Positions 1 to 64,000 of a stretch of 64,000 nt of DNA are shown here, in pieces. A model generated the notes under the pieces. The model was given only the letters and a program-made list of their open reading frames with translations. It did not search any database and had not been told where the DNA came from. The translations under genes were made by a program, and so were the position numbers. Positions within the stretch are counted from its first letter, which is position 1. The number at the start of each line of letters is the position of its first letter. The stretch is from Gemmatimonadota bacterium (GTDB lineage: Bacteria; Gemmatimonadota; Gemmatimonadetes; Longimicrobiales; Gaopeijiaceae): NCBI GenBank assembly GCA_021295815.1, contig JAGWBQ010000003.1, positions 1 through 64,000 on the forward strand, read 5' to 3'.

Positions 1-64
1 CCACGTGTCCGATCGTTCCCACGTTCACATGAGGCTTCGTTCGCTCGAATGTCGCCTTCGCCAT
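1..64 (-). CDS. tuf: Elongation factor Tu, N-terminal fragment cut by the window edge
   Basis: The ATG is at 64 and the reading frame runs off the left edge after 21 codons. The visible residues include [14 protein letters not shown] and then VGTIGHV, the diagnostic EF-Tu N-terminus leading into the first GTP-binding loop. EF-Tu delivers aminoacyl-tRNA to the ribosome in the cytoplasm. An AGGAG Shine-Dalgarno sequence lies ten bases upstream (75-79 on the plus strand). Four tRNA genes sit directly upstream on the same strand in the order also found before tufB in Escherichia coli, so tuf is probably co-transcribed with them. Only the first few percent of the gene is visible. Confidence 0.93.
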
Positions 65-160
65 CTCGATGTCTCTCCTCTCTGCGGATGGGCCCCTTGG
101 GCCTGGTTCAGGGTGTGGTGCGCTGGCGGACGACTGGCGTGGCCGCCGCCTCCGGATCAG

Positions 161-232
<72 letters not shown>

Positions 233-294
233 GGATGCGCGCGGAGCGACGAGCTCGGGCCGGGCCTCCGATCCCCCTTGTCCCGGCCGCCGTA

Positions 295-368
295 AGCGGG
301 AGACGGGACTCGAACCCGCGACCCTCAGCTTGGAAGGCTGACGCTCTGGCCATCTGAGCTACTCCCGC
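295..368 (-). tRNA. tRNA-Gly (anticodon TCC)
   Basis: Cloverleaf on the minus strand: acceptor GCGGGAG/CTCCCGC, anticodon stem TCAGC/GCTGA around loop CTTCCAA (anticodon TCC), T-arm GCGGG-TTCGAGT-CCCGT. CCA is not encoded. Third gene of the four-tRNA cluster upstream of tuf. Confidence 0.96.
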
Positions 369-443
369 AAGGTGGTGTGTCGGTGGTCTCCGGGCGGGCC
401 GGAAGCGATAGCGCGCGTCCCCTTGCGGTGGGCCCTCCCTCAG

Positions 444-525
444 TGGTGGGGGGAGGATTCGAACCTCCGAAGGCTGAGCCAGCAGATTTACAGTCTGCCC
501 CGTTTGACCGCTTCGGTACCCCACC
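444..525 (-). tRNA. tRNA-Tyr (anticodon GTA), long variable arm
   Basis: Class II cloverleaf on the minus strand: acceptor GGTGGGG/CCCCACC, anticodon stem GCAGA/TCTGC around loop CTGTAAA (anticodon GTA), an extended variable arm as expected for bacterial tRNA-Tyr, and T-arm GGAGG-TTCGAAT-CCTCC. CCA is not encoded. Second gene of the cluster. Confidence 0.96.
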
Positions 526-611
526 CGGGAGACCCGCCGTCCGTTCGCTGAGGGCGCCCCCGTGAAAAGGGCTAGCCGGGTAAGGTAATGTATCCGGTGC
601 GGGGTGTAAAG

Positions 612-684
612 AGCTGGCGAAGGGACTCGAACCCCCAACCTGCTGATTACAAATCAGCTGCTCTACCGGTTGAGCTACGCCAGC
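612..684 (-). tRNA. tRNA-Thr (anticodon TGT)
   Basis: Cloverleaf on the minus strand: acceptor GCTGGCG/CGCCAGC, anticodon stem GCTGA/TCAGC around loop TTTGTAA (anticodon TGT), T-arm GGGGG-TTCGAGT-CCCTT. CCA is not encoded. First gene of the Thr-Tyr-Gly-Thr-tuf cluster. Confidence 0.96.
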
Positions 685-731
685 GGTGGAGGGAGCCTGG
701 GAGAGGCAATCTAACACCCGACGAGGAGGGC

Positions 732-753
732 GGTAGCGGCGAAAGCCGCCATC
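732..753 (-). terminator. Possible weak terminator hairpin after cysS
   Basis: A GCGGC/GCCGC stem closed by a four-base loop (736-749) can be extended by three more pairs across one mismatch. It lies between the end of cysS (812) and the tRNA cluster. No U-tract follows, so intrinsic termination is only a guess. Nothing else is apparent in 685-811. Confidence 0.25.
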
Positions 754-811
754 ATTGTCCGTGGTGACGATCCGGAGGCGTGCCGCCATCCCGTCGATCG
801 CGGCGGCGATC

Positions 812-2239
812 CTACCGCACCAGCTTCCAGCGCGTGCCTTCGGGTCCGTCCTCCAGCGCCACCCCGCGCTCCATGAGTTCGGCGCGGATCTCGTCGGCTC
901 TGGCGAAGTCGCGTTCCGACCGGGCTTCGGCTCTCTCCTCGATCAGAGCCTCTATCTCCTGCGCGAGATCGGGCTCCAGCTCCTGACCGACCTTGGCGGT
1001 CTCGATGAGGCCGAGGACGGAATCGATGGAGACGAGGGTTTCCAGGGCCGCGTCGCGATCGGCGGCGGAGACGGCGTCGCTCCGGTCGAGCAGCGCGTTC
1101 GCCTGGCCCACGAAGACGAAGAGCGCCGCAAGCCCTTCGGCGGAGTTGAAGTCGTCGTCCATCGCCCGCCGGAAGGAGGTGAGAGCCTCGCCCGCCAATC
1201 GCGCCAGATCACCCGATTCCGTTTCGTCGCGGACCCGGAGCTCACGAAGTCTCCCGTCGAAATCGAGGAGGCGCTGAGTGGCCCGCTTGGAAGCCTCCAG
1301 GCCGGCCCGGGTGAAATTGAGCTCGCCGCGGTAGTGAGAGGAGATGAGGATGTGCCGAATCGACGCGGGGTCGTAGCCCTCGCCGAGCAGCGCGTGCACC
1401 GAAATGAAGTTGCCGAGCGACTTCGACATCTTCCGGCCCTCCACGAAGAGATGCTTCACGTGAAGCCAGTGGCGGACGAAGGGGCCGTCGATCGCCGCTT
1501 CCGACTGCGCGATCTCGTTCTCGTGGTGGGGGAAGACGAGATCCTCTCCCCCGAGGTGGAGGTCGACGGGGGCTCCCAGCTCGGCGATGCTCATGACGGA
1601 GCACTCCAGGTGCCAGCCCGGTCTGCCGATGCCCCACGGCGACTCCCAGGCGGCGCCGGTCGAGACGGCGGCCTCGTCGGCGGACTTCCAAAGGGCGAAG
1701 TCGCGGTCCTCCTCCTTCTCGTAATCCCCGTGAGCCACCCGAGCGCCGGCGGCCATGCCCGTAGGTGAACGAAGCCTTCCGTAGGCGGGGAAGGATTTCA
1801 CCGAGAAGTAGACCGCGCCGTCATCCGCCTTGTAGGCGTGGCCTCGCTCCATGAGACGTTCGATGAAATCGATCATGCCTTCGATGTGCTCGGTCGCGCG
1901 GGGCATGGATGCCGGGGACCGCATCCCGAGGGCGCGCGCGTCGACGAAGAGGGCGTCGGCGAACCGCTGCGTGTATTCGCAGATGCTCACGCCCGCCCGA
2001 TCGGCGGCCTCGATGACCTTGTCGTCGACGTCGGTCAGATTCATCACGAACCTGACCTCGTGGCCGCGCCACGCCAGGTACCTGTGGACTAGATCGAAGA
2101 AGAGAAAGGAGCGGAAGTTGCCGATGTGGGCGAAGTCGTAGACAGTGGGTCCGCAGGCGTATACGGTCACTGGCGAGCCGGTCCTGGGCTCGAAGACGAC
2201 CGTGTCGCGCAGAGCCGTGTCGTAAAGGCGCAGGCCCAC
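812..2239 (-). CDS. cysS: Cysteinyl-tRNA synthetase
   Basis: Charges tRNA-Cys with cysteine in the cytoplasm. The 475-residue product has normal family length. Visible class I motifs are the CGPTVYDFAHIGN block at about residues 29-41 (zinc-ligand Cys29 and the HIGN form of the HIGH motif), the WHLECS and HHENE zinc-site segments at about 209-241, and KMSKS at 270-274. I chose the GTG at 2239 because a GGAG sits five bases upstream and the protein then begins GLRLYDT, as family members do. It lies 11 bases after pyrF and is probably the last gene of a pyrD-pyrF-cysS unit. Confidence 0.96.
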   Translation of the reverse strand: MGLRLYDTALRDTVVFEPRTGSPVTVYACGPTVYDFAHIGNFRSFLFFDLVHRYLAWRGHEVRFVMNLTDVDDKVIEAADRAGVSICEYTQRFADALFVDARALGMRSPASMPRATEHIEGMIDFIERLMERGHAYKADDGAVYFSVKSFPAYGRLRSPTGMAAGARVAHGDYEKEEDRDFALWKSADEAAVSTGAAWESPWGIGRPGWHLECSVMSIAELGAPVDLHLGGEDLVFPHHENEIAQSEAAIDGPFVRHWLHVKHLFVEGRKMSKSLGNFISVHALLGEGYDPASIRHILISSHYRGELNFTRAGLEASKRATQRLLDFDGRLRELRVRDETESGDLARLAGEALTSFRRAMDDDFNSAEGLAALFVFVGQANALLDRSDAVSAADRDAALETLVSIDSVLGLIETAKVGQELEPDLAQEIEALIEERAEARSERDFARADEIRAELMERGVALEDGPEGTRWKLVR

Positions 2240-2250
2240 CGGTACTCCGA

Positions 2251-2952
2251 CTATCGCGCCGAGGTGGCCTGTTCCGTCTCGGCCCTGATCCCGGCGAGGG
2301 CGTCGGCGGGGTCTTCGGCACCAATGACGGGGCGTCCGACAACGATAAAGTCCGCCCCGGCCTCGACGGCTTGCGCGGGAGTCGCCACCCGCATCTGGTC
2401 GTCGCTGTCTTCGCCTCCGCAACGGATTCCAGGGGTCACTAGGGCGAGGTCGCCTTTCGACATCGCCGAGATCCAGGAGGCTTCCAGCGGCGAGAGCACG
2501 ACACCGCTCAGTTCCCAGTCGATGGCGATCCGGCCGAGGCGTTCGACCTCCGAACGCATCGATCTCACCGAGCTGCCGCGTACGACCTCGAGGTCGGCGA
2601 GGGAGAGCGAGGTAAGCACCGTCACGCCCAGGAGGAGAACCTTGTCTTCCGCCGCTGACCTTGCGGCCGCCACCATATGCTCGCCGCCCGTGATGTGCAG
2701 GGTGGCCATCTCCGCGCCGAGGACCGAAGCGGCGGCCACGGCTCGCTCCACGGTCTGAGGGATGTCGTGAAGCTTCAGATCCAGAAAAACCCGTTTGCCG
2801 GCGTCCACCAGCTCCCGGACCACTACCGGGCCTTCGCGGGTGAAGAGCTCGAGGCCGACCTTGTACCAGTTCTGCCGGTGGCCCAGGCGCTCCACGATGG
2901 AGAGCGCCTCGCGGCGCGAAGGGCAGTCGAGCGCGACTATTACTTCGGCCAT
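2251..2952 (-). CDS. pyrF: Orotidine 5'-phosphate decarboxylase
   Basis: Converts orotidine monophosphate to UMP, the last step of de novo pyrimidine synthesis. The 233-residue protein carries the family signature FLDLKLHDIPQTV at residues 56-68, with the catalytic Asp58-Lys60-Asp63 network, an N-terminal ALD substrate-binding segment, and GVT and PGIR motifs further on. The length matches the short bacterial type. It lies between pyrD and cysS on the same strand, so two consecutive pyrimidine steps are encoded together. Confidence 0.96.
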   Translation of the reverse strand: MAEVIVALDCPSRREALSIVERLGHRQNWYKVGLELFTREGPVVVRELVDAGKRVFLDLKLHDIPQTVERAVAAASVLGAEMATLHITGGEHMVAAARSAAEDKVLLLGVTVLTSLSLADLEVVRGSSVRSMRSEVERLGRIAIDWELSGVVLSPLEASWISAMSKGDLALVTPGIRCGGEDSDDQMRVATPAQAVEAGADFIVVGRPVIGAEDPADALAGIRAETEQATSAR

Positions 2953-2995
2953 TGTCCTCTCGAGGGTGGTGAGATGCGGGACCTACTGCCCCTGT

Positions 2996-3895
2996 TCAGC
3001 CGCTTAGTTCCGTCCAGGACCGCGCCCGAGGGCTCGCTCGCCACCTCCGAAGCCCGTTCACCACTCGCGCAGGAGTCCGAGGATCGGCGAAGGCCCCGGT
3101 GCAAACCTGGACCAGTGCGGCGCCGGCACGTCCGTAGCGGACCGCATCGGCGGCACGGTGGATCCCCCCCACGGCGACTACCGGAAGCCTTCCCCTGATC
3201 GCAGCGAGAGCTCGCAAGGCATGGGGTCGGAGAGGCGGGCCCGAGAGACCGCCTGCACCGCTCCCCAGGCGGAAGGCGGCGCGACGCAGCTTACCGGAGG
3301 ACATCGGAAGGGTGTTGACGAGGGTCAGCGCGTCAGCACCCGCGTCTTCAGCGGCGACGGCGGAGCGAAGCGGATCCCCGAGGTCGGGCCCCAACTTTAC
3401 GGCGAGCGGACGGTCCGTGGCTCGACGGCAGGCGGCCACCACTGCCGCGACCGCATCGGGATCGTGTGCGATCGTGGCATGCCCGTCGGTGAGCGCGTTC
3501 GGGCACGAGAGGTTGAGCTCGTAGCCGAGAAATCCGTCGGCGTCGTGCAACGTCGCCGCGATCCGCGCGTAGTCCGCGGCGGTCCTACCGGCGACGCTCA
3601 CGAATACCTGGGGGCGCTTGAGGTTGTGCGCGATCCAGGGCAGGTGCGTCTTCCGCACCTGCGCGAGCCCCGGATTGGCGAGTCCGACCGAGTTGAGCAT
3701 CCCCCGGCCGTACTCGGTGACGCGGGGCGCGGCGTTGCCTGCGCGCGGCTCCACCGTCACAGACTTGGTGACGAAGCCGCCCAGAGCCTCGACGTCGAGG
3801 GCGCGGGCCACCTCTCGCACGAATCCGCACGAGCCCGCCGCCATGAATACGGGATTCCGGAAGTCGTGTCCGAAGAGTCTGACGCCGAGATTCAC
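2996..3895 (-). CDS. pyrD: Dihydroorotate dehydrogenase, class 1 type
   Basis: Oxidises dihydroorotate to orotate using FMN. The product is 299 residues from the GTG at 3895, chosen because AGGAG precedes it by five bases; an ATG at 3934 would add 13 residues. The active-site motif is NLSCPNA with a cysteine at about residue 131. This is the class 1 base; the membrane-bound class 2 enzyme uses serine. FMN-contact segments FVTKSVT, VKLGP, GGLSGPP and AVGGI are present. The cysteine suggests class 1B, which normally pairs with PyrK, but no pyrK is adjacent. Cytosolic. Confidence 0.92.
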   Translation of the reverse strand: MNLGVRLFGHDFRNPVFMAAGSCGFVREVARALDVEALGGFVTKSVTVEPRAGNAAPRVTEYGRGMLNSVGLANPGLAQVRKTHLPWIAHNLKRPQVFVSVAGRTAADYARIAATLHDADGFLGYELNLSCPNALTDGHATIAHDPDAVAAVVAACRRATDRPLAVKLGPDLGDPLRSAVAAEDAGADALTLVNTLPMSSGKLRRAAFRLGSGAGGLSGPPLRPHALRALAAIRGRLPVVAVGGIHRAADAVRYGRAGAALVQVCTGAFADPRTPARVVNGLRRWRASPRARSWTELSG

Positions 3896-4083
3896 CGGGT
3901 CTCCTGCGCTAACAGGCCGCCGCGAAAAGCGCACCAGCGCCGGGAGTGACGTGGCGGACGCGCACGGGGTGGCTAGGAACGAACAGCACGGCCGTTACAG
4001 GAAGAGCCACACCGAGCGCGTCCGGGGCGCCGTTCACCCGACCGAAGCCGGCGAACTTCCCGCCGCCCGCCCGAGCGCTTCCC

Positions 4084-4119
4084 GACACATGGATGCCTCT
4101 GAGACACATGGATACCTCT
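4084..4119. repeat. Two-copy tandem repeat next to the TPR lipoprotein stop codon
   Basis: Two copies of the 17-mer GACACATGGATGCCTCT (4084-4100 and 4103-4119) differ at one base and have a 19-base period. On the transcribed minus strand they begin at the stop codon of the TPR lipoprotein (4118-4120) and occupy the start of the spacer before pyrD. Function unknown. The remainder of the spacer, 3896-4083, shows no gene. Confidence 0.7.
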
Positions 4120-5461
4120 AACCGGCGCGCAAGCCGAGCATGCGCCGGTCGAGCTCCGCTTCCAGGGCTTCGAGCTCGTCCTGAGCCGGGGAGCCGGTGG
4201 CGGCGAGCAGGTAGGGATCGTCGCGCATCGTATCCAGCCGGGAGGCGAGCGACGCCGCTTCCGAGTCCGGAGTGAGAGCGAGCGCGGCGAGCAGGCTCTT
4301 GCCCGCCCACGGGCCCGCCGGGTCGAGATCGGCAAAGGCGATGAAGAGCGTTCGGGCGAGGAGGTCCGCGTCGAGCCCCTCCCGTGCCAGCTCCGCCGCG
4401 GCGAAGAGCGCAACGGGATCGCTCGCGGCTCCTTCCATCAACGAAAGAAGCCCGTCGATCTTCTCGGAAAGCTCGGCTGCGCCGGCGTGGTCGGAGGCGG
4501 GACGCAGGAAGTCTCTCAGACCGGGGAGTTCTCCGGCTTCCCGGACCTGGGTTATCCGCTCGGTGGCAATCCAGAAACGGGCTTCGCCGGCCACGTCGCT
4601 GACGATCGCGAGCTCTCCCGCCACGGAAAGGCCCACCGCCGTGTCCCCTCTCTGATACAGCAGGCGGGCGGCAGCCAGGCGAATCCGGTCCCGTTCCGCA
4701 GGGGGCCAGCCCGATCTCCGAGTCTCGACGAGCATGCGCAGCGCAGGCTCCAATGCGTCCTCCGCGGCTCCTTGCCGGAGCAGCGCTATGAAGGCCTCGC
4801 TCCGCCAGTGGGCCCCGGAGACGACGAGCATGTCTTCCGCGGCATCGAACGCCCAATCGGAGCGGCGGCGTTCGATCGCCAACGCCATCCTGATCATGGC
4901 GGCGTCGAGGGCGTATTCGGGACCGACGGCGGCGGCCGTCGTCAGGTCCCGGTCCGCCCCCTCCGTCATCCCTCGCTCAAGACGGATGCGCGCCCTTGTC
5001 AGATACCCGGTCGCAACGGCCGGACTCGGGTCGAGACGGTTCAGCGACGGTGTCAGAACTTCGAGAGCGGCGAACGAACGGCCCATCCGGGCGAGCGCCC
5101 GCGCACGGTAAACGGTGGCCTCCAAGGCCATCTCCTCATGACCGGCCGCGCGGGCGATCTCCGACGACGCCGCCAAGAACGCCTCGGCCCGGGCCGCCTT
5201 CCCGAGTTCCAAGGCGGCGCGTCCGCCGATGAACAGGGCCTCGGCGGCCCACTCGCCTCCGGGATCCTTGCGGTATCCGGCGGCGGCCTTACGCAACGCA
5301 GCTTCGTAGAGCGCCTCCGCGCTCGCGTCGAAACCGCCGCGGCGGAGAGCTTCGGCCCGGGACAGCTCGCGTTCGGCGTTGTAAATGGAGTTGTAGTAGA
5401 CACAGCCGGAAAACGGGAGGAGCAAGACGAAAGCCGTCGGAAGGAGGGTGCGCGTCCTCAC
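4118..5461 (-). CDS. TPR-like lipoprotein of unknown function
   Basis: A 447-residue protein with a lipoprotein signal ending LLLPFSGC (acylated Cys at about residue 20). The rest is almost entirely alpha-helical and rich in Ala, Leu, Glu and Arg, with helix pairs such as AEALYEAALRKAAAGYRKD that resemble tetratricopeptide repeats. It is predicted to be anchored in a membrane and to act as a protein-binding scaffold. The GTG start overlaps the stop of the upstream amidase by four bases (GTGA), so the two are translationally coupled, and a role alongside peptidoglycan remodelling is a reasonable guess. I do not recognise a named family. Confidence 0.8.
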   Translation of the reverse strand: MRTRTLLPTAFVLLLPFSGCVYYNSIYNAERELSRAEALRRGGFDASAEALYEAALRKAAAGYRKDPGGEWAAEALFIGGRAALELGKAARAEAFLAASSEIARAAGHEEMALEATVYRARALARMGRSFAALEVLTPSLNRLDPSPAVATGYLTRARIRLERGMTEGADRDLTTAAAVGPEYALDAAMIRMALAIERRRSDWAFDAAEDMLVVSGAHWRSEAFIALLRQGAAEDALEPALRMLVETRRSGWPPAERDRIRLAAARLLYQRGDTAVGLSVAGELAIVSDVAGEARFWIATERITQVREAGELPGLRDFLRPASDHAGAAELSEKIDGLLSLMEGAASDPVALFAAAELAREGLDADLLARTLFIAFADLDPAGPWAGKSLLAALALTPDSEAASLASRLDTMRDDPYLLAATGSPAQDELEALEAELDRRMLGLRAG

Positions 5462-6840
5462 CGCCCCGGTCCGCCCCTGTCGACCTCCTTCAAGCTCGGT
5501 GAGCCGGGCGGATAACGGCCGAAGAACGAGATCACCGCCCTCGCCACCGCCGCGGCAGCCTCCTCCTGGAACTCGGGCTGGACGAGGACGAGCGCCTCGT
5601 CGGCATTCGAGAGATAGCCGACCTCCACCAGCACCGACGGCATCAGGGCGTTGGTCAGCACCGCGAGGACTCCCTGGCGCACCCCGCGATCCGGACCGGG
5701 ATGGAAGCTGCCCATCTCCTCCTGCACTAGCTCGGCCAGGAGCGACGACCAGTTTTCCAGGCCGTGGGCTCGCAGGTCACGCAGAATGTGGTCGATCTCG
5801 GGCATCGCCTGCGGGTCGAACTCCTGACCGCGAATCGCGAGAGGGGCGTTCTCGATGGCGGTGAGGCGCGCCTCGTGATCGGTCCGCGATTCGGCGAGGA
5901 AGTAGGTCTCGAACCCTCGGAGGGACCGAACCGAGGGAAGCGAGTTGGCGTGCAGCGAGACGAAGATGCCCGGACGATCCCCTTTCCACCCCGTGGCCAG
6001 CTCGCCGCGTTCCCAGATGGGGACGAAGCGGTCGGTCGAGCGGGTCATCCGAACCTCGACCCGGCCGTCCTCCTCGAGGATGCGGGCCAGTTCCCGGCCG
6101 ACCGCGAGCGCGATGTCCTTCTCGCGAACGCCGCCGAGTCCGAGCGCACCCGGGTCGCCACCGCCGTGTCCGGGGTCGATGATGACGACCGGGGGACCCT
6201 CGAGCTCGGTGGGGGAAAGGCCCGGGCGGCCGCCGTCCGGGGCTCCGCCGCTTCCCGCGCCACCTGCGGACGGCACCGCCTCGACGACTGCGGCTCTTCC
6301 GGGCGATACGCCTGCGCCGGCTCGATTCTCCTGAGACCGGGGGCTCTCTGCGGCGACGCCGCCCCAGCTCTGCGGAGTCGTCGCTTCGAGGGTCAGCGTG
6401 GCGGCCTCGAAATCGTAGTAGGCGCCGAGACGTTCGACGAGTACCTCGGAAACCAGTTGCAGAGGCACCCAGGCCTCGTCGGGTGTCGAAAAGGGAGCGT
6501 CGGTGAGGTGAACGACATCGTCGTTCCATTTGAGGAAAGGCGATCCGAAGTCGAGCGCGACCAGGGTGCCGTCGGGACCCTCGAGCGTCACCCCTCCCTG
6601 GAACCCGGTCGCGCTCCATCCCAACGTCGTGAAGGTCGAGAGCGGCACCGCTGTCGGTCCGGTCCGGAACGAAATGGGCACCTGGCTTCCGGTCCCGTCG
6701 ACGAATTCGATGCGAAGCTCGACCTCCTGGGTCGCCGCTTGGGGAGGCACGGCGAAGGCGAGCGCCAGAAGCAACGCGATCAGCAGGCGACCTCTCCCAA
6801 GCCTGCCGGACCCGACGAGACCGCTCGCCGGGCGGCTCAT
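5458..6840 (-). CDS. N-acetylmuramoyl-L-alanine amidase (Amidase_3 type)
   Basis: Cleaves the bond between MurNAc and the stem peptide in peptidoglycan. The 460-residue protein has a hydrophobic export signal (residues 18-35), an N-terminal beta-rich region at about 38-155 resembling a copper-amine-oxidase-like or AMIN wall-targeting domain, a Gly/Pro/Ser linker, and a C-terminal Amidase_3 domain from about 216. Zinc ligands and catalytic residues are visible: His225 in DPGHGG, Glu240 in REKD, His297 in SLHAN and Glu406 in VEVGYLSN. Its ATG overlaps the smpB stop (ATGA) and its stop overlaps the downstream lipoprotein start. Periplasmic. Confidence 0.93.
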   Translation of the reverse strand: MSRPASGLVGSGRLGRGRLLIALLLALAFAVPPQAATQEVELRIEFVDGTGSQVPISFRTGPTAVPLSTFTTLGWSATGFQGGVTLEGPDGTLVALDFGSPFLKWNDDVVHLTDAPFSTPDEAWVPLQLVSEVLVERLGAYYDFEAATLTLEATTPQSWGGVAAESPRSQENRAGAGVSPGRAAVVEAVPSAGGAGSGGAPDGGRPGLSPTELEGPPVVIIDPGHGGGDPGALGLGGVREKDIALAVGRELARILEEDGRVEVRMTRSTDRFVPIWERGELATGWKGDRPGIFVSLHANSLPSVRSLRGFETYFLAESRTDHEARLTAIENAPLAIRGQEFDPQAMPEIDHILRDLRAHGLENWSSLLAELVQEEMGSFHPGPDRGVRQGVLAVLTNALMPSVLVEVGYLSNADEALVLVQPEFQEEAAAAVARAVISFFGRYPPGSPSLKEVDRGGPGR

Positions 6841-7295
6841 CCGGACCTCATCGCACGCCTGGCCTCGCGATCCTGCTCGCGTCGCCTGATGACCTCCCGC
6901 TTGTCGTGGAGCTTCCTTCCACGCGCCACGCCGAGCTCCAGCTTGACTCTACCGCGGACGAAATAGACCGAGAGCGGCACCAGGGTCAGGCCCTTCTCCT
7001 CCACGGCGGTCGCCAGACCCCGTATCTCGCGCTGATGGGCCAGTAGTCGACGGGACCTGACCGGATCGACGTTCTGCTCCCCCGCTTCCTTGTACGGACT
7101 GACGTGCAGGGAGTGGAGCCAGAGCTCGCCTGCGCGGACCGACGCGTACGCGTCGTTAAAGGAGAGCCTTGCGGCGCGAATCGACTTGACCTCGGGCCCG
7201 CGCAGCTCGATGCCGACCTCAAGGGTGTCGATGATCTCGAACTCGTGGCGCGCCTTGCGATTGCGGGCGACGAGCTTCCGGCCGTCCGGGCTCAT
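6837..7295 (-). CDS. smpB: SsrA-binding protein
   Basis: Binds tmRNA and brings it to stalled ribosomes for trans-translation. The product is 152 residues, normal for the family. Recognisable segments are NRKARHEFEI near the N-terminus, GIELRGPEVKSIR, the SFNDAYA and LHVSPY block, and the basic C-terminal tail KLHDKREVIRRREQDREARRA. The ATG at 7295 overlaps the stop of the L,D-transpeptidase gene by one base (TGATG), and the stop overlaps the amidase start. It is therefore embedded in an envelope gene run. Confidence 0.97.
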   Translation of the reverse strand: MSPDGRKLVARNRKARHEFEIIDTLEVGIELRGPEVKSIRAARLSFNDAYASVRAGELWLHSLHVSPYKEAGEQNVDPVRSRRLLAHQREIRGLATAVEEKGLTLVPLSVYFVRGRVKLELGVARGRKLHDKREVIRRREQDREARRAMRSG

Positions 7296-7939
7296 CAGAA
7301 GATGAGGACGGGTGTGCCGACCTCCACCAGGTGCATCAGCGAGCGAGCGGACTCGTTGGTGAGACGGATGCACCCGTGCGAAACGCGCCGCGCCTCCGGA
7401 TCCGCGTTCATGATGAGCTCCGGCCTTCCCGTCCCGTGGATGGCGATGCCGTCGCCCAGATAGATGGCGGTGTTGCCCATCACCCCCGCCATGATCCTGA
7501 CGGGCGAGTCCTTGGGTGGCACCGGCCGACCGTTTTCCACGAAGTGCCAGTCCGGCGCCTTCCAGAGCGGATCGCGTTCCATCCTCTTGATGTGGAAGAG
7601 GCCTCGCGGCGTGGAGAAATCCCAATCCCACTCCTCGGACGAGAGCTGGAAGCCGTTTCCGGTACCCGCCGGAGCGCTCCAGATGGATTTGCTCCCGTCG
7701 AAGAGGTAGACGCGGTTTTCGCGGAGGTGCACGACCACGTAGGGAGAATCCTGGTCGAGGAGAGGGCGGTCGAGCTCCACCGAGAACTCGGACCTGGAAG
7801 CGTAGTAGCTCGCCGCAGTGGGCGAAGTGGAGTCGAATTGGGCGTGGAGATCCGCCGTGCTCCCGACCGCGATCGCTAGGGCGAAACCGACATGCAGGTT
7901 CGAGAGGCGATGCCGAAGGAGGCAAGGAGCGGAGTCCAT
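7295..7939 (-). CDS. L,D-transpeptidase (YkuD domain)
   Basis: A 214-residue exported protein. An N-terminal hydrophobic stretch ending near AQ at residue 34 looks like a signal peptide. The YkuD catalytic domain follows, with the conserved IHGT (His168) and SHGCIRL (His188, nucleophilic Cys190) motifs. Members make 3-3 peptidoglycan cross-links or attach proteins to the wall in the periplasm. The substrate cannot be told from sequence. It lies between a YtxH-like gene and smpB, and the amidase two genes downstream gives the run a cell-wall theme. The ATG at 7939 is preferred because the signal peptide follows it directly. Confidence 0.93.
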   Translation of the reverse strand: MDSAPCLLRHRLSNLHVGFALAIAVGSTADLHAQFDSTSPTAASYYASRSEFSVELDRPLLDQDSPYVVVHLRENRVYLFDGSKSIWSAPAGTGNGFQLSSEEWDWDFSTPRGLFHIKRMERDPLWKAPDWHFVENGRPVPPKDSPVRIMAGVMGNTAIYLGDGIAIHGTGRPELIMNADPEARRVSHGCIRLTNESARSLMHLVEVGTPVLIF

Positions 7940-7955
7940 CTCGAGTGACCGGAGT

Positions 7956-8441
7956 CTAAGCGGGCTCGACCGCCTTCTCCCCGCCAGCCGCGGATTCGTC
8001 ACCGGCGGTTCCGTCGTTCGCCTGCCCTTCGGCCACTCGCTCGGCCTGGCGCGCGGCTTCCACACCCGCCTTGTAGGCTTCCTTGGACGCGGAAAGCCGT
8101 TCCTCCAGGTCCCGGCGAGCATCGGTGGCGGCCCTGCGACCGGCGTCGACCGCGTCCTTGACCGACCCCAATCTTTCGCGGGCGCCTTCTCGGGCCGCTT
8201 CGATCCCTTCGCCCAGGTGGCGTTGCGCGTCCCGGACGGTGGTTCCCGCCGCAACTCGCAGTTTCTTGGCGCCTTCACGTATGCTCTTCTGGGTTTCCAC
8301 CCCGGACTGAGGAGCGAGCAGGAGGGCGACGCCGGCACCGATCACGGCCCCGACCAGAAAGGCTGCCAGATGGGATCCGGCATCCTCGCGCTCCACCAGA
8401 ACCACTTGCTTTCGTTCGTTGCCCGACATGTCTTCATCCAT
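7956..8441 (-). CDS. YtxH-like membrane-anchored helical protein
   Basis: A 161-residue protein with one N-terminal membrane segment (about 24-42) containing GAGVALLLAPQSG, the hallmark of the YtxH family. A long, charged Ala/Glu/Arg-rich helix, probably coiled coil, follows to a low-complexity C-terminus. Members are often general-stress or envelope proteins of uncertain function. An alternative ATG at 8429 would remove four residues. It lies three bases after the rnd stop and is therefore probably co-transcribed with rnd. Confidence 0.85.
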   Translation of the reverse strand: MDEDMSGNERKQVVLVEREDAGSHLAAFLVGAVIGAGVALLLAPQSGVETQKSIREGAKKLRVAAGTTVRDAQRHLGEGIEAAREGARERLGSVKDAVDAGRRAATDARRDLEERLSASKEAYKAGVEAARQAERVAEGQANDGTAGDESAAGGEKAVEPA

Positions 8442-8444
8442 GGA

Positions 8445-9608
8445 TTAAAGTGCTTCCGTCCGGGGACTCGCTTCCCCCTCAATTAAAGTAACAGCCTCGA
8501 TCAGTTCCATTCCGAGCAGTTTCACCTGCCAGCGTCGCACGCTCTCGACCGCCGCGAGTTCCTCCATGGATTCCGGCATCCGCCGCACGATGTCGGCGAT
8601 GGCGGCGTTGGAGAGCAGCTTGCCCGGACTCAGGCCGAGCTCGTCGGCTCTCCGGTTGCGGAGAACCCTGGCCTGCTGGAAGGCCGGCTCGAGATCGGGG
8701 CGCACACGCACGGATCCTCGGCGAGGCATCTTGTCGAGCGGGGCGATCTCGCGCTCCGGAATTCCTTCCGTCTCCCCGAGCCGCTGAATCAGGTCGTCGC
8801 CCGCGTATCTGGCCAGAGCTCGCGGAAATCCTCGGACGCGCTGGAGTTCGGCTTGGGATTCCGGCCGTCGAAGGGCCACCTCGAGCAGCGCCTTGTCACC
8901 GATCACACGGAACGGGGCGGCATCCCTGCGTCTGGCGATCCAGTCCCGCCAGTCGAGTGCGACACGCAGCGCCTCGAGTTCCCGCGGGGAGAGGTGGAAG
9001 GCCCCCTTGACCCTGGCGGCGAGCTCGTAGTCGGCAGGTTCCACCCAGCCGTCTGCTGCCGAGACGAGCGCCTCGCACTCTTCACGGAACCAGGTTTCGC
9101 GCTCCAGCTCGTCGAGTTCGGAGAGAAGAGCGTCGGCCAGATCGAAGAGGTGGCGGGTGTCGCTGGCGGCGTACCTGAGCATCGCCTCCGGGAGGGGGCG
9201 CACCGCCCAATCCGCCCGCTGATATTCCTTGGGCAGAACGAAGCCGAGCCGTGACTCCACGAGCGAACCGAGGCCGGTGCCGTTCACCCCGAGCAGCTCG
9301 GCTGCGATATGGGTGTCGAAAAGAGATCGCACCGCGATGTCCCAGTCGCGCTTGAGCAGTCGGAGATCGTGCGAAGCGCCGTGCATCACGACCTCGGTGG
9401 CGGGGTCCTCGAGCATCGGGCGGAGCAGCTCCCCGACGTCGAAGGCGAAAGGGTCGAGTACGAAGTCCGCTTCGTCCACGGTCACCTGCGCAAGGCAGAT
9501 CCGGTCCGAATAACGGTGGTAGCCGGCGGCCTCGAGGTCGAGGGCGACTCGGTCCGCCGAACGGAGCCGGCCGGCGATCGTCGCGCCCGCCTCCTCGCTG
9601 TCGATCAT
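8445..9608 (-). CDS. rnd: Ribonuclease D-like 3'-5' exonuclease
   Basis: Trims the 3' ends of tRNA and other stable RNAs. The 387-residue protein has a DEDDy exonuclease domain: Asp24 and Glu26 in VALDLEAAG, Asp81 in HGASHDLRLL, Tyr146 and Asp150 in RYAASDTRHLFDL. Helical HRDC-type nucleic-acid-binding regions follow at about 200-290 and to the C-terminus. I chose the ATG at 9608; an in-frame upstream start at 9662 would add 18 unconserved residues. It is the first gene of the minus-strand run ending at cysS and faces a divergent gene at 9905. Confidence 0.93.
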   Translation of the reverse strand: MIDSEEAGATIAGRLRSADRVALDLEAAGYHRYSDRICLAQVTVDEADFVLDPFAFDVGELLRPMLEDPATEVVMHGASHDLRLLKRDWDIAVRSLFDTHIAAELLGVNGTGLGSLVESRLGFVLPKEYQRADWAVRPLPEAMLRYAASDTRHLFDLADALLSELDELERETWFREECEALVSAADGWVEPADYELAARVKGAFHLSPRELEALRVALDWRDWIARRRDAAPFRVIGDKALLEVALRRPESQAELQRVRGFPRALARYAGDDLIQRLGETEGIPEREIAPLDKMPRRGSVRVRPDLEPAFQQARVLRNRRADELGLSPGKLLSNAAIADIVRRMPESMEELAAVESVRRWQVKLLGMELIEAVTLIEGEASPRTEAL

Positions 9609-9904
9609 GTGGAAGGCCACAGTCAGTCGACGCCTCTTGAATTCCCGGCCACCCGACCGCAATCCGGGAAAGGGATCGGCGGCGGCGCTACATGAAGAGG
9701 TCGCATCATGGGGTGAACATAATCATACCTGAGGCCCGCACTACCTCCGTAAACTTCACGGTCTGTCGACCACCGTCCCCGAAGCGTCTTGCACTATCCG
9801 CCGTCATCCGCGAAAGTTGGGTTGGGCGCGATCATGGTCCTTCGCCCGCCTTCCTTCGCTTAGTGGGCGGCTTTCGCCGCCTACTCCCATCCGCCAATCC
9901 CGTC
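9609..9904. other. Divergent intergenic region
   Basis: This 296-base stretch separates rnd (minus) from the MBL-fold lipoprotein (plus). It contains a relatively AT-rich patch at about 9715-9732 (GAACATAATCATACC) that reads TATGAT on the minus strand and could serve as a -10 element for rnd, but no good -35 is seen. No RNA gene or conserved peptide is apparent. Confidence 0.4.
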
Positions 9905-10975
9905 ATGAGAACCCGCCAGCTTGTCACGCTGCTTTCCTCCGTCGCGTTCGTCCCTGCCTGCCAGACCGCCGACGAGCACCCTCTTCCGGAAGAGATCGCT
10001 CGTCCCGCCGGGACCGAGTTCGAAGGTCCGGCGTTCGAGTTCGAAGAGGTGGTGCAGGGTGTCTATCACGCTCGTGGAACCGGGGAACTTGCGGTGGGTT
10101 CGCACGGAGCGGTGATCGTCAACGAGGACGACGTGCTTCTGGTCGAGTCGCACATCTCTCCGGCGGCCGCATGGGCGGTCGTGGAGGAGATCGAGGCGCT
10201 GACCGATAAGCCGGTAAGGTTCGTGGTCAACACGCACTTCCATTTCGATCACGCCCACGGCAATGGGATCTATCCTCCCGAGGTCCAGGTGATCGGCCAC
10301 GAAGTCACCCGCGAAATGATCGAGAGCGGGGCTTCGATGGGTCGCTCCTACCAGTTGTTTCTGGGAGGCCTTCCCGACCAGGTGGCGGCGCTGGAAGAAC
10401 GGGTGGCGACAGCCGAAGACGAGGAGGAGCGCACCGAACTCCAGGGCCGGCTCGATTACGCCCGCAACTATCTGGAGGGGCAGCGAGACCTCGTGCCGAA
10501 CGGTCCGAACGCGACCCTCTCCGAGCGAATGACCCTCCACCGCGGCGAGCGCGAGATCCAGCTGCTCTTCTTCGGCCGCGGGCATACCGGCGGAGACGTC
10601 GTGGTCTACCTGCCGAGGGAACGGGTGCTCGTAACCGGTGATCTGCTCGTACCCGGTCTGCCCTTCATGGGCGACGGCTTCATCGCGGAGTGGGACGACA
10701 CGCTTGAACGGCTCAAGGCGCTTGATTTCGACTGGATCCTCCCGGGCCACGGCAACCCCTTCCGCGACAAGGAACGGATTTCCTACCTGCAGGAGTACAT
10801 GCGCGACCTCCAGGCGCAGGCCGAGGCCCTCCACGCCGAAGGACTCACCTACGAGGAGGCGGCGGCGCGAATCGACATGTCGAGCCACGGCGAACGCTAC
10901 CCCCAGATCGCGGGAACGGGCGTGCCGGCCGTGACCGTTCAGCGAATCTTCGAGCTGCTGGAAAGCGGAGGCTGA
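9905..10975 (+). CDS. Metallo-beta-lactamase-fold lipoprotein
   Basis: A 356-residue protein with a lipoprotein signal (lipobox VPAC, Cys19) and a complete metallo-beta-lactamase fold. The zinc motif THFHFDHAHG lies at residues 110-119, a further His in RGHTGGD, an Asp in VTGDLLV and the last His in LPGHGNP. A Glu/Arg-rich insertion of about 60 residues separates the first and second zinc motifs. The nearest relatives by motif are subclass B-like hydrolases, including quinoprotein relay proteins and lactamases; the substrate is unknown. Acts in the periplasm or outer membrane. The ATG at 9905 is chosen because the signal peptide begins there. Confidence 0.88.
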   Translation: MRTRQLVTLLSSVAFVPACQTADEHPLPEEIARPAGTEFEGPAFEFEEVVQGVYHARGTGELAVGSHGAVIVNEDDVLLVESHISPAAAWAVVEEIEALTDKPVRFVVNTHFHFDHAHGNGIYPPEVQVIGHEVTREMIESGASMGRSYQLFLGGLPDQVAALEERVATAEDEEERTELQGRLDYARNYLEGQRDLVPNGPNATLSERMTLHRGEREIQLLFFGRGHTGGDVVVYLPRERVLVTGDLLVPGLPFMGDGFIAEWDDTLERLKALDFDWILPGHGNPFRDKERISYLQEYMRDLQAQAEALHAEGLTYEEAAARIDMSSHGERYPQIAGTGVPAVTVQRIFELLESGG

Positions 10976-11136
10976 CTCTCGTTCGATGGCCGGCTCCGGC
11001 GTTCGGACGCCCTCGCCGGTTGCGACGGTCCGGCGCCCGTGCGACATTCGGAGCGGCCGACCGGTGAGGGCGCACTCTTCCGCCGTCCGCTGAACGACCC
11101 CACGTCCGCATCGACCCCCTGACGCCGGAGAATCGA

Positions 11137-12555
11137 GTGCTGAGGACCAAGATCGTGTGCACGCTCGGTCCCGCCACCCAGGATCCCGACGTAGTGCTGG
11201 GCATGGCAAAGCGCGGAATGAACGTAGCGCGCATCAACATGTCGCACGGTTCCTACGAGGCTCACACCGCCGCGGTCAAGGCTGTGCGCGAGGCCTCGCA
11301 GGAGGTGGACAGACCGATCGCCGTCATGGCGGACCTGCAAGGTCCCAAGATCCGCGTCGGCTCTCTTTCCAGCACCATTCACGTCGGCTACGGCGAGGAA
11401 GTGGTGCTGGCCCACACCAGGTACGCACGGCCGGGCGACCTCCCGGTCACCTACGAGCCCCTCGCTCGCGACACCTCCAAGGGCGACATCGTCTTCATCG
11501 ACGACGGTCGCATCGAGCTTCGCCGTACCGACGACGACCCGGAGCGCGCGCGCTTCGAGGTCGTCTACGGCGGCCCGATCCGATCGAACAAGGGCATCAA
11601 CCTGCCCACCGCCGAGCTTAGCACGCCTTCCCTTACCGAAAAGGATCTGGCGGACCTCGATTTCGCCCTCGGTCTCGGCATCGAGTGCATCGCTCTATCC
11701 TTCGTGCGCGACGTTCAGGACGTGATCGATCTGAAGGACCGCGTCAGCGGACAGTCTCTCGTGGTATCGAAGATCGAGAAGGTGATGGCCATCCATCAAA
11801 TCGAGGCCATCCTGACCGAGACCGACATGGCGATGATCGCTCGCGGAGATCTCGGCGTCGAACTGCCCTTCGAACGCGTTCCTCTGGTCCAGAAGCGCAT
11901 CATCCAACTCGCCAACTACTACGCCCGTCCGGTAATCACCGCGACACAGATGCTCGAGTCGATGCTGGTGGCGCAACGTCCGACTCGTGCCGAGGCATCC
12001 GACGTCGCGAACGCCATCCTCGACGGGACCGACGCCGTCATGCTCTCCGGCGAAACCGCAGTGGGAACCCATCCCCTTACCGCGCTCGACGCTCTCATCC
12101 GGATCGGAACCGAGATCGAGCGGAGCGGCTTTCTCGTGCGTGGCCCCCGTTACCTCCATGCGCGGGGCATCCAGGCGCGCGGCGGCGCCTCCTCTCGCGA
12201 ACACGCGGTGGCCAAGTCGACTGTCGACGCCGTCAGACGGGTGGGGGCTCCGGCGATCATCGTCCTAACGCGATCAGGCTCCTCGGCCAGGTTGGTATCG
12301 TCCTACCGTCCCTCGGTTCCGATCTTCGCGGTGACCCCGGACCGATACACCCACCGCCAGCTCGCGGCGGTCTGGGGCGTGCGCCCGGTCCTCGCGTCCC
12401 GCCACCAGTCGAACTACCAGAGCCAGCGGGAGTGCGGTCGGAACGCGGTCCTCGAAAGCGGCATCGGCGAACCCGGCGCTCCCGTGCCCGTGACGGCCGG
12501 CATCCCCTTCGACCAGAGCGGATCGACCAACATGATGCGGCTCGAGACGCTGTGA
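11137..12555 (+). CDS. pyk: Pyruvate kinase
   Basis: Converts phosphoenolpyruvate and ADP to pyruvate and ATP. The product is 472 residues, normal length. Recognisable blocks are RTKIVCTLGPAT at the N-terminus, GMNVARINMSHGS, MADLQGPKIRVG, the lysine of VVSKIEK, MIARGDLGVELP and ATQMLESM, followed by a C-terminal regulatory domain with TRSGSSARLVS. The GTG at 11137 follows GGAG by six bases. It is upstream of a PhnP-like gene and pgi on the same strand, giving a small glycolytic group. Confidence 0.97.
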   Translation: MLRTKIVCTLGPATQDPDVVLGMAKRGMNVARINMSHGSYEAHTAAVKAVREASQEVDRPIAVMADLQGPKIRVGSLSSTIHVGYGEEVVLAHTRYARPGDLPVTYEPLARDTSKGDIVFIDDGRIELRRTDDDPERARFEVVYGGPIRSNKGINLPTAELSTPSLTEKDLADLDFALGLGIECIALSFVRDVQDVIDLKDRVSGQSLVVSKIEKVMAIHQIEAILTETDMAMIARGDLGVELPFERVPLVQKRIIQLANYYARPVITATQMLESMLVAQRPTRAEASDVANAILDGTDAVMLSGETAVGTHPLTALDALIRIGTEIERSGFLVRGPRYLHARGIQARGGASSREHAVAKSTVDAVRRVGAPAIIVLTRSGSSARLVSSYRPSVPIFAVTPDRYTHRQLAAVWGVRPVLASRHQSNYQSQRECGRNAVLESGIGEPGAPVPVTAGIPFDQSGSTNMMRLETL

Positions 12556-12583
12556 GCCCTTCCGGGCCGATCGGACGTAACGC

Positions 12584-13387
12584 GTGAAGCTGACCTTTCT
12601 CGGAACCGGCACCTCCTTCGGCGTTCCGGTAATCGGATGCGATTGCGACACCTGCGCGTCGCCCGATCCGCGCGACCGACGCACGCGCCACGCGGCTATC
12701 GTGGAGGCAGGAGGCAGGAGCCTGCTCGTCGACACGCCTCCCGAACTTCGGATCCAGCTGCTGCGGGCGGGTGTCACAAACCTCGACGCCGTGTGGTACA
12801 CCCACACTCACGCCGATCACATCCACGGCATCGACGACCTCAGGGTGTTTCAGAAGAAAGGGCCGGTGCGTGTCTTCATATCCGCCGAGCACAAGAGGCG
12901 GGTGGTGTCGAGTTTTCCCTACATTTTCGGAGCCGACGCCCACGCCGGGCCGAGGAGCACCATCCCCAAGATCGATCTGCGCATCTTCGATGGAACGGAG
13001 CCCCTGCGCCTGCTCGGACACCAGGCGACTCCCCTTCGGGTTCCGCACGGCCGGGGACGCAGCTACGGCCTGCGCATCGGACCCCTCGGATACGTGACCG
13101 ACGCCAAGTCGCTCCCCGACCGCACTCTAAGGGCGCTCGAGGGCGTGCGCGTTCTCGTGCTCAACGCGCTCTGGTTCGGCGACCCGCACCCGGCCCACTT
13201 CTCCGTCGAGGAAGCCGTGGAGGCGGCCAGGCAGGTGGGGGCCGAGCGAACCTACCTGACTCACCTGACTCACCGCGTCTCCCAGAAGGAGCTCGACCAA
13301 CGGCTACCGGACGGATTCTTCGCGGCCTATGACGGACTCACGATCGAGGTTCCGTCGGCACCTTCCGAAGAACGGAACAGCCGATGA
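12584..13387 (+). CDS. PhnP-like metallo-beta-lactamase-fold phosphodiesterase
   Basis: A 267-residue cytoplasmic hydrolase starting with GTG. It opens FLGTGTSFGVPVIGCDC, and the Cys-rich CDCDTC segment (19-24) followed by SPDPRDRRTR resembles PhnP-type proteins. The zinc motif is HTHADHIHGID at 74-84; later ligands are in VPHGRG, YVTDAK and LTHLTH. Relatives hydrolyse cyclic phosphodiesters or act in lipoate or phosphonate metabolism; no phn genes are nearby, so the substrate is open. Its TGA overlaps the pgi start (ATGA), giving translational coupling. Confidence 0.88.
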   Translation: MKLTFLGTGTSFGVPVIGCDCDTCASPDPRDRRTRHAAIVEAGGRSLLVDTPPELRIQLLRAGVTNLDAVWYTHTHADHIHGIDDLRVFQKKGPVRVFISAEHKRRVVSSFPYIFGADAHAGPRSTIPKIDLRIFDGTEPLRLLGHQATPLRVPHGRGRSYGLRIGPLGYVTDAKSLPDRTLRALEGVRVLVLNALWFGDPHPAHFSVEEAVEAARQVGAERTYLTHLTHRVSQKELDQRLPDGFFAAYDGLTIEVPSAPSEERNSR

Positions 13388-14727
13388 CCGACGCCGGGCG
13401 CAACGCCGAAATCGCGCCGGAAGAGCTTCTCCGGCTCGATCTCGCGAACCTGCCAGTCCCGATCCGAAGACCGGACGGGTCGGACGGTCGGACTGCGGAA
13501 AGGCCTGAGGACGACTTCCGGGCCGCGCTGACCGGCATCGGGCGCCGACGCGCGGAAGGGGAACTGGCATTCCTGGATCTCGTTCACGACCGCGACCTGG
13601 TCGAGGAGGTGAAGCGAACGGCGGACCGGCGAAGCTACGAGGACGTGATCGTGTTCGGCATCGGTGGCTCCGCACTCGGAACCAGGGCCCTTCGCGACGC
13701 CATCCTGGGACCGGCTTGGAACGCTGACGCGCGCAACCGGCGCGGCCTGCCGAGGCTGCACGTCGTGGACAACCCGGATCCCGACACCGTCGGCTCCCTG
13801 CTCGCCCGCGTGGATCCGGCGAAGACTCTCTACAACGTGGTCTCCAAGTCGGGACGAACCACCGAGACCTTGGCACTTTACCTGACCGCCACGGAATCGA
13901 TCGCCAGGGCGCTCGGCAGCCGAGCGACGGCCGATCGCCTCGTCTTCACGACCTCCCCGGACAGCGGCCCGCTGCGCCGGATCGCCCGGGACGAGGGGAT
14001 CGCCACGTTCTCGATACCCACCGGGGTCGGCGGGCGCTTCTCGGCACTGTCGGCGGTAGGGATCCTCCCTCTGGCGCTGGCGGGCGCCGACATCGACGCC
14101 CTGCTCGACGGGGCCGCGCAGATGGCCGAGCGTTGCCGCAAGACTTCGCTGAAAAGAAACCCCGCAGGCAGGCTCGCCGTCTCTCTCGTGCGGGCCGAGC
14201 GCATCAGCGGCCGGCGGATCGTCGTCTTCATGCCCTACGGCGACCGGCTGACCGCATGCGGACGTTTCTTCCAACAGCTCTGGGCGGAGAGTCTGGGCAA
14301 GCGGCCCGACCGGGGGCCTACGCCGCTCGCCGCATCGGGTCCGGCCGATCAGCACTCCCTCCTTCAGCTTCTGGCGGACGGTCCCGCCGACAAGGTGGTG
14401 GTCTTCCTCGAAGCGGGGGGAAAGGCGAAGCCGCTCCAGGTCCCGGACCGGCATGTCGGCATCCCGGAGCTGGCACGGCTCGCCGGGCGTTCGCTTCACG
14501 ACATTCTCGCCATCGAGCGCCGCGCGACCGCCCAGGCTCTGGCTCGAAGCGGATGCCCGAACGCGACCGTCGCCCTGGCCGCGCCCGACGAGCGTTCGCT
14601 CGGCGCCTTCCTCATGCTCGTGCAGCTGGCGACGGTGATGGCTGCGGAACTCTACGGCGTGGACCCCTTCGGCCAGCCGGGGGTGGAGGGGACGAAGGCG
14701 CTGGTGGCGAGGTATCTGGAAGGGTAG
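13384..14727 (+). CDS. pgi: Glucose-6-phosphate isomerase
   Basis: Interconverts glucose-6-phosphate and fructose-6-phosphate. The 447-residue product is of the shorter bacterial type. Visible motifs are VIFGIGGSALGTRAL (sugar-phosphate binding), VVSKSGRTTETLA, PTGVGGRFSALSAVG, the QLWAESLGK and ADQHSLLQL catalytic segments and a C-terminal GVEGTKAL lysine region. The start overlaps the previous gene by four bases. Confidence 0.95.
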   Translation: MTDAGRNAEIAPEELLRLDLANLPVPIRRPDGSDGRTAERPEDDFRAALTGIGRRRAEGELAFLDLVHDRDLVEEVKRTADRRSYEDVIVFGIGGSALGTRALRDAILGPAWNADARNRRGLPRLHVVDNPDPDTVGSLLARVDPAKTLYNVVSKSGRTTETLALYLTATESIARALGSRATADRLVFTTSPDSGPLRRIARDEGIATFSIPTGVGGRFSALSAVGILPLALAGADIDALLDGAAQMAERCRKTSLKRNPAGRLAVSLVRAERISGRRIVVFMPYGDRLTACGRFFQQLWAESLGKRPDRGPTPLAASGPADQHSLLQLLADGPADKVVVFLEAGGKAKPLQVPDRHVGIPELARLAGRSLHDILAIERRATAQALARSGCPNATVALAAPDERSLGAFLMLVQLATVMAAELYGVDPFGQPGVEGTKALVARYLEG

Positions 14728-14869
14728 TCGGCAGGCCTCGACAGCGGACGCCTCCCAGTACCCAGGGGTGAAGGAAATGAGCGCCGCACTTCTCGTATAC
14801 GGAAGGGTGGACATCCCATGTATTCGCGGTGCCGCCACTCGCACACCTACCCAGGAGCATACGCCCTCC

Positions 14870-15952
14870 ATGCACCTCCGTAACGTCTCCACCCGGCATC
14901 CTCGACACCACTCGCGGGCGTTGGCCGGGACCCTCGCGATCCTGTCGGGCACCGCAGCCTGCGAAGGCGAGGTCACCCAGCCGCCGCCGGTGCTGGCCGA
15001 GGGAGAGATCACCGTCGACGCCTCCGCGAACTCCTTCGTCCATCTCGACTTCGACGAAGGGGTGGCCGTCGTCACGCCGAGCGACCCTGTCACGTCCACC
15101 GACTGGCATATGGCCTTGCGGCGCTTCTCCATCCGGCTGAACGGCGGTGTGGCCGGTCCCGGTTCGGTGGTGGGGCACAACCTGGGCGACAACTCGAGCC
15201 TCTCGGCCGAGGAGGTGGCGGCGCTCACACCGGCAGACGGAGAGGCGGCGTTCGCGGCGGTGACCGACGCCCACATTCCCTCCTCTTCCGCATTCGTCGA
15301 GGAAGGACTCGTCCCCGATCCCGGAGGGAGGTGGTTTCGCTACGACCCGATCAGTGGCACGCTCGTGGCGAACCCGGGCGCGGCGTGGAAGGTGCGCGAG
15401 GCCTCGGGACGCGGATTCGCGGTCTTTCGGGTGGTCTCGTTGGAGATGGAGGGTCAGCGTCCGGTAGGCGTCACCGTCGAGTACCGCAGGCACGGCCCTA
15501 ACGGTTCTCTCGGGGAGGCGCGCACGGTGGCCGGGGACCTCGGACAAGGCCCCGTCTTTCTCAGCCTCGCCGAAGCGGCGGTCGCGAATCCGGCCGGCTG
15601 CGGCTGGGACCTGGGGCTGACCCCGGACCTCACCATCGTCTTCAACGCCGACTGCGGATCGGGCACCTTCCCACTTGATATCACCGACGACTTCGACACT
15701 CTCTCCGAGGCCGGCGACGCTCCGGACTACGCGGGTTTCCTTTCCATCGTCGCGGGCGCGTTCCCCGCTACCGTGGACGACGCCGGAGGTGTCTTCTGGT
15801 ACGACATCCGGGAGAACCGTCGCATGTGGCCGACCTACAACGTCTTCCTCGTCCAGGTCGAGCAAAGGGTCTACAAGATGCAGGTCACCGGCTACTACGA
15901 CGCTTCCGGAGTATCGGGCCACGTCACGATCAGGTACCGGCAGCTGAGGTGA
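14870..15952 (+). CDS. HmuY-like haem-binding lipoprotein
   Basis: A 360-residue lipoprotein (signal ending SGTAACEG, Cys at about residue 31). The region after the signal, ITVDASANSFVHLDF followed by DPVTSTDWHMALRRF and SIRLNGGVAGPG, matches the HmuY family, which in Porphyromonas binds haem at the cell surface and passes it to the receptor HmuR. The ATG at 14870 follows AGGAG by about 12 bases, and no signal peptide precedes it. The stop overlaps the ATG of a TonB-dependent receptor (TGATG), as expected for a HmuY/receptor pair. It is much longer than classical HmuY, about 216 residues. Haem as the ligand is an inference. Confidence 0.8.
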   Translation: MHLRNVSTRHPRHHSRALAGTLAILSGTAACEGEVTQPPPVLAEGEITVDASANSFVHLDFDEGVAVVTPSDPVTSTDWHMALRRFSIRLNGGVAGPGSVVGHNLGDNSSLSAEEVAALTPADGEAAFAAVTDAHIPSSSAFVEEGLVPDPGGRWFRYDPISGTLVANPGAAWKVREASGRGFAVFRVVSLEMEGQRPVGVTVEYRRHGPNGSLGEARTVAGDLGQGPVFLSLAEAAVANPAGCGWDLGLTPDLTIVFNADCGSGTFPLDITDDFDTLSEAGDAPDYAGFLSIVAGAFPATVDDAGGVFWYDIRENRRMWPTYNVFLVQVEQRVYKMQVTGYYDASGVSGHVTIRYRQLR

Positions 15953-18081
15953 TGCGCCGCTTGACGCTCCTGTGCGTCGGCGTCCTGCTCGCACACCCGG
16001 CTTCCGGCCAGGACCCGGGGCTCGTCTTCGACGCGGAGTCGGGCGAACCCGTTCCCGGAGCGGCGGTCGAGTGGATTCCCGGCGAGGAGGAGGACCTCCC
16101 TCTCGGCTCTGCTCTGCTGACCGACGCCGACGGTCGCTTTCGGCCCGCCGCAGGGTGGCGTTCGGGTTCGTTGACGGTCTCCGCGCTCGGGTACCGGACC
16201 CGCTCGATCACCGGAATCGAGGCCGACGGGCTGGGCTGGCGGATCTCGCTCGAGCCCGAACCCGTGTTGCTCGAGGAGATCGTGGTCACGGTCGGGGCAC
16301 GCGCCCGGGCACGCTCAGAGGTGGCGGTCCCGGTCCGCACGCTCGCTACGGGTGAAATCAAGGCTGCGGGCGCACCTTCGGTGGACCGGCTGCTTGCCAA
16401 GCTGCCCGGCCTCGAGTCGTTCTCCACGCCACCTACCGGAACCGGGATCAGGATACGGGGAATCGGCGGCGCGCGGGTGCTGGTGCTCATCGACGGCCGA
16501 CCGGCCCCAGGGGCGTTGATCGAAAAGCGCGATCTCGGCCGCTTGACGCTTGCGGGGGTGGAGAGAGTGGAATTGGTCAAGGGACCTCTCTCCTCCCTTT
16601 ACGGTTCCGACGCTCTGGGAGGCGTCGTCAACGTCATTTCCCGGGATCCCGATCCGGGCTTCAGGGTGGGCGCTCGTGCTCTGACCGGGACGACCGGGAG
16701 GCGGGAGGCCGAGGTGACCACGAGCGGAGGCGGAAGTATCCGGTACCGGGCGATCGGCTCGGTTCGGGCGGAAGACGAGGTGCCGGGGCTCGCGCTCGCA
16801 CCCGGGGAAGGGTTCGCCCGGGTGTGGGATCTTCGTTCGGAGCTGCGCTACCGCGCGGGCGAGATATGGGATTTCCGTGCCGGATTGGACCTGTTGCGCG
16901 AGCGGCAGCGCTGGCCGGTGGGCGGCGGCTTTTCGGGCTTCAACGACAACATGGGCTCCTCGGGATGGGTGGAGGCTCGCGGGGCGGTCGGACGGGGAGA
17001 GCTGACGCTGGCCTCGTTCACCCAGGGATACGAGCACCTCTACCGCAGCGCTCGGGGCGACCTGCCGCTGGCAAGTTCCGACGCCGAGCCTCAGCGCGAG
17101 CGCGAAACCCGGATGACCGTCTCCTACTCGGTCGCTCTCGGCGATCATGAAATCGACATAGGCATCGAGGGTTCGCGGAGAACGATCGAATCCCCCGACA
17201 AGCTGGTCAAGGAGAGGGTCGGGGACGGGCAGACGGCTCTCTTCGCGCAGGACGCCTGGAGAGTGGGAAACGCGACCGTCACCGGCGGGGCCCGACTAGG
17301 CTGGAACAGTCGGTGGGGGTCGAACCTCTCGCCTTCGCTCGGGCTGGTCCTGCCCGCCGACGAGAACCTCCGCTTCCGGGCGAGCTGGGCGCGGGGCTTC
17401 CGGGCCCCATCCTTCAAGGAACTTACCTGGCAGTTCGTCAACCTGGCCGGCGGATACGTCCTCCGGGGATCGTCGGATCTGCGCCCGGAGCGCTCCTGGA
17501 ACTTCTCCGGGGGTGCGGAATGGCAGCCGAACTCGGGCGTGCGCATCGAATCGGAACTGTTTTGGAACCAGGTCGACGATCTCGTCGAGAACAGCTTCGT
17601 GGGAAACGCGGCGAGCGGACTGCTCATCTACTCGCCGGTCAACATCTCCGAGGTGACGACGCGGGGCGCCGAAGTCAACCTCCTGGCCCACTCCCGGATC
17701 GGCCTGTTCAGGGCGGGCTACGCCTACCTCGACGCCCGGTCCCGCAGCTCGGGCCGGCCGCTCGACCGCCGTCCCAGCCACTCGGCGCGGTTGCAGGGCA
17801 CCTGGGTTATCGATCCGTCGGTCCGAATCGACGCCACCGGCCATCTCACGGGAGACGCGCCCGTGCTAGGGCTGTCCTCGGAGGGATCGAGCGAGCGGAT
17901 CGCGACTCAGGAACGGCTCACGGCCTTCGACCTTCGGATTTCACTGACGCCCGGTCCGAATCTCGAGCTCAGCTTCGGTGTCGACAATCTATTCGACGCC
18001 AGACCGGAGGGCTGGCTGGTCCCGGTGGAACGGAGGTTTCGGGTCGGCCTCGAAGCGAGAGAGCTCTTCGCTCGCCGTTAG
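15952..18081 (+). CDS. TonB-dependent outer-membrane receptor, HmuR-like
   Basis: A 709-residue receptor: signal peptide (1-20), a short carboxypeptidase-regulatory-like domain (about 22-95), a TonB-box-like EEIVVTV, plug domain (about 110-225, with LPGLESFS, IRIRGIGG, IDGRPAPG and VERVELVKGPLSSLYGSDALGGVVNVI), and a 22-strand-type barrel to the C-terminus. A FRAP motif occurs in ARGFRAPSFKEL near residue 483, followed by a region ending DLRPERS at the position of the NPNL box of haem receptors. Overlap with the HmuY-like gene suggests haem or another metal-bearing ligand. Active transport needs TonB-ExbBD, not seen here. Confidence 0.92.
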   Translation: MRRLTLLCVGVLLAHPASGQDPGLVFDAESGEPVPGAAVEWIPGEEEDLPLGSALLTDADGRFRPAAGWRSGSLTVSALGYRTRSITGIEADGLGWRISLEPEPVLLEEIVVTVGARARARSEVAVPVRTLATGEIKAAGAPSVDRLLAKLPGLESFSTPPTGTGIRIRGIGGARVLVLIDGRPAPGALIEKRDLGRLTLAGVERVELVKGPLSSLYGSDALGGVVNVISRDPDPGFRVGARALTGTTGRREAEVTTSGGGSIRYRAIGSVRAEDEVPGLALAPGEGFARVWDLRSELRYRAGEIWDFRAGLDLLRERQRWPVGGGFSGFNDNMGSSGWVEARGAVGRGELTLASFTQGYEHLYRSARGDLPLASSDAEPQRERETRMTVSYSVALGDHEIDIGIEGSRRTIESPDKLVKERVGDGQTALFAQDAWRVGNATVTGGARLGWNSRWGSNLSPSLGLVLPADENLRFRASWARGFRAPSFKELTWQFVNLAGGYVLRGSSDLRPERSWNFSGGAEWQPNSGVRIESELFWNQVDDLVENSFVGNAASGLLIYSPVNISEVTTRGAEVNLLAHSRIGLFRAGYAYLDARSRSSGRPLDRRPSHSARLQGTWVIDPSVRIDATGHLTGDAPVLGLSSEGSSERIATQERLTAFDLRISLTPGPNLELSFGVDNLFDARPEGWLVPVERRFRVGLEARELFARR

Positions 18082-18115
18082 CGGTCGTCCGCCGGTCCGC
18101 GACGCGCTCCTCCGG

Positions 18116-18505
18116 CTAGCCGCGTTCCTCCTTCGTCTTGCACGTGATGCAGTACCGGGCGTGCGGCAGCGCCTCCAGCCTCGGATAGCCGACCTCTTTC
18201 CCGCAAGTGTGGCAGAGACCGAAGGTGTTCGGGCTCTCGCGCAGCCTGCGCAACGCGCCTTCGAGGCGGTAGAGGTAGCGCCCTTCCTTGGTCGCCATGA
18301 CCGCCGCCTTCTCCCGCTCCATGGCCTCGGTTCCCTGGTCCGCCATGTGATCGGTGTAGGTGGTCAGATCCGAATCGCCGGATTCGCGGTCGAGGCGGGC
18401 CGCCTGGTCGAAGAGTCCCAGCGCCCGCATCGCACGGGCCTGCTCGCCCAACAGCAGGTCCTTGATTGCGGCAAGCTGTTCCGGGGAGAGGGCCGAGGTG
18501 CTCAT
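18116..18505 (-). CDS. DksA/TraR-type C4 zinc-finger protein
   Basis: A 129-residue cytoplasmic protein. An N-terminal helical hairpin (about 5-90) precedes the C4 zinc finger CHTCGKEVGYPRLEA-CITC, spaced as in DksA/TraR proteins. DksA binds the RNA polymerase secondary channel and acts with ppGpp; shorter or variant members may have other targets. The ATG at 18505 begins MSTSALSPEQ; longer in-frame starts add unconserved basic sequence. The acidic tip is not obvious, so a classical DksA role is uncertain. It is followed by the YggX-like gene upstream on the same strand. Confidence 0.9.
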   Translation of the reverse strand: MSTSALSPEQLAAIKDLLLGEQARAMRALGLFDQAARLDRESGDSDLTTYTDHMADQGTEAMEREKAAVMATKEGRYLYRLEGALRRLRESPNTFGLCHTCGKEVGYPRLEALPHARYCITCKTKEERG

Positions 18506-18596
18506 ATTCGAAGCGGATGCTGGGCGGAGGAATGTGCTCGTGTGGGTGGCCGGCCGGCGGGACAGCCCGAAATCTAACCTTGCCGTCGCAGCGGGG

Positions 18597-18878
18597 CTAC
18601 CACTCGATGCTTCCTTTCTTCGAGGTGTCGATCTCTTCGCCGCCTCCGTCACCCAGGAGAACGTCCTCTATCTGACCGTAAAGGAAGTCGCGGGACTTGC
18701 GGTCCCGAGGGTCCAGCCCGTAGTGGTTGATGAGCAGGGTCTGATGCTCGAGCCATTCCTGCCAGCAGAGATGGCAGATCGAGCCCAGAATTCGGTCGCC
18801 GAGCTCGCTCCGGAAGGGCGGCTTGGGCAGCGCCGGATTTTCGGCGTTGCAGCGCCTGCACTCCACGCTGGCGGGCAT
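18597..18878 (-). CDS. YggX-like Fe(2+)-trafficking/oxidative-damage protection protein with two CxxC motifs
   Basis: A 93-residue protein. The core SELGDRI, CWQEWLEHQTLLIN, YGLDPRD and R-FL-GQ segments match the YggX family, which protects iron-sulfur proteins and carries labile iron. Unlike enterobacterial YggX it has two CxxC pairs, CRRC (residues 7-10) and CHLC (35-38), that could bind zinc or iron. It starts six bases before the end of the ornithine aminotransferase gene on the same strand, so the two may be co-transcribed. Cytoplasmic. Confidence 0.82.
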   Translation of the reverse strand: MPASVECRRCNAENPALPKPPFRSELGDRILGSICHLCWQEWLEHQTLLINHYGLDPRDRKSRDFLYGQIEDVLLGDGGGEEIDTSKKGSIEW

Positions 18879-18884
18879 CGGCGG

Positions 18885-20129
18885 CTACCTCAGAACCGCC
18901 TCGGCATGGCCGAGAGCGAACTCGAGAGCGTCCTGCGAGATGTTCAGGGGTGGCGCGAAGCGGATCACCTGCTGGTGAGTCTCCTTGGCCAAGACGCCCC
19001 GGTGCTGGAGGGCCTCGCAGAAGGGACGCGCCGTACCGCTCGACTCCTTGATGACGACGCCGATCATGAGTCCCCGGCCCCGGACCTCCTCGACGTGGGG
19101 CGAATCGATGGCTCTCAGCCGGTCCATGAACCAGTTGCCCAGGGCGTCGGAGCGTTCCGCCAGGTTTTCGTCGATTATGACCCGCAGGGAAGCGTCGGCG
19201 ACGGCTGCCCCGAGCGGATTGCCTCCGAAGGTGGAGCCGTGGTCGCCGGGTCGGAAGACATCCATGAATTCGACGTCGGCGATCGCGGCCGACACCGGAT
19301 AGACTCCGCCCCCAAGGGCCTTGCCCACGATGAGAACGTCGGGACGCACGTCCTCCCAGTCGCAGCAGAACATCCTACCGGTTCGCCCGAGGCCGGTCTG
19401 AATCTCGTCTGCCATGAACGCCACGTTGTGTCGGGTGCAGAGCGCTCGCGCCCGGGAGAGGTACCCGGCCGGAGGCACGACCACGCCGCCCTCCCCCTGG
19501 AGAGGTTCCACGAGGAAGCCGACCGTGTTCGGGGTGATGGCGCGCTCCAGAGCGTCTATGTCGCCGTAGGTCACCTCCCTGAAACCGGGCGTGAAGGGAC
19601 CGAAACCGGCGCGGTACTCCTCCTCCGAGGAGAAGCCCACGATCGTCGTGGTACGACCGTGGAAATTGTTCGAACAGACGATGATCTCAGCCCGGTCCGC
19701 CTCGACTCCCTTGACCTGGTACCCCCACTTGCGCACCATCTTGATCGCCGTCTCCACGGCCTCGGCGCCCGTGTTCATCGGCAACGAACGCTGGAAGCCG
19801 GTGACCTCGCAGAGCAGCTTGAGGAACGGGCCCATCCGGTCGTTGTGGAAAGCGCGCGAAGTGATGGTGAGCTCGTCGAGCTGGTCGCGAGCCGCCGCGA
19901 CGATCCTCGGATGCAGGTGACCCTGGTTCAGCGCGGAATAGGCGCTGAGCATGTCGAGGTATCGGTTGCCGTCGACGTCCCAGACCCACGAGCCTTCGCC
20001 GCGCTCGATGACGACCGGCAGAGGATGGTAGTTGTGCGCGCTGAAGCGGTCCACCTCGGCGAGAAAACCCGCGGTGCGCGAGGCGGGACGTGCGGAAGTG
20101 GCGGCGGACGGGGCGGCGGCGGTGGTCAT
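18885..20129 (-). CDS. rocD: Ornithine--oxo-acid aminotransferase
   Basis: PLP enzyme that converts ornithine and 2-oxoglutarate to glutamate-5-semialdehyde and glutamate, linking arginine and proline metabolism. The 414-residue protein has the class III aminotransferase pattern; the opening NYHPLPVVIERGEG and DVDGNRYLDMLSAYSALNQGH blocks are typical of ornithine aminotransferase rather than acetylornithine aminotransferase. PLP features include MNTGAEAVETAIK, NNFHGRT, VEPLQGEGG, ADEIQTGLGRTG and Lys270 in IVGKALGGG. A TTGACC element at about 20227 on the minus strand could be a -35, but no convincing -10 follows. Confidence 0.93.
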   Translation of the reverse strand: MTTAAAPSAATSARPASRTAGFLAEVDRFSAHNYHPLPVVIERGEGSWVWDVDGNRYLDMLSAYSALNQGHLHPRIVAAARDQLDELTITSRAFHNDRMGPFLKLLCEVTGFQRSLPMNTGAEAVETAIKMVRKWGYQVKGVEADRAEIIVCSNNFHGRTTTIVGFSSEEEYRAGFGPFTPGFREVTYGDIDALERAITPNTVGFLVEPLQGEGGVVVPPAGYLSRARALCTRHNVAFMADEIQTGLGRTGRMFCCDWEDVRPDVLIVGKALGGGVYPVSAAIADVEFMDVFRPGDHGSTFGGNPLGAAVADASLRVIIDENLAERSDALGNWFMDRLRAIDSPHVEEVRGRGLMIGVVIKESSGTARPFCEALQHRGVLAKETHQQVIRFAPPLNISQDALEFALGHAEAVLR

Positions 20130-20320
20130 CGGGCTGCGCTGGTGGCGGGAACGTCACCCGGGCGGAAGCCGGGTCTCTCCGAACGGAACGGTGAGGGGCG
20201 AAATGTCGTAGGGCGCCGCTGGAAGGTCAAGCCTCCCGTTGAATTTTTGTGCCCTACGTCGGGGGCTAGCCGGTTAGTCCCGTTCATCCGCGGTTTGGAG
20301 CGTGTGGAGCGCTCCGTCGT

Positions 20321-21310
20321 TCACGCCTTCCGTCCAGGATCGGACGTCGCCGTCGACCTCCCCCCCGCGCTTACCGCCGGCCTCTCGCTCTCGTCCACTT
20401 CCAGCCTGAAGATGTCGGGACGTCCGTAGTGGCCGGTGGCGTCGAAGTCGAACTTGGAGCGAGCCACGGCCGTCATGTCGATCTCGGCGGTCAGAATGCC
20501 TTCCTCGTCCCAGAGCGGGCCGGCGATCAGCTCGCCCAATGGACCGTAGATGGCCGAGCCACCGCGGCAGAGAACCTCGGGCCAGCCCTCGAGCTCCTCG
20601 GCGGTCTCCAGATCGTCCGGGTACATCTCCTTGGTCACGTACTGGTTGCTTCCCAGGACGAAGCAGCGGCCTTCGAGCGCTATGTGCCTGAGGGTGGCCT
20701 GCCAGCGTTCCCGGGAGTCCGCCGTGGGCGCCAGGTAGAGCTCCACGCCCTTGCCGTACATCGCCATGCGAGCGAGCGGCATGTAGTTCTCCCAACAGAT
20801 CAGCCCGCCCGCCCTGCCGAACGGAGCGTCGAAGGTGGTGAGCGTGCTGCCGTCCCCCTCTCCCCAGACGAGTCTCTCCGCGGCGGTGGGCTTTAGCTTG
20901 CGGTGCTTGCCCAGCAACGATCCGTCCGGGCCGAAGTACAGGAGGGTGCAGAAGAGCGTCCCTCGCCCGTGATCGCTGTCGCGTTCGATCACCCCCACCG
21001 CCAGATACGCCCCGGCGCCCGCAGCCACCTCGCCCAGGCGAGCGGTCTCGGGGCCGGGCACGGCGATCGCCGAAGCGTGGTAGCGGCCGAACATGCGCCT
21101 GCCCGCCTCGGTGCGCCCCCCCACCGAGGTGCCGAAGCGGAGCCCCCACGGATAACCTCCGACGAAGGCTTCGGGGAAGAGCACGAGCTCGGCACCCTCC
21201 GAAGCGGCCTTGGCGGTCAGACGAGAGACGCTGTCGAGCGCTCCAGGCGTGTCGAAAGGCGCGGCCGCGGCCTGCACCACGGATACCTGGGTCCGTCCGT
21301 CGGTCGTCAT
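20321..21310 (-). CDS. Nitrilase / carbon-nitrogen hydrolase
   Basis: Hydrolyses nitriles, or related C-N bonds, to carboxylic acids. The 329-residue protein has the nitrilase triad: Glu47 in LFPEAF, Lys138 in HRKLKPTAAERLVWGEGDG and Cys172 in GGLICWENYMP. The CWEN motif and the KPTAAERLVWG block point to true nitrilases rather than amidases or beta-ureidopropionases. The ATG at 21310 is chosen because the domain starts immediately (QVSVVQAAAAPFD). It stands between nrdJ and rocD without obvious coupling; the substrate is unknown. Cytoplasmic, normally a helical oligomer. Confidence 0.92.
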   Translation of the reverse strand: MTTDGRTQVSVVQAAAAPFDTPGALDSVSRLTAKAASEGAELVLFPEAFVGGYPWGLRFGTSVGGRTEAGRRMFGRYHASAIAVPGPETARLGEVAAGAGAYLAVGVIERDSDHGRGTLFCTLLYFGPDGSLLGKHRKLKPTAAERLVWGEGDGSTLTTFDAPFGRAGGLICWENYMPLARMAMYGKGVELYLAPTADSRERWQATLRHIALEGRCFVLGSNQYVTKEMYPDDLETAEELEGWPEVLCRGGSAIYGPLGELIAGPLWDEEGILTAEIDMTAVARSKFDFDATGHYGRPDIFRLEVDESERPAVSAGGRSTATSDPGRKA

Positions 21311-21323
21311 AGGTGCCGTGGTG

Positions 21324-23894
21324 TCAGGAGCAGTCAGAGTATCCGCAGATGTGGCAGGTCTTGCACCCCTCCACATAAGCCATCCGACCTGCCTTGCACT
21401 CCGGGCAGGTGCTGAGATCGAAGGCGGGACCGGCGCTGTCCCCGCCACCGGTGGCTGCGGTGGCGGTCGCGGTTTTCGATCCGCTCCACGCCGGAGCCTC
21501 GACCGTCAAGGGGAGCGACTCCTGCACGCCCTCTTTCTCGGCCAGGTAGGTGTCGATCGCCTGCCCCACGGCGTCCGGCACCGAAAGCACCTTGTTGGGA
21601 CCGAGCCCGACGGCGCGATCGCATGAGATGCCGCGCAACTGCTCCTTGACCTCGGTGAGGGGGATGCCCGACCGCAGAGCGAGAGACGCCAGCCGTCCGA
21701 CGGCCTCCGCGTCCGCCGTAGCGGCTCCGCCCGCCTTCCCGATCGTGCAGAAAACCTCGAACGGCCGACCCTCTTCGTCCTCGTTCACCGAGACGTAGAT
21801 GTCGCCCAGCGGGGAGTTCATCTTGACAGTGTAACCGTGGAGCACCTGAGGACGCACGCGCTTCCGGCGCCGCTTGCCGCGAGCCACGTCTTCCCTGGCG
21901 AGACGAGCCCGCAGAGCCTCGATCTCGATTTCCTTGTTGTGAAGTCGCTCTCGGGTGTCCGCGAGCGTGTTCTTAAGGGTTTCCCAAGCCTTCTCCTGAG
22001 CTGCGGCGGCATTCGCCGGCGGCTCCGCGTCGGCCTCCTTCTCGGACGGTTTCTTCGCCGCCGTCTCCGTCTTGCCGGTGCTCAGCACCTGAGCGTCCCG
22101 CGAGCCGTCCCTGTAGACCGTCACCCCCTTGCAGCCCAAGGAGTAAGCCAGGCTGTATATCTCGCGCACGTCCTTCTCGGCAGCCTCCCTGGGGAAGTTC
22201 GTGGTCTTCGAGATGGCCGAGTCGTTGTGCATCTGGAACGCCGCCTGCATGCGCACATGCCACTCCGGCGTGATGTCGTGCGCCGTGCGGAAGATTCTCT
22301 GCGTCTCCTCGGGGATCTCGTCGAAGTGAATGTGTCCCTCCTTGGCGACCCGGTCCATGAGCTCCTCCGTGAACCAGCCCTCGGCTTTGGCGCGAGCCAC
22401 GAAGTCGGGATTGACGTCGGGCATGAGCACGCCTGCCTGGTTGCGCATGAAGGCGACCGCGAAGAGCGGCTCGATGCCACCTGAACAGCCGGCGAAAATC
22501 GAAATGGTGCCGGTGGGCGCGATGGTGGTGAGGTTGCAGTTGCGCAGCCTGCGCTCGTCCCGGATGCGCCCGCCCGCCTGGTTGCGCGCGGCGTGGTCGT
22601 CGGGTCCCCAGACCGATTCCCGCCACGCGGGAAACACGCCTCTGCTCTCGGCCAGCTTCTCGGAAGAGACCCGGCTCTCCTCGTTCACGAACTCCATCAG
22701 CCGCTCGCCGAACGCCACTCCTTCCTCGGAATCGTAGGGAATGCCGAGACGCACGAGCATGTCGGCCCAGCCCATGACTCCGAGGCCGACCCGCCGGATC
22801 TCCTGGGAACGCTCGTGAATCTGAGGCAGCGGATAGCGGTTGGCGTCGATGACGTTGTCGAGGAATCTGATCGAGAGGTGCACGGTCCTCCTGAGGCCGT
22901 CCCAGTCCACCGTTCCGTCCTTGACGTAGGCGCCGACGTTGACGCTCCCCAAGTTGCATACGTCGTATGGGAGGAGAGGCTGCTCGCCGCACGGATTGGT
23001 CGCCTCGTAGCTGCCGAGAGCCGGCACCGGGTTGTGCTCATTGGCGCGGTCGATGAAGAAGGTGCCCGGCTCGCCGGTCCGCCAGGCGCTGTGCACGATC
23101 TCGTCGAAGATGGCGCGCGCCCGTTCCGTTCCGACGCAGGCACCCGTCGTCGGATCGACGAGCTCGTATTGCTCGTCCGCGGCCACCGCGGCCATGAACG
23201 CGTCGGTGATCGCCACCGAGATGTTGAAGTTCGTGATCTGCGAGGTGTCGTTCTTGCAGTTGATGAACTTGCGGATGTCGGGGTGATCCACGCGCAGGAT
23301 GCCCATGTTGGCGCCGCGGCGAGTGCCGCCCTGCTTGACCACGTCCGTGCTGGCGTCGTAGAGCCGCATGAAGGACACCGGCCCGGACGCGACGCCCATG
23401 GTGGAGCGCACCATCGAACCCTCTGGGCGCAGGCGAGAGAACGAGAATCCCGTCCCGCCACCCGACTGATGGACGAGCGCCATCGAGGTGAGCGTGTCGT
23501 AGATGCCGCCTTCGCCGGTGGAGAGCGCGTCGTCCACCGGGAGCACGAAACAGGCCGAGAGCTGGCCGAGAGGCCGGCCGGCGTTCATGAGCGTGGGCGA
23601 GTTGGGCTCGAAGGCTCCCGTGGTCATCAGACCGTAGAACTGCCGGGCCAGCTCCTCGACGGCGTCCGCGCTCGCTCCGTAGTCGGCGTCCACGTCGGCG
23701 ATCGTGCGGGCGATGCGCCAGAACATGGTCTCCGGTTCTTCCGTCGGTTCACCGTTCTCGTCCTTCTTGAGGTAGCGAAGAGCGAGCACGGTCCTGGCGT
23801 TTTCGTTGAAGCTCGCCTCAGGCAGGTCCGGCGGCGTCAGGTCGTTGAAGATCTCAATCTCTCTCGGGGGCCGGGGAGCGTGAGTCTTGATCAT
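21324..23894 (-). CDS. nrdJ: Vitamin B12-dependent (class II) ribonucleotide reductase
   Basis: Reduces ribonucleotides to deoxyribonucleotides with adenosylcobalamin. The 856-residue protein has the class II core: NSPTLMNAG, SACFVLPVDD, GGGTGFSFSRLRP, the active-site NPCGEQPLLPYDVCNLGS and NLTTIAPTGTIS. A charged linker, a TSCPD domain (about 690-780) and a C-terminal zinc-finger tail, CPECKAGRMAYVEGCKTC then CHICGYSDC, follow. These are typical of B12-type NrdJ. The ATG at 23894 has AGGAAG about nine bases upstream. Tandem NrdR boxes and a candidate promoter lie upstream. It is the only ribonucleotide reductase in the window. Confidence 0.97.
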   Translation of the reverse strand: MIKTHAPRPPREIEIFNDLTPPDLPEASFNENARTVLALRYLKKDENGEPTEEPETMFWRIARTIADVDADYGASADAVEELARQFYGLMTTGAFEPNSPTLMNAGRPLGQLSACFVLPVDDALSTGEGGIYDTLTSMALVHQSGGGTGFSFSRLRPEGSMVRSTMGVASGPVSFMRLYDASTDVVKQGGTRRGANMGILRVDHPDIRKFINCKNDTSQITNFNISVAITDAFMAAVAADEQYELVDPTTGACVGTERARAIFDEIVHSAWRTGEPGTFFIDRANEHNPVPALGSYEATNPCGEQPLLPYDVCNLGSVNVGAYVKDGTVDWDGLRRTVHLSIRFLDNVIDANRYPLPQIHERSQEIRRVGLGVMGWADMLVRLGIPYDSEEGVAFGERLMEFVNEESRVSSEKLAESRGVFPAWRESVWGPDDHAARNQAGGRIRDERRLRNCNLTTIAPTGTISIFAGCSGGIEPLFAVAFMRNQAGVLMPDVNPDFVARAKAEGWFTEELMDRVAKEGHIHFDEIPEETQRIFRTAHDITPEWHVRMQAAFQMHNDSAISKTTNFPREAAEKDVREIYSLAYSLGCKGVTVYRDGSRDAQVLSTGKTETAAKKPSEKEADAEPPANAAAAQEKAWETLKNTLADTRERLHNKEIEIEALRARLAREDVARGKRRRKRVRPQVLHGYTVKMNSPLGDIYVSVNEDEEGRPFEVFCTIGKAGGAATADAEAVGRLASLALRSGIPLTEVKEQLRGISCDRAVGLGPNKVLSVPDAVGQAIDTYLAEKEGVQESLPLTVEAPAWSGSKTATATAATGGGDSAGPAFDLSTCPECKAGRMAYVEGCKTCHICGYSDCS

Positions 23895-23905
23895 TCGGGC
23901 AGCTT

Positions 23906-23942
23906 CCTTTTTAAAAAGGTCGGGTCGGTGACGGATCACCGG
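23906..23942 (-). promoter_or_regulatory. nrdJ leader: palindrome over the ribosome-binding site, and hairpin
   Basis: A perfect 14-base palindrome CCTTTTTAAAAAGG (23906-23919) overlaps the AGGAAG ribosome-binding site of nrdJ. Next to it a stem CGGTGA/TCACCG with loop CGGA (23926-23941) can form in the leader transcript. Whether either affects translation is unknown. Confidence 0.5.
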
Positions 23943-23965
23943 GGTCGGCTTGGGATTGAAGAGGC

Positions 23966-23994
23966 AAGGTACTACATGTTGTAGGAAGGTGCAA
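23966..23994 (-). promoter_or_regulatory. Candidate nrdJ promoter
   Basis: On the minus strand TTGCAC (23994-23989, -35) and TACCTT (23971-23966, -10) are separated by exactly 17 bases. Transcription would begin near 23959 and give a leader of about 65 bases. The -10 is weak, but the NrdR boxes lie between and just upstream of the elements, which supports the call. Confidence 0.5.
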
Positions 23995-24015
23995 CCTGCA
24001 CACAACTTGTTGCGG
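23969..24015. promoter_or_regulatory. Tandem NrdR boxes upstream of nrdJ
   Basis: Two imperfect 16-base palindromes: GTACTACATGTTGTAG (23969-23984) and ACACAACTTGTTGCGG (24000-24015). Their 10-base cores CTACATGTTG and CAACTTGTTG match the NrdR core CWATATATWG at 8 and 7 positions, and core starts are 31 bases apart with a 15-base spacer. That is the spacing known for NrdR box pairs. NrdR represses ribonucleotide reductase genes in response to bound ATP/dATP. No nrdR gene is in the window. Confidence 0.78.
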
Positions 24016-24101
24016 GGGTCAACATCCGTCCGCGGTGGGCGGCGCCCTTCGGCTGCCCGGCCCCGTCTCCCTCGCGCTTGTGAACCGAACTCTGCGAACC
24101 G

Positions 24102-27100
24102 TCAGAACGGCAGACCCAGACGCACGTACCAGACGGGTCGAGCGTCGTCCAGCGGGAACGCGACGCCGCCTCGCACCCGGAGGGGGAAGCGGAAGAAGGT
24201 GAGAAGGTCTGCGGTGGCCTCCACACCGGCGGAGGCCATGGGATCGGGTCGCGAACCTGCAGCCGAGCTCCCGGCCCAGGCGTCGCCGGCGTCGAAAAAG
24301 ACCGATCCGAAAAAGCGGTCGAGATGGGCGGGCCACGGTCCCAGTCCCCGGTTGACGAGCGCGAGCGGGAAACGGTACTCGAACGAGACGGACCAGGCCC
24401 GGTCGCCCCCCCGCTCCCCTGCCTGGTAGCCGCGAACCGGCAGAAAGATCGAACTGCCTCCGAAGAGCCCTAGCCCGGAGAGATTCTCCGGAGAACCGGA
24501 AGCCCCGCCCACGTCGAAATAGCCACCGTGAGCACCTGGGCCTCGGGCGGCCGCGGCGCTGACCCTGGCGGCGACCGCGTGTTGCCCGTATCCCGCGCGG
24601 AAGAGCGGAGCGTGGAGCACGAACCTGGAGAGCAGATCCTGTGCGCTGCGATCAAGACCGGAGCCCGCAAGCGTGTCAGGAAGCGAGAGCTCCCGACGAT
24701 CTCGGGCTCTGATGTAGAACGAAGCTCCCTTGTGCGGCCCCATGTGGAACTCGGTGGAGCGGACGCTGCTGAAGAAGAAGCTCGCGGAGTAATCGAAGAG
24801 GTCGGTTCGGGGTCGGGTCAACCGGTAGCGAGTCGCCGGCTCGAGCTCGGAGTCGAGCAGCGTGAAGTCGTCGCGCGCCACACCGGCATCCAAACTAACG
24901 GCGGCGTAACTGCGCGCTCGCCGACGAACGAAGGTCGCCGAAGCCGCAGCTCTGCGCTCGCGCTCCAGCACGTAGAGGATGTCCGGCTCCGCCCCGTCCC
25001 GCCCGCCCGCCAGGCGAGCGCCGTCGTCGTCCCAGGACTGCGATACCGAGAGCCCCAGCGCCGGATTCCCGAGACCGTGAAAGCTGTAGGCGAGTCCCGC
25101 TTCCAAATTGCCGTCGGGGATGAAGACGCGCGCGCTCAGCGAGTAGGAGTGGCGTCCCACCAGGTCCCGCCCCGAAGTCGTGAGGCCGAAGGCCCGTCCG
25201 AGCAGCTCGCGGCGCGGCACCTCGGCCGTCGGGGTGGAGACCGCCGAGGTCACCACCGGCGAGCGCGTCTGCGGCTCCCAGTAAGTGGGCGCTAGCGTGG
25301 AAAGGCTCGAGTAGGGCCTGGACTCCGCCTGGACTCCGCCCGCCCCGAGACCGGAGGCCTCGCGCTCGTCCGGGTCGGCGGCCCCGGCAGCCACGCTCCT
25401 CGCCGGCAATCCGTCGCGCTCGGATTCGTGCGGGGGGGACGTCGCGACCGGCACCGCCGGAGCCGCCGGGAAATCGAAGGGCGTTCGCTCGATTTCCCAG
25501 CCGTCGGCGTGATAGGCGGAGAAGTAGAGCCACTCGCCGGCCGGGTCGAGAGCGGGATAGCCGGCTGCGGTGAGCAGATTCGTGAGCAGCTTCGATTCGC
25601 TTGTCCGCTCGCCGGCCGCGTCCCACTCCACACCCAGGACGTTGAAGGTGCCCGTACGATCGGACATCCACACCAGATAACGCCCGTCGGCGCTCCAGCG
25701 GGGGGCCAGGTCGAGCGCTCGGTCGGCGGTGACCGCCGCCGCTTCCCTGCCCTCCGAATCGAGAATGACGATGTCGCTGCGGGCGCCCGCGCGCCAGCGC
25801 GTAGCCGCTATCCACCGGCCGTCGTGAGAGACCGCCGGGTAGGCCCAGTGCTCGTCGGGCGAGGCAGGCACCAGCTCGCGCACCGCTCCGGTCTCCAGAT
25901 CCACGTGGACGAGGGAGCGGGTTCCGGCTCCTTCCCGTATCGCCACCGCGTGTCCCGCAGGAGTGGCCGAGGGCTGAGAGAGACGCGCGCCTTCGGTCAG
26001 CCTGCGGGTTCGGCCCGATGGGATCGACGCCAGGTAGAGGTCTCCGTAGAAGCTGTAGGCGCCCTCGAAGTCTTGCTGCGCGAAGAGAAGATGCCCGGAA
26101 GGCATGGGCGCGACCGGCCCTGTGTCGTTCACCCTGAAGAGACGTTCGCCGCCTGGAGGACCTTCACCCGAAACTCCTTCGGGGCGCATCCGAGCGACCG
26201 CCGGATCGGAGCGGCCGTCGGCGAGCGCGTAGTAGAGCTCGAGGCCGTCAGCCGAGAACACCGGGTACAGCGCCCGCCTGGCTCCGCGGGTGACGGGCTC
26301 GGGAACGGAGAGCGGCCCAAGCTCGCGAGCCCTCCCTTCGAACTCCTCCGCATCCGCGCGCACCGACTCCTCCCAGTCGTGCCAAGCCTGGCTGAGCGTG
26401 ATGCCGAATCCGTGCTTCGCGGCCGCGTTCAGGCGGAAAGGGACCCACTGCCCCGCCACGGCCTGGGCGAATGCGGCCAAGCCTTCGTCGCCGTAACGAT
26501 CGTGCATGTACTCGAAGAACTGCGATCCGTAGACATAGGGGCGCTGGCCGCCGGGCCAGACCGGCGAGTCGCCCTGTGCCTGGCCCAGCCCTTCAAAGGC
26601 GCCCTCGATCACCGCGGTACGCAGCACCGTATTGTGGAAGGTGCCGTGGACCCGACCGGCCCCGGTGAGCGCCGATTCGTACCAGGTCGCGATGCCCTCG
26701 ATTCCCCAGCGCGGCAGTCCGGAGCCCGGGAAGAACGGCCAGGCCGCGCCCACCCGCCCGAAGACCGCCCGCGCCGCCTTGCCGACCGGGTTGGCGGTGC
26801 GGTCGATGTGGAAGACATGGGCGAGCTCGTGGACTATCACGAGTCGGAGCCAGTCGTCGTAGTAGCCCAGGGTGGGGAGATCGACCGGGGGGCGGGCGTA
26901 GATGGTGATCCGATTGGAAGGAACGTACTGGGCGAAACCGTTCGAGTAGTCGGTATGGTCGGTGAGCAATATGTCGACCGTGCCTTCGGGCGCGGGCAGG
27001 AAGGTCTCTCCCAGCCGGCTTCTGGCCTCTTCCGCGTAAGCTCCGGCGCGTTGGGCCAGCTCGTCCATCCCGGCCGGGAAGGTGACGCGAAAGTGTTCGG

Positions 27101-27236
27101 TCTCCAGGGTGCGCCACTCGATGTGGGGAGGAGGCGCCTGCGCGCTGGCGGGCTCGGCCCCGGGAGCGAAGGCCAGTCCGAACGCCAACAGTCCGGTGTG
27201 GACGCAACGTGGTGCTGCCGCGAGAGATCCGTGCAC
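24102..27236 (-). CDS. Metalloprotease-like / TolB-type propeller / outer-membrane barrel protein
   Basis: A 1044-residue exported protein with three parts. After a signal peptide (about 1-33) comes a gluzincin-like domain with HELAH at residues 136-140 and a candidate third zinc ligand Glu180 in WGIEGIATW. A TolB/PD40-type beta-propeller spans about 310-610, with repeats such as YPVFSADGLELYY, YPAVSHDGRWIAA and APRWSADGRYLVWMSDR. After a low-complexity linker (about 610-680), the C-terminal 350 residues look like a surface-antigen (Omp85-like) barrel ending WYVRLGLPF with a terminal aromatic. It would expose a protease and propeller on one face of the outer membrane. The stop of the upstream GT gene is seven bases away. 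Substrate unknown. Confidence 0.82.
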   Translation of the reverse strand: MHGSLAAAPRCVHTGLLAFGLAFAPGAEPASAQAPPPHIEWRTLETEHFRVTFPAGMDELAQRAGAYAEEARSRLGETFLPAPEGTVDILLTDHTDYSNGFAQYVPSNRITIYARPPVDLPTLGYYDDWLRLVIVHELAHVFHIDRTANPVGKAARAVFGRVGAAWPFFPGSGLPRWGIEGIATWYESALTGAGRVHGTFHNTVLRTAVIEGAFEGLGQAQGDSPVWPGGQRPYVYGSQFFEYMHDRYGDEGLAAFAQAVAGQWVPFRLNAAAKHGFGITLSQAWHDWEESVRADAEEFEGRARELGPLSVPEPVTRGARRALYPVFSADGLELYYALADGRSDPAVARMRPEGVSGEGPPGGERLFRVNDTGPVAPMPSGHLLFAQQDFEGAYSFYGDLYLASIPSGRTRRLTEGARLSQPSATPAGHAVAIREGAGTRSLVHVDLETGAVRELVPASPDEHWAYPAVSHDGRWIAATRWRAGARSDIVILDSEGREAAAVTADRALDLAPRWSADGRYLVWMSDRTGTFNVLGVEWDAAGERTSESKLLTNLLTAAGYPALDPAGEWLYFSAYHADGWEIERTPFDFPAAPAVPVATSPPHESERDGLPARSVAAGAADPDEREASGLGAGGVQAESRPYSSLSTLAPTYWEPQTRSPVVTSAVSTPTAEVPRRELLGRAFGLTTSGRDLVGRHSYSLSARVFIPDGNLEAGLAYSFHGLGNPALGLSVSQSWDDDGARLAGGRDGAEPDILYVLERERRAAASATFVRRRARSYAAVSLDAGVARDDFTLLDSELEPATRYRLTRPRTDLFDYSASFFFSSVRSTEFHMGPHKGASFYIRARDRRELSLPDTLAGSGLDRSAQDLLSRFVLHAPLFRAGYGQHAVAARVSAAAARGPGAHGGYFDVGGASGSPENLSGLGLFGGSSIFLPVRGYQAGERGGDRAWSVSFEYRFPLALVNRGLGPWPAHLDRFFGSVFFDAGDAWAGSSAAGSRPDPMASAGVEATADLLTFFRFPLRVRGGVAFPLDDARPVWYVRLGLPF

Positions 27237-27242
27237 GGGCCG

Positions 27243-28970
27243 TCAGGGTTCCGGAATCAGGCGCAAGACGTAGGTCGGAGCCGGCTCCGGGGTCTGGAAC
27301 AGCAGCTCGAACCGATTCAGGTGGGCCGCGATCGCCGTCCCCAGGTAGACGCTGGTGTTTTCCGAGGAGAGAATCACGTAATCGGTGGTCTCCACTTGGG
27401 CGAACACCGTCTCCGGGTCGTTGGAGAAAGGATAGACTACGCCGCTGCGACCGGTGTGCAGATGGAAGAGGCGAGGTTTTCTCACGGTGAAGACGGCATC
27501 TGCAGGGGTGTTGGCTTCGACCCAGTCCATCGCCTGGAAGAAGTTCACCCAGTGCGGTTGGTATCCCGCGTAGCTCTCACCCCCGAGGACCCGTCTGCCG
27601 GTCGCCAGGGTCCGAGGAGCCAGCACCGCCTGAGAAACGGTGCCCAGAGCGAAGAACGAGACGAAGACGGCCGTGGGCAGGCCCCGCTTCAGCCGGCGTC
27701 TGAGCCAGCCGATCCGTTCGCGCCCGGCCTCCATGGCGCCTGCCGCGTAGACGAAGATGATCGGCACGAGCGGCATGAGATAGCGAACGTCGTTCACCGT
27801 CTGGGCGAAGAGAAGAAGGGCTGCGGCGGTGAGAAGGAAGTACCCCTCGGTCGCCTGCGGTCGTCTCAACCGCAGCGCCAGTCCGACGACCGCGAGCGCC
27901 GCCAGCAGGAACGACGCCACGTCCATGATCCAGCTCGTATGCCAGGCAGGTATCGCCGCCAAAGTCCTCGGAATCTGCACGAACACGTAGTCGCTCAGGT
28001 TGTCGAAGATCCGGCCCACCCATCCGGCGAGGTCCAGGTAGCCCTCTTCCGGAGCGTAAACGTCGCGGAGTCGGAACTCCTCGAAATAGGGAGAGGATTC
28101 CCCGGTCACCCTGGAGGACGCCAGCAGCCAGGGCACCGTGACTGCGGCGCTCAAGCCTCCGTAGACCAGGAGCCTGCGCCAGCGACGGCCTGCCAGGTAA
28201 GAGAGCGCGACACCCGCGATCATGAGGGCGCCGATCTGTCGAGTGTAGAAACAAAGCGCGCCTCCGAGCAGGCCCAGCCAGAACCACCTGCCGAGTCGTT
28301 CTCCGCGATCGCGCTCCACGACCGCGAGGGTCGCCAGAGAGAGAAGCAGGAAAGCCGCCTCGGTCAGGATCCAGTGCGAGTACTCGATGACTATCGGGTT
28401 GACCGCGAAGGCCGCGCACATCGGGATCCAGACGCTGCGGCGGAAGCTTCCCCGGGTCCAGCGGCAGAAGAGGTAGACCGAGAGCGTCGTGGCGGCGAGC
28501 GAGAGAGCCTTGAAGGCGAGGACGCTCTGACCGAAGAGGAGCTGCACGAAGGCGAGCAGCGCGGGAAAGACGGGCGGGTACTTGGTGTGCGGAGTGGGCG
28601 GTCCCGGGTCGATGTTCGTGTGGTAGACGGCACCCTGCCCGTGGAAGGAGTCCGCCAGCAGCATGTACATGGCGTTGTCGCCGCCGGTATGCAGCTTGGG
28701 TTCGAAGACGGCCAGGGCTATCGCGACGTGTAGGCCGAGAAAGACGAGCATGGCCTGTGCGTCCGTCAGCCGTCCGTCGGTCGGCCCCGACGGCGTTCGT
28801 TCGGTCCTGCTCGCGCGATTTCCGGCGTTCCAACGGCCTCTCGCGGCCTTGCGGGAGGCCCGAGCCGCGTTCCTAGGGCTGCGGGCAGCCTTGCCGGAAT
28901 CGCGGGCCGCCCCGGCGGAGCTCCGTCCGTCCAGACTCCGTCGCTTCCGTCTCCCGCCCGAGCCCATCAC
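27243..28970 (-). CDS. GT-C type membrane glycosyltransferase (ArnT/PMT-like)
   Basis: An integral-membrane protein of 575 residues with about 10-12 hydrophobic segments between residues 74 and 430 and a soluble C-terminal part. TGGDNAMYMLLADSF after the first membrane segment, then KYPPVFPALLAF, resembles the acidic-motif first loop of GT-C enzymes such as ArnT and glycosyltransferase family 39, which use polyprenyl-phosphate sugars. The first about 70 residues are a basic Ala/Arg/Ser/Gly tract with repeated KAAR/NAAR units. The start is GTG at 28970 overlapping murQ by four bases; the adjacent ATG at 28967 is an alternative. Acceptor unknown. Confidence 0.82.
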   Translation of the reverse strand: MMGSGGRRKRRSLDGRSSAGAARDSGKAARSPRNAARASRKAARGRWNAGNRASRTERTPSGPTDGRLTDAQAMLVFLGLHVAIALAVFEPKLHTGGDNAMYMLLADSFHGQGAVYHTNIDPGPPTPHTKYPPVFPALLAFVQLLFGQSVLAFKALSLAATTLSVYLFCRWTRGSFRRSVWIPMCAAFAVNPIVIEYSHWILTEAAFLLLSLATLAVVERDRGERLGRWFWLGLLGGALCFYTRQIGALMIAGVALSYLAGRRWRRLLVYGGLSAAVTVPWLLASSRVTGESSPYFEEFRLRDVYAPEEGYLDLAGWVGRIFDNLSDYVFVQIPRTLAAIPAWHTSWIMDVASFLLAALAVVGLALRLRRPQATEGYFLLTAAALLLFAQTVNDVRYLMPLVPIIFVYAAGAMEAGRERIGWLRRRLKRGLPTAVFVSFFALGTVSQAVLAPRTLATGRRVLGGESYAGYQPHWVNFFQAMDWVEANTPADAVFTVRKPRLFHLHTGRSGVVYPFSNDPETVFAQVETTDYVILSSENTSVYLGTAIAAHLNRFELLFQTPEPAPTYVLRLIPEP

Positions 28971-29944
28971 TCCCGGTCAGCGATCCCGGCCAGCACGTCG
29001 CCGGCCTCGGCGAGACGTCTCTCCGCCTCCGCGCGTCCAGCGTCGAGCATGCCCATGGCCAGTGCGGTCTTCACGCTTCCGCCCGCCCGCTCGATCAGCG
29101 CTTCGGCCTCTTCCGCGCTCTTCTCCAGGGTCTCGGACACGATGCGCCGTCCGCGGTCGCGCAGCTTCCGGCAGGTGGTCTGGAGGTCGACCATGAGGTT
29201 GCCGTGGACCTTGCCCAGCCGCACCATGGCGCCGGTCGTGATGGCGTTCAGGATCAGCTTGGTGGCGGAGCCCGCCTTCATGCGCGTCGAACCCGTGATC
29301 ACCTCGGGACCCACCAGAGGAGCGATCACCACGTCGTGAGTCGCCACCAGTTCGGGTGACGGCTCGGTGCATAGAAGGAACCCGGTCTTGGCTCCCCGCT
29401 CCCGCGCCAGCGCCAGCGCCCCGTGCACGAAGGGCGTGGTTCCGGAGGTCGCGATACCGAGTACGAAGTCGGTCGCGCCCACGTCGAGTTCGTCGAGAGC
29501 GCGGGCACCGTCCCCGGCTTCGTCCTCCGCCCCCTCCTGGGCTCGCGTCAGCGCCCGATGGCCGCCCGCGATCACCCCGTGCACCATCTCCGGAGGTGTG
29601 CCGAAGGTCGGCGGCATCTCAGCGGCGTCAAGCACGCCGAGCCTGCCCGAGGTGCCGGCGCCCACGTAGACGAGCCGACCACCGGCCCGGAAGGCGGCCT
29701 CGGCGAGCCGAAGGGCCGTCGCGACCGGCTTCCGCACTTCGGCGACCGCGACGGCCACCCGACGGTCTTCCCGGTTGATCAGGTCGACGATCTCCAGCGG
29801 ACCCATGCGGTCTATCTCGACGGAGGCGGGGTTGCGTCGCTCCGTGAGGCGCGGGTCCTCCGCAAGCTCGGTAGCTCCCCCCGCTTGTGCGCTATCCACG
29901 GTCGGCAGGCGAGGCTTGGCGGCCGTTCCGGCGCGACCGGGCAT
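28967..29944 (-). CDS. murQ: N-acetylmuramic acid 6-phosphate etherase
   Basis: Cleaves MurNAc-6-phosphate to GlcNAc-6-phosphate and lactate during cell-wall recycling. The 325-residue product is close to family length with a SIS fold. Motifs are LTERRNPAS near the N-terminus, VYVGAGTSGRLGVLDAAEMPPTFG, IAGGHRAL, GIATSGTTPFV, GPEVITGSTRMKAGSATK and the C-terminal GSVKTALAM-GMLDAGRAE segment. The ATG at 29944 overlaps the ccdA stop (TGATG), and the stop overlaps the glycosyltransferase start. Cytoplasmic. No anhydro-MurNAc kinase is adjacent. Confidence 0.96.
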   Translation of the reverse strand: MPGRAGTAAKPRLPTVDSAQAGGATELAEDPRLTERRNPASVEIDRMGPLEIVDLINREDRRVAVAVAEVRKPVATALRLAEAAFRAGGRLVYVGAGTSGRLGVLDAAEMPPTFGTPPEMVHGVIAGGHRALTRAQEGAEDEAGDGARALDELDVGATDFVLGIATSGTTPFVHGALALARERGAKTGFLLCTEPSPELVATHDVVIAPLVGPEVITGSTRMKAGSATKLILNAITTGAMVRLGKVHGNLMVDLQTTCRKLRDRGRRIVSETLEKSAEEAEALIERAGGSVKTALAMGMLDAGRAEAERRLAEAGDVLAGIADRE

Positions 29945-30675
29945 CAGATGCGGTCCAGCAGCCACTCCGGCGCGAACTGGTTGAGCCATGCGGCCAGCAT
30001 GGTGAAGCGACCTGTCATCAGCAGGATGCCGAGAACGATCAGCAGGCCGCCGGATCCCTTCTCCACCAAGGGCAGGAAGCGCTTGAAGCGGGCGAACACC
30101 TTGAGGAAACGGTCGAGCACCAGGGCGGAGATCATGAACGGAATGCCGAGACCGGCGGAATAGGCAGTGAGCAGGGTCACACCGGCCCAATAGGTGTCCT
30201 GAACCACCGCATAGCCCAGGATCGCCCCCAGCACGGGCCCGATGCAGGGGGTCCATCCGGCCCCGAAGGCCATGCCCACCCCGAAGGCTCCCAGGTAGCC
30301 CACCGGACTCGACCCGAGATCCATGCGCCTCTCCCTCATCAACGCCGGAATGCGGAAGACCCCGATCAGATGGAGGCCGAGGACAATGATCACCGCACCC
30401 CCGACTCGCTCCAACCAGACATCGTAGTCCCGAATGAAGCCTCCCACGAAGGAGGCCGAGGCGCCGAGGGCGATGAATACGGTGCTGAAGCCCAGGACGA
30501 AGAGGAGGGCGTTGGCGACGGTGGCATGCCTCTTCTTGCCTTCCTGAAGCTCGTCGAGGCTCATCCCGGTGATGAACGCCAGATAGCTCGGCAGCAGCGG
30601 GAGCACGCACGGCGAGAGGAAGGAAAGCAGACCGGCGAGGACCGCCCCGATGATTCCGTAGTCAACTCCGTCCAT
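29944..30675 (-). CDS. ccdA: Cytochrome c biogenesis / thiol-disulfide transporter CcdA-like protein
   Basis: A 243-residue inner-membrane protein with six predicted membrane segments in two pseudo-repeats. Each has a Cys-Pro or Pro-Cys signature: SFLSPCVLPLLPSYLAF in helix 1 and FGAGWTPCIGPVLGAIL in helix 4. The pair shuttles electrons from cytoplasmic thioredoxin to periplasmic thiol proteins, for cytochrome c maturation or disulfide reduction. The ATG at 30675 lies 14 bases inside the 3' end of the upstream PLD gene. No cytochrome c maturation genes are nearby. Confidence 0.93.
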   Translation of the reverse strand: MDGVDYGIIGAVLAGLLSFLSPCVLPLLPSYLAFITGMSLDELQEGKKRHATVANALLFVLGFSTVFIALGASASFVGGFIRDYDVWLERVGGAVIIVLGLHLIGVFRIPALMRERRMDLGSSPVGYLGAFGVGMAFGAGWTPCIGPVLGAILGYAVVQDTYWAGVTLLTAYSAGLGIPFMISALVLDRFLKVFARFKRFLPLVEKGSGGLLIVLGILLMTGRFTMLAAWLNQFAPEWLLDRI

Positions 30676-32368
30676 GATCGCCCCGGTTCCGTTGGTCTTT
30701 AAGTTGCACGCTCGGTGTGATGCCGGTCGGGAATTCGTCCGCCGACGGCCGCTCGGTCTCGACCGTATCGTCCGCCACCGACGCCACCCGAGCTCGCCTC
30801 GATTCCACGAACGCCCGCACGGCGTTGCTGATCCCGAACCATCCGGCGACCAAGGCCAAGGTCCATCCGGCGAGCCTCGGAAAAATAGCCGCGAGCACGG
30901 CCACGGCAACCATCAGCGTCGAAACCACGCCGAGCACGGTTCGGTCCTCCCTCTCCAGGGTGCGGTTGCCGGAAAGCGTGTCACGAAGGGCGCCGCCGGC
31001 GCGCACTGCGGAAGCCAACGCCCCTTTGCGCCTTCGGGAACTACCCTTGTCCCCATCCAGCTCCGCCAACCTATTCATCAGACCCGAGGTCGGTTCGAGC
31101 GAACGTCGGCCCGCCGACGGAGTCTTGCCCGGCAGCACTATCTCGACAGCATGGGCGAGATCTTTAAGGAAGAGCTCGCACATCTCGCCGGCCAGACGGG
31201 CGTCGAGACAGGTGACGTCGATCTCCCAGTTGGCCAGAAGCGAAGCTGCGTTGAGGTTGCTGGAGCCCACTCGGCACCAGATGTCGTCGACCACGGCGGT
31301 CTTCGCATGAATCATCGGCCCCTTCCACTCGAAGAGGCGGATGCCGGACTCGAGGAGGTCGCGATAGCCGCTCCGGGACATGGAGCCCACGATGGGCCAG
31401 TTGTTGTGGGCCGGAACCAGGATGCGCACGTCGACGCCCTGCTCCGCCGCCGCTCCCAGGGCTTCGGCGATGACCCTCGGAGCGACGAAGTAGGCGTCCG
31501 TGATCCAGATCCGCTTCCTAGCGCGCAGCGCCGCCAATTGCGACGCCTGGTAGACGCGGGCCCTCCCCGGCTCGCCCTCGATGAGCCAGGCCGGGATGCC
31601 GGCTGCGGCTTCGTCCCAGGTCGTCGAGGCGGCGGACGCCGCAGGCCTGGGTTCGTCCCCGAAGAGCTCCAGCGCTCCCTGGCCGTCCGGCCGAGCCTCC
31701 CGCCTCGCCGCAGCTCGTTTCCTCCTCGCTTTCCCTTCTCCTGGTCTCACCTTTCCCGCGACCAGCCGGTCGCCGGTCGCCGCACCCCACATGGATTCGA
31801 ATGCGACCTGGGTCGCCCTCGCCAGCGGCCCCTCCATGGTCACGCCCGTATCGCGCCACGGCGGTCCTTTCTTGCCGATGATCCACTCGTCGCCGATTCC
31901 GAATCCGCCCACGAAAGCCGTCTTCCCATCGATCGCCATGAGCTTGCGGTGGTCGCGCTGGAACACGGCCAGAGGGTTGCCGAGGCTGGGGCGCGGCGGG
32001 TTGAAGCAATGGATGCGGACTCCGGCTTCCCGCAGAGGGCGCCAGTACGATCTCGGAGTGGCCCAGCACCCCAGCCAGTCGTGGATGACGAAGACGGCGA
32101 CGCCTTCCTCGGCCTTCCTGCGCAGCAGGGTGCGGAGGCGCTTGCCGGTGGTGTCGGCCCGTACGCAGTAGGCCTCGAGATAGATGAAATCTCTGGCGTC
32201 CTCGACCGCGTTCCGCCAGGCATCGAAAGCATCGGGCCCGCTGGTCTTGAGAGAGATCCGGTTGCCGTAAAGCGCGGAGGAGCCCGTGATCCGCTCGATC
32301 CCGGCCGCGCTCCAGCCTGCGTCTGCGGCCAGTGTCGTTCCGGGCACCCGCCTCTCAGAGGTCGGCAT
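30662..32368 (-). CDS. Phospholipase D-family protein, cardiolipin synthase-like
   Basis: A 568-residue protein with two HKD motifs: HRKLMAIDGKTAFVGG (His140) and IHAKTAVVDD-GSSNLN near residue 360. This pair defines PLD-type cardiolipin synthases and related phosphatidyltransferases. A charged insertion (about 205-245) separates the halves. Unusually, two hydrophobic segments are at the C-terminus (about 485-525) instead of the N-terminus, so the enzyme would be anchored by its tail. Cardiolipin synthase is the best guess; a nuclease or other PLD activity is possible. It overlaps ccdA by 14 bases and the upstream unknown gene by 14 bases. Confidence 0.87.
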   Translation of the reverse strand: MPTSERRVPGTTLAADAGWSAAGIERITGSSALYGNRISLKTSGPDAFDAWRNAVEDARDFIYLEAYCVRADTTGKRLRTLLRRKAEEGVAVFVIHDWLGCWATPRSYWRPLREAGVRIHCFNPPRPSLGNPLAVFQRDHRKLMAIDGKTAFVGGFGIGDEWIIGKKGPPWRDTGVTMEGPLARATQVAFESMWGAATGDRLVAGKVRPGEGKARRKRAAARREARPDGQGALELFGDEPRPAASAASTTWDEAAAGIPAWLIEGEPGRARVYQASQLAALRARKRIWITDAYFVAPRVIAEALGAAAEQGVDVRILVPAHNNWPIVGSMSRSGYRDLLESGIRLFEWKGPMIHAKTAVVDDIWCRVGSSNLNAASLLANWEIDVTCLDARLAGEMCELFLKDLAHAVEIVLPGKTPSAGRRSLEPTSGLMNRLAELDGDKGSSRRRKGALASAVRAGGALRDTLSGNRTLEREDRTVLGVVSTLMVAVAVLAAIFPRLAGWTLALVAGWFGISNAVRAFVESRRARVASVADDTVETERPSADEFPTGITPSVQLKDQRNRGDHGRS

Positions 32369-32747
32369 CTTCTTCCGTTTCGATCTCGTACTCGGCCACG
32401 AGCTCGGAATAGCTTTCCTCGGATCCTCCGATCTCGACTTCGCGCGCGACGCCCCCCTGACGTACCACGCCGAGCCGCAACGCCCGCTCTTCCACTCCGC
32501 GCAGCACGTCGTCCAGGAATCGGGGGGCGGCCTCCCCCACCTGTTTCAGCTCGTCGGTGATCGAGAGCCCATGACCGGTACGGGTGGCGACGTAAGCGAA
32601 CGAGAAAACGAGCCGACGCCCGGCTTCTCCGCTGAAGGTGCTCAGCACCGCCAGCCCGAGCTCCCGCCAGTCCTCCCGCAGCGGCTCGAATAGCCAGAGC
32701 CGGTCCACATTCTCGGCTCCGACTCGCCTGCGAATCCTGATCAGCAC
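32355..32747 (-). CDS. Conserved-looking small protein of unknown function
   Basis: About 130 residues from a GTG at 32747; the true start is uncertain because no clear Shine-Dalgarno sequence precedes it and the frame stays open further upstream. The sequence is alternately basic and acidic, with LREDWRELGLAVLST, RRLVFSFAYVATRTGHGLSI and a strongly acidic end EYEIETEEDADL. No transmembrane segment or recognised motif is present. It lies between nrnA and the PLD gene and overlaps the PLD gene by 14 bases, so co-expression is likely. Confidence 0.6.
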   Translation of the reverse strand: MLIRIRRRVGAENVDRLWLFEPLREDWRELGLAVLSTFSGEAGRRLVFSFAYVATRTGHGLSITDELKQVGEAAPRFLDDVLRGVEERALRLGVVRQGGVAREVEIGGSEESYSELVAEYEIETEEDADL

Positions 32748-32796
32748 CCTTTGGAGTATTTCGGCTCCGAGGCCCTCCCAAGCCCTGTGCGCACCT

Positions 32797-32816
32797 CCCC
32801 CGGCCGGCGCCGGGGG
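32797..32816. repeat. Perfect GC hairpin between nrnA and the small unknown gene
   Basis: CCCCCGGC and GCCGGGGG form a perfect eight-base-pair stem around a four-base CGGC loop. No T-tract follows on either strand, so it is not a standard terminator. It could slow transcription or stabilise the mRNA end. Confidence 0.5.
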
Positions 32817-32857
32817 ACCGCGAAGCCCCCCACGTCCGGTGCCTTCCCGGCTCGGAG

Positions 32858-33865
32858 TCAACGCGCACCCACCGCAGCGGCGGCCGCACGACGAACATCT
32901 TCGACGACCGCCGAGAGTTCGCCCGCGACGAGGGCTCCGGAAGCCTTCTCGTGACCGCCCCCCCCGAACTCCGCGGCGAGCGCGGCCACGTTGACCCCCC
33001 CCGCCGCCCGGAACGAGACCTTCACCTCGCATCTTTCGGTCTCCCTGAAAAGGATGGCGATCTCGGTTCCTCGTACGGATCGGGGAATGTCGACGAACCC
33101 TTGCAGGTCGCTCGGCCTCGCGCCGTGGTTCCGGCACGTCTCCTGGGACACTACCATCGAAGTAACCCCGCGGTCGCTCTCGAGTGTGGAGAGTACCTCG
33201 CGCATCACTCCGTAGCGACGCAGATCGACGGCCCCGTAGAGCCGGCGGCTCACCTCCCCGGGGCTGACGCCGCGCTCGATCAGATCTGCGGTGATGGCGT
33301 GCGCCGCCTGGGTGCTGTTGTCGAAGCGATAGGAACCCGTGTCTGTCGAGATGGCGACGTAAAGTCCGTCGATCACGTTCCGGGTCCACGGGCCGTCGGC
33401 GTCGCTGATCAGGTCGTAGACGAGCTCGCCCGCGGCGCAGGCGTCCGTGTCGGTGAGCTGGACGCCGCCCACAGGTCGCGTCCCGGGAAGGTGGTGATCG
33501 ACAACCACGACCCGCAGCCCCTTGATGAGCTGCCAGACCGAGCCCAGACGGCCGATGTCGCAGGTGTCGAGAACCACGGCGAGGTCCGATTCGGCGCACC
33601 TGTCCCGAGCGAGCGTCGATTTGGTCCTCACAACGTTCCGCGGTTCGTCGATCATCCACTTGAAGCGGTTGGGAAAGGGCGTGGGATTGACGATGGTGAC
33701 CTCGGTTCCGTTCGCTCGCAGCCAGGAAGCGACCGCAGCCTCCGAACCGGCGGCATCTCCGTCGGCGTTGGCATGGGTGGTGAGAACGACGCGCCTCGAA
33801 CTCAGCAGGATCTCACGCACCTCGACTACCTTCGCACGTCGACTCTCCGGGGTTTCGTAGCTCAA
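32858..33865 (-). CDS. nrnA: DHH/DHHA1 phosphoesterase, NrnA-like nanoRNase/pAp phosphatase
   Basis: Degrades short RNA oligonucleotides and dephosphorylates pAp. The 335-residue protein has the DHH order: THANADGDAAGSE, VVLDTCDIGRLG, VVVDHHLPG (the DHH motif) and STDTGSYRF, followed by a DHHA1 domain with the signature AEFGGGGHEKASGA. No ATG or GTG fits the N-terminus. A TTG at 33865, overlapping the previous stop as TTGA and preceded by AAGGAGG nine bases upstream, is the best start. It is translationally coupled to the CoaE-PHP gene. Cytoplasmic; metal-dependent. Confidence 0.93.
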   Translation of the reverse strand: MSYETPESRRAKVVEVREILLSSRRVVLTTHANADGDAAGSEAAVASWLRANGTEVTIVNPTPFPNRFKWMIDEPRNVVRTKSTLARDRCAESDLAVVLDTCDIGRLGSVWQLIKGLRVVVVDHHLPGTRPVGGVQLTDTDACAAGELVYDLISDADGPWTRNVIDGLYVAISTDTGSYRFDNSTQAAHAITADLIERGVSPGEVSRRLYGAVDLRRYGVMREVLSTLESDRGVTSMVVSQETCRNHGARPSDLQGFVDIPRSVRGTEIAILFRETERCEVKVSFRAAGGVNVAALAAEFGGGGHEKASGALVAGELSAVVEDVRRAAAAAVGAR

Positions 33866-35166
33866 CAGTCCGCTCCTCCTTGTTCGTCCTCGACCTCGGG
33901 CTCGGTCCACGGGCCTCCTGCCAGCTTCTTTCGGAACTTGGCCCAAGTCGAGCCCAAATGCACGAGGCGAGACGACATGCGTCCGTTCACCACGCCGCCC
34001 GCGAGCGCATCCACCAACGCTTCCGGTTCGTTCGGATGACTCTCGACGGTGATGGTGGAGCGCCCGACCTCGCCCAGGGTGTGCGCGTCCGAACCGGCTC
34101 CCGGAACCTTGCCCAGGCGGGTGCGGAGAGCGGCCGCCTTCTTCTGGGGCGCCGTGCTGTGGAGGCGACCGTTGAAGACCTCGATCACGTCGCAGAGCGG
34201 CCCCAGCTCCTCGGCCATCCGTCCGTCGCCCCCCTTCCCCGGCGCATACGGATGAGGCAGGTAGGGAACCCCGCCCTGGTCGCGGATCTGCCGGATCGCT
34301 TCGCGCGCGGGAGTGCGGCGGGGTATTTCGAGACTCAGATAGAGACCGATGACGTCGACCCCTTCCCGCGACTTGACCTCCTCGCCGGGAATCACCAGCG
34401 CCGGATAGCGGTCGGCCATGAGGGCCGCAGCTCCTATCCGGTCGTGGTCGGTGAGTGCGATGCGGCCGCAACCCCGAGCCAGCGCCCGGTCGAGGACGAG
34501 CTCGGGACGGGAGAGCGAGTCGAAGCTCGACCAGGTGTGGATGTGGAGATCCATGCGCATGGCCATGCCCGCCAATTGTCTCAGCTCGGCCAGGACCCTT
34601 CGCCCCGCCACGGCCAGCATGTCGAGGCCGGCGTTGTTTTCGATGACGAAGCGGGAGGGCTCGCGCTTGGCCGCCGGGTCTCCTTGCGACGCCATGAGCC
34701 GGCCGGCCAGCTCGCGATCGAACCCTTTGGAGTCCATCAGACGACGGAGGCGCACCTCGGGATCGGCATCGACGAGAACCACGCAGTCGAAGTCGCCTTC
34801 GAGGCCGGCTTCGAAGAGCAGCGGGATCTCGGACACGACCAGCTCCACGCCCTGCCGACGCAGCTCCTCCTCCCGCTCCGCACGCAAGCGACGCACCTCG
34901 GGGTGCACGATCGCTTCCAGACGTCGTCTGGCTTCGCCGTCGGAAAACACGAGTTCGCGCATCCACCGACGATCGAGTTCCCCGGCCTCGGTCAGGGCGC
35001 GCGCCCCGAAACTCTCGCGCAAGGCCTCCAGCGCTGCGGAACCGGGGGCCAGCGCCCGGCGCGCCAGGTCGTCGGCCTGGAGAACAGAGATTCCCTCGCT
35101 CCGCCAGAGCTCGGCAAGGGTGGACTTGCCGGACGCCGCGTTGCCAGTGAGAGCCGCCGAGTACAC
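33862..35166 (-). CDS. coaE: Dephospho-CoA kinase fused to a PHP-domain phosphoesterase
   Basis: One uninterrupted frame of 434 residues. Residues 1-204 are dephospho-CoA kinase (final step of CoA synthesis): P-loop GNAASGKST at 8-16, the QADDLAR substrate segment, IVHPEVRR, VVSEIPLLFEAG and VLVDADPEVRLRRLMDS. From residue 205 a complete PHP domain follows: MDLHIHT, TDHD, IPGEEV, PHPYAPGK and GSDAHT supply the metal ligands of TrpH-like phosphoesterases. No stop codon or Shine-Dalgarno sequence separates them. The GTG at 35166 follows GGAGG by five bases. CoaE and PHP are usually separate, so this appears a lineage-specific fusion. Confidence 0.88.
   Translation of the reverse strand: MYSAALTGNAASGKSTLAELWRSEGISVLQADDLARRALAPGSAALEALRESFGARALTEAGELDRRWMRELVFSDGEARRRLEAIVHPEVRRLRAEREEELRRQGVELVVSEIPLLFEAGLEGDFDCVVLVDADPEVRLRRLMDSKGFDRELAGRLMASQGDPAAKREPSRFVIENNAGLDMLAVAGRRVLAELRQLAGMAMRMDLHIHTWSSFDSLSRPELVLDRALARGCGRIALTDHDRIGAAALMADRYPALVIPGEEVKSREGVDVIGLYLSLEIPRRTPAREAIRQIRDQGGVPYLPHPYAPGKGGDGRMAEELGPLCDVIEVFNGRLHSTAPQKKAAALRTRLGKVPGAGSDAHTLGEVGRSTITVESHPNEPEALVDALAGGVVNGRMSSRLVHLGSTWAKFRKKLAGGPWTEPEVEDEQGGADC
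33876..33882 (-). promoter_or_regulatory. Shine-Dalgarno site deciding the TTG start of nrnA
   Basis: AAGGAGG on the minus strand lies inside the last codons of the CoaE-PHP gene, about ten bases before the TTG at 33865. It fixes the start of nrnA at a rare codon overlapping the upstream TGA. Confidence 0.7.
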
Positions 35167-35168
35167 GG

Positions 35169-35447
35169 CTACCTCCGATCTCGATCGTGCGGGGAGGAGG
35201 CCATCTCCTTCCTGGCTCGGTGAGCCCATTGCAGAAAGCCCTTCAACTCATCCCGGGAAGGAGCCGCCGCGGGATCGCCGTAGGCGGTGTCCATCCTCCA
35301 GCGCACGTACGTGAGAGACGGCAGGGGCAGGAAGGGCGGTCGCGCCCACCAACGGTGCGCCCTGAAGGCCCAGGCCGAGGAGAGCGCCAGCGGAAGGTAG
35401 CGGGGGTTCGTCAGGACCAGGGCCGCCATCGCCAGAATGAGCTTCAT
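35169..35447 (-). CDS. Small basic membrane-associated protein of unknown function
   Basis: A 92-residue protein that starts MKLILAMAALVLTNPRYLPLALSSAWAF in two blocks: a short hydrophobic segment, then a second amphipathic or hydrophobic stretch rich in Trp and Arg (RAHRWWARPPFLPLPS), ending in a charged tail. It may be a small inner-membrane protein. The stop lies two bases before the CoaE-PHP GTG, so it is probably the first gene of that unit. No family recognised. Confidence 0.65.
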   Translation of the reverse strand: MKLILAMAALVLTNPRYLPLALSSAWAFRAHRWWARPPFLPLPSLTYVRWRMDTAYGDPAAAPSRDELKGFLQWAHRARKEMASSPHDRDRR

Positions 35448-35534
35448 GCAGATAAGTTATGGCATAGAGGCCGTGGTTCGTCCCCCCGGCTCGCACCGAC
35501 CGCCATCGCCCGGCGCCCCGGGCCGCATCGCATC

Positions 35535-35540
35535 AGGAGG
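35535..35540 (+). promoter_or_regulatory. Shine-Dalgarno site deciding the CTG start of the DUF255 gene
   Basis: AGGAGG lies eight bases before the CTG at 35549. Translation from this CTG gives the conserved [20 protein letters not shown]-terminus that no ATG, GTG or TTG start can provide. Confidence 0.7.
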
Positions 35541-35548
35541 ACCGCCGC

Positions 35549-37684
35549 CTGGCCAATCGTCTCGCCCGAGAGAGCAGCCCCTACCTTCTCCAGCACGCCG
35601 GCAATCCGGTGGACTGGTACCCTTGGGGTGAGGACGCCTGGAAGCGCGCCCGATCCCAAAATCGTCCGGTTCTCCTCTCGATCGGGTATTCGTCTTGCCA
35701 CTGGTGCCACGTGATGGAGCACGAGTCTTTCGCCGACCCGATCACCGCCGAGCTCATGAACGAGCTCTTCGTCAACATCAAGGTGGACCGCGAGGAGCGC
35801 CCCGACATCGACCAGATCTACATGCGCGCCCTGCAGGCGTCCACGGGCGCCGGAGGCTGGCCGCTCACCGCTTTCCTCACGCCGGAGGCCGAGCCCTATT
35901 ACCTGGGCACCTACTTCCCGCCGGAACCCGGACTCGGGCGGCCGGGCTTCAGGCAGATCCTCCGGGCGGCGGCGCGTGCGTACCACGAACGACCGGGTGA
36001 GGCCAAGGCCGCCGGAAAGCGCCTGGTCGCGGTGATGGAACTGAACCCGGGGCCGAAGAGCGGAGGGGCTCCCGGCGAGCGTAGGCTGACCGCGAAGCTC
36101 GTCGAGGCGCTGGACGGGGCCTGGCGAGGGCTCGCCCGGCGTTACGACGCCGTGAACGGCGGCTTCGGCGGCGCTCCGAAATTCCCGCCGTCGCTCACCA
36201 TCGAGCTCCTCCTGCGCCGGCATCTTCGCACCGGGGATGCCCAGGCGCTCGAAATGAGCGTCCACACCCTGAGGCAAATGGCGTCGGGCGGTATCCGCGA
36301 CCACCTCGCCGGCGGCTTCCACCGCTACTCGGTCGACAGCCGCTGGCTGGTGCCGCACTTCGAGAAGATGCTCTACGACAACGCCTTGCTCGCACTCGCT
36401 TACCTCGACGCCTGGCGGGCTGGCGGCGAAAACGATCTGCGCCGGATCGCCGAGAGCGCCCTTGACTATGTGGCGGCCGATCTTCGTTCCCCCGAGGGCG
36501 CGTTCTTCGCCTCCAGAGACGCCGACTCCGAGGGTGAGGAAGGTGCCTACTACGTGTGGAGCGCCTCCGAGGTGAAGAATCTCCTCGGAAGCAGCCACGA
36601 GATCTTCGCCCAGGTCTACGACGTGAGCCCCGCCGGCAATTTCGAGGGCCGCAACATCCTCCATCTCCCTCGCGACTTGACCACCTGCGCTCGAGCCCGC
36701 GGGATGTCGGAAAGGGAGCTGGAGTCCCTGCTCGGGGATGCCCGCAAGCGGCTGCTCGGCGCCCGCGCGAAGCGGCCCGCCCCCTTCCGGGACGAGAAGT
36801 TGGTGACCTGCTGGGCGGCGCTCGCCGTGCGCGCCTTCGCCGAGGCCGGAGCGACGTGGGCGCGGGCCGACTACCTGAGCGTCGCCGTGGAATCGGCCGA
36901 GTTCATCTGGGAGAACCTGAGGCCGAAAGGTTCGTTGGTCAGGAGCTGGATCGGGGGGCGAAACGGGGTCCACGCCTTCCTGGAAGACTACGCGGCGCTG
37001 GGCAATGCATTCGTCTCGCTTCATGCGGCGACGCTGGATCCGCGCTGGCTGGCTCGCGCCCGGGAATTGGCCGATGAGATCCCTCTCCGTTTCGGTGATC
37101 GTGACGATCCCGGGATCCTCTACGACTCGCCCGCCGACGGCGAGAAGCTCGTGGTCCGGCCCCGGGAGCTTCTCGACAACGCCACGCCTTCGGGCACGTC
37201 GTTGGCCGTCGAGCTCTTCACGCGGATCGGCCCGGCTCTGGGAAACGCCGGCTATCGGGAACGGGCCCTCGCCCTGCTTGGGCGGCTTGGGTCCGCACTG
37301 CTCGACTACGGACCCGCGTTCGGACGGATGCTTTCGGCGGCGGATCGAACCCTGGCCGAGCCCATCGAGGTCGTGATACTCGCCCCGCCGGTCGCGAACG
37401 AGCTGCGGACAGGGGAGAGCCGGGGCACCGACGCCAAGGCCGTGTCGGCTCTCGTGCGGACCGCCTTCTCCGTCCCGAACCGCAACCTCACGGTGGTCGG
37501 ATCCAAGGACGGAACCGCCGTGCCAGGCTCCCTTGCGGACGGTCGGGAGCCGGTCGGCGGCCTTCCGACAGTCTGGGTGTGCAGGGATCGCGTCTGCCGT
37601 CTTCCGGTCACCGATGCCGACGCCATGCGGAAGGAGATTGGTCGGCTGACACCGTCGGCGGCGGCGGGAGCGGACCCTCAGTAG
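35549..37684 (+). CDS. Thioredoxin-domain protein of the DUF255/YyaL (SPATA20) family
   Basis: A 711-residue protein. The N-terminus [19 protein letters not shown] followed by VDWYPWG is diagnostic for DUF255 proteins. A thioredoxin-like CxxC is at residues 50-53 (SSCHWCHVM), followed by [15 protein letters not shown] and [12 protein letters not shown]. The remaining 500 residues form an alpha/alpha-barrel-like region ([15 protein letters not shown]-type [35 protein letters not shown]). The best start is a CTG at 35549 with AGGAGG eight bases upstream; the first ATG/GTG would lose the conserved N-terminus. Enzymatic role unknown. It converges on the E1 gene with a seven-base overlap. Confidence 0.9.
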
Positions 37685-39813
37685 CCGGCTAGGTCCGTTA
37701 TCGCGGTCAGCACGTCGTCGACCTGCGGCAGGATGGCTGCCTCGAGCACTGGGGAGTAGGCCACCCAGGTATCGAGCGAGCCGATCCGCCTGACCGGCGC
37801 GTCGAGCCATTCGAAGGTCTCGTCGGCGATCTGGGCGGCTATCTCGGCGCCGACCCCGAAGGTCAGCGAATCCTCGTGCGCGATTAGAACCCGGCTGGTC
37901 TTCCTCACCGACGCGGCTACCATCTCCATGTCGAGCGGCTGGATGGTGCGCAGGTCGATGACCTCGACGTCGACTCCCCGCTCGGCCGCGATTCGCGCGG
38001 CATCCATGGAGCGTTTGACGAGCGCGCCGCAGGCGACCACGGTCAGATCCGACCCCACCCGCACTCTCCGGCCCCTGCCGAAGGGAATCGAATGCTCGGG
38101 ACCCGGATAGCGGCCCTTGTTGTGCACCTGCCGGTAAAGGTGCTTGTGCTCGAGGAAGATCACCGGGTCTTCGCACCTGATGGCGGTGCGCAGGAGCCCG
38201 TTGGCGTCTTCCGCGTTGGAAGGCATCGCCACACGCAACCCGGGGGTGTGGGCGAAGAGGGTTTCGCCGGTCTGGGAATGGTAGATGCCGCCGCCCCTGA
38301 GGTAGCCGCCGTAGGGAATGCGTACCACGACCGGGACGCTGTACCTTCCGCCCGAACGGTAGCGCAGGGTTGCGAGCTCGTTGCGGATCTGGTGGAACGC
38401 GGGCCACACGTAGTCGAAGAACTGGATCTCGACGACGGGACGAAGCCCCCTGAGCCCCTGGCCGATGGCGCGGCCGACGATGTTGGCCTCGGCGAGCGGC
38501 GCGTTGTAGCACCGCTCCCGCCCGAAGCGGCGCTGGAGTCCGTGCGTGACCTTAAAGACGCCCCCCTTGCCGGGAACCTCGTCGAGAGCCTCTTCACGCG
38601 ACGCGTCCGCGACGTCCTGCCCGAAAATCACGACGCGGGCGTCCCGCTCCATCTCGTCGCGCAGGCAGGCGTTGATGAGATCGACCATGGTGAGGAGCTT
38701 GCCGCCCTCGTCCGTCTCGGGCTCCCCGGAATCGAACTCCTCGGAATCGGCCGCGCCGGATACGGCGAAGAGGTGCTTCAAGGCCTCGTCCGGATCGGGA
38801 TCGGGCGCGGCCAGAGCCTGGTCCGCCGCCGCGTCCACGTTCTCCGTGATCTCGTCTTCCAGAGCCTCGAGCCCTTCCTCGCTTCGCACGCCAAGTTCCA
38901 CAAGGAGTTTGCGCGTCCGGACAATGGGGTCGCGCGCCGCCTGTTCCGCGAGCTCGGCCGCGCTTCGGTAGGCGGCCTCGTCGTCGGACATCGAGTGGGA
39001 GTGCGGACGGGTGCAGTGGGCGTGGACGAGCGCAGGTCCCTCGCCGGCTCGCACGAATGCCGCAGCCTTGCCCAACGCGTCGTGAGCTGCGATCACGTCC
39101 GTGCCGTCGCACTCCAGCACGAAGAGGTCCGGGAAGGAACGAACGAGCTCGGAAATGCTTCCCCCCGCCGTCTGGACCTCTACCGGCACGCTGATGGCAT
39201 AGCCGTTGTCCTCGATCACGTAGAGGACCGGTAGCCTGAGGTTGCTCGCCGTGTTGAGCGATTCCCAGAATTCGCCTTGCGAGGTGGTCCCGTCGCCGGC
39301 GCAGACGACGACGATCTCATCCTCGAGGAGCTCGGGAACGCCCTCGGCCAGCTCAGGGGAGCGCCGTATCTTGACTATGGCCTCCGCGCAACCCACCGCC
39401 TGAAGGAACTGGGTCCCGGTCGGCGAGGACATGGTGGGCATGCGCAGGTCGGGATCGCCGAAGTGGCCTGGCATCTGCCTGCCCGATGAGGAAGGGTCGG
39501 CCGCAGCGCCCACCGCCTGGAGAAAGTGGTCGAGGGGCGTCTGACCAAGAGAGAGGGTCAGGGCTCGGTCGCGGTAGTACGGGAACATCCAGTCCTCCGC
39601 CGGACGCAGGTGCCGGGCGAGAGAAGCCCCCACCGCCTCGTGGCCGGCGCTGGAGATCTGGAAAAAGGTCTTGTTCTGTCTGTTGAGGCTCGCTTCTCGT
39701 TCGTCGATGCGGCGCGAGGTCACCATTGTGGCGTAAAGAGCGCACAGCTCCTCGGGTGAGAGTTCGAGGGAGCGGTCGGTGTCGAGGTTCGGGCGGGTTC
39801 GAGTCGTAAACAT
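37678..39813 (-). CDS. 2-oxoacid (branched-chain type) dehydrogenase E1, alpha and beta subunits fused
   Basis: A 711-residue ThDP-dependent E1 with both halves in one chain. Residues about 1-360 are alpha-like ([30 protein letters not shown], and the ThDP motif [19 protein letters not shown]). Residues about 375-711 are beta-like ([70 protein letters not shown]). It decarboxylates 2-oxoacids and transfers the acyl group to lipoylated E2. The fused form is common for 2-oxoisovalerate E1. No E2 or E3 gene is nearby. The ATG at 39813 begins the conserved region; a short AT-rich leader precedes it. Confidence 0.9.
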
Positions 39814-39899
39814 ATTATGTTGAGAAAGATAGCCATTCTTCGCCTGCGGGCGATCCGGGTCGTCCCGCACGACCTCCGCCCACACCTCACGAGGCACCA

Positions 39900-40475
39900 A
39901 TGCACGCACGATCCTACGCTCTCCCGGCGATCATCGCCGCCGCCCTCCTCTCGGCCTCTTGCGCCGAGGCTCCGCACGAACACCCTGAAGCGGGCGTGAT
40001 GCGCACCGTTCACCAACCCTCGAGCAGGCCTTACTCCGCAGCGGTCCAGGCCGGAGAAACCTACTGGCTCGCCGGCAAGATCGGCTCGACCCAGGAGACC
40101 GCAGCCATGGAAGAGGGACGGGTCGCGGCGGAGACCCACAACATCATGCGCTCCTTCGAGGCTCTGCTCGCCGACCTGGGAATGGATTTCGGCAACGTGG
40201 TGCGGGGCGTGGTCTATCTGACGGACATCGCCGACTACTCCGCGATGAACGAGGCTTACGGAAGCTACTTCGAAGAGGGCGACGCGCCGTCTCGGGTCAC
40301 CGTCGCGGTTTCGGAACTCGTCGGTGGAGCGACTATCGAGATCAGCTTCGTAGCCGTGAACACCGACCGAAGCGAGATGCACGAGGGCGAGCCGGAACAC
40401 GACGGGGACGAGGACGGCGGAATGCACGATGACGAGGAGAGCCACGATGGCGACGGCGACGGGGATCGCCGCTGA
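39900..40475 (+). CDS. RidA-like lipoprotein with an acidic, His-containing tail
   Basis: A 191-residue protein. The signal ends LLSASC (Cys at about residue 21). The central about 120 residues match the RidA/YjgF fold: [64 protein letters not shown] (with the conserved Arg) and [11 protein letters not shown]. RidA proteins hydrolyse reactive enamine/imine intermediates, normally in the cytoplasm. Here the lipoprotein signal places it outside. From residue 158 a tail of Asp, Glu, His and Gly ([14 protein letters not shown] and [13 protein letters not shown]) could bind divalent metals. Divergent from the E1 gene. Confidence 0.85.
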
Positions 40476-40541
40476 CCTCCTGGCGCGCGAATCCGGCTGC
40501 CACGCCCTGCCCGCACCGGATGATCCGCGGACCGATAGACG

Positions 40542-42773
40542 GTGATCGCTGACAACGACGCCAGTCCGGCTCCTCCCTACCGGGCCGCCCTACTGGTCGG
40601 GCTTGCGCTCTTCGCTCTTTACGTCGCGACGCTCGCTCCGTCGACCGCGTTCTGGGACGCCAGCGAGTACATCGCCACCGCCCACATCGTCGGCATTCCG
40701 CACCCGCCGGGTAACCCGCTCTTCGTCATTCTAGGCAGGGCGTGGAGCCTGCTCCTCACGCCTCTCGGGATCCCCCCGGCGGTGGCCGTCAACCTGCTGG
40801 CGGCCGCGACGAGCGCGACCGCTTCGGCTTTTTTCTTTCTGGTCGCCCATCGCGTCCTCGGCGGACTGAAGACCGACCGGAGGATCGCCCTGTGGGGCGC
40901 CGCCGCAGGCGCTCTGATAGGTGGAACCGCCTTTACGGTCTGGAACCAGTCCACCGTGAACGAGAAGGTCTACACGGTGAGCGCGGTCATCGTCGCGGCC
41001 GTCTGCTGGCTTGGAGTGAGGTGGCGCGACCGTCGGAGCGAGCCTGGGAGCGAACGGCTGATCCTCTGGGCCGTCTTCCTGACAGCGCTCGGCGCCACCA
41101 ACCATCTCATGTCGGTCCTGGGAGCTCCCGCTCTCGTCGTGATTGCGCTGGCGGCCGGTGCGGGATCGCTCGCGAAGCTGCGCTTCCTGTGGCGGGCGGC
41201 GACCCTGGTCGCGATCGGGATCTCCTTCAACTTCGTTCTCCCGGTCAGAGCCGAGCTGGACCCGGTGATCAACGAGGGCGATCCGACCTGCGAGTCGTTG
41301 AGCCGCGCCGCCGTGGCGATCTACACTCTGGGCAGGACCGGCTGTCCGGATCTCGCCGCCAACCTCAGGCGCGAGCAGTATCGGCCGGTGCCCGTGACCC
41401 AGCGCAAGGCTCCGATAGAGTCCCAGTTCGAGAACTACTACCAGTACTTTGACTGGCAGTGGGCGCGCTCGCTCAAGCCCGACGTGCTCCCCGGAGGCGC
41501 CAGCACGCCCTTCACCGTCATCTTCCTGGGGCTCGGCATCTTCGGGCTCTCCGGTGCCTGGCGGGCCGATCGCGCCACCGGCGCAGGTCTGGGAGCGCTC
41601 GCCGCGACGCTCACCGTCGGGCTCGTGATCTACCTCAACTTCCGCTACGGCTACTCGCTCTCTCCCGAGATCGCGGACCTGAGCCGGCACGAAGTCAGGG
41701 AGCGCGACTACTTCTACCTCGTCGGCTTCATGTTCTGGGGTTCGCTCGCGGGTATCGGCCTCGCCCGCTTCTGGGATCTCGTCGTCCGACGAACACGAGG
41801 CAGCAGATCGAAAGGCGGGGAGCTGCCGGGGCGAAGGCTGCTCCGCGCGGCTCCGGTGATGTCGATCGCCCTTCTCCCTCTTGTCCTCAACTGGAGCTGG
41901 GCGTCGCGGTCGGGGGACTACGCCGCGCGCGACTGGGCCTACAATCTGCTCATGAGCGTGGAGCCCTACGCGGTGCTCTTCACCAACGGCGACAACGACA
42001 CCTTCCCGCTCTGGTACGTGCAGGAGGTCGAGGGCATCCGCCAGGACGTGACCGTGGTGGTCGGTCAGTATCTGGGCACGTCCTGGTACGTGAAACAGCT
42101 TCAGGCGCTCACCTCGCCGGAGAACCAGCGCCCCTTCGATCCCGAGCAGGCCCCCGGCCTCTACGAAGACCCCGGCATGCCCTCCCGACCGATCATCGAA
42201 CTCTCGCACGAGATTCTGGATGCGGTCGCTCCAACCCGGCTCACCTCCGACCTCGACCTGCCGTTGGCGGAGGTCGTCGCGGTCTACCGCAGCGGCACGG
42301 TGCTCAGCAGGATCGACCAACTCACATTGGCCATCGTCCAGGCGGCCCGACAGGATCGGCCCATCTACTTCTCGAGTCTGGGCGGGACGATGACCCGGCT
42401 CGGGCTCACCCGCTGGGCGGTGCGCCAGGGCCTGGCCCTTCTCCTCCAACCCGTGCGGAATGGGTTCGGCCCACCCGGTTGGGTCTCGATAGGAACACCG
42501 GACAACCCCGTCTGGGTAGATGTGGATCGGTCGATCAGGCTATATCGAGAGATATACAGCTTCCGAGGTCTGCGCGAACGCAGGATCTGGCCCGACAGAT
42601 CAGTCAAAGTGGTTTGGCAATTCCACTTCGCCGCCTCCGCCATGGCGCGAGCCGTTCAGGTCACAGGCGGCGATCGAGCCCTGGTCGACTCTCTTCGGGC
42701 CGACAGCGACCATTTCCTGTCTCTGGGCGAGTTCGGGGTCTCATCACCCCCGACCTCCGAGCCCGACAGCTAA
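40542..42773 (+). CDS. DUF2723 multi-spanning membrane protein, GT-C-like
   Basis: A 743-residue inner-membrane protein with about 10-12 hydrophobic segments. The N-terminus FALYVATLAPSTAFWDASEYIATAHIVGIPHPPGNPLFVILGR is the DUF2723 signature (given here as a discontinuous description of residues about 23-66). Conserved later segments include NQSTVNEKVYTVS, HEVRERDYFYLVGF and LFTNGDNDTFPLWYVQE. The family is related to the TMEM260/protein O-mannosyltransferase group and is predicted to have a GT-C fold. The C-terminal 250 residues are soluble and periplasmic. The GTG at 40542 is the start. Confidence 0.85.
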   Translation: MIADNDASPAPPYRAALLVGLALFALYVATLAPSTAFWDASEYIATAHIVGIPHPPGNPLFVILGRAWSLLLTPLGIPPAVAVNLLAAATSATASAFFFLVAHRVLGGLKTDRRIALWGAAAGALIGGTAFTVWNQSTVNEKVYTVSAVIVAAVCWLGVRWRDRRSEPGSERLILWAVFLTALGATNHLMSVLGAPALVVIALAAGAGSLAKLRFLWRAATLVAIGISFNFVLPVRAELDPVINEGDPTCESLSRAAVAIYTLGRTGCPDLAANLRREQYRPVPVTQRKAPIESQFENYYQYFDWQWARSLKPDVLPGGASTPFTVIFLGLGIFGLSGAWRADRATGAGLGALAATLTVGLVIYLNFRYGYSLSPEIADLSRHEVRERDYFYLVGFMFWGSLAGIGLARFWDLVVRRTRGSRSKGGELPGRRLLRAAPVMSIALLPLVLNWSWASRSGDYAARDWAYNLLMSVEPYAVLFTNGDNDTFPLWYVQEVEGIRQDVTVVVGQYLGTSWYVKQLQALTSPENQRPFDPEQAPGLYEDPGMPSRPIIELSHEILDAVAPTRLTSDLDLPLAEVVAVYRSGTVLSRIDQLTLAIVQAARQDRPIYFSSLGGTMTRLGLTRWAVRQGLALLLQPVRNGFGPPGWVSIGTPDNPVWVDVDRSIRLYREIYSFRGLRERRIWPDRSVKVVWQFHFAASAMARAVQVTGGDRALVDSLRADSDHFLSLGEFGVSSPPTSEPDS

Positions 42774-42780
42774 CCGCCCG

Positions 42781-43992
42781 GTGCACGGTCCCCAGACCGC
42801 AGGAACTCTGGACGGCGCCGGGTTCTCGCCCGCGGAGCTGAGACGTTACGCCCGCCACATCGTTCTCGACGAGGTCGGACTCGCGGGTCAGCGAAAACTG
42901 AAGGAGGCGCGCGTACTCTGCGTGGGTGCGGGAGGGCTGGGCTCCCCTCTCGCCCTGTACCTGGCGGCGGCGGGAGTGGGCACACTGGGGATCGTCGACT
43001 TCGACGACGTGGACGCGAGCAACCTCCAGCGTCAGATCCTGCACGGAACCTCGGACATCGGACGCAGCAAGCTGGATAGCGCCGGCGAACGCCTGCAGGA
43101 GGTGAACCCTCACACGCGGGTCGTGAACCATCCGGTTCGGTTGGAGTCCTCGAACGCTCTCCACATCATACCCGGCTACGATGTCGTGGTGGACGGCACC
43201 GACAACTTCCCCACACGATACCTGGTGAACGACGCCTGCGTGCTCGCCGGTGTCCCCAACGTCTTCGGCTCGGTCCTCCGCTGGGAGGGACAGGTGGCCG
43301 TCTTCGCCGCTCCCCACGGCCCCTGCTACCGCTGCGTCTTTCGCGACCCGCCGCCGCCCGGGCTAGTGCCCGACTGCGCGGAGGGCGGGGTGCTCGGAGC
43401 CCTGCCGGGAGTGATCGGATCCATGCAGGCGCTCGAGGCCGTCAAGCTCATCCTCGGAGCGGGCGAATCGGTCGCCGGTCGACTCCTCCTTTTCAACGCG
43501 CTGACCGCCCGGTGGCGCGAGATACGGCTGCGCCGGGATCCCGAGTGTCCGGTCTGCGGGAACGAGCCCACCCAGAAAGGTCTGATCGACTACGACGTGT
43601 TCTGCGGGACCGCCGGGGCGAGCGACGTCGAGACCGAGGCCACCGAAGAGGCGGTCGGATCGATCACCGCCGTCCAGCTCGCCAACCTTGTGGAAGGAGC
43701 CCGTCCGCCCCTCGTCCTCGACGTGCGCGAACCCTGGGAGTGGGCCGCCGGAAACCTCGCGGCGCTCGGCGCCCTGCCGATACCGATGGGAGAGCTCGCC
43801 GCAAGAACCGACGAGCTGCGCGACGCGACCGAAGAGCGGCCCGGCGGGATCGTGGTCTGCTGTCGGTCGGGCGTGCGCTCGCTCGCGGCCTCCGCATACC
43901 TGGTCGACCTGGGTTTCCGCGACGTATTCAACCTCGAAGGAGGAATGAAGGCCTGGGCGAGCGAGGTCGACCCCGAGGTGCAGGTGGTGTGA
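42781..43992 (+). CDS. MoeB/ThiF-type adenylyltransferase with C-terminal rhodanese domain (MoeZ-like)
   Basis: A 403-residue cytoplasmic protein. The E1-like domain has RYARHIVLDEVGLAGQRKL, the nucleotide loop VGAGGLGSPLALYL, VDFDDVDASNLQRQILH, VVDGTDNFPTRYLVNDAC, and zinc ligands CYRC and CPVC. The C-terminal 120 residues are a rhodanese domain with Cys361 in VVCCRSGVRS. This architecture (MoeZ, MOCS3) adenylates and then thiocarboxylates ubiquitin-like sulfur carriers such as MoaD, ThiS or CysO. No carrier gene is adjacent, so the pathway is open. The start is a GTG at 42781 without clear Shine-Dalgarno sequence. Confidence 0.92.
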   Translation: MHGPQTAGTLDGAGFSPAELRRYARHIVLDEVGLAGQRKLKEARVLCVGAGGLGSPLALYLAAAGVGTLGIVDFDDVDASNLQRQILHGTSDIGRSKLDSAGERLQEVNPHTRVVNHPVRLESSNALHIIPGYDVVVDGTDNFPTRYLVNDACVLAGVPNVFGSVLRWEGQVAVFAAPHGPCYRCVFRDPPPPGLVPDCAEGGVLGALPGVIGSMQALEAVKLILGAGESVAGRLLLFNALTARWREIRLRRDPECPVCGNEPTQKGLIDYDVFCGTAGASDVETEATEEAVGSITAVQLANLVEGARPPLVLDVREPWEWAAGNLAALGALPIPMGELAARTDELRDATEERPGGIVVCCRSGVRSLAASAYLVDLGFRDVFNLEGGMKAWASEVDPEVQVV

Positions 43993-44157
43993 AGCGTCTC
44001 CGTATCGTTAGACCGCAGCCACGTTTTCCGCCGCTTCCGGCAGGGCGATTCCGACTCCGATCCCCCCGGGCGAACCCTGTCGAGCCCGCCCGGTATCACC
44101 GAAGACGCCGCACTTCGGACTCCACGCGGCCGCAACCAGGCCCTAACCCCAAGGACT

Positions 44158-44709
44158 ATGAACTCCTCTCATCTCCGCCTCCCGAAACCGCTGCCGGCAC
44201 TCGCGGGCGCCGGACTCCTGATCGCCCAGGCGGTCTCTCCGACCCCCGCCTTCTCTCAGACGAGCCTCATGCTCGGTGTCGGTTCCACCCTGCCGACGGG
44301 CACCTACGCAGAGCAGACCGACCTCGGTCGCCACGCCAAGCTCGCCCTGCGCGTCGGGGTGCCCGCCTTTCCGCTCTCGGGCCGCTTCGAGGGCGTCTAC
44401 CACGACATCCCCGGAAGCGCCGGAACCCAGAATGACGAGACCATGGTGGCGGGCAAGATCAGCGCCGTGTTCGGGGTGGGCCTCCCGGTCGGACCCGGCC
44501 TCTACTTCCTAGGCGGTCTGGGCAGGTACCGGAGCACCAAAGAGGCGTCGGACGCAACGGTCGGCCACAACGGGGTGCATGGAGGCATCGGAGCCAGAAT
44601 CCGGCTCCTGGGGCTCGGCATCTTCGTCGAGGGGCAGGTGGTAAACCGTTCCGGCGTGGGCGACGACGACGCCCGCCACATGACCGTCAGCGCCGGTCTG
44701 GAATTTTAA
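44158..44709 (+). CDS. Small outer-membrane beta-barrel protein
   Basis: A 183-residue protein with a signal peptide ending PAFSQ (about residue 34). The mature part consists of alternating hydrophobic/polar strands with Gly-rich turns (GVGSTLPTGTYAEQTDLGRHAKLALRVGVP region, VFGVGLPVGPGLYFLGGLG, GGIGARIRLLGLGIFVEG) and ends in phenylalanine, all typical of eight-stranded outer-membrane barrels. An AAGGA lies four bases upstream of the ATG. Function unknown. It stands alone between the MoeZ-like and hydrolase genes. Confidence 0.8.
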   Translation: MNSSHLRLPKPLPALAGAGLLIAQAVSPTPAFSQTSLMLGVGSTLPTGTYAEQTDLGRHAKLALRVGVPAFPLSGRFEGVYHDIPGSAGTQNDETMVAGKISAVFGVGLPVGPGLYFLGGLGRYRSTKEASDATVGHNGVHGGIGARIRLLGLGIFVEGQVVNRSGVGDDDARHMTVSAGLEF

Positions 44710-44737
44710 CGGGCGGAGGCGTCGCCGTCCGAAGCCC

Positions 44738-45928
44738 TTGAAGGAGGCCGGCCACAGAACCGCCGCCCTTTGCAAGGCGCTGCGTTTCCTGGTCGCGTGG
44801 CGCACCGGAAGAAGCGATGTGGTCGAGAGCGAGATCTTCATCCACCGTGACACAGGCCAGGTGCCGGTCAGCGTGCTGCGGTCGCGGCGACGTGCTCCCC
44901 GACGCGGATGGATCCTGCTGCACGGACTCACCCGCCCCGGCAGGGCTCACCCGCGCCTGCTCAGATTCGCGCGCGCTCTGGCGGCCAGCGGCGACGTGGC
45001 AGTCATCCCCGAGATACCCGAGTGGCGTGAGCTCAAGCTCGCACCCGCAGCCGCGAATCCCGCCCTCCAAGCGGGGCTGGACGCGCTTTCAGCCACCATG
45101 GACGAGTCCGCCGGAACCCAAACCGGCACCGGCCGCACCACCATAGCCAGCATCGGGGGCGCCCCGACCCCAGCGAACCTCTCCACGGGCGCGATAACAT
45201 TCTCCTTCGGGGTTCCCCATACGCTCGCGGCCACCACCGAGCCGGAGCTCCGCGGGTGCCTCGACCGCGTGGTGTCCTTCGGCGGCTACGCGGACCTGGC
45301 CGGAACCGTCCGCTATCTCTTCACCGGCGACGACGGGACGCCCGACGCGCCGCTCCCCGACCCCTACGGACGCTGGATAATCGCGGGCAATTTCCTCACT
45401 CTGGTTCCCGAGTACGAGGCGGCCGTCGATGTCGCCGGCGGCGTTCTCGCCCTGGCGTCGGAGGCCGGCGACAAGGGCGTTCCCTCGTGGAACCCCGTCT
45501 TCGAACCCAGCCGACTCCGTCTCCGTGCGGGAGTGGCCGAAAAACGCCGACCCCTCTTCGACCTCATCGCACCCCCGGGTCGGGAGCTGCCGGATCGGAC
45601 AGAAGCGCTCCGACTCGTCGACCAGCTCCTTTCAGGCGCTCTGCGGATCTGCCCCGAACTCGAACCCTCCGAGACCCTCCCCTTCGTGACCGCCCCCGTC
45701 CACATCTTCCACGGTGTCGGCGACAATCTGATCCGCCCCGATCAGGCCCGTCACCTCGCAGTGGCGCTGGGAGGACCGACCTCCTCCACGGTGAGCCGAC
45801 TTCTGGCGCACTCCGACGAGGAACCCTGGCCCGGACCGGTGAGCGCGCTCCGGGAGCTGTGGACTCTCCTGGGCGGCTTCGCCCGGGCATTCGGGGAGCA
45901 AGCGGTCGGGGGGGGATCGCTCCGCTAA
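44738..45928 (+). CDS. Alpha/beta-hydrolase-like protein with non-canonical nucleophile elbow
   Basis: About 396 residues from a TTG at 44738; a later start is possible. An alpha/beta-hydrolase layout is visible: RRGWILLHGLTRPGRAHP (strand 3 and oxyanion region), IPEIPEWRELKL, a candidate elbow ITFSFGVPHTLA, an acid in HGVGDNLIRPDQA and a His in LLAHSDEEPWPGP. The elbow reads T-F-S-F-G rather than G-x-S-x-G. The gene converges on the CstB-like gene with a four-base overlap. Cytoplasmic, as no signal peptide is seen. Substrate unknown; catalytic activity is not certain. Confidence 0.72.
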   Translation: MKEAGHRTAALCKALRFLVAWRTGRSDVVESEIFIHRDTGQVPVSVLRSRRRAPRRGWILLHGLTRPGRAHPRLLRFARALAASGDVAVIPEIPEWRELKLAPAAANPALQAGLDALSATMDESAGTQTGTGRTTIASIGGAPTPANLSTGAITFSFGVPHTLAATTEPELRGCLDRVVSFGGYADLAGTVRYLFTGDDGTPDAPLPDPYGRWIIAGNFLTLVPEYEAAVDVAGGVLALASEAGDKGVPSWNPVFEPSRLRLRAGVAEKRRPLFDLIAPPGRELPDRTEALRLVDQLLSGALRICPELEPSETLPFVTAPVHIFHGVGDNLIRPDQARHLAVALGGPTSSTVSRLLAHSDEEPWPGPVSALRELWTLLGGFARAFGEQAVGGGSLR

Positions 45929-47361
45929 CGCTCCACGTCCATCCCGCGAGCCAACCGATCGAGCCATCCGCCCTCGACGTTTCGCACGTCAGGGTGCCCT
46001 GCAGCCGCCAGGATACTGGCTCCGATGGCCGAGCGGTGGCCGGTCCGGCAGTGGAGCAGAGCGGGCCGGTCCCGAGGAAGTTCGCCCACCCTGACCGAGA
46101 GTTCGCCCAGGTGGATGCGGACCGCGCCTGGCACTCTGCCCTCGTCCCACTCGATCTTTCCCCGAACGTCGACCAGCACCGCTCCCTCCTCGATCCGAGC
46201 CCGCTCGGCCTCGTCCCAGTCGAGCACCACTACCGCGCCCAATTCGGGCGACGCAGCCGGATCCGACAAGATGTGAAAGGCCTGCACATCATCAAGGCCG
46301 ATCTTCAGCAGCAGCTCGGTCGTCGGCCTTACCTGACCCTCGGTCTCCACCACGACACAGATGGGGCGGTCATAGGGGACCACCCAGCCCGCCCAGGTCG
46401 GCAGAGTCCTGGTCAGCGGCACGTTCAGCGACTCGGGCAGGTGGCCCCCAGCGAACTGCGCGCGGGTCCGCACATCGAGCAACGTCCAGCCGTCATGCCT
46501 CATCGAAAGCGCCCGGTGGAGATCCGCTCGCTCCAGGCGTCGGTCGGGGGGAGCCGGGGGTCCGGCGCGGTTGAGTCGCTTCATGTGCGCGAAATAGGCG
46601 GGCGGCTCGGGCTGATCTTCGAGCACCTTGGCGACGAACTCGTCCTCGTCGGCGCACTGGAACACCCAGTTCGCCAAGAGCTCGTAGCCCACGGTCGAAG
46701 AGGGCACCGCCCCCAGCGCTTTCCCGCACGCCGAGCCCGCCCCGTGACCGGGCAGGAGCTGGACGTGAACGGGAAGCTCGCGGAAGCGCTGAAGCGAGGC
46801 GTAGAGCTGCCGCGCACTGGCCTCCATGGTTCCGGTCTCTCCTGCGGCGACCTCGAGGAGATCCGGGCGACCCACGTCTCCGACAAAGACGAAATCGCCA
46901 CTGAGAAGGGCCAGCGGAGGCGGGGGCGAGCTCCGCACTCCGTCAGCGGGAGCACCGCTCACGCCGCCGTCGGTCACCAGGAAGGAAATATGTTCGGGGG
47001 TGTGGCCCGGAGTGTGGAGAACCCGCAGACTCACCGCACCTACCGAAAACTCTTCGCCGTCCCGCAGCGGCCGAGCTCCGTCCTCGTCGAGGTAGCGATA
47101 GCTCCAGTCCTCGTCGCCATGGTCCGATAAGAGAAGCCGGGCGTTCGCAACGCGGGCAAGTTCCCGTGAACCGGAGAGAAAATCGGCGTGGATGTGGGTC
47201 TCGGTGACGCAGACGATACGCACGCTCTCCTCGGCGGCGGCGGCGAGGTAGGGCTCGGGACGTCGACCAGGGTCGACCACCACGGCCTCGCCCGACCGTT
47301 GGCATCCGAGCATATAGCTGGCCTGAGCGAGACTGTCGTCGTAGAACCGGCGTAACAGCAT
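45925..47361 (-). CDS. CstB-like persulfide dioxygenase with two rhodanese modules
   Basis: A 478-residue protein with the CstB order. Residues 1-about 255 are a metallo-beta-lactamase-fold persulfide dioxygenase with ETHIHADFLSG (His56, His58, Asp60), HTPGHTPEHIS, GDFVFVGDVGRPDLL and LPGHGAGSACG. About 285-370 is a pseudo-rhodanese (DVRTRAQFAGGHLPES) without a catalytic Cys. About 385-470 is a rhodanese with Cys438 in LLHCRTGHRS. CstB oxidises low-molecular-weight persulfides to thiosulfate and protects against sulfide stress. It diverges from the BNR-amidohydrolase gene and is close to the MoeZ-like rhodanese gene, but no CstR-type regulator is adjacent. Confidence 0.88.
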   Translation of the reverse strand: MLLRRFYDDSLAQASYMLGCQRSGEAVVVDPGRRPEPYLAAAAEESVRIVCVTETHIHADFLSGSRELARVANARLLLSDHGDEDWSYRYLDEDGARPLRDGEEFSVGAVSLRVLHTPGHTPEHISFLVTDGGVSGAPADGVRSSPPPPLALLSGDFVFVGDVGRPDLLEVAAGETGTMEASARQLYASLQRFRELPVHVQLLPGHGAGSACGKALGAVPSSTVGYELLANWVFQCADEDEFVAKVLEDQPEPPAYFAHMKRLNRAGPPAPPDRRLERADLHRALSMRHDGWTLLDVRTRAQFAGGHLPESLNVPLTRTLPTWAGWVVPYDRPICVVVETEGQVRPTTELLLKIGLDDVQAFHILSDPAASPELGAVVVLDWDEAERARIEEGAVLVDVRGKIEWDEGRVPGAVRIHLGELSVRVGELPRDRPALLHCRTGHRSAIGASILAAAGHPDVRNVEGGWLDRLARGMDVER

Positions 47362-47418
47362 AGGGGTAGGTTGCGGGATCGCTCCGTTTCATGCAAGTGC
47401 CGCTCTTCAAGCCACCCC

Positions 47419-50400
47419 ATGTCAGATCACCCCGATCTCCGCCCCGTCCGCACCTCCGTACCACGTCTAGTCACACCGATCTCGCTGCTATTCGCGGGCT
47501 TGCTGGTCGCGGCGACCCCGGCCGCAGCCCAGCTCGCCTCCTCCGATCTCGACGGCCTCTCCTTCCGGAACATCGGCCCCGCGACCATGAGCGGTCGTCT
47601 CGTCGACATCGCCGTCGTCAACTCGGACACGAAGACCTTCTACGTCGCCGCCGCGACCGGCGGCGTCTGGAAAACCACCGACAACGGGGTGCGCTTCACA
47701 CCCGTCTTCGAAAACGAAGCCGTGCACTCGATCGGAGATATCGCGCTCCACCAGGCGAACCCGGAGATCGTCTGGGTGGGCACCGGAGAGCGCGCCAATC
47801 GACAGAGCACCTCGTGGGGGAACGGAGTCTACCGCTCCACGGACGGCGGCGAGAGCTGGACGCATCTGGGCCTCGATGAATCGCATCACATCGGGCGCAT
47901 CGTCCTCCATCCCACCGACCCCGGCGTAGCCTATGTCGCGGCTATGGGCCACCTCTGGGGACCGAACGAGGAGCGGGGGCTCTATCTGACCGGGGACGGC
48001 GGCGAGAGCTGGGAGCGCATTCTGCACGTGGACGACGAGACCGGGGTGGTCGACGTGGCCATGGACCCGACCGATCCCGACGTGCTCTTCGCGGCGACCT
48101 ACCAGCGCATGCGCAGACCCTGGGGCTTCCACGGCGGCGGCCCCGGCAGCGCCCTCCACCTTTCCAGGGACGGAGGACGGAGCTGGACCCGGCTGACCAA
48201 TGCCGGGCTCGACAACGGACTTCCCACTGGCGATCTGGGACGCATCGGCATCTCCATCTACCCGCGCGACCCGAGCATCATCTACGCGAGTCTGGAACAG
48301 GGCAACCGCTACAACGCCTCCACAGCCTACGAGGAACGACGAGCCGGCCTCTACCGCTCGACCGACGGCGGCGAGAGCTGGGAGCTGAGGAGCGACTGGA
48401 ACCCACGCCCGATGTATGCGAGCCAGCCCATGGTCGATCCGAACGACCCCGAGCGCGTCTACATGCTCAACTCCTACTCGTACTCCGACGACGGCGGGGT
48501 CACCTTCACCGTTCCCCGCGGTCACCGCACGCACGGCGACGACCGTTTCGTCTGGGTCGACCCGCACGACTCGGAGCACGTGCTCAAGGCCGACGACGGC
48601 GGGCTGGGCATAAGCTACGACAGGGGTGACCACTTCCTCTACGTCACCAGCCTTCCTCTGAGCCAGTTCTACCATGTGTCGGTCGACATGGCCCATCCCT
48701 ACAACGTATACGGGGGACTTCAGGACAACGGCTCCTGGAAGGGGCCGAACGCGGTCTACCGCAGCGAGGGCATTATCAACGAGGACTGGAGCAAGTGGGG
48801 CGGCGGGGACGGCTTCTGGAACGTGGTGGACACGACGGACGGGCGCACTCTCTACAGCGAGAGCCAGTACCTGGGACTGAACCGGGTGGACATGGTCACC
48901 GGCCAGAGCCGCTTCATTCGCCCCAACCAGCCCGAGGGCTACATCGGACCGAGACGCAACTGGCGCACCTGGCCGGATCCGGACGCGCCGGAAGAGCGTC
49001 TCGGCAACGCCATGCCGCCCGGCAACTGGGAGGGACCGTTCATCATCAGCCCGCACGACGCGCACACTCTCTACGCCGGCCTCGACGAGCTCCACAAGAG
49101 CACGGATCGGGGCGAGAGCTGGGTGTCGCTGGGCGATCTCACCACCGGCGCCGACCGTCGATCCCTGACCATCATGGGTCAGCGGCCCGACTCCACCGTG
49201 CTTTCCCTGGACGACGGCATTCCCTATTGGCCCACCGTCAGCGCGGTCGAGGAGTCCCGTTTCAGGCCCGGCGTTCTCTACGCAGGGACGGACGACGGTC
49301 AAGTGTTGGTGTCGCCGGACGACGGTGCGAGCTGGAGGAACGTGAGCGAAGCCGTTCCGGGTGCGCCGGAGATGATGTGGGTGAATCGCATTCACGCCTC
49401 CGCGAGCGTCGACGGACGCGTCTACCTGGCGGCGAACAACTACCGCAACGACGACTACTCGAACTATCTGTGGGTCTCCGAAGACGACGGAACGAGCTGG
49501 CGGTCGATCATCGGCGATCTTCCCGACGAACTCGTGGTGAGGGCGGTGCGAGAGGACGAGCGCAATCCCGACGTTCTCTATCTCGGGACCGAATTCGGTG
49601 CGTGGTGGTCGTGGAATCGGGGCGAACGCTGGCTCGAGCTCAAAGGCGAACTTCCGACCCAGCCCGTGAACGACCTCGTCGTCCATCCCCGAGACAACGA
49701 CCTGGTGCTCGGCACTCACGGTCGCGGCATATGGATACTCGATCAGGTGAACGCCCTCCAGGCGATGGGTCCGGCGATAGCGGCGAGTTCGTCGCATCTC
49801 TTCAGCGTCGAGCCGGCCGAGCAGATCCGCTATCGGTCGAGAAGGGGCCACACCGGCAACATGATCTTCGAAGGGGAGAACCCGCCGGCCGGCGCCATCA
49901 TCGACTACTGGCTCGGTTCGTCCGGCATGGATCCCGCCATCACGGTTCTCGCCACGGACGGGAGCGAGGTCGCGCAGGTCGGGGCCCCGGGAGGACGCGG
50001 CATCCGACGGACGGTCTGGAACTTGCGTCACGGCGGCTCCGGTGGCGGTCGCGGCTTCGGCGGCGACCTGATCCGGGGGCCCTGGGTAGTTCCCGGAACG
50101 TATACCGTGCGTCTGGAGGTTGGTGGTGAGAGTCACGAGACCAGCGTGGAGGTCCGCGAAGACGCACGCATCGATGTCGATATGGAGACGCGCACGAAGT
50201 GGACGGCGACGATGCTCGAGCTCTGGGATCTCGCGCGGAGCGCCGCGGACCTCAGGTCGGAGGTGTCATCGGCCGCGAACGGCGGCGGGTCGGGCGGGAT
50301 GGAGGAAAGGCTGGCCGTGCTAGTGCGCGAGACTGCGGAGCTCGCCTCCCGCGCAGGTCGGCTCTATGGAGCGGCAGGAGGCTGGATCGGTCCGCTCTCG

Positions 50401-51807
50401 GCGGATCTGGCTTCACAGCGCGCCTTCATCACCGAAATGCTCGCCGCCCTCAGGGAGGAATGGCAGACCTATTCCGATGGAGGAATCTTCCAGGACGCCG
50501 AGGTGACGGCTTTCGTGGACGTGACCGTACTGCCCATGACCGGATCCGGGCCCATGGCGGGCCAGACGGTGATCGTGACCGACGACCGGATCAGCGCTGT
50601 CGGCCCGAACGCCGAAGTGCGGGCACCGGCGGGAGCGCAGGTCATCTCCGGAACAGGCGCCTTCCTGATGCCGGGACTCGCCGAGATGCACGCCCACGTA
50701 CCGCCGGGCGCGAACCCCTCCCGCGAAGACGTCGAGGACATCCTTTTCCTCTATGTCGCGAACGGCATCACGACCATTCGGGGAATGCTGGGCTCGGCGT
50801 ACCAGGTGCCGTTGGCGGACGAACTCGAACGTGGCGAAGTGCTCGGACCCACCTTCTACGTCGGCGCCCCTTCGATCAACGGCAGCTCCGCTCCCAGCCC
50901 CGAGGCTGCGGAGCGACTCGTTCGCGCACACGGCGAGGCCGGCTACGATCTGCAGAAGATACATCCCGGGGTCTCGCTCCCCGCTTGGAACCGCATGGTC
51001 GATGTGGCCCGCGAGGTCGAACTGACTTACGGCGGTCACGTTCCGGCGGCCGTAGGGCTCGAACACGCGCTCCGGACCGGCATGTCGACCGTCGACCATC
51101 TCGACGGCTACGTCCAGGCGGTCGCGTCGGACGACGTGGTCTCCCAGATCAACGCCGGACGCCCCGTGAGTCTGGGCGGACTTGTGAACGGTTTCGACGA
51201 GGAAAAGCTCCCCGAGATAGTCGCGCTGACGGTGGAGTCGGGGGCCTACGTCGTCCCAACCATGTACCTGTGGGAGAACCTCTACGGCAGTCCGAACGCC
51301 GAAGAGATGCTCTCACAGCCGGAGATGCGCTACGTGTCGTCGGGACAGCGCGAAGCCTGGCGTCGACAGGCCGCCGGAGGACCCAGGGGCGCTCCCGACG
51401 AGGTGGCGGCCTTCCTCTCTCTGCGCAAGGACATCCTGAAGGCGTTGTCCGACGCCGGGGCCGGTATCCTGATGGGGACCGACTCTCCCCAGCTCTTCAA
51501 CGTACCCGGCTTCGCGCTCCACAGGGAACTGGCCGTCATGGCGGACGCTGGGATGTCGAACGAGGCCATTCTGGTGAGCGGCACCCGAACCGTGGGCGAG
51601 TACGTCGGCGAGCATCTGGACTTGGACGGCGGCTTCGGAACCGTGGAGCCCGGCCAGCGCGCCGACCTCGTGCTGCTGGGATCGAACCCGCTGGACGATC
51701 TCGACAACCTCAAGGATCGCCGCGGCGTGATGGTGAGCGGTCGTTGGATCAGCCGAGCGGAGATCGATCAAGGTCTCGAGACGCTGGCGCGCAAGCACGG
51801 GGGGTGA
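47419..51807 (+). CDS. Secreted BNR/VPS10-repeat protein fused to an amidohydrolase
   Basis: One frame of 1462 residues. A signal peptide (ending PAAAQ, about residue 38) is followed by about 980 residues of VPS10/sortilin-like, glycosidase-like propellers with at least seven Asp-box repeats (YRSTDGGESW, YLTGDGGESW, HLSRDGGRSW, KSTDRGESW, LVSPDDGASW, WVSEDDGTSW). A helical segment (about 930-1025) ends RLYGAAGGWIGP. From about 1030 a metal-dependent amidohydrolase domain follows: EMHAHVPPG (His1091, His1093), LQKIHPG (Lys), GGHVPAA, VDHLDG and GTDSPQ (Asp near 1354). Both parts are known as separate large secreted proteins; the second has no signal peptide of its own. Probably periplasmic. 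Substrates unknown. Confidence 0.87.
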   Translation: MSDHPDLRPVRTSVPRLVTPISLLFAGLLVAATPAAAQLASSDLDGLSFRNIGPATMSGRLVDIAVVNSDTKTFYVAAATGGVWKTTDNGVRFTPVFENEAVHSIGDIALHQANPEIVWVGTGERANRQSTSWGNGVYRSTDGGESWTHLGLDESHHIGRIVLHPTDPGVAYVAAMGHLWGPNEERGLYLTGDGGESWERILHVDDETGVVDVAMDPTDPDVLFAATYQRMRRPWGFHGGGPGSALHLSRDGGRSWTRLTNAGLDNGLPTGDLGRIGISIYPRDPSIIYASLEQGNRYNASTAYEERRAGLYRSTDGGESWELRSDWNPRPMYASQPMVDPNDPERVYMLNSYSYSDDGGVTFTVPRGHRTHGDDRFVWVDPHDSEHVLKADDGGLGISYDRGDHFLYVTSLPLSQFYHVSVDMAHPYNVYGGLQDNGSWKGPNAVYRSEGIINEDWSKWGGGDGFWNVVDTTDGRTLYSESQYLGLNRVDMVTGQSRFIRPNQPEGYIGPRRNWRTWPDPDAPEERLGNAMPPGNWEGPFIISPHDAHTLYAGLDELHKSTDRGESWVSLGDLTTGADRRSLTIMGQRPDSTVLSLDDGIPYWPTVSAVEESRFRPGVLYAGTDDGQVLVSPDDGASWRNVSEAVPGAPEMMWVNRIHASASVDGRVYLAANNYRNDDYSNYLWVSEDDGTSWRSIIGDLPDELVVRAVREDERNPDVLYLGTEFGAWWSWNRGERWLELKGELPTQPVNDLVVHPRDNDLVLGTHGRGIWILDQVNALQAMGPAIAASSSHLFSVEPAEQIRYRSRRGHTGNMIFEGENPPAGAIIDYWLGSSGMDPAITVLATDGSEVAQVGAPGGRGIRRTVWNLRHGGSGGGRGFGGDLIRGPWVVPGTYTVRLEVGGESHETSVEVREDARIDVDMETRTKWTATMLELWDLARSAADLRSEVSSAANGGGSGGMEERLAVLVRETAELASRAGRLYGAAGGWIGPLSADLASQRAFITEMLAALREEWQTYSDGGIFQDAEVTAFVDVTVLPMTGSGPMAGQTVIVTDDRISAVGPNAEVRAPAGAQVISGTGAFLMPGLAEMHAHVPPGANPSREDVEDILFLYVANGITTIRGMLGSAYQVPLADELERGEVLGPTFYVGAPSINGSSAPSPEAAERLVRAHGEAGYDLQKIHPGVSLPAWNRMVDVAREVELTYGGHVPAAVGLEHALRTGMSTVDHLDGYVQAVASDDVVSQINAGRPVSLGGLVNGFDEEKLPEIVALTVESGAYVVPTMYLWENLYGSPNAEEMLSQPEMRYVSSGQREAWRRQAAGGPRGAPDEVAAFLSLRKDILKALSDAGAGILMGTDSPQLFNVPGFALHRELAVMADAGMSNEAILVSGTRTVGEYVGEHLDLDGGFGTVEPGQRADLVLLGSNPLDDLDNLKDRRGVMVSGRWISRAEIDQGLETLARKHGG

Positions 51808-51923
51808 GAAGGGTGAGTTCTCAAGAACGCTGCCATAGCCGCCGGGGCAATAGGGATCATGGATAACAGCCAATACCCTGCGAACCCTCACATACACGCC
51901 CGGTGGTGAGGAGGATAGGATCA

Positions 51924-52835
51924 ATGTCAAGCGAAGCACTGAGACTGGTGCGGTTCGCGGGATCCGCGCTGCTCGTGGCGGCCATGACAATCCCGTTGAG
52001 TGCGCATGGTCAGGAACCGGACGCCGATTCTTCACTTAGCCAAACAGAGATTGCACGTCTTCTGGTCTCGTCGAGACCTGGGGATGTGAGGCGCGGCATA
52101 CTGCAGCTGGGAATGCGGCGCGACGCATTTCAGTTGCCGGGGATCCCGCCGGACGAATGGGGTCCCGAACTCCGCGCCGCCGTGGTCCAAGCGGTCGAGC
52201 AGGAAGCGTGGCTGGACGCTCCCGAGGATTGGGGGGAACTCAACGTGGAGCTGTACGATGCCGTCTGGGCCATCGCGAAGTTGGGCGATCCGGTTGCCAT
52301 TGGGCCGCTAGCCGACTTCGGACTGCTTGGGTTTGACGTTTACGACTGGCTGGTCTTCCAAGGCGAACCCGCGTTGCGGGAGGTGATCGCCACGGCCAAA
52401 GGGCCCGGCAGCACAAGGGCGCAGCGTTCGGCTAGGCGTTCGCCGTTTGTCGTGATGGCGATGTTCGTGGACGAGCAGGGCCCGCAGGGGCTCGATGTTG
52501 GGCTCCTCGCGGAGATTCTCGGCTTGGCGGCGTCGGCGCTCGACGATCCGGAATTCGTCATCGAGGCCATAGACCTGAGCGTGTTGCTCGGGGATGCCGA
52601 TCTCCGAGGGAAGGTGGAGCGCCTCGCGGCAACGCCATCCTCCGTCCAAGCGCTTGGGATCACCGATGCGGGCCGGATTGCCGACATACGGCAGCGCGCC
52701 CTCGCGAAGCTTCGGGACCCGACCCCGCTATGGTATGACTTCGAGTGGTGGACGGATCGCCGTCTCAAGCGGTGTGTGGACGATGACAGCCGCGAATCTA
52801 GGGTGTGTCGGCGACTGCTTGGCCACCGCCGTTGA
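51924..52835 (+). CDS. Secreted HEAT-like repeat protein of unknown function
   Basis: A 303-residue protein. The ATG at 51924 follows GAGGAGG by nine bases and starts a signal peptide (hydrophobic LLVAAMTIPLS, cleavage near AHGQ). The mature part is helical with repeated DxxxR and WxxL units (SRPGDVRRGILQLG, ELYDAVWAIAKLGDP, EPALREVIATAKG), resembling HEAT-type scaffolds, and ends with two cysteines near the basic C-terminus. Codon choice is less GC3-biased than the neighbours (stretches such as TTCTTCACTTAGCC), a hint of transfer. No family recognised. The 3' flank (52836-53049) holds no gene I can support. Confidence 0.68.
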   Translation: MSSEALRLVRFAGSALLVAAMTIPLSAHGQEPDADSSLSQTEIARLLVSSRPGDVRRGILQLGMRRDAFQLPGIPPDEWGPELRAAVVQAVEQEAWLDAPEDWGELNVELYDAVWAIAKLGDPVAIGPLADFGLLGFDVYDWLVFQGEPALREVIATAKGPGSTRAQRSARRSPFVVMAMFVDEQGPQGLDVGLLAEILGLAASALDDPEFVIEAIDLSVLLGDADLRGKVERLAATPSSVQALGITDAGRIADIRQRALAKLRDPTPLWYDFEWWTDRRLKRCVDDDSRESRVCRRLLGHRR

Positions 52836-53049
52836 CTCGACGGCCGGGGATGGCAGCGGCACCGTGATTTTTCGGTCGGTCGGTCTGCGCCTTGGGATGC
52901 GCCGACCTTCGATGGCGGCCGCGCCGAACAACAGGGCAGCGGTAGAAACGGGGACCGGAACCGCCGGAGGTGGTTCGGTCGCGCGCCCCAACCGCGCCGG
53001 CACTGATGTCGGCGTATCCCGAAAGAGCAGAGCTGCGCCGGCTCCTAGG

Positions 53050-53649
53050 CTAGCCTGATGCTTCCGGCCCGAACGGCACCTCCAAGGCCGGCAACGAGAA
53101 CGCGCCCGGAAAGTCGGCCTCCACCTCCTTCTGTTTGCCGCTCCAGCTCTCGATGTCGATGCGGAAGACCGCCGTCCGCCTGAGTTCGCCCTCGGTTATG
53201 GCTCTGTAGTCCCGACCGGGCCTCAGGTGAGGGGCGTACTTGTCGAGCAGGAGCTGGAGACCATGGCGCGCCTCTTCGGTTTCGCACACGACGCTGCCCT
53301 TCCCGAAGGCGACCACCCCGGCATACTCGACCGAGAACTCCAAGGCCTCGTCCGCCGGCAGGAGTCTCCCCATCGCCACGGCGCCGAACGAGACCCGCAT
53401 ACCTGTCGCCTCGAGGTTCCGTCGGGTACGACCGGTGCGATGCGTGTGAAGATAGATGGCCCGCCGGGCCTCGTCGAAAACGAAGAGGTTCGAGTTGAGA
53501 AAGGGCTGGCCGTCGGCGTCGGTGGTCGCCAGAAAACCGTAGGGAGCTTCGTGCAGGAAGGCGGCCACCCAGCGGTCGTCCTTGCCCCGGTCGCGACGGC
53601 GGAGGGCGGAGCGGGCGTCGTCCCTGCCCGCGTGGTCGGGCAGGCTCAC
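53050..53649 (-). CDS. Pyridoxamine 5'-phosphate oxidase-family flavin-binding protein
   Basis: A 199-residue cytoplasmic protein with a split-barrel FMN-binding fold. Recognisable are APYGFLATTDADGQPFLNSNLFVFD (strands 1-2), IYLHTHRTGRTRRNLEATG, and VEYAGVVAFGKGSVVCETEEARHGLQLLLDKYAPHL, a pattern shared with NimA-like and general-stress flavoproteins. The actual reaction is unknown; true PdxH has different end motifs. The GTG at 53649 overlaps the stop of the amidohydrolase lipoprotein (GTGA), indicating translational coupling. Confidence 0.85.
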   Translation of the reverse strand: MSLPDHAGRDDARSALRRRDRGKDDRWVAAFLHEAPYGFLATTDADGQPFLNSNLFVFDEARRAIYLHTHRTGRTRRNLEATGMRVSFGAVAMGRLLPADEALEFSVEYAGVVAFGKGSVVCETEEARHGLQLLLDKYAPHLRPGRDYRAITEGELRRTAVFRIDIESWSGKQKEVEADFPGAFSLPALEVPFGPEASG

Positions 53650-55094
53650 TTGCGGGTCCTCCGGATCGCTCTACCGGGGGCGGTTCCTTCGGCAAAGTCG
53701 ACGAGCTCTCCGTCGCGGACCACGAAGACGCCGCCCACGAGAACGTGCGGGATCCCGGTGGAGGGCTGATCCGGGTCGACGAAGGTCGCCCGATCCAGCA
53801 CCGTTTCGGGGTCGAAGACGGTCAGGTCGGCATCGGCGCCCGGCGAGACCCTTCCCTTGGCGGCCATCTCCGGCACCATCGCCTCGAGACGCCGCGCGGG
53901 CATGAGCGTCATCTTGCGCAGCGCCTCCATCAGCCCGAGTCGGCCCTCGTCTCTGGAGTAGCGGCCCAGCACCCGGGCGAAGGTTCCGGCCCCGCGTGGA
54001 TGGGCGCGACCGTTCACGAAGGCCACGCCGTCGCTCGCCACCATGACGATGGGGTGTACCAGAGCCTGGAGCATGGCCTCCTCGGGGATGATGTGGGCGA
54101 TGACGATCCCGCCCTGGCTCCTTCGGCGGGCGAAGCTCCCCGCATCCAGCCGTTCGCCGGTCGCGACCCACTCGATGTCGCCGTAGTTCGCGCCGAGCCG
54201 CTGCCGCCAGCCCGGGTCGAAGATGGCGGAGCCGATGCTGGTCGACGCCGCGGTATAAGGGTAAATCTCGGTCGTCACGTCCACCCCGACCTCCTGCGCA
54301 CCGGCGATCATTTCGAGGACGGGTCCCATTTGCGAGAGCCCGGTCGAGCCGATGTGGACGACATGCACCGAGGCCCCCGTACCGGCCGCGTTGCCGACCA
54401 TCTCCTGCACGGCTGCGATGGCGCTCGTGGGCTCCAGCACCCCCGAATATCTCACATGAACGAAAACGGTCACACCGTGCTCCGCTGCGGTCTGGAACAT
54501 GCGGAATATCTCGGGACGCCCCGCTCCGGGCAGGTACTGGAGACCGAGGCCCACCCCTAGGGCGCCGCGCGAGAGTTCGGCTTCCAGGTGACGCTGGATC
54601 TCGGCCACCCGCGCCTCGTCGGCCCGCCCGTAGATGGTCTCGCCGGCCGCGCTGTCGAAGGCCAGACGGCGCGCCTCCGAGTAGCTTGCCGACGCCCCGT
54701 GGTTGATGCGCCAATCCTGCCGCTCCGCGTACCACTCTTCTATCGGATAGCCGCCGCTCTCGAGCTCGAGGGCCGTGGTGACACCGTCACGCACCTGAAG
54801 GTCGCGAGAGAACGGGTCCTGCCCGTGCGCGTGGAGGTCGATGAAGCCCGGCGCGACCACGAGGCCGGAGACGTCCATCACCTCCTCGCCCAGAAGGGTG
54901 TCTGCGGTGACCGACACCACCACGCCGTCTCGAATTCCCACGTTCAGCACCGAGTCGGCTCCTGACTCCGGGTCCATCACTCGACCGCCGGCCAGCACGA
55001 GATCGTGGACGGTCGGCTCAGCTTCGGGTTGGCAGGCGGCAACAGTACCGAACAGAACAAATGCCGCTAGGGTCGGGGTTCTCAAGTGGGACAT
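53646..55094 (-). CDS. Amidohydrolase lipoprotein, D-aminoacylase-like
   Basis: A 482-residue lipoprotein (lipobox TVAAC, Cys at about residue 17). The composite amidohydrolase fold is clear: DLVLAGGRVMDPESG, LVVAPGFIDLHAHGQDP (HxH metal motif), LELESGGYP, FVHVRYS, VHVVHIGST, MVASDGVAFVNGRAHPRGAGTFARVLGRY and the C-terminal ADLTVFDPE. The SDG and HPR blocks are those of N-acyl-D-amino-acid deacylases. The substrate is probably an N-acyl amino acid or cyclic amide in the periplasm. It lies just downstream of tRNA-Lys and overlaps the flavin-protein gene. Confidence 0.88.
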   Translation of the reverse strand: MSHLRTPTLAAFVLFGTVAACQPEAEPTVHDLVLAGGRVMDPESGADSVLNVGIRDGVVVSVTADTLLGEEVMDVSGLVVAPGFIDLHAHGQDPFSRDLQVRDGVTTALELESGGYPIEEWYAERQDWRINHGASASYSEARRLAFDSAAGETIYGRADEARVAEIQRHLEAELSRGALGVGLGLQYLPGAGRPEIFRMFQTAAEHGVTVFVHVRYSGVLEPTSAIAAVQEMVGNAAGTGASVHVVHIGSTGLSQMGPVLEMIAGAQEVGVDVTTEIYPYTAASTSIGSAIFDPGWRQRLGANYGDIEWVATGERLDAGSFARRRSQGGIVIAHIIPEEAMLQALVHPIVMVASDGVAFVNGRAHPRGAGTFARVLGRYSRDEGRLGLMEALRKMTLMPARRLEAMVPEMAAKGRVSPGADADLTVFDPETVLDRATFVDPDQPSTGIPHVLVGGVFVVRDGELVDFAEGTAPGRAIRRTRK

Positions 55095-55114
55095 CGGGAG
55101 CCTCGATATGGTGA

Positions 55115-55187
55115 TGACCCGGCTGGGGCTCGAACCCAGGACCGACGGATTAAAAGTCCGCTGCTCTACCAACTGAGCTACCGGGCC
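55115..55187 (-). tRNA. tRNA-Lys (anticodon TTT)
   Basis: Cloverleaf on the minus strand: acceptor GGCCCGG/CCGGGTC (one G-U pair), D-arm GCTCAGTTGGTAGAGC, anticodon stem GCGGA/TCCGT (ending in a G-U-like pair) around loop CTTTTAA (anticodon TTT), T-arm CTGGG-TTCGAGC-CCCAG. CCA not encoded. Sits between rnhB and the amidohydrolase. Confidence 0.95.
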
Positions 55188-55277
55188 GAAGAAAGATAGA
55201 ACCGGGAGCCTCACTTCAGGAGGGGTGCGACAGAGATGCGGGAGGACTCGGTAAGTCCAGCGGCCGCCTCCGACCGT

Positions 55278-55886
55278 TCAGATTTTCAAGCGGAGCTGGT
55301 TGCGAAGGAAGCTTCGGCGATGATGCGGGGTCGGTCCCAACTCCAGCAGGGCCGCTCGGTGCTCCCGGGTGCCGTATCCCATGTTGCGCGACCATCCGTA
55401 GCCGGGGTACCTCCGGGCAAGACGCCTCATCAGCCGATCGCGCGTCACCTTGGCCACGACGGAGGCGCAGGAGATCGAGTGCACGAGAGCGTCACCCTTG
55501 ACGACCGCATCGTGCGGAAGCCTTAAGCGCTTCATGGGAAGGCCGTCCACGACCACGTGGCGGGGTTGCCCCACCGGAACCCGTGCGAGCGCCCGCTTCA
55601 TGGCGAGAGCGGTGGCGTTGAGAATGTTGCGACGATCTATCTCCTCGGCGGACGCCGCTCCGGTCCCAACGACTTCCGCCCATTCCACGATGCGGCGGTA
55701 GCACTCCTCCCGCTCCGCTGGAGCAAGCCGTTTCGAGTCGGCCACTCCTTCGACGGGCTCTCCATCCGACAGGACTACGGCGCTGGCCACGACGGGTCCG
55801 GCCAAGGGTCCGCGACCGACTTCGTCGATACCGACGACAGGGATGCCGTATGCCCAGAAAGCGCGCTCGTACTCGAGCGCCGCACC
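55278..55886 (-). CDS. rnhB: Ribonuclease HII, start codon not identifiable
   Basis: Degrades the RNA strand of RNA-DNA hybrids and removes misincorporated ribonucleotides. The catalytic blocks are clear: GIDEVGRGPLAGPVVASAVVL with the Asp-Glu pair, ADSKRLAPAERE, HVVVDGLPM, HSISCASVVAKVTRDRLM and the GYGTREHRAAL signature. Conserved sequence extends upstream (ALEYERAFWAYGIP) to about 55877, but this frame has no ATG, GTG, TTG or CTG before the rplS stop at 55972-55974. The first is a TTG at 55805, which would lose the catalytic Asp-Glu. The start shown is approximate. A GTG in another frame just upstream hints at a single-base indel. It follows rplS in the classical order. Confidence 0.85.
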   Translation of the reverse strand, partial: GAALEYERAFWAYGIPVVGIDEVGRGPLAGPVVASAVVLSDGEPVEGVADSKRLAPAEREECYRRIVEWAEVVGTGAASAEEIDRRNILNATALAMKRALARVPVGQPRHVVVDGLPMKRLRLPHDAVVKGDALVHSISCASVVAKVTRDRLMRRLARRYPGYGWSRNMGYGTREHRAALLELGPTPHHRRSFLRNQLRLKI

Positions 55887-55971
55887 CGCAGCGGGCGGAA
55901 ATTTCGCAGACCGCGACCGGTCGCCGACCCGGCGGTCTACGCCGTTGCGGCCGCCTGCCTCGACCCGGACC

Positions 55972-56325
55972 TTACCGACGGACGCGCTTCTCCGGAATCC
56001 GCGCCGACTTGCCTCGACGACCGCGCAGATAATAGAGCTTGGCCCGCCTTACCCGACCTCTGCGAATCACCTCGATGCCGGCCACCGTGGGGGCCTGGAG
56101 CGGGAAGATACGCTCGACGCCGACGCCACCGGAGACCTTGCGGACAGTGAAGGTCTCGTCCAGACCTCCGTGCTTGCGGGCGATGCAGACGCCCTCGTAA
56201 GGCTGGAGACGCTCCTTGGTTCCTTCCCGCACGCGGTAGAGAACGCGGACCGTGTCGCCCGGATGGAACTCGGGCAGATCGTCCCTCAGGTTCTGCAGCT
56301 CGAAATCTCTGATAACGTTGGGCAT
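55972..56325 (-). CDS. rplS: 50S ribosomal protein L19 (bL19)
   Basis: A 117-residue ribosomal protein at the 30S-50S interface. [35 protein letters not shown] region, [24 protein letters not shown] and the C-terminal [20 protein letters not shown] are family hallmarks. The ATG at 56325 begins MPNVIRDFE. It follows trmD on the minus strand after a 96-base spacer and precedes rnhB, as in many bacteria. Confidence 0.97.
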
Positions 56326-56421
56326 GGCGGTGCGCGGCCAAGGCGGGTTTCGTTTGACGGTTAGCCTTGAAATATAGGCTGAGCGGCTGAGCATGTACAG
56401 TGCCGACGCGTCTGCGCGTCC

Positions 56422-57129
56422 TCACGAACCGCCCGATCGCCGTCCCGTGGACGGATCCCGGGGCCGGGCTCGGTCCACGCCTCTTTCCCGATTCAGATGT
56501 TCGGCCTGCTCGGCCCGCCAGTGCGCGATGCGCTTGTGGTCCCCCGAACGCAGAACGGCGGGCACCTCGTGACCGCGATAGGATGGAGGCCGGGTGTACG
56601 AGGGGGCGCTGAGCCCGCCTCGGTCGTAGAAGGAATCGGTCGAGGCGGCCTCGTGATCCCCCAGGGCTCCGGGAATGAGTCTGACCACGGCGTCGACCAC
56701 GGCCAGGGCCGCAGGCTCGCCTCCCGAGAGCACGAAGTCGCCCACGCTGAGCTCCTCGGTCGCCAGGTGATCGGCCACTCGCTGATCCACGTCCTTGTAG
56801 TGCCCGCAGAGCAGGGTGAGGTCGGGTCGGACCGATAGCCGCACGGCGTCGTCGTGGCTGAAATGCCTGCCGCGCGCCGAAAGGAGGACGACGGCGCCGG
56901 CCTGTCCGATCTCGTCGACCGCCCGGAAGAAAGGCTCGGGCTTGAGCACCATGCCGGCCCCTCCGCCGTAGGGAAGGTCGTCCGCGGTCCGGTGCCGATC
57001 CCTGGCGTACTCCCGGAGATCGAGCACACGGTAGCTGACCAGTCCCGCCGCCGCCGCGCGCCCGAGGATCGAGAGCGAGAGGGGCGCGGTGAAGTACTCC
57101 GGGAAGAGCGTGACCAGGTTGATGCGCAT
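56422..57129 (-). CDS. trmD: tRNA (guanine-N1-)-methyltransferase
   Basis: Methylates G37 of tRNAs reading CNN codons, preventing frameshifts. The 235-residue product has the knotted SPOUT fold: INLVTLFPEYF at the start, DLREYARDRHRTADDLPYGGGAGMVLKPEP region, LLCGHYKDVDQRV and VGDFVLSGGEPAALAVVDAVVRLIPG, which holds the AdoMet-binding knot. The catalytic SYTRP segment is in APSYTRPPSYRG. The ATG at 57129 is chosen over an upstream one because the domain begins there. It lies 45 bases after rimM. Confidence 0.97.
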   Translation of the reverse strand: MRINLVTLFPEYFTAPLSLSILGRAAAAGLVSYRVLDLREYARDRHRTADDLPYGGGAGMVLKPEPFFRAVDEIGQAGAVVLLSARGRHFSHDDAVRLSVRPDLTLLCGHYKDVDQRVADHLATEELSVGDFVLSGGEPAALAVVDAVVRLIPGALGDHEAASTDSFYDRGGLSAPSYTRPPSYRGHEVPAVLRSGDHKRIAHWRAEQAEHLNRERGVDRARPRDPSTGRRSGGS

Positions 57130-57174
57130 CCGCAGGCCGCGCCTTGCCGCCCCAGGCGGTTTGTCCACCGGCCC

Positions 57175-57708
57175 TTACAGCTCCAGGAGACCTTCGGGAG
57201 GAGCGATCACCATTCGATTCTCATCGAGATCCACCTCCACTACGAATTCCGGTCGATAAGGCACCAGGCAGGGCCTGCTGCCTGTCCCGACCTGCAACAG
57301 CTTGCTCTCACCGACATCGAGCAGGTCCTCTACACGGCCCACTCGTTCTCCCGTACGGGTGACCACCTCGAGCCCCACAAGCTCGAAATGGAAGAACTCG
57401 CCTTCCTCGAGGGGAGCCAGAGCCTCGAGCGGAGCGAAGAGCAACAGGTGTTTGAGTCGGGAGGCCTCGTTCCGATCTCCGACTCCGGCGAAATGCACTA
57501 TCAGGCCCTTGTTGGCCGGTTTCACCTCTCCCACGACCAGACGCCGCAAGTCTTCGGCCGAGTTCTCGTTCGCCGAGGCGGTGAGTTCGAACCCTTGGCG
57601 ATATACCCAGTCAGGCCGGTCCGTGAGCGGATGGACCACGACCGCTCCGCGAGTGCCGTGCGGCCGTCCGATCCGCCCGACGATCAGCCGGGTCGGGCTA
57701 TCCGTCAA
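57175..57708 (-). CDS. rimM: 16S rRNA processing protein RimM
   Basis: Assists assembly of the 30S head. The 177-residue protein has the N-terminal barrel motif VGRIGRPHGTRGAVVVHPLTD and the C-terminal PRC barrel (FFHFELVGLEVVTRTGERVGRVEDLLDVG region, VPYRPEFVVEVDLDENRMVIAPPEGLL). The TTG at 57708 is the most plausible start: an upstream purine-rich GGGAAAA lies about eight bases away, and the homologous N-terminus starts right after it. No ATG is available. It lies between rpsP and trmD, the standard order. Confidence 0.93.
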   Translation of the reverse strand: MTDSPTRLIVGRIGRPHGTRGAVVVHPLTDRPDWVYRQGFELTASANENSAEDLRRLVVGEVKPANKGLIVHFAGVGDRNEASRLKHLLLFAPLEALAPLEEGEFFHFELVGLEVVTRTGERVGRVEDLLDVGESKLLQVGTGSRPCLVPYRPEFVVEVDLDENRMVIAPPEGLLEL

Positions 57709-57790
57709 GGTCGGTTTTCCCGTCGAGGCCGGAGCCGACAATCGGGAACACCGAGTCGAACCGGGCCGGTCGGCCTCGCGGCCGTAAGTA

Positions 57791-58159
57791 TCAGGCCTCG
57801 GCCGCCCGGGCGGCAGCCTCCTCCGCCAGCATCTCGGCCTTGGTGCCTTCGCGCTCCTGGCTCTCGGCCTCGGACTCGACGTTTCTCTGCGGCTCGCCCA
57901 CCGCCACAATACCGTCGCCTCCTTTGCGGGCCTTGCGGATGAGGGAACGCACCGTATTGGACGGCTGCGCCCCCCGCTCCATCCAGGAATCGACGGCGTC
58001 GAGGTCGATGACGAGTCGCGCAGGATGCGAAAGCGGCTTGTAGTAACCCAAGGTCTCGACGAAGCGGCCGTCCCTGGGAGAGGCGCCGTCGGCTACCACG
58101 ACCCGGTAGTGAGCCTTCTTCTTCCGGCCCATGCGCCGGAGACGTATTCTGGTTGGCAT
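57791..58159 (-). CDS. rpsP: 30S ribosomal protein S16 (bS16) with extended acidic tail
   Basis: A 122-residue ribosomal protein. The core is normal: MPTRIRLRRMGRKKKAHYRVVVADG, PRDGRFVETLGYYKP, LDLDAVDSWMERGAQPSNTVRSLIRKA. An approximately 40-residue Ala/Glu-rich C-terminal extension (ESEAESQEREGTKAEMLAEE region) is longer than the about 80-residue E. coli protein. It stands between ffh and rimM in the conserved ffh-rpsP-rimM-trmD-rplS-rnhB cluster. Confidence 0.97.
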   Translation of the reverse strand: MPTRIRLRRMGRKKKAHYRVVVADGASPRDGRFVETLGYYKPLSHPARLVIDLDAVDSWMERGAQPSNTVRSLIRKARKGGDGIVAVGEPQRNVESEAESQEREGTKAEMLAEEAAARAAEA

Positions 58160-58225
58160 GGTGAAATATAACGCGGCAACGAACGGACGGTAAGCGAGAG
58201 ACTCGCAGCGCCGAACTCGCTCCGA

Positions 58226-59593
58226 CTAATTTCCCCCCAGCAATCTTCCCGCACCCGGAATCCTCGGGCCGCCCGGCTTGCCGACCGACCTCATCATCAG
58301 CGGCATCATCCTGTTCATCTGCCGATACTGCTTGAGCAGTCGGTTGAGCTCGGCCACAGGTCTTCCGCTTCCGCGCGAGATCCGTACCCTCCTGGATGCG
58401 TCGATAATCTCCGGACGAGCACGTTCCTCCGGCGTCATGGAGAGGATGATGGCCTCGACATGCTTCATGCGTTTCGGATCGACGTCCTTGCCGGGGATCT
58501 TCATGCGCGAAGCGCCGGGAACCAGCTTGAGCACTTGGTCCAGGGGACCCATGCGCTGCACCTGCTGCATGGCCGAGAGCATGTCCTGGAGGGTGAAGCG
58601 ACCTCCTTTCTTCAGTTTTTCCTCGAAGGCGCGCGACTCCTTTTCGTCGATGGCCGCCTGAGCCCGCTCCACCAGCCCCACCACGTCGCCCTGGCGGAGA
58701 ATGCGGCCCGCCAGTCTCCTGGGGTCGGCGCGCTCGAGGTCGGAGATCCCCTCCCCGACTCCGACGAACTTGATCGGCCTCCCGGTGACGCCGAGTATGG
58801 AGAGAGCCGCTCCGCCGCGGGAGTCGCCGTCGAGCTTGGTGAGGAGGACGCCGGTGATACCCACCCGCTCGTTGAAGCCCTTCGCGATCCCGACCGCCTC
58901 CTGCCCCGTCATCGCGTCGGCGACCAGGAGGGTCTCGTGCGGTCGAACGGCGTCGCGGATCGCTTCGAGCTCGGTCATGAGGGCGTCGTCGAACTGGAGC
59001 CTGCCGGCCGCATCCACGATGAGGTAATCGCTGTCGCGCGCCTCGCGCCGAGCCAGCTTCGCGGCGGCCACCGGGTCTCCACCGGCTTCGCCGGCAGTGA
59101 ATGACGCCCCCACCCGGCCCGCAAGGGTCTTCAGCTGCTCGATCGCCGCCGGACGTTGAAGATCGCATCCTGCAAGCAAGACCGATGCCGACCTGGAAGC
59201 CCCTCGTCCCTCCCGGACCGCCACGTGGTGCGCCAGCTTGGCTGCGCTCGTGGTCTTGCCGGAGCCTTGGAGCCCCACCAGCAGAATTACGGTGGGACCG
59301 CGTTTCGCCCGGGCTAGCTCGACTTCACCCGAACCCATGAGGGCGGCGAGTTCGTCGTGGACGATCTTGACGAGCTGCTGACCGGGACGGACGGCCTTCA
59401 TCACTTCGCGCCCGACGGCCCTCTCCCTGACCTTCGCCAGAAAGTCCTTGGCGACCCTGAAGTTGACGTCCGCCTCCAGGAGCGCCCGTCGCAGATCCCT
59501 GAGCCCTTCGTCCACCATCCGCTCGTTGAGCACGCCCCGGCCGCGCAGGCGCTTGAGCGCACCGTCGATCCTGTCTCCGAGGTGATCGAACAC
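58226..59593 (-). CDS. ffh: Signal recognition particle protein Ffh
   Basis: SRP54 homologue that binds 4.5S RNA and signal peptides and targets ribosomes to the membrane. The 455-residue product has the N domain, the G domain (P-loop LVGLQGSGKTTSAAKLA, DAAGRLQFDD, TKLDGDSRGGAALS, VGVGEGISDLE) and a methionine-rich M domain (LQDMLSAMQQVQRMGPLDQVLKLVPG region, SRGSGRPVAELNRLLKQYRQMNRMM). The GTG start at 59593 begins MFDHLGDRI. It lies five bases from the purA stop. Confidence 0.97.
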   Translation of the reverse strand: MFDHLGDRIDGALKRLRGRGVLNERMVDEGLRDLRRALLEADVNFRVAKDFLAKVRERAVGREVMKAVRPGQQLVKIVHDELAALMGSGEVELARAKRGPTVILLVGLQGSGKTTSAAKLAHHVAVREGRGASRSASVLLAGCDLQRPAAIEQLKTLAGRVGASFTAGEAGGDPVAAAKLARREARDSDYLIVDAAGRLQFDDALMTELEAIRDAVRPHETLLVADAMTGQEAVGIAKGFNERVGITGVLLTKLDGDSRGGAALSILGVTGRPIKFVGVGEGISDLERADPRRLAGRILRQGDVVGLVERAQAAIDEKESRAFEEKLKKGGRFTLQDMLSAMQQVQRMGPLDQVLKLVPGASRMKIPGKDVDPKRMKHVEAIILSMTPEERARPEIIDASRRVRISRGSGRPVAELNRLLKQYRQMNRMMPLMMRSVGKPGGPRIPGAGRLLGGN

Positions 59594-59598
59594 GGAGG

Positions 59599-60891
59599 CT
59601 ACTCCACGTAAATGATCTGCGACCTGCGAGCTCCCACCGACACCATCCGCACCGGCGCGCCGGTAAGCTCTTCCAGCCGGCGCAGATATGCGCGGGCGCG
59701 GGTAGGCAGTTCGTCCAGCCGTCTCGCCCCGCTCGTGGGCGCCTGCCAGCCCGGGAGGGTCTCGAACACCGGCTCCACGGTACCGAGCGCCCAGGTGTCT
59801 GCGGGAAAGCTATCGACGACCTCGCCGGTCGCCATGCGGTAGGCGGTCACGATCCGGAGCTGGCTCAAGGTGTCGAGCACGTCCAGCTTGGTGACCGCCA
59901 GGCCGGTAAGACCATTGACCTGCGCCGAATGTCGGGTGATGACCGAGTCGAACCAGCCGCAACGCCGGGGGCGTCCGGTGGTCGCTCCCCACTCGCCTCC
60001 CAGCTTCCGCACCCGTTCGTCCATCTCGGGATCGAAGGCGGACGGGAGCGGGCCCTCGCCCACCCGGCTCGTGTAAGCCTTGACGATCCCGACCACGTCG
60101 GTGATCGAGGTGGGACCGATGCCGGCGCCGGTGGTGGCTCCGCCGGCCGTCGTGCTGGACGAGGTGACGAACGGGTAGGTGCCGTGATCGAGGTCGAGCG
60201 CGGTGCCCTGAGCCCCTTCGAGCAGAACCCGCCCGCCCGCATCGAGCGTGGACGTGATCTCCGGCCCTACGTCGGTGGCAAGCTCCAGCAGGCGCGGCGT
60301 CAGCGCGAGAGCGGCCTCGGTCTCTTCCTCCAACCGGCGGCGAAGGCCGGACACGTCGACGCCTGAACGAGCGATTCTGCCGACAGCGCGTTCGAGCGCC
60401 ATTCCCACCCGCTCGCGCAGCCGCGAGGGGTTGGCGAGGTCGGCCAAGCGAACGCCGCGACGTCCCGCCTTGTCCTCGTAGGCCGGGCCGATCCCCCGGC
60501 CGGTCGTGCCTATGGGCGTGCTCGCCGACTCCTCGGAAGCGTGGTCTAGAGCTCGGTGGTAAGGAAGCAGAAGGTGGGCTCGTCTGCTGACCCCGACCCT
60601 CTCGGACAGGTCTATGCCCCGTCCGACCACCCCGTCGTACTCCTTCAGGAACTCGACCGGATCCAGGACGACTCCGTTTCCCAACAGGCAGCGGGTGTCG
60701 GGATGGAGAACGCCCGACGGAATCTGATGCAGTATGAACTCGGCGTCATCGACTTGGACGGTGTGGCCAGCGTTGGCGCCGCCCTGGTAGCGAGCGACGA
60801 CGGCGGCGTCCTCGGCAAGCACGTCCACGATCTTGCCCTTGCCTTCGTCGCCCCACTGCCCGCCCACGACCACCACGCAGGGACCGATCAC
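59599..60891 (-). CDS. purA: Adenylosuccinate synthetase
   Basis: Joins IMP and aspartate with GTP to form adenylosuccinate in AMP synthesis. The 430-residue protein has VVVGGQWGDEGKGKIVD at the N-terminus, GGANAGHTV, PSGVLHP, the TPIGTTGRGIGPAYEDKAGRRG block, LLEGAQGTALDLDHGTYPFVTSS and a C-terminal GWFDSVITRHS region. The GTG at 60891 overlaps the TGA of the DapA-family gene (GTGA). It is transcribed with trpS and the aldolase upstream and ffh downstream. Confidence 0.97.
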   Translation of the reverse strand: MIGPCVVVVGGQWGDEGKGKIVDVLAEDAAVVARYQGGANAGHTVQVDDAEFILHQIPSGVLHPDTRCLLGNGVVLDPVEFLKEYDGVVGRGIDLSERVGVSRRAHLLLPYHRALDHASEESASTPIGTTGRGIGPAYEDKAGRRGVRLADLANPSRLRERVGMALERAVGRIARSGVDVSGLRRRLEEETEAALALTPRLLELATDVGPEITSTLDAGGRVLLEGAQGTALDLDHGTYPFVTSSSTTAGGATTGAGIGPTSITDVVGIVKAYTSRVGEGPLPSAFDPEMDERVRKLGGEWGATTGRPRRCGWFDSVITRHSAQVNGLTGLAVTKLDVLDTLSQLRIVTAYRMATGEVVDSFPADTWALGTVEPVFETLPGWQAPTSGARRLDELPTRARAYLRRLEELTGAPVRMVSVGARRSQIIYVE

Positions 60892-61805
60892 GCTCTCGAT
60901 CCGACAGTGCGCCCGACGACCCCGGCGGCCTCGAGCAGAGCTTTCATAGCCACCTTGCGCGGTGCGGCGAGCGGTCCGAGCGGACGTCGGGGCGCTCCCC
61001 CGACCATGCCCACCAGGTCGAGAGCGGCCTTCACCCCCGGTACGCCCATACCTGCCACGACCGCATCGTGCAAGGCGGTGACCAAGGCCTGCGCGCGCTC
61101 CGCCTCTTCGAGACCGCCGGTCCGGAAGGAGTTGGAGACGGCTGCGGCCAAGACCGGTGCGAAGGCCCCGACCGCGACGATGCCGCCTACCGCTCCCGCC
61201 TTCAGGGCGGGGAGGAGGATGCTTCCCGAGCCGACGAGCACCTGGAAGCCGTCGCCGCAGGCGGAGACGAGCTCGGTCGCCTTCCCGAGATCGCCCCGGG
61301 AGTCCTTGATCCCGACCACGTTCGGCAGCGTGGAGAGCTCGGCGACCACCGAGGTCGGAAACTCGATCGTGCTGAGCCGCAGCGGTACCTGGTAGACGAG
61401 GATGGGAATCGGCGCGGCCTCGGCGACGCTCTCGTAGTGGGCGAGCAGCGCCGGCCGGGTCATCGCGTCCCGGTAGTAGGCGGGCGGACTCACCAGTGCG
61501 GCGTCGGCGCCGGCCCTCGCGACCGAGGCCACCGCGGTGATCGCCGACCGCGTGGACTCTCCGGTCGCACCCGCGACGACGATCCTGTCGGGCCCGGCCA
61601 CCGAACGGGCATCCCGCACGAGGGCGTCGCGTTCGTCGGCGTCGAGCAGGACCGACTCGCCGGTGGATCCGCCGACGAGGACCCCCGAGACGGGCTCCGC
61701 AAACCACGACTCCAGGTTGTGGACGAAGCCTTCGCGGTCGACCTCCTCGGTCACGGGGTCGAAGGGCGTCGGGACCGCGAGGTGGGTACCTGCGAGATCG
61801 ATCAT
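60888..61805 (-). CDS. DapA-family (dihydrodipicolinate synthase/N-acetylneuraminate lyase-like) aldolase
   Basis: A 305-residue TIM-barrel class I aldolase. GSTGESVLLDADER matches the pyruvate-binding loop, the catalytic tyrosine is in ILVYQVPLRLS, and the Schiff-base lysine is in VVGIKDSRGD. Classical DapA has YNVPGRT; YQVPLRL fits better with 4-hydroxy-2-oxoglutarate aldolase or other members. I therefore do not assign dapA. It lies between trpS and purA, which gives no pathway clue. Cytoplasmic. Confidence 0.88.
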   Translation of the reverse strand: MIDLAGTHLAVPTPFDPVTEEVDREGFVHNLESWFAEPVSGVLVGGSTGESVLLDADERDALVRDARSVAGPDRIVVAGATGESTRSAITAVASVARAGADAALVSPPAYYRDAMTRPALLAHYESVAEAAPIPILVYQVPLRLSTIEFPTSVVAELSTLPNVVGIKDSRGDLGKATELVSACGDGFQVLVGSGSILLPALKAGAVGGIVAVGAFAPVLAAAVSNSFRTGGLEEAERAQALVTALHDAVVAGMGVPGVKAALDLVGMVGGAPRRPLGPLAAPRKVAMKALLEAAGVVGRTVGSRA

Positions 61806-61865
61806 CGGAGTGCCGGCTTGTGAGTGGTGGTGGAATCCGGAGATGAGAGGCCTGTCCGCGGATGA

Positions 61866-62996
61866 CTAGCGCGTTCGTGTCGCTGCGGGATCAGGTCGGG
61901 TAATCGCGGCCGGCCCGGTCACTGTGGGGAGAGGAACCGCGCGTCTCCAATCGATCCCCATCCTGCTCCGGACCTCGGCGATTGTCGCGCCAGCGACGGC
62001 CCGGGCCCGTTTCGCGCCGTCTTCGAGGATTTCACGAACCCGCGACGGATGTTCCCGGTAAGTCGCGGCTCGCTCCCGGTAAGGCGTGAAGGCCTCGCTG
62101 ACGGAATCGGAAAGCGAGCGTTTGCACTCGACGCAACCGATCTCCGCCTTGCGGCAGGCCTCGCCGATCTCGGTGCGTCGTTCCTCGTCGGTGAAGTGCG
62201 CGTGCAGAGCGAAGACGTTGCACACCTCGGGATCGCCGGGGTCGCTCCGTCGAACCCTCTTGGGATCGGTAACCGCGGTCCGCAACCTCTTCCGGACCTG
62301 GGGAGGCTCCGCCAGTATGCCTATCGTGTTGCCGAGCGACTTGCTCATCTTGGCGCTGCCATCCAGACCGAGAATGCGCCCGACTTGCCGGCTGATTAGC
62401 GGTCTGGTAACGGGAAAGGTCTTTCCGTACGCGGCGTTGAATCTGCGCGCGATCTCCCGGGAGAGTTCGAGATGCTGGCGCTGATCCTCCCCTACCGGGA
62501 CCCCGTCCGCCTTGTAGAGAAGAATGTCCGCGGCTTGGAGGATGGGATAGTTGAAGATGCCGGCCGGGACCGACTCGAATCGGCTCGACTTGTCCTTGTA
62601 CTGCGTCATGCGCTCGAGATCTCCCACCGGGGTCACCGCGTTGAAGAGCCACGCCAGTTCGGTGTGCTCCTTTACGTCGGACTGCACGAAGATGATCGCC
62701 CGTTCGGGGTCGAGGCCCACCGCCAGGTAAGAGACCGCCAGATCGAAGACGTTGCCCGGAAGGTCTGCGGGATCCCCGCCTGCGGTGATCGCGTGCTGGT
62801 CGACGATGCACCAGACGCAGTCGTACGCTTCCTGCATCTTCACCCAGCGTCGCAGAGCGCCCAGATAGTTGCCCAGGTGCGCCTCGCCGGAGGGCTGCAT
62901 GCCGCTGAAAATCCGCTCGCGGCGCTGACTCGGCGGAGCGGCGGCTTCGTCGTTGCCGGCAGGAGCCGGTCTGGGTTGCGTGGATTCGGCGGACAT
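61866..62996 (-). CDS. trpS: Tryptophanyl-tRNA synthetase
   Basis: Charges tRNA-Trp. The 376-residue protein starts at ATG 62996; about 28 low-complexity residues precede the conserved RIFSGMQPSGEAHLGNYLGA (HIGH-type signature HLGN). Other features are IVDQHAITA, SDVKEHTELAWLFNAVTPVGDLERMTQYKDKS, IFNYPILQAADILLYKADGVPVGEDQRQHLELSR segments and AKMSKSLGNTI. It begins a co-directional run to the flavin-protein gene and faces a divergent TonB-type gene. Confidence 0.96.
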   Translation of the reverse strand: MSAESTQPRPAPAGNDEAAAPPSQRRERIFSGMQPSGEAHLGNYLGALRRWVKMQEAYDCVWCIVDQHAITAGGDPADLPGNVFDLAVSYLAVGLDPERAIIFVQSDVKEHTELAWLFNAVTPVGDLERMTQYKDKSSRFESVPAGIFNYPILQAADILLYKADGVPVGEDQRQHLELSREIARRFNAAYGKTFPVTRPLISRQVGRILGLDGSAKMSKSLGNTIGILAEPPQVRKRLRTAVTDPKRVRRSDPGDPEVCNVFALHAHFTDEERRTEIGEACRKAEIGCVECKRSLSDSVSEAFTPYRERAATYREHPSRVREILEDGAKRARAVAGATIAEVRSRMGIDWRRAVPLPTVTGPAAITRPDPAATRTR

Positions 62997-63105
62997 GATG
63001 GGGGTAGGACCGGCCGTGGAACGGTTGGGGCGCGGGAGCGTATCTGATTCTCGCACCCCAAAAGCTAGCCTTCCCCCGCCAAAGTTGGTATCCCGGCAAG
63101 CGCCA

Positions 63106-64000
63106 TGCGAAGCACCAGGTTCTCCACAGGAAGACAAGCGACGCTGACCGCGGTGGTCGCCGTCCTCTTCGGACTTGCTCCGAACGCCGCCAGCCTCGAT
63201 GCGCAGAACATCCGAGGTTTCGTCTTCAGCGAGGAGTCCGGCGGACCGTTGGAAGGCGTGACGGCTCGCCTCCTCGACCAGGAATACGAGGAGATAGGAG
63301 TCGCGACCACCGACGTGCTGGGGCGTTTCTCCTTCGACGTCCCCGGCCCCGCGAACTTGACGGTGGTCGTCGAGTACCCCGGGTATCTCGCGGCGCCGCA
63401 GGAGATCGAGGTCTCGGCGCTTCCTCTGGTCATGACTTCGGTCACCATCGGCATGGCGTCGGGCAGGACCGATGTGGCGGCGGAGGCGGAAGGCGACGCG
63501 AGAACGGCATTCCTGCGCGGGAAGGTGATCGACTTCGCTTCCGGTGACGGTGTGGAGGGAGCCGCCGTCAGTGAAGCCGGTTCGGGGAGGACCGTGCTCA
63601 CCCGCGCCGACGGGCGCTTCACCTACGGCGAGCTCCAGCCCGGTCCGATTCTCGTGCAGGTGAGTCGCATAGGTTACCAGACCCAGGAGTGGAGCGTCGA
63701 GGTGATCCCCGGCTCGGACTACGACGCCATCATCCCTCTAGGGGAAGAGGTCATCGAGCTCTCGGGAATCGACGTCACCGTGCGCTCCCGAGCGGTGGCA
63801 CGCCGTCTGCTGCCGATCTACGAGCGCATGGAACGCGGACTCGGAGGACGCTTCCTCACCGCTTCCGACTTCCAACGTCGCGGCTATCAGAGCGTGGGCG
63901 CGAGCATCCAGGGACTCCCGAGCGTGAGGGCGCGGCAGGCGGGGACGCGCTGGCTCGTGACCTTCAGACGCGGCGTGACCAACTTCGAGGCGGGCTGCGA
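63106..64000 (+). CDS. Carboxypeptidase-regulatory/TonB-plug outer-membrane protein, cut by the window edge
   Basis: The frame runs from the ATG at 63106 to the right edge (298 codons seen). After a signal peptide (about 1-34, ending SLDAQ) are two carboxypeptidase-regulatory-like domains, each a transthyretin-type fold: IRGFVFSEESGGPLEGVTARL (about 36-108) and LRGKVIDFASGDGVEGAAVSE (about 137-215). The next segment ELSGIDVTVRSRAVARR, then GRFLTASDFQRRGYQSVGASIQGLPSVRAR, resembles a TonB-dependent plug. It ends mid-sequence at EAGC. The rest, including any barrel, is outside. Shares style with the receptor at 15952-18081 but not sequence detail. Confidence 0.85.

Follow-up and report, generated by a model that had tools for sequence, protein, structure and literature searches.

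A single-chain combination of a predicted gluzincin peptidase, a TolB-like propeller and an Omp85-type barrel in Gemmatimonadota

Domain architecture

The window that we analysed, a stretch of 64,000 nucleotides from a Gemmatimonadota genome of 2.47 Mb in 35 contigs, encodes a protein of 1044 residues that comprises, from N- to C-terminus, a signal peptide, a metallopeptidase domain of the gluzincin type, a TolB-like PD40 propeller and an Omp85-type barrel. Judging from conserved residues and structural models, we see an even chance that this protein is a zinc metallopeptidase which is anchored in the outer membrane, faces the periplasm and perhaps serves the quality control of envelope proteins. 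The combination of propeller and Omp85 barrel has been known since 2014, but the presence of a gluzincin domain on such proteins appears to be new.

The gene is located on the minus strand, with a GTG start at 27236 and the stop codon at 24102-24104, while the plus strand of 24102-27236 is interrupted by stops. The reading frame is supported by strong homologues in the same taxonomic order. The signal peptide is of the ordinary type, ending in ASAQA and lacking a lipobox cysteine; we delimited it from the sequence, from the low confidence of the model at the N-terminus (residues 1-32) and from an AQ-PPDE border common to the homologues. The features of the gene and its direct neighbours are as follows:

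24102..27236, minus strand: whole gene, 1044 residues, GTG start
27135..27236, minus strand: signal peptide, residues 1-34
26301..27131, minus strand: gluzincin-type metallopeptidase domain, residues 36-312
26817..26831, minus strand: HELAH, predicted zinc-binding motif, residues 136-140
26697..26699, minus strand: E180, predicted third metal ligand (EGIAT)
26535..26537, minus strand: Y234, predicted catalytic tyrosine (PYVYG)
25437..26294, minus strand: TolB-like PD40 propeller, residues 315-600
25317..25433, minus strand: poorly conserved linker, residues 602-640
24105..25316, minus strand: Omp85-type barrel, residues 641-1044
24426..24437, minus strand: VRGY, residues 934-937, in the equivalent of loop L6
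24276..24299, minus strand: FFDAGDAW, residues 980-987, Omp85-type strand motif
24105..24107, minus strand: C-terminal phenylalanine of the beta-signal-like end WYVRLGLPF
27243..28970, minus strand: upstream neighbour, GT-C type glycosyltransferase (GT87/PMT_2)
21324..24005, minus strand: downstream neighbour, vitamin B12-dependent ribonucleotide reductase NrdJ

A reading of this DNA made from the sequence only had proposed that an HExxH domain with a downstream glutamate, a PD40 propeller and a C-terminal barrel occur in one chain, and AlphaFold2, Foldseek, Pfam/NCBIfam searches and conservation all agree with this. The AlphaFold2 model of the full chain is confident (pLDDT 87.6, pTM 0.88) and homologues with 24-61% identity, drawn from three phyla, show little or no variation at the motif residues, which argues that the three-part architecture is more than a product of chance.

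Distribution and relatives

A scan of contigs with the single sequence yielded only five loci, the near matches coming from two Gemmatimonadota MAGs and others from an Acidobacteria MAG and a Candidatus Aerophobetes MAG. We therefore turned to profile searches of whole genomes, in which a peptidase-domain profile served to score the distribution across phyla. Within the order, matches at E<=1e-100, mainly full-length ones, are present in 50 of 58 genomes, including the source genome itself. In Gemmatimonadota as a whole, the peptidase-domain profile matched 110 of 121 genomes at 1e-10, with values below 1e-59 in about 70; the 11 genomes without a relative at E<=1e-10 indicate that the protein is not essential throughout the phylum. 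At 1e-3, the profile matched 92 of 149 genomes in the phylum of the Acidobacteria MAG and, at 1e-5, 13 of 17 in that of the Aerophobetes MAG, with one copy each and most open frames near 950 residues. The latter genomes are small (0.9-2.4 Mb), and retention of a single copy in them suggests a basic role in the envelope. Together with the near-universal occurrence in Gemmatimonadota and the common occurrence in Acidobacteriota, this implies that the protein probably does something basic. No plasmid-borne relatives were found, and PHROGs gave no match.

All of the 20 acidobacterial frames that we checked have the HExxH domain and most have the propeller, with an Omp85-like C-terminus in about half. 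Some of the acidobacterial relatives (L110, L111 and L113-L119) keep the peptidase domain and end in a region that the Omp85 barrel model does not match, from which we infer that the type of barrel may be exchangeable. Most members of the series L110-L119 end in this way, and a swap to another barrel type is possible.

The source genome encodes a second three-part protein (L152, C18:37300-41300) of 1061 residues, which matches Peptidase_MA_2 at E=0.00017, PD40 at E=5.4e-29 and Omp85 over the cut-off; its spacing from HExxH to EGMA differs from that of the window protein. A further single open frame of 1017 residues (L153), on contig C3 at about 94.8-97.9 kb and thus outside the window, joins a calcineurin-like phosphoesterase (PF00149) to POTRA and an Omp85 barrel, with a signal-peptide-like stretch in between; it resembles the 'Metallo' Omp85 subfamily known from the literature, or else two genes in one frame.

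The peptidase domain

The peptidase domain has the highest conservation of the three parts (0.62, compared to 0.58 for the propeller and 0.51 for the barrel). Its residues H136, E137, H140, E180 and Y234 are invariant in all 33 aligned sequences, which argues against a dead enzyme. E180 lies within GIEGIATWYES, 39 residues after the second histidine of the HELAH motif.

Modelled alone with AlphaFold2, the domain has a pLDDT of 88.6, and its best Foldseek matches in the PDB were M1 aminopeptidases, LTA4 hydrolase (LTA4H) and the peptidase domains of clostridial collagenases (E 3.5e-5 to 4e-4, TM about 0.4-0.55 by query length). In hhalign comparisons with M1 proteins from related genomes (95.5% probability, E 1.6e-8), HELAH was aligned to HELAH, E180 to the third-ligand glutamate and Y234 to the tyrosine of the Y-x-K-G motif. 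The Peptidase_MA_2 family (PF13485) matched 15 of 33 homologues at E<=0.1, with a best value of 1.6e-10, and the window protein scored E=0.02, below the Pfam cut-off. Searches of PDB sequences with the profile of the domain alone gave weak matches, the best relevant one being 3cia (E=0.13).

By its conserved residues and modelled fold, the domain is a gluzincin of peptidase clan MA. The earlier proposal of a HELAH gluzincin domain with a downstream glutamate has held, in the form of a complete conserved residue set and a matching predicted fold, which bear indirectly on the metal-binding geometry of the site, and the conservation of these residues makes the domain probably a zinc-dependent protease. 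Membership in the M1 aminopeptidases was considered and rejected: even though the fold and the catalytic residues agree, no GxMEN motif was found in the domain and the spacing from histidine to glutamate is 39 residues rather than 18. These two differences place it as a gluzincin near Peptidase_MA_2.

The propeller and the barrel

The assignment of the middle third as a TolB-like propeller, also made from the sequence beforehand, is confirmed by several matches: to PD40 in Pfam (PF07676, E=2.3e-10), to the TolB family in NCBIfam (TIGR02800, E=3.4e-14), to TolB in a profile search of PDB sequences (E=2.5e-28) and again to TolB as the first-ranking Foldseek match of the full model (E=3e-9). It is followed by a linker of about 40 residues, which is modelled with low confidence (pLDDT <50 for residues 602-633) and has a mean column conservation of 0.35. 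A Pfam scan of the window protein reported no POTRA domains.

In the AlphaFold2 model, the C-terminal third forms 15 clear strands and a broken first strand near residues 654-662, on whose account the count of sixteen is given here as probable. VRGY, which is kept in nearly all homologues, sits in a long loop with five strands after it, the arrangement known from Omp85, and FFDAGDAW is found in the second of these five. The terminal residue is phenylalanine in all 32 aligned barrels. With Foldseek, this third matched BamA of Deinococcus radiodurans (8xnb) with E=2.9e-8 and a TM-score of 0.62 by target length, and further matches were E. coli BamA, TamA, FhaC and a chain of the mitochondrial SAM complex. 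Pfam Omp85 (PF01103) scored the window protein below its cut-off (E=0.0036) and matched 27 of 34 aligned sequences, the best at 2e-14. An hhalign comparison of the barrel profile with the genome's own BamA gave 81.8%, with RGY and FFDAGN.W aligned; the strand motif of that BamA reads FFDAGNVW. Structure prediction, which was to decide whether the C-terminus is a barrel at all, returned one, and the notion of an Omp85-like barrel with a beta-signal-like terminal aromatic stands.

Omp85 proteins form the core of outer-membrane assembly, and since VRGY is kept in L6, the barrel could itself still assemble or translocate proteins. One might go further and regard it as a working insertase or translocase, with the propeller as a built-in BamB and a peptidase that mainly processes or clears clients. 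The retained VRGY and FxDAGxxW motifs fit this idea, as does the WD40-Omp85 subfamily of Heinz and Lithgow (2014), which has a TolB-like propeller before the Omp85 barrel and for which a likeness to a BamA-BamB fusion was proposed (PMC4104836). We nevertheless hold such a function to be rather unlikely as the principal one: Pfam reports no POTRA family, conservation is weaker in the barrel than in the peptidase domain, and the acidobacterial relatives with a peptidase domain and an unmatched C-terminus suggest that the barrel is perhaps the exchangeable part. The same genome encodes a separate BamA with five POTRA domains (L154), so that the window protein would not be the main insertase. Orthology to BamA was likewise rejected, given L154 and the POTRA-containing Omp85 protein L153.

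Topology and proposed mechanism

Omp85 proteins have their N-terminus in the periplasm. In the window protein, the five strands after L6 place the C-terminus there, and the N-terminus as well, provided that the strand at 654-662 exists. Conservation is higher in turns of the putative periplasmic side (0.615) than in putative outer loops (0.477), the sides having been assigned from the same model. In PlpD, the best-studied fusion of an enzyme to Omp85, the enzyme domain stays in the periplasm (PMC11116518). On the topology of the modelled barrel and the precedent of PlpD, we infer that the peptidase and the propeller are periplasmic, and export of either across the outer membrane need not be invoked.

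For the preferred reading, a periplasm-facing peptidase at the outer membrane, we propose the following mechanism. The protein would be exported by Sec and lose its signal peptide, after which the separate BAM machinery of the genome would insert the barrel into the outer membrane with both termini in the periplasm. Just below the barrel, the TolB/BamB-like propeller may act as a docking or gating platform. H136, H140 and E180 are predicted to bind zinc, E137 to serve as the general base and Y234 to assist, such that the gluzincin domain would cleave polypeptide chains on the inner side of the outer membrane. Its predicted location suggests the substrates and the role: the most likely task would be turnover or maturation of envelope proteins, in a quality control resembling that of BepA.

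The same protein could be pictured as a surface-displayed protease of type Vd, whose barrel brings the peptidase and the propeller to the cell exterior, where external protein would be digested for nutrition. Its layout of enzyme plus Omp85 resembles the original proposal for PlpD, and an external peptidase would be a plausible tool for scavenging. The enzyme domain of PlpD was later located in the periplasm, however (PMC11116518), a barrel of 16 strands would leave little room for the passage of the folded propeller that separates it from the peptidase, and L6 and the strand count in the model put the N-terminus in the periplasm; taken together, topology and precedent make display improbable. 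Of the earlier suggestion that protease and propeller need no separate secretion partner, being anchored in the outer membrane, the barrel anchor is consequently retained, whereas display on the cell surface, if that was meant, is disfavoured.

Gene neighbourhood

The glycosyltransferase ends a few bases before the peptidase gene. In 20 related neighbourhoods, NrdJ adjoined the gene downstream in 17, and upstream lay MurQ in 16 and a GT-C glycosyltransferase in about 14; other genes of the conserved block are a nitrilase-like hydrolase, an aminotransferase and a DksA-like gene. This synteny is a mark of orthology and vertical descent and points to no pathway; MurQ, the glycosyltransferase and NrdJ look like conserved housekeeping neighbours and give no pointer to protein quality control. 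A role in envelope peptide or cell-wall maintenance, in which the peptidase would trim peptides tied to peptidoglycan recycling or glycan modification instead of proteins, could appeal to the muropeptide-recycling etherase MurQ, to the GT-C glycosyltransferase and to the TolB-like propeller, as TolB works with Pal, yet it is the least probable of the explanations, because synteny is weak evidence where the block also holds unrelated housekeeping genes (NrdJ, the nitrilase-like hydrolase, the aminotransferase, the DksA-like gene).

In several related genomes, the glycosyltransferase and the peptidase gene are separated by a small gene in the opposite orientation, which encodes about 230 residues with the motif W(F/Y)RLGYALE...LLYGS (for instance L056 7129-8013 and L058 7081-7989). 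The window lacks it, and the two flanking genes nearly touch there. At L061 (G025:C2:503978-523013), the block of MurQ, glycosyltransferase and peptidase is tandemly duplicated, and the extra peptidase copy matches just part of the N-terminal domain.

Comparison with known systems

The envelope biology of the phyla concerned is, to our knowledge, almost unstudied, and a widespread Omp85 branch with its own metallopeptidase and TolB-like propeller appears to be undescribed. We found no paper on the combination of gluzincin, propeller and Omp85 barrel or on its function, in a literature with few subscription journals, which makes this weak evidence of absence. The protein offers a concrete case for asking whether some bacteria have built an outer-membrane anchor, a substrate dock and a protease into a single polypeptide. 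A more far-reaching and rather unlikely generalization would see in it a class of quality-control or maturation machines at the outer membrane, conserved across three phyla or more, whose peptidase, docking propeller and Omp85 barrel jointly do the work of the separate BepA, BamB and BamA-like barrel of E. coli.

The closest known layout is that of the WD40-Omp85 proteins, in which, as in the window protein, a propeller directly precedes the Omp85 barrel and POTRA domains are missing (PMC4104836). The word 'peptidase' does not occur in the main text of that paper, and its passages on these proteins mention neither Gemmatimonadota nor an HExxH domain such as that of the window protein; its 'Metallo' Omp85 group is defined by a different domain, PF00149. 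PlpD and other patatin-Omp85 proteins likewise have an enzyme domain, probably periplasmic, N-terminal to the barrel, but PlpD combines a patatin lipase with POTRA where the window protein has a gluzincin and a propeller. With Peptidase_MA_2 and M1 proteins it shares HExxH, the downstream glutamate in an EG[IL]A helix, the downstream tyrosine and an M1-like catalytic fold; in addition to the spacing and the missing GxMEN, it differs from them as a membrane-anchored chain of three domains. TolB has the propeller in common with it, in fold and sequence, and is a soluble protein without peptidase or barrel. As a functional analogue we propose the M48 peptidase BepA of E. coli, a periplasmic zinc metallopeptidase which, according to PMC8423444, works on LptD at the BAM complex. 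Both would be zinc peptidases working at an Omp85 protein; BepA, however, is a separate protein of another peptidase family, and the likeness is one of analogy, with no homology claimed.
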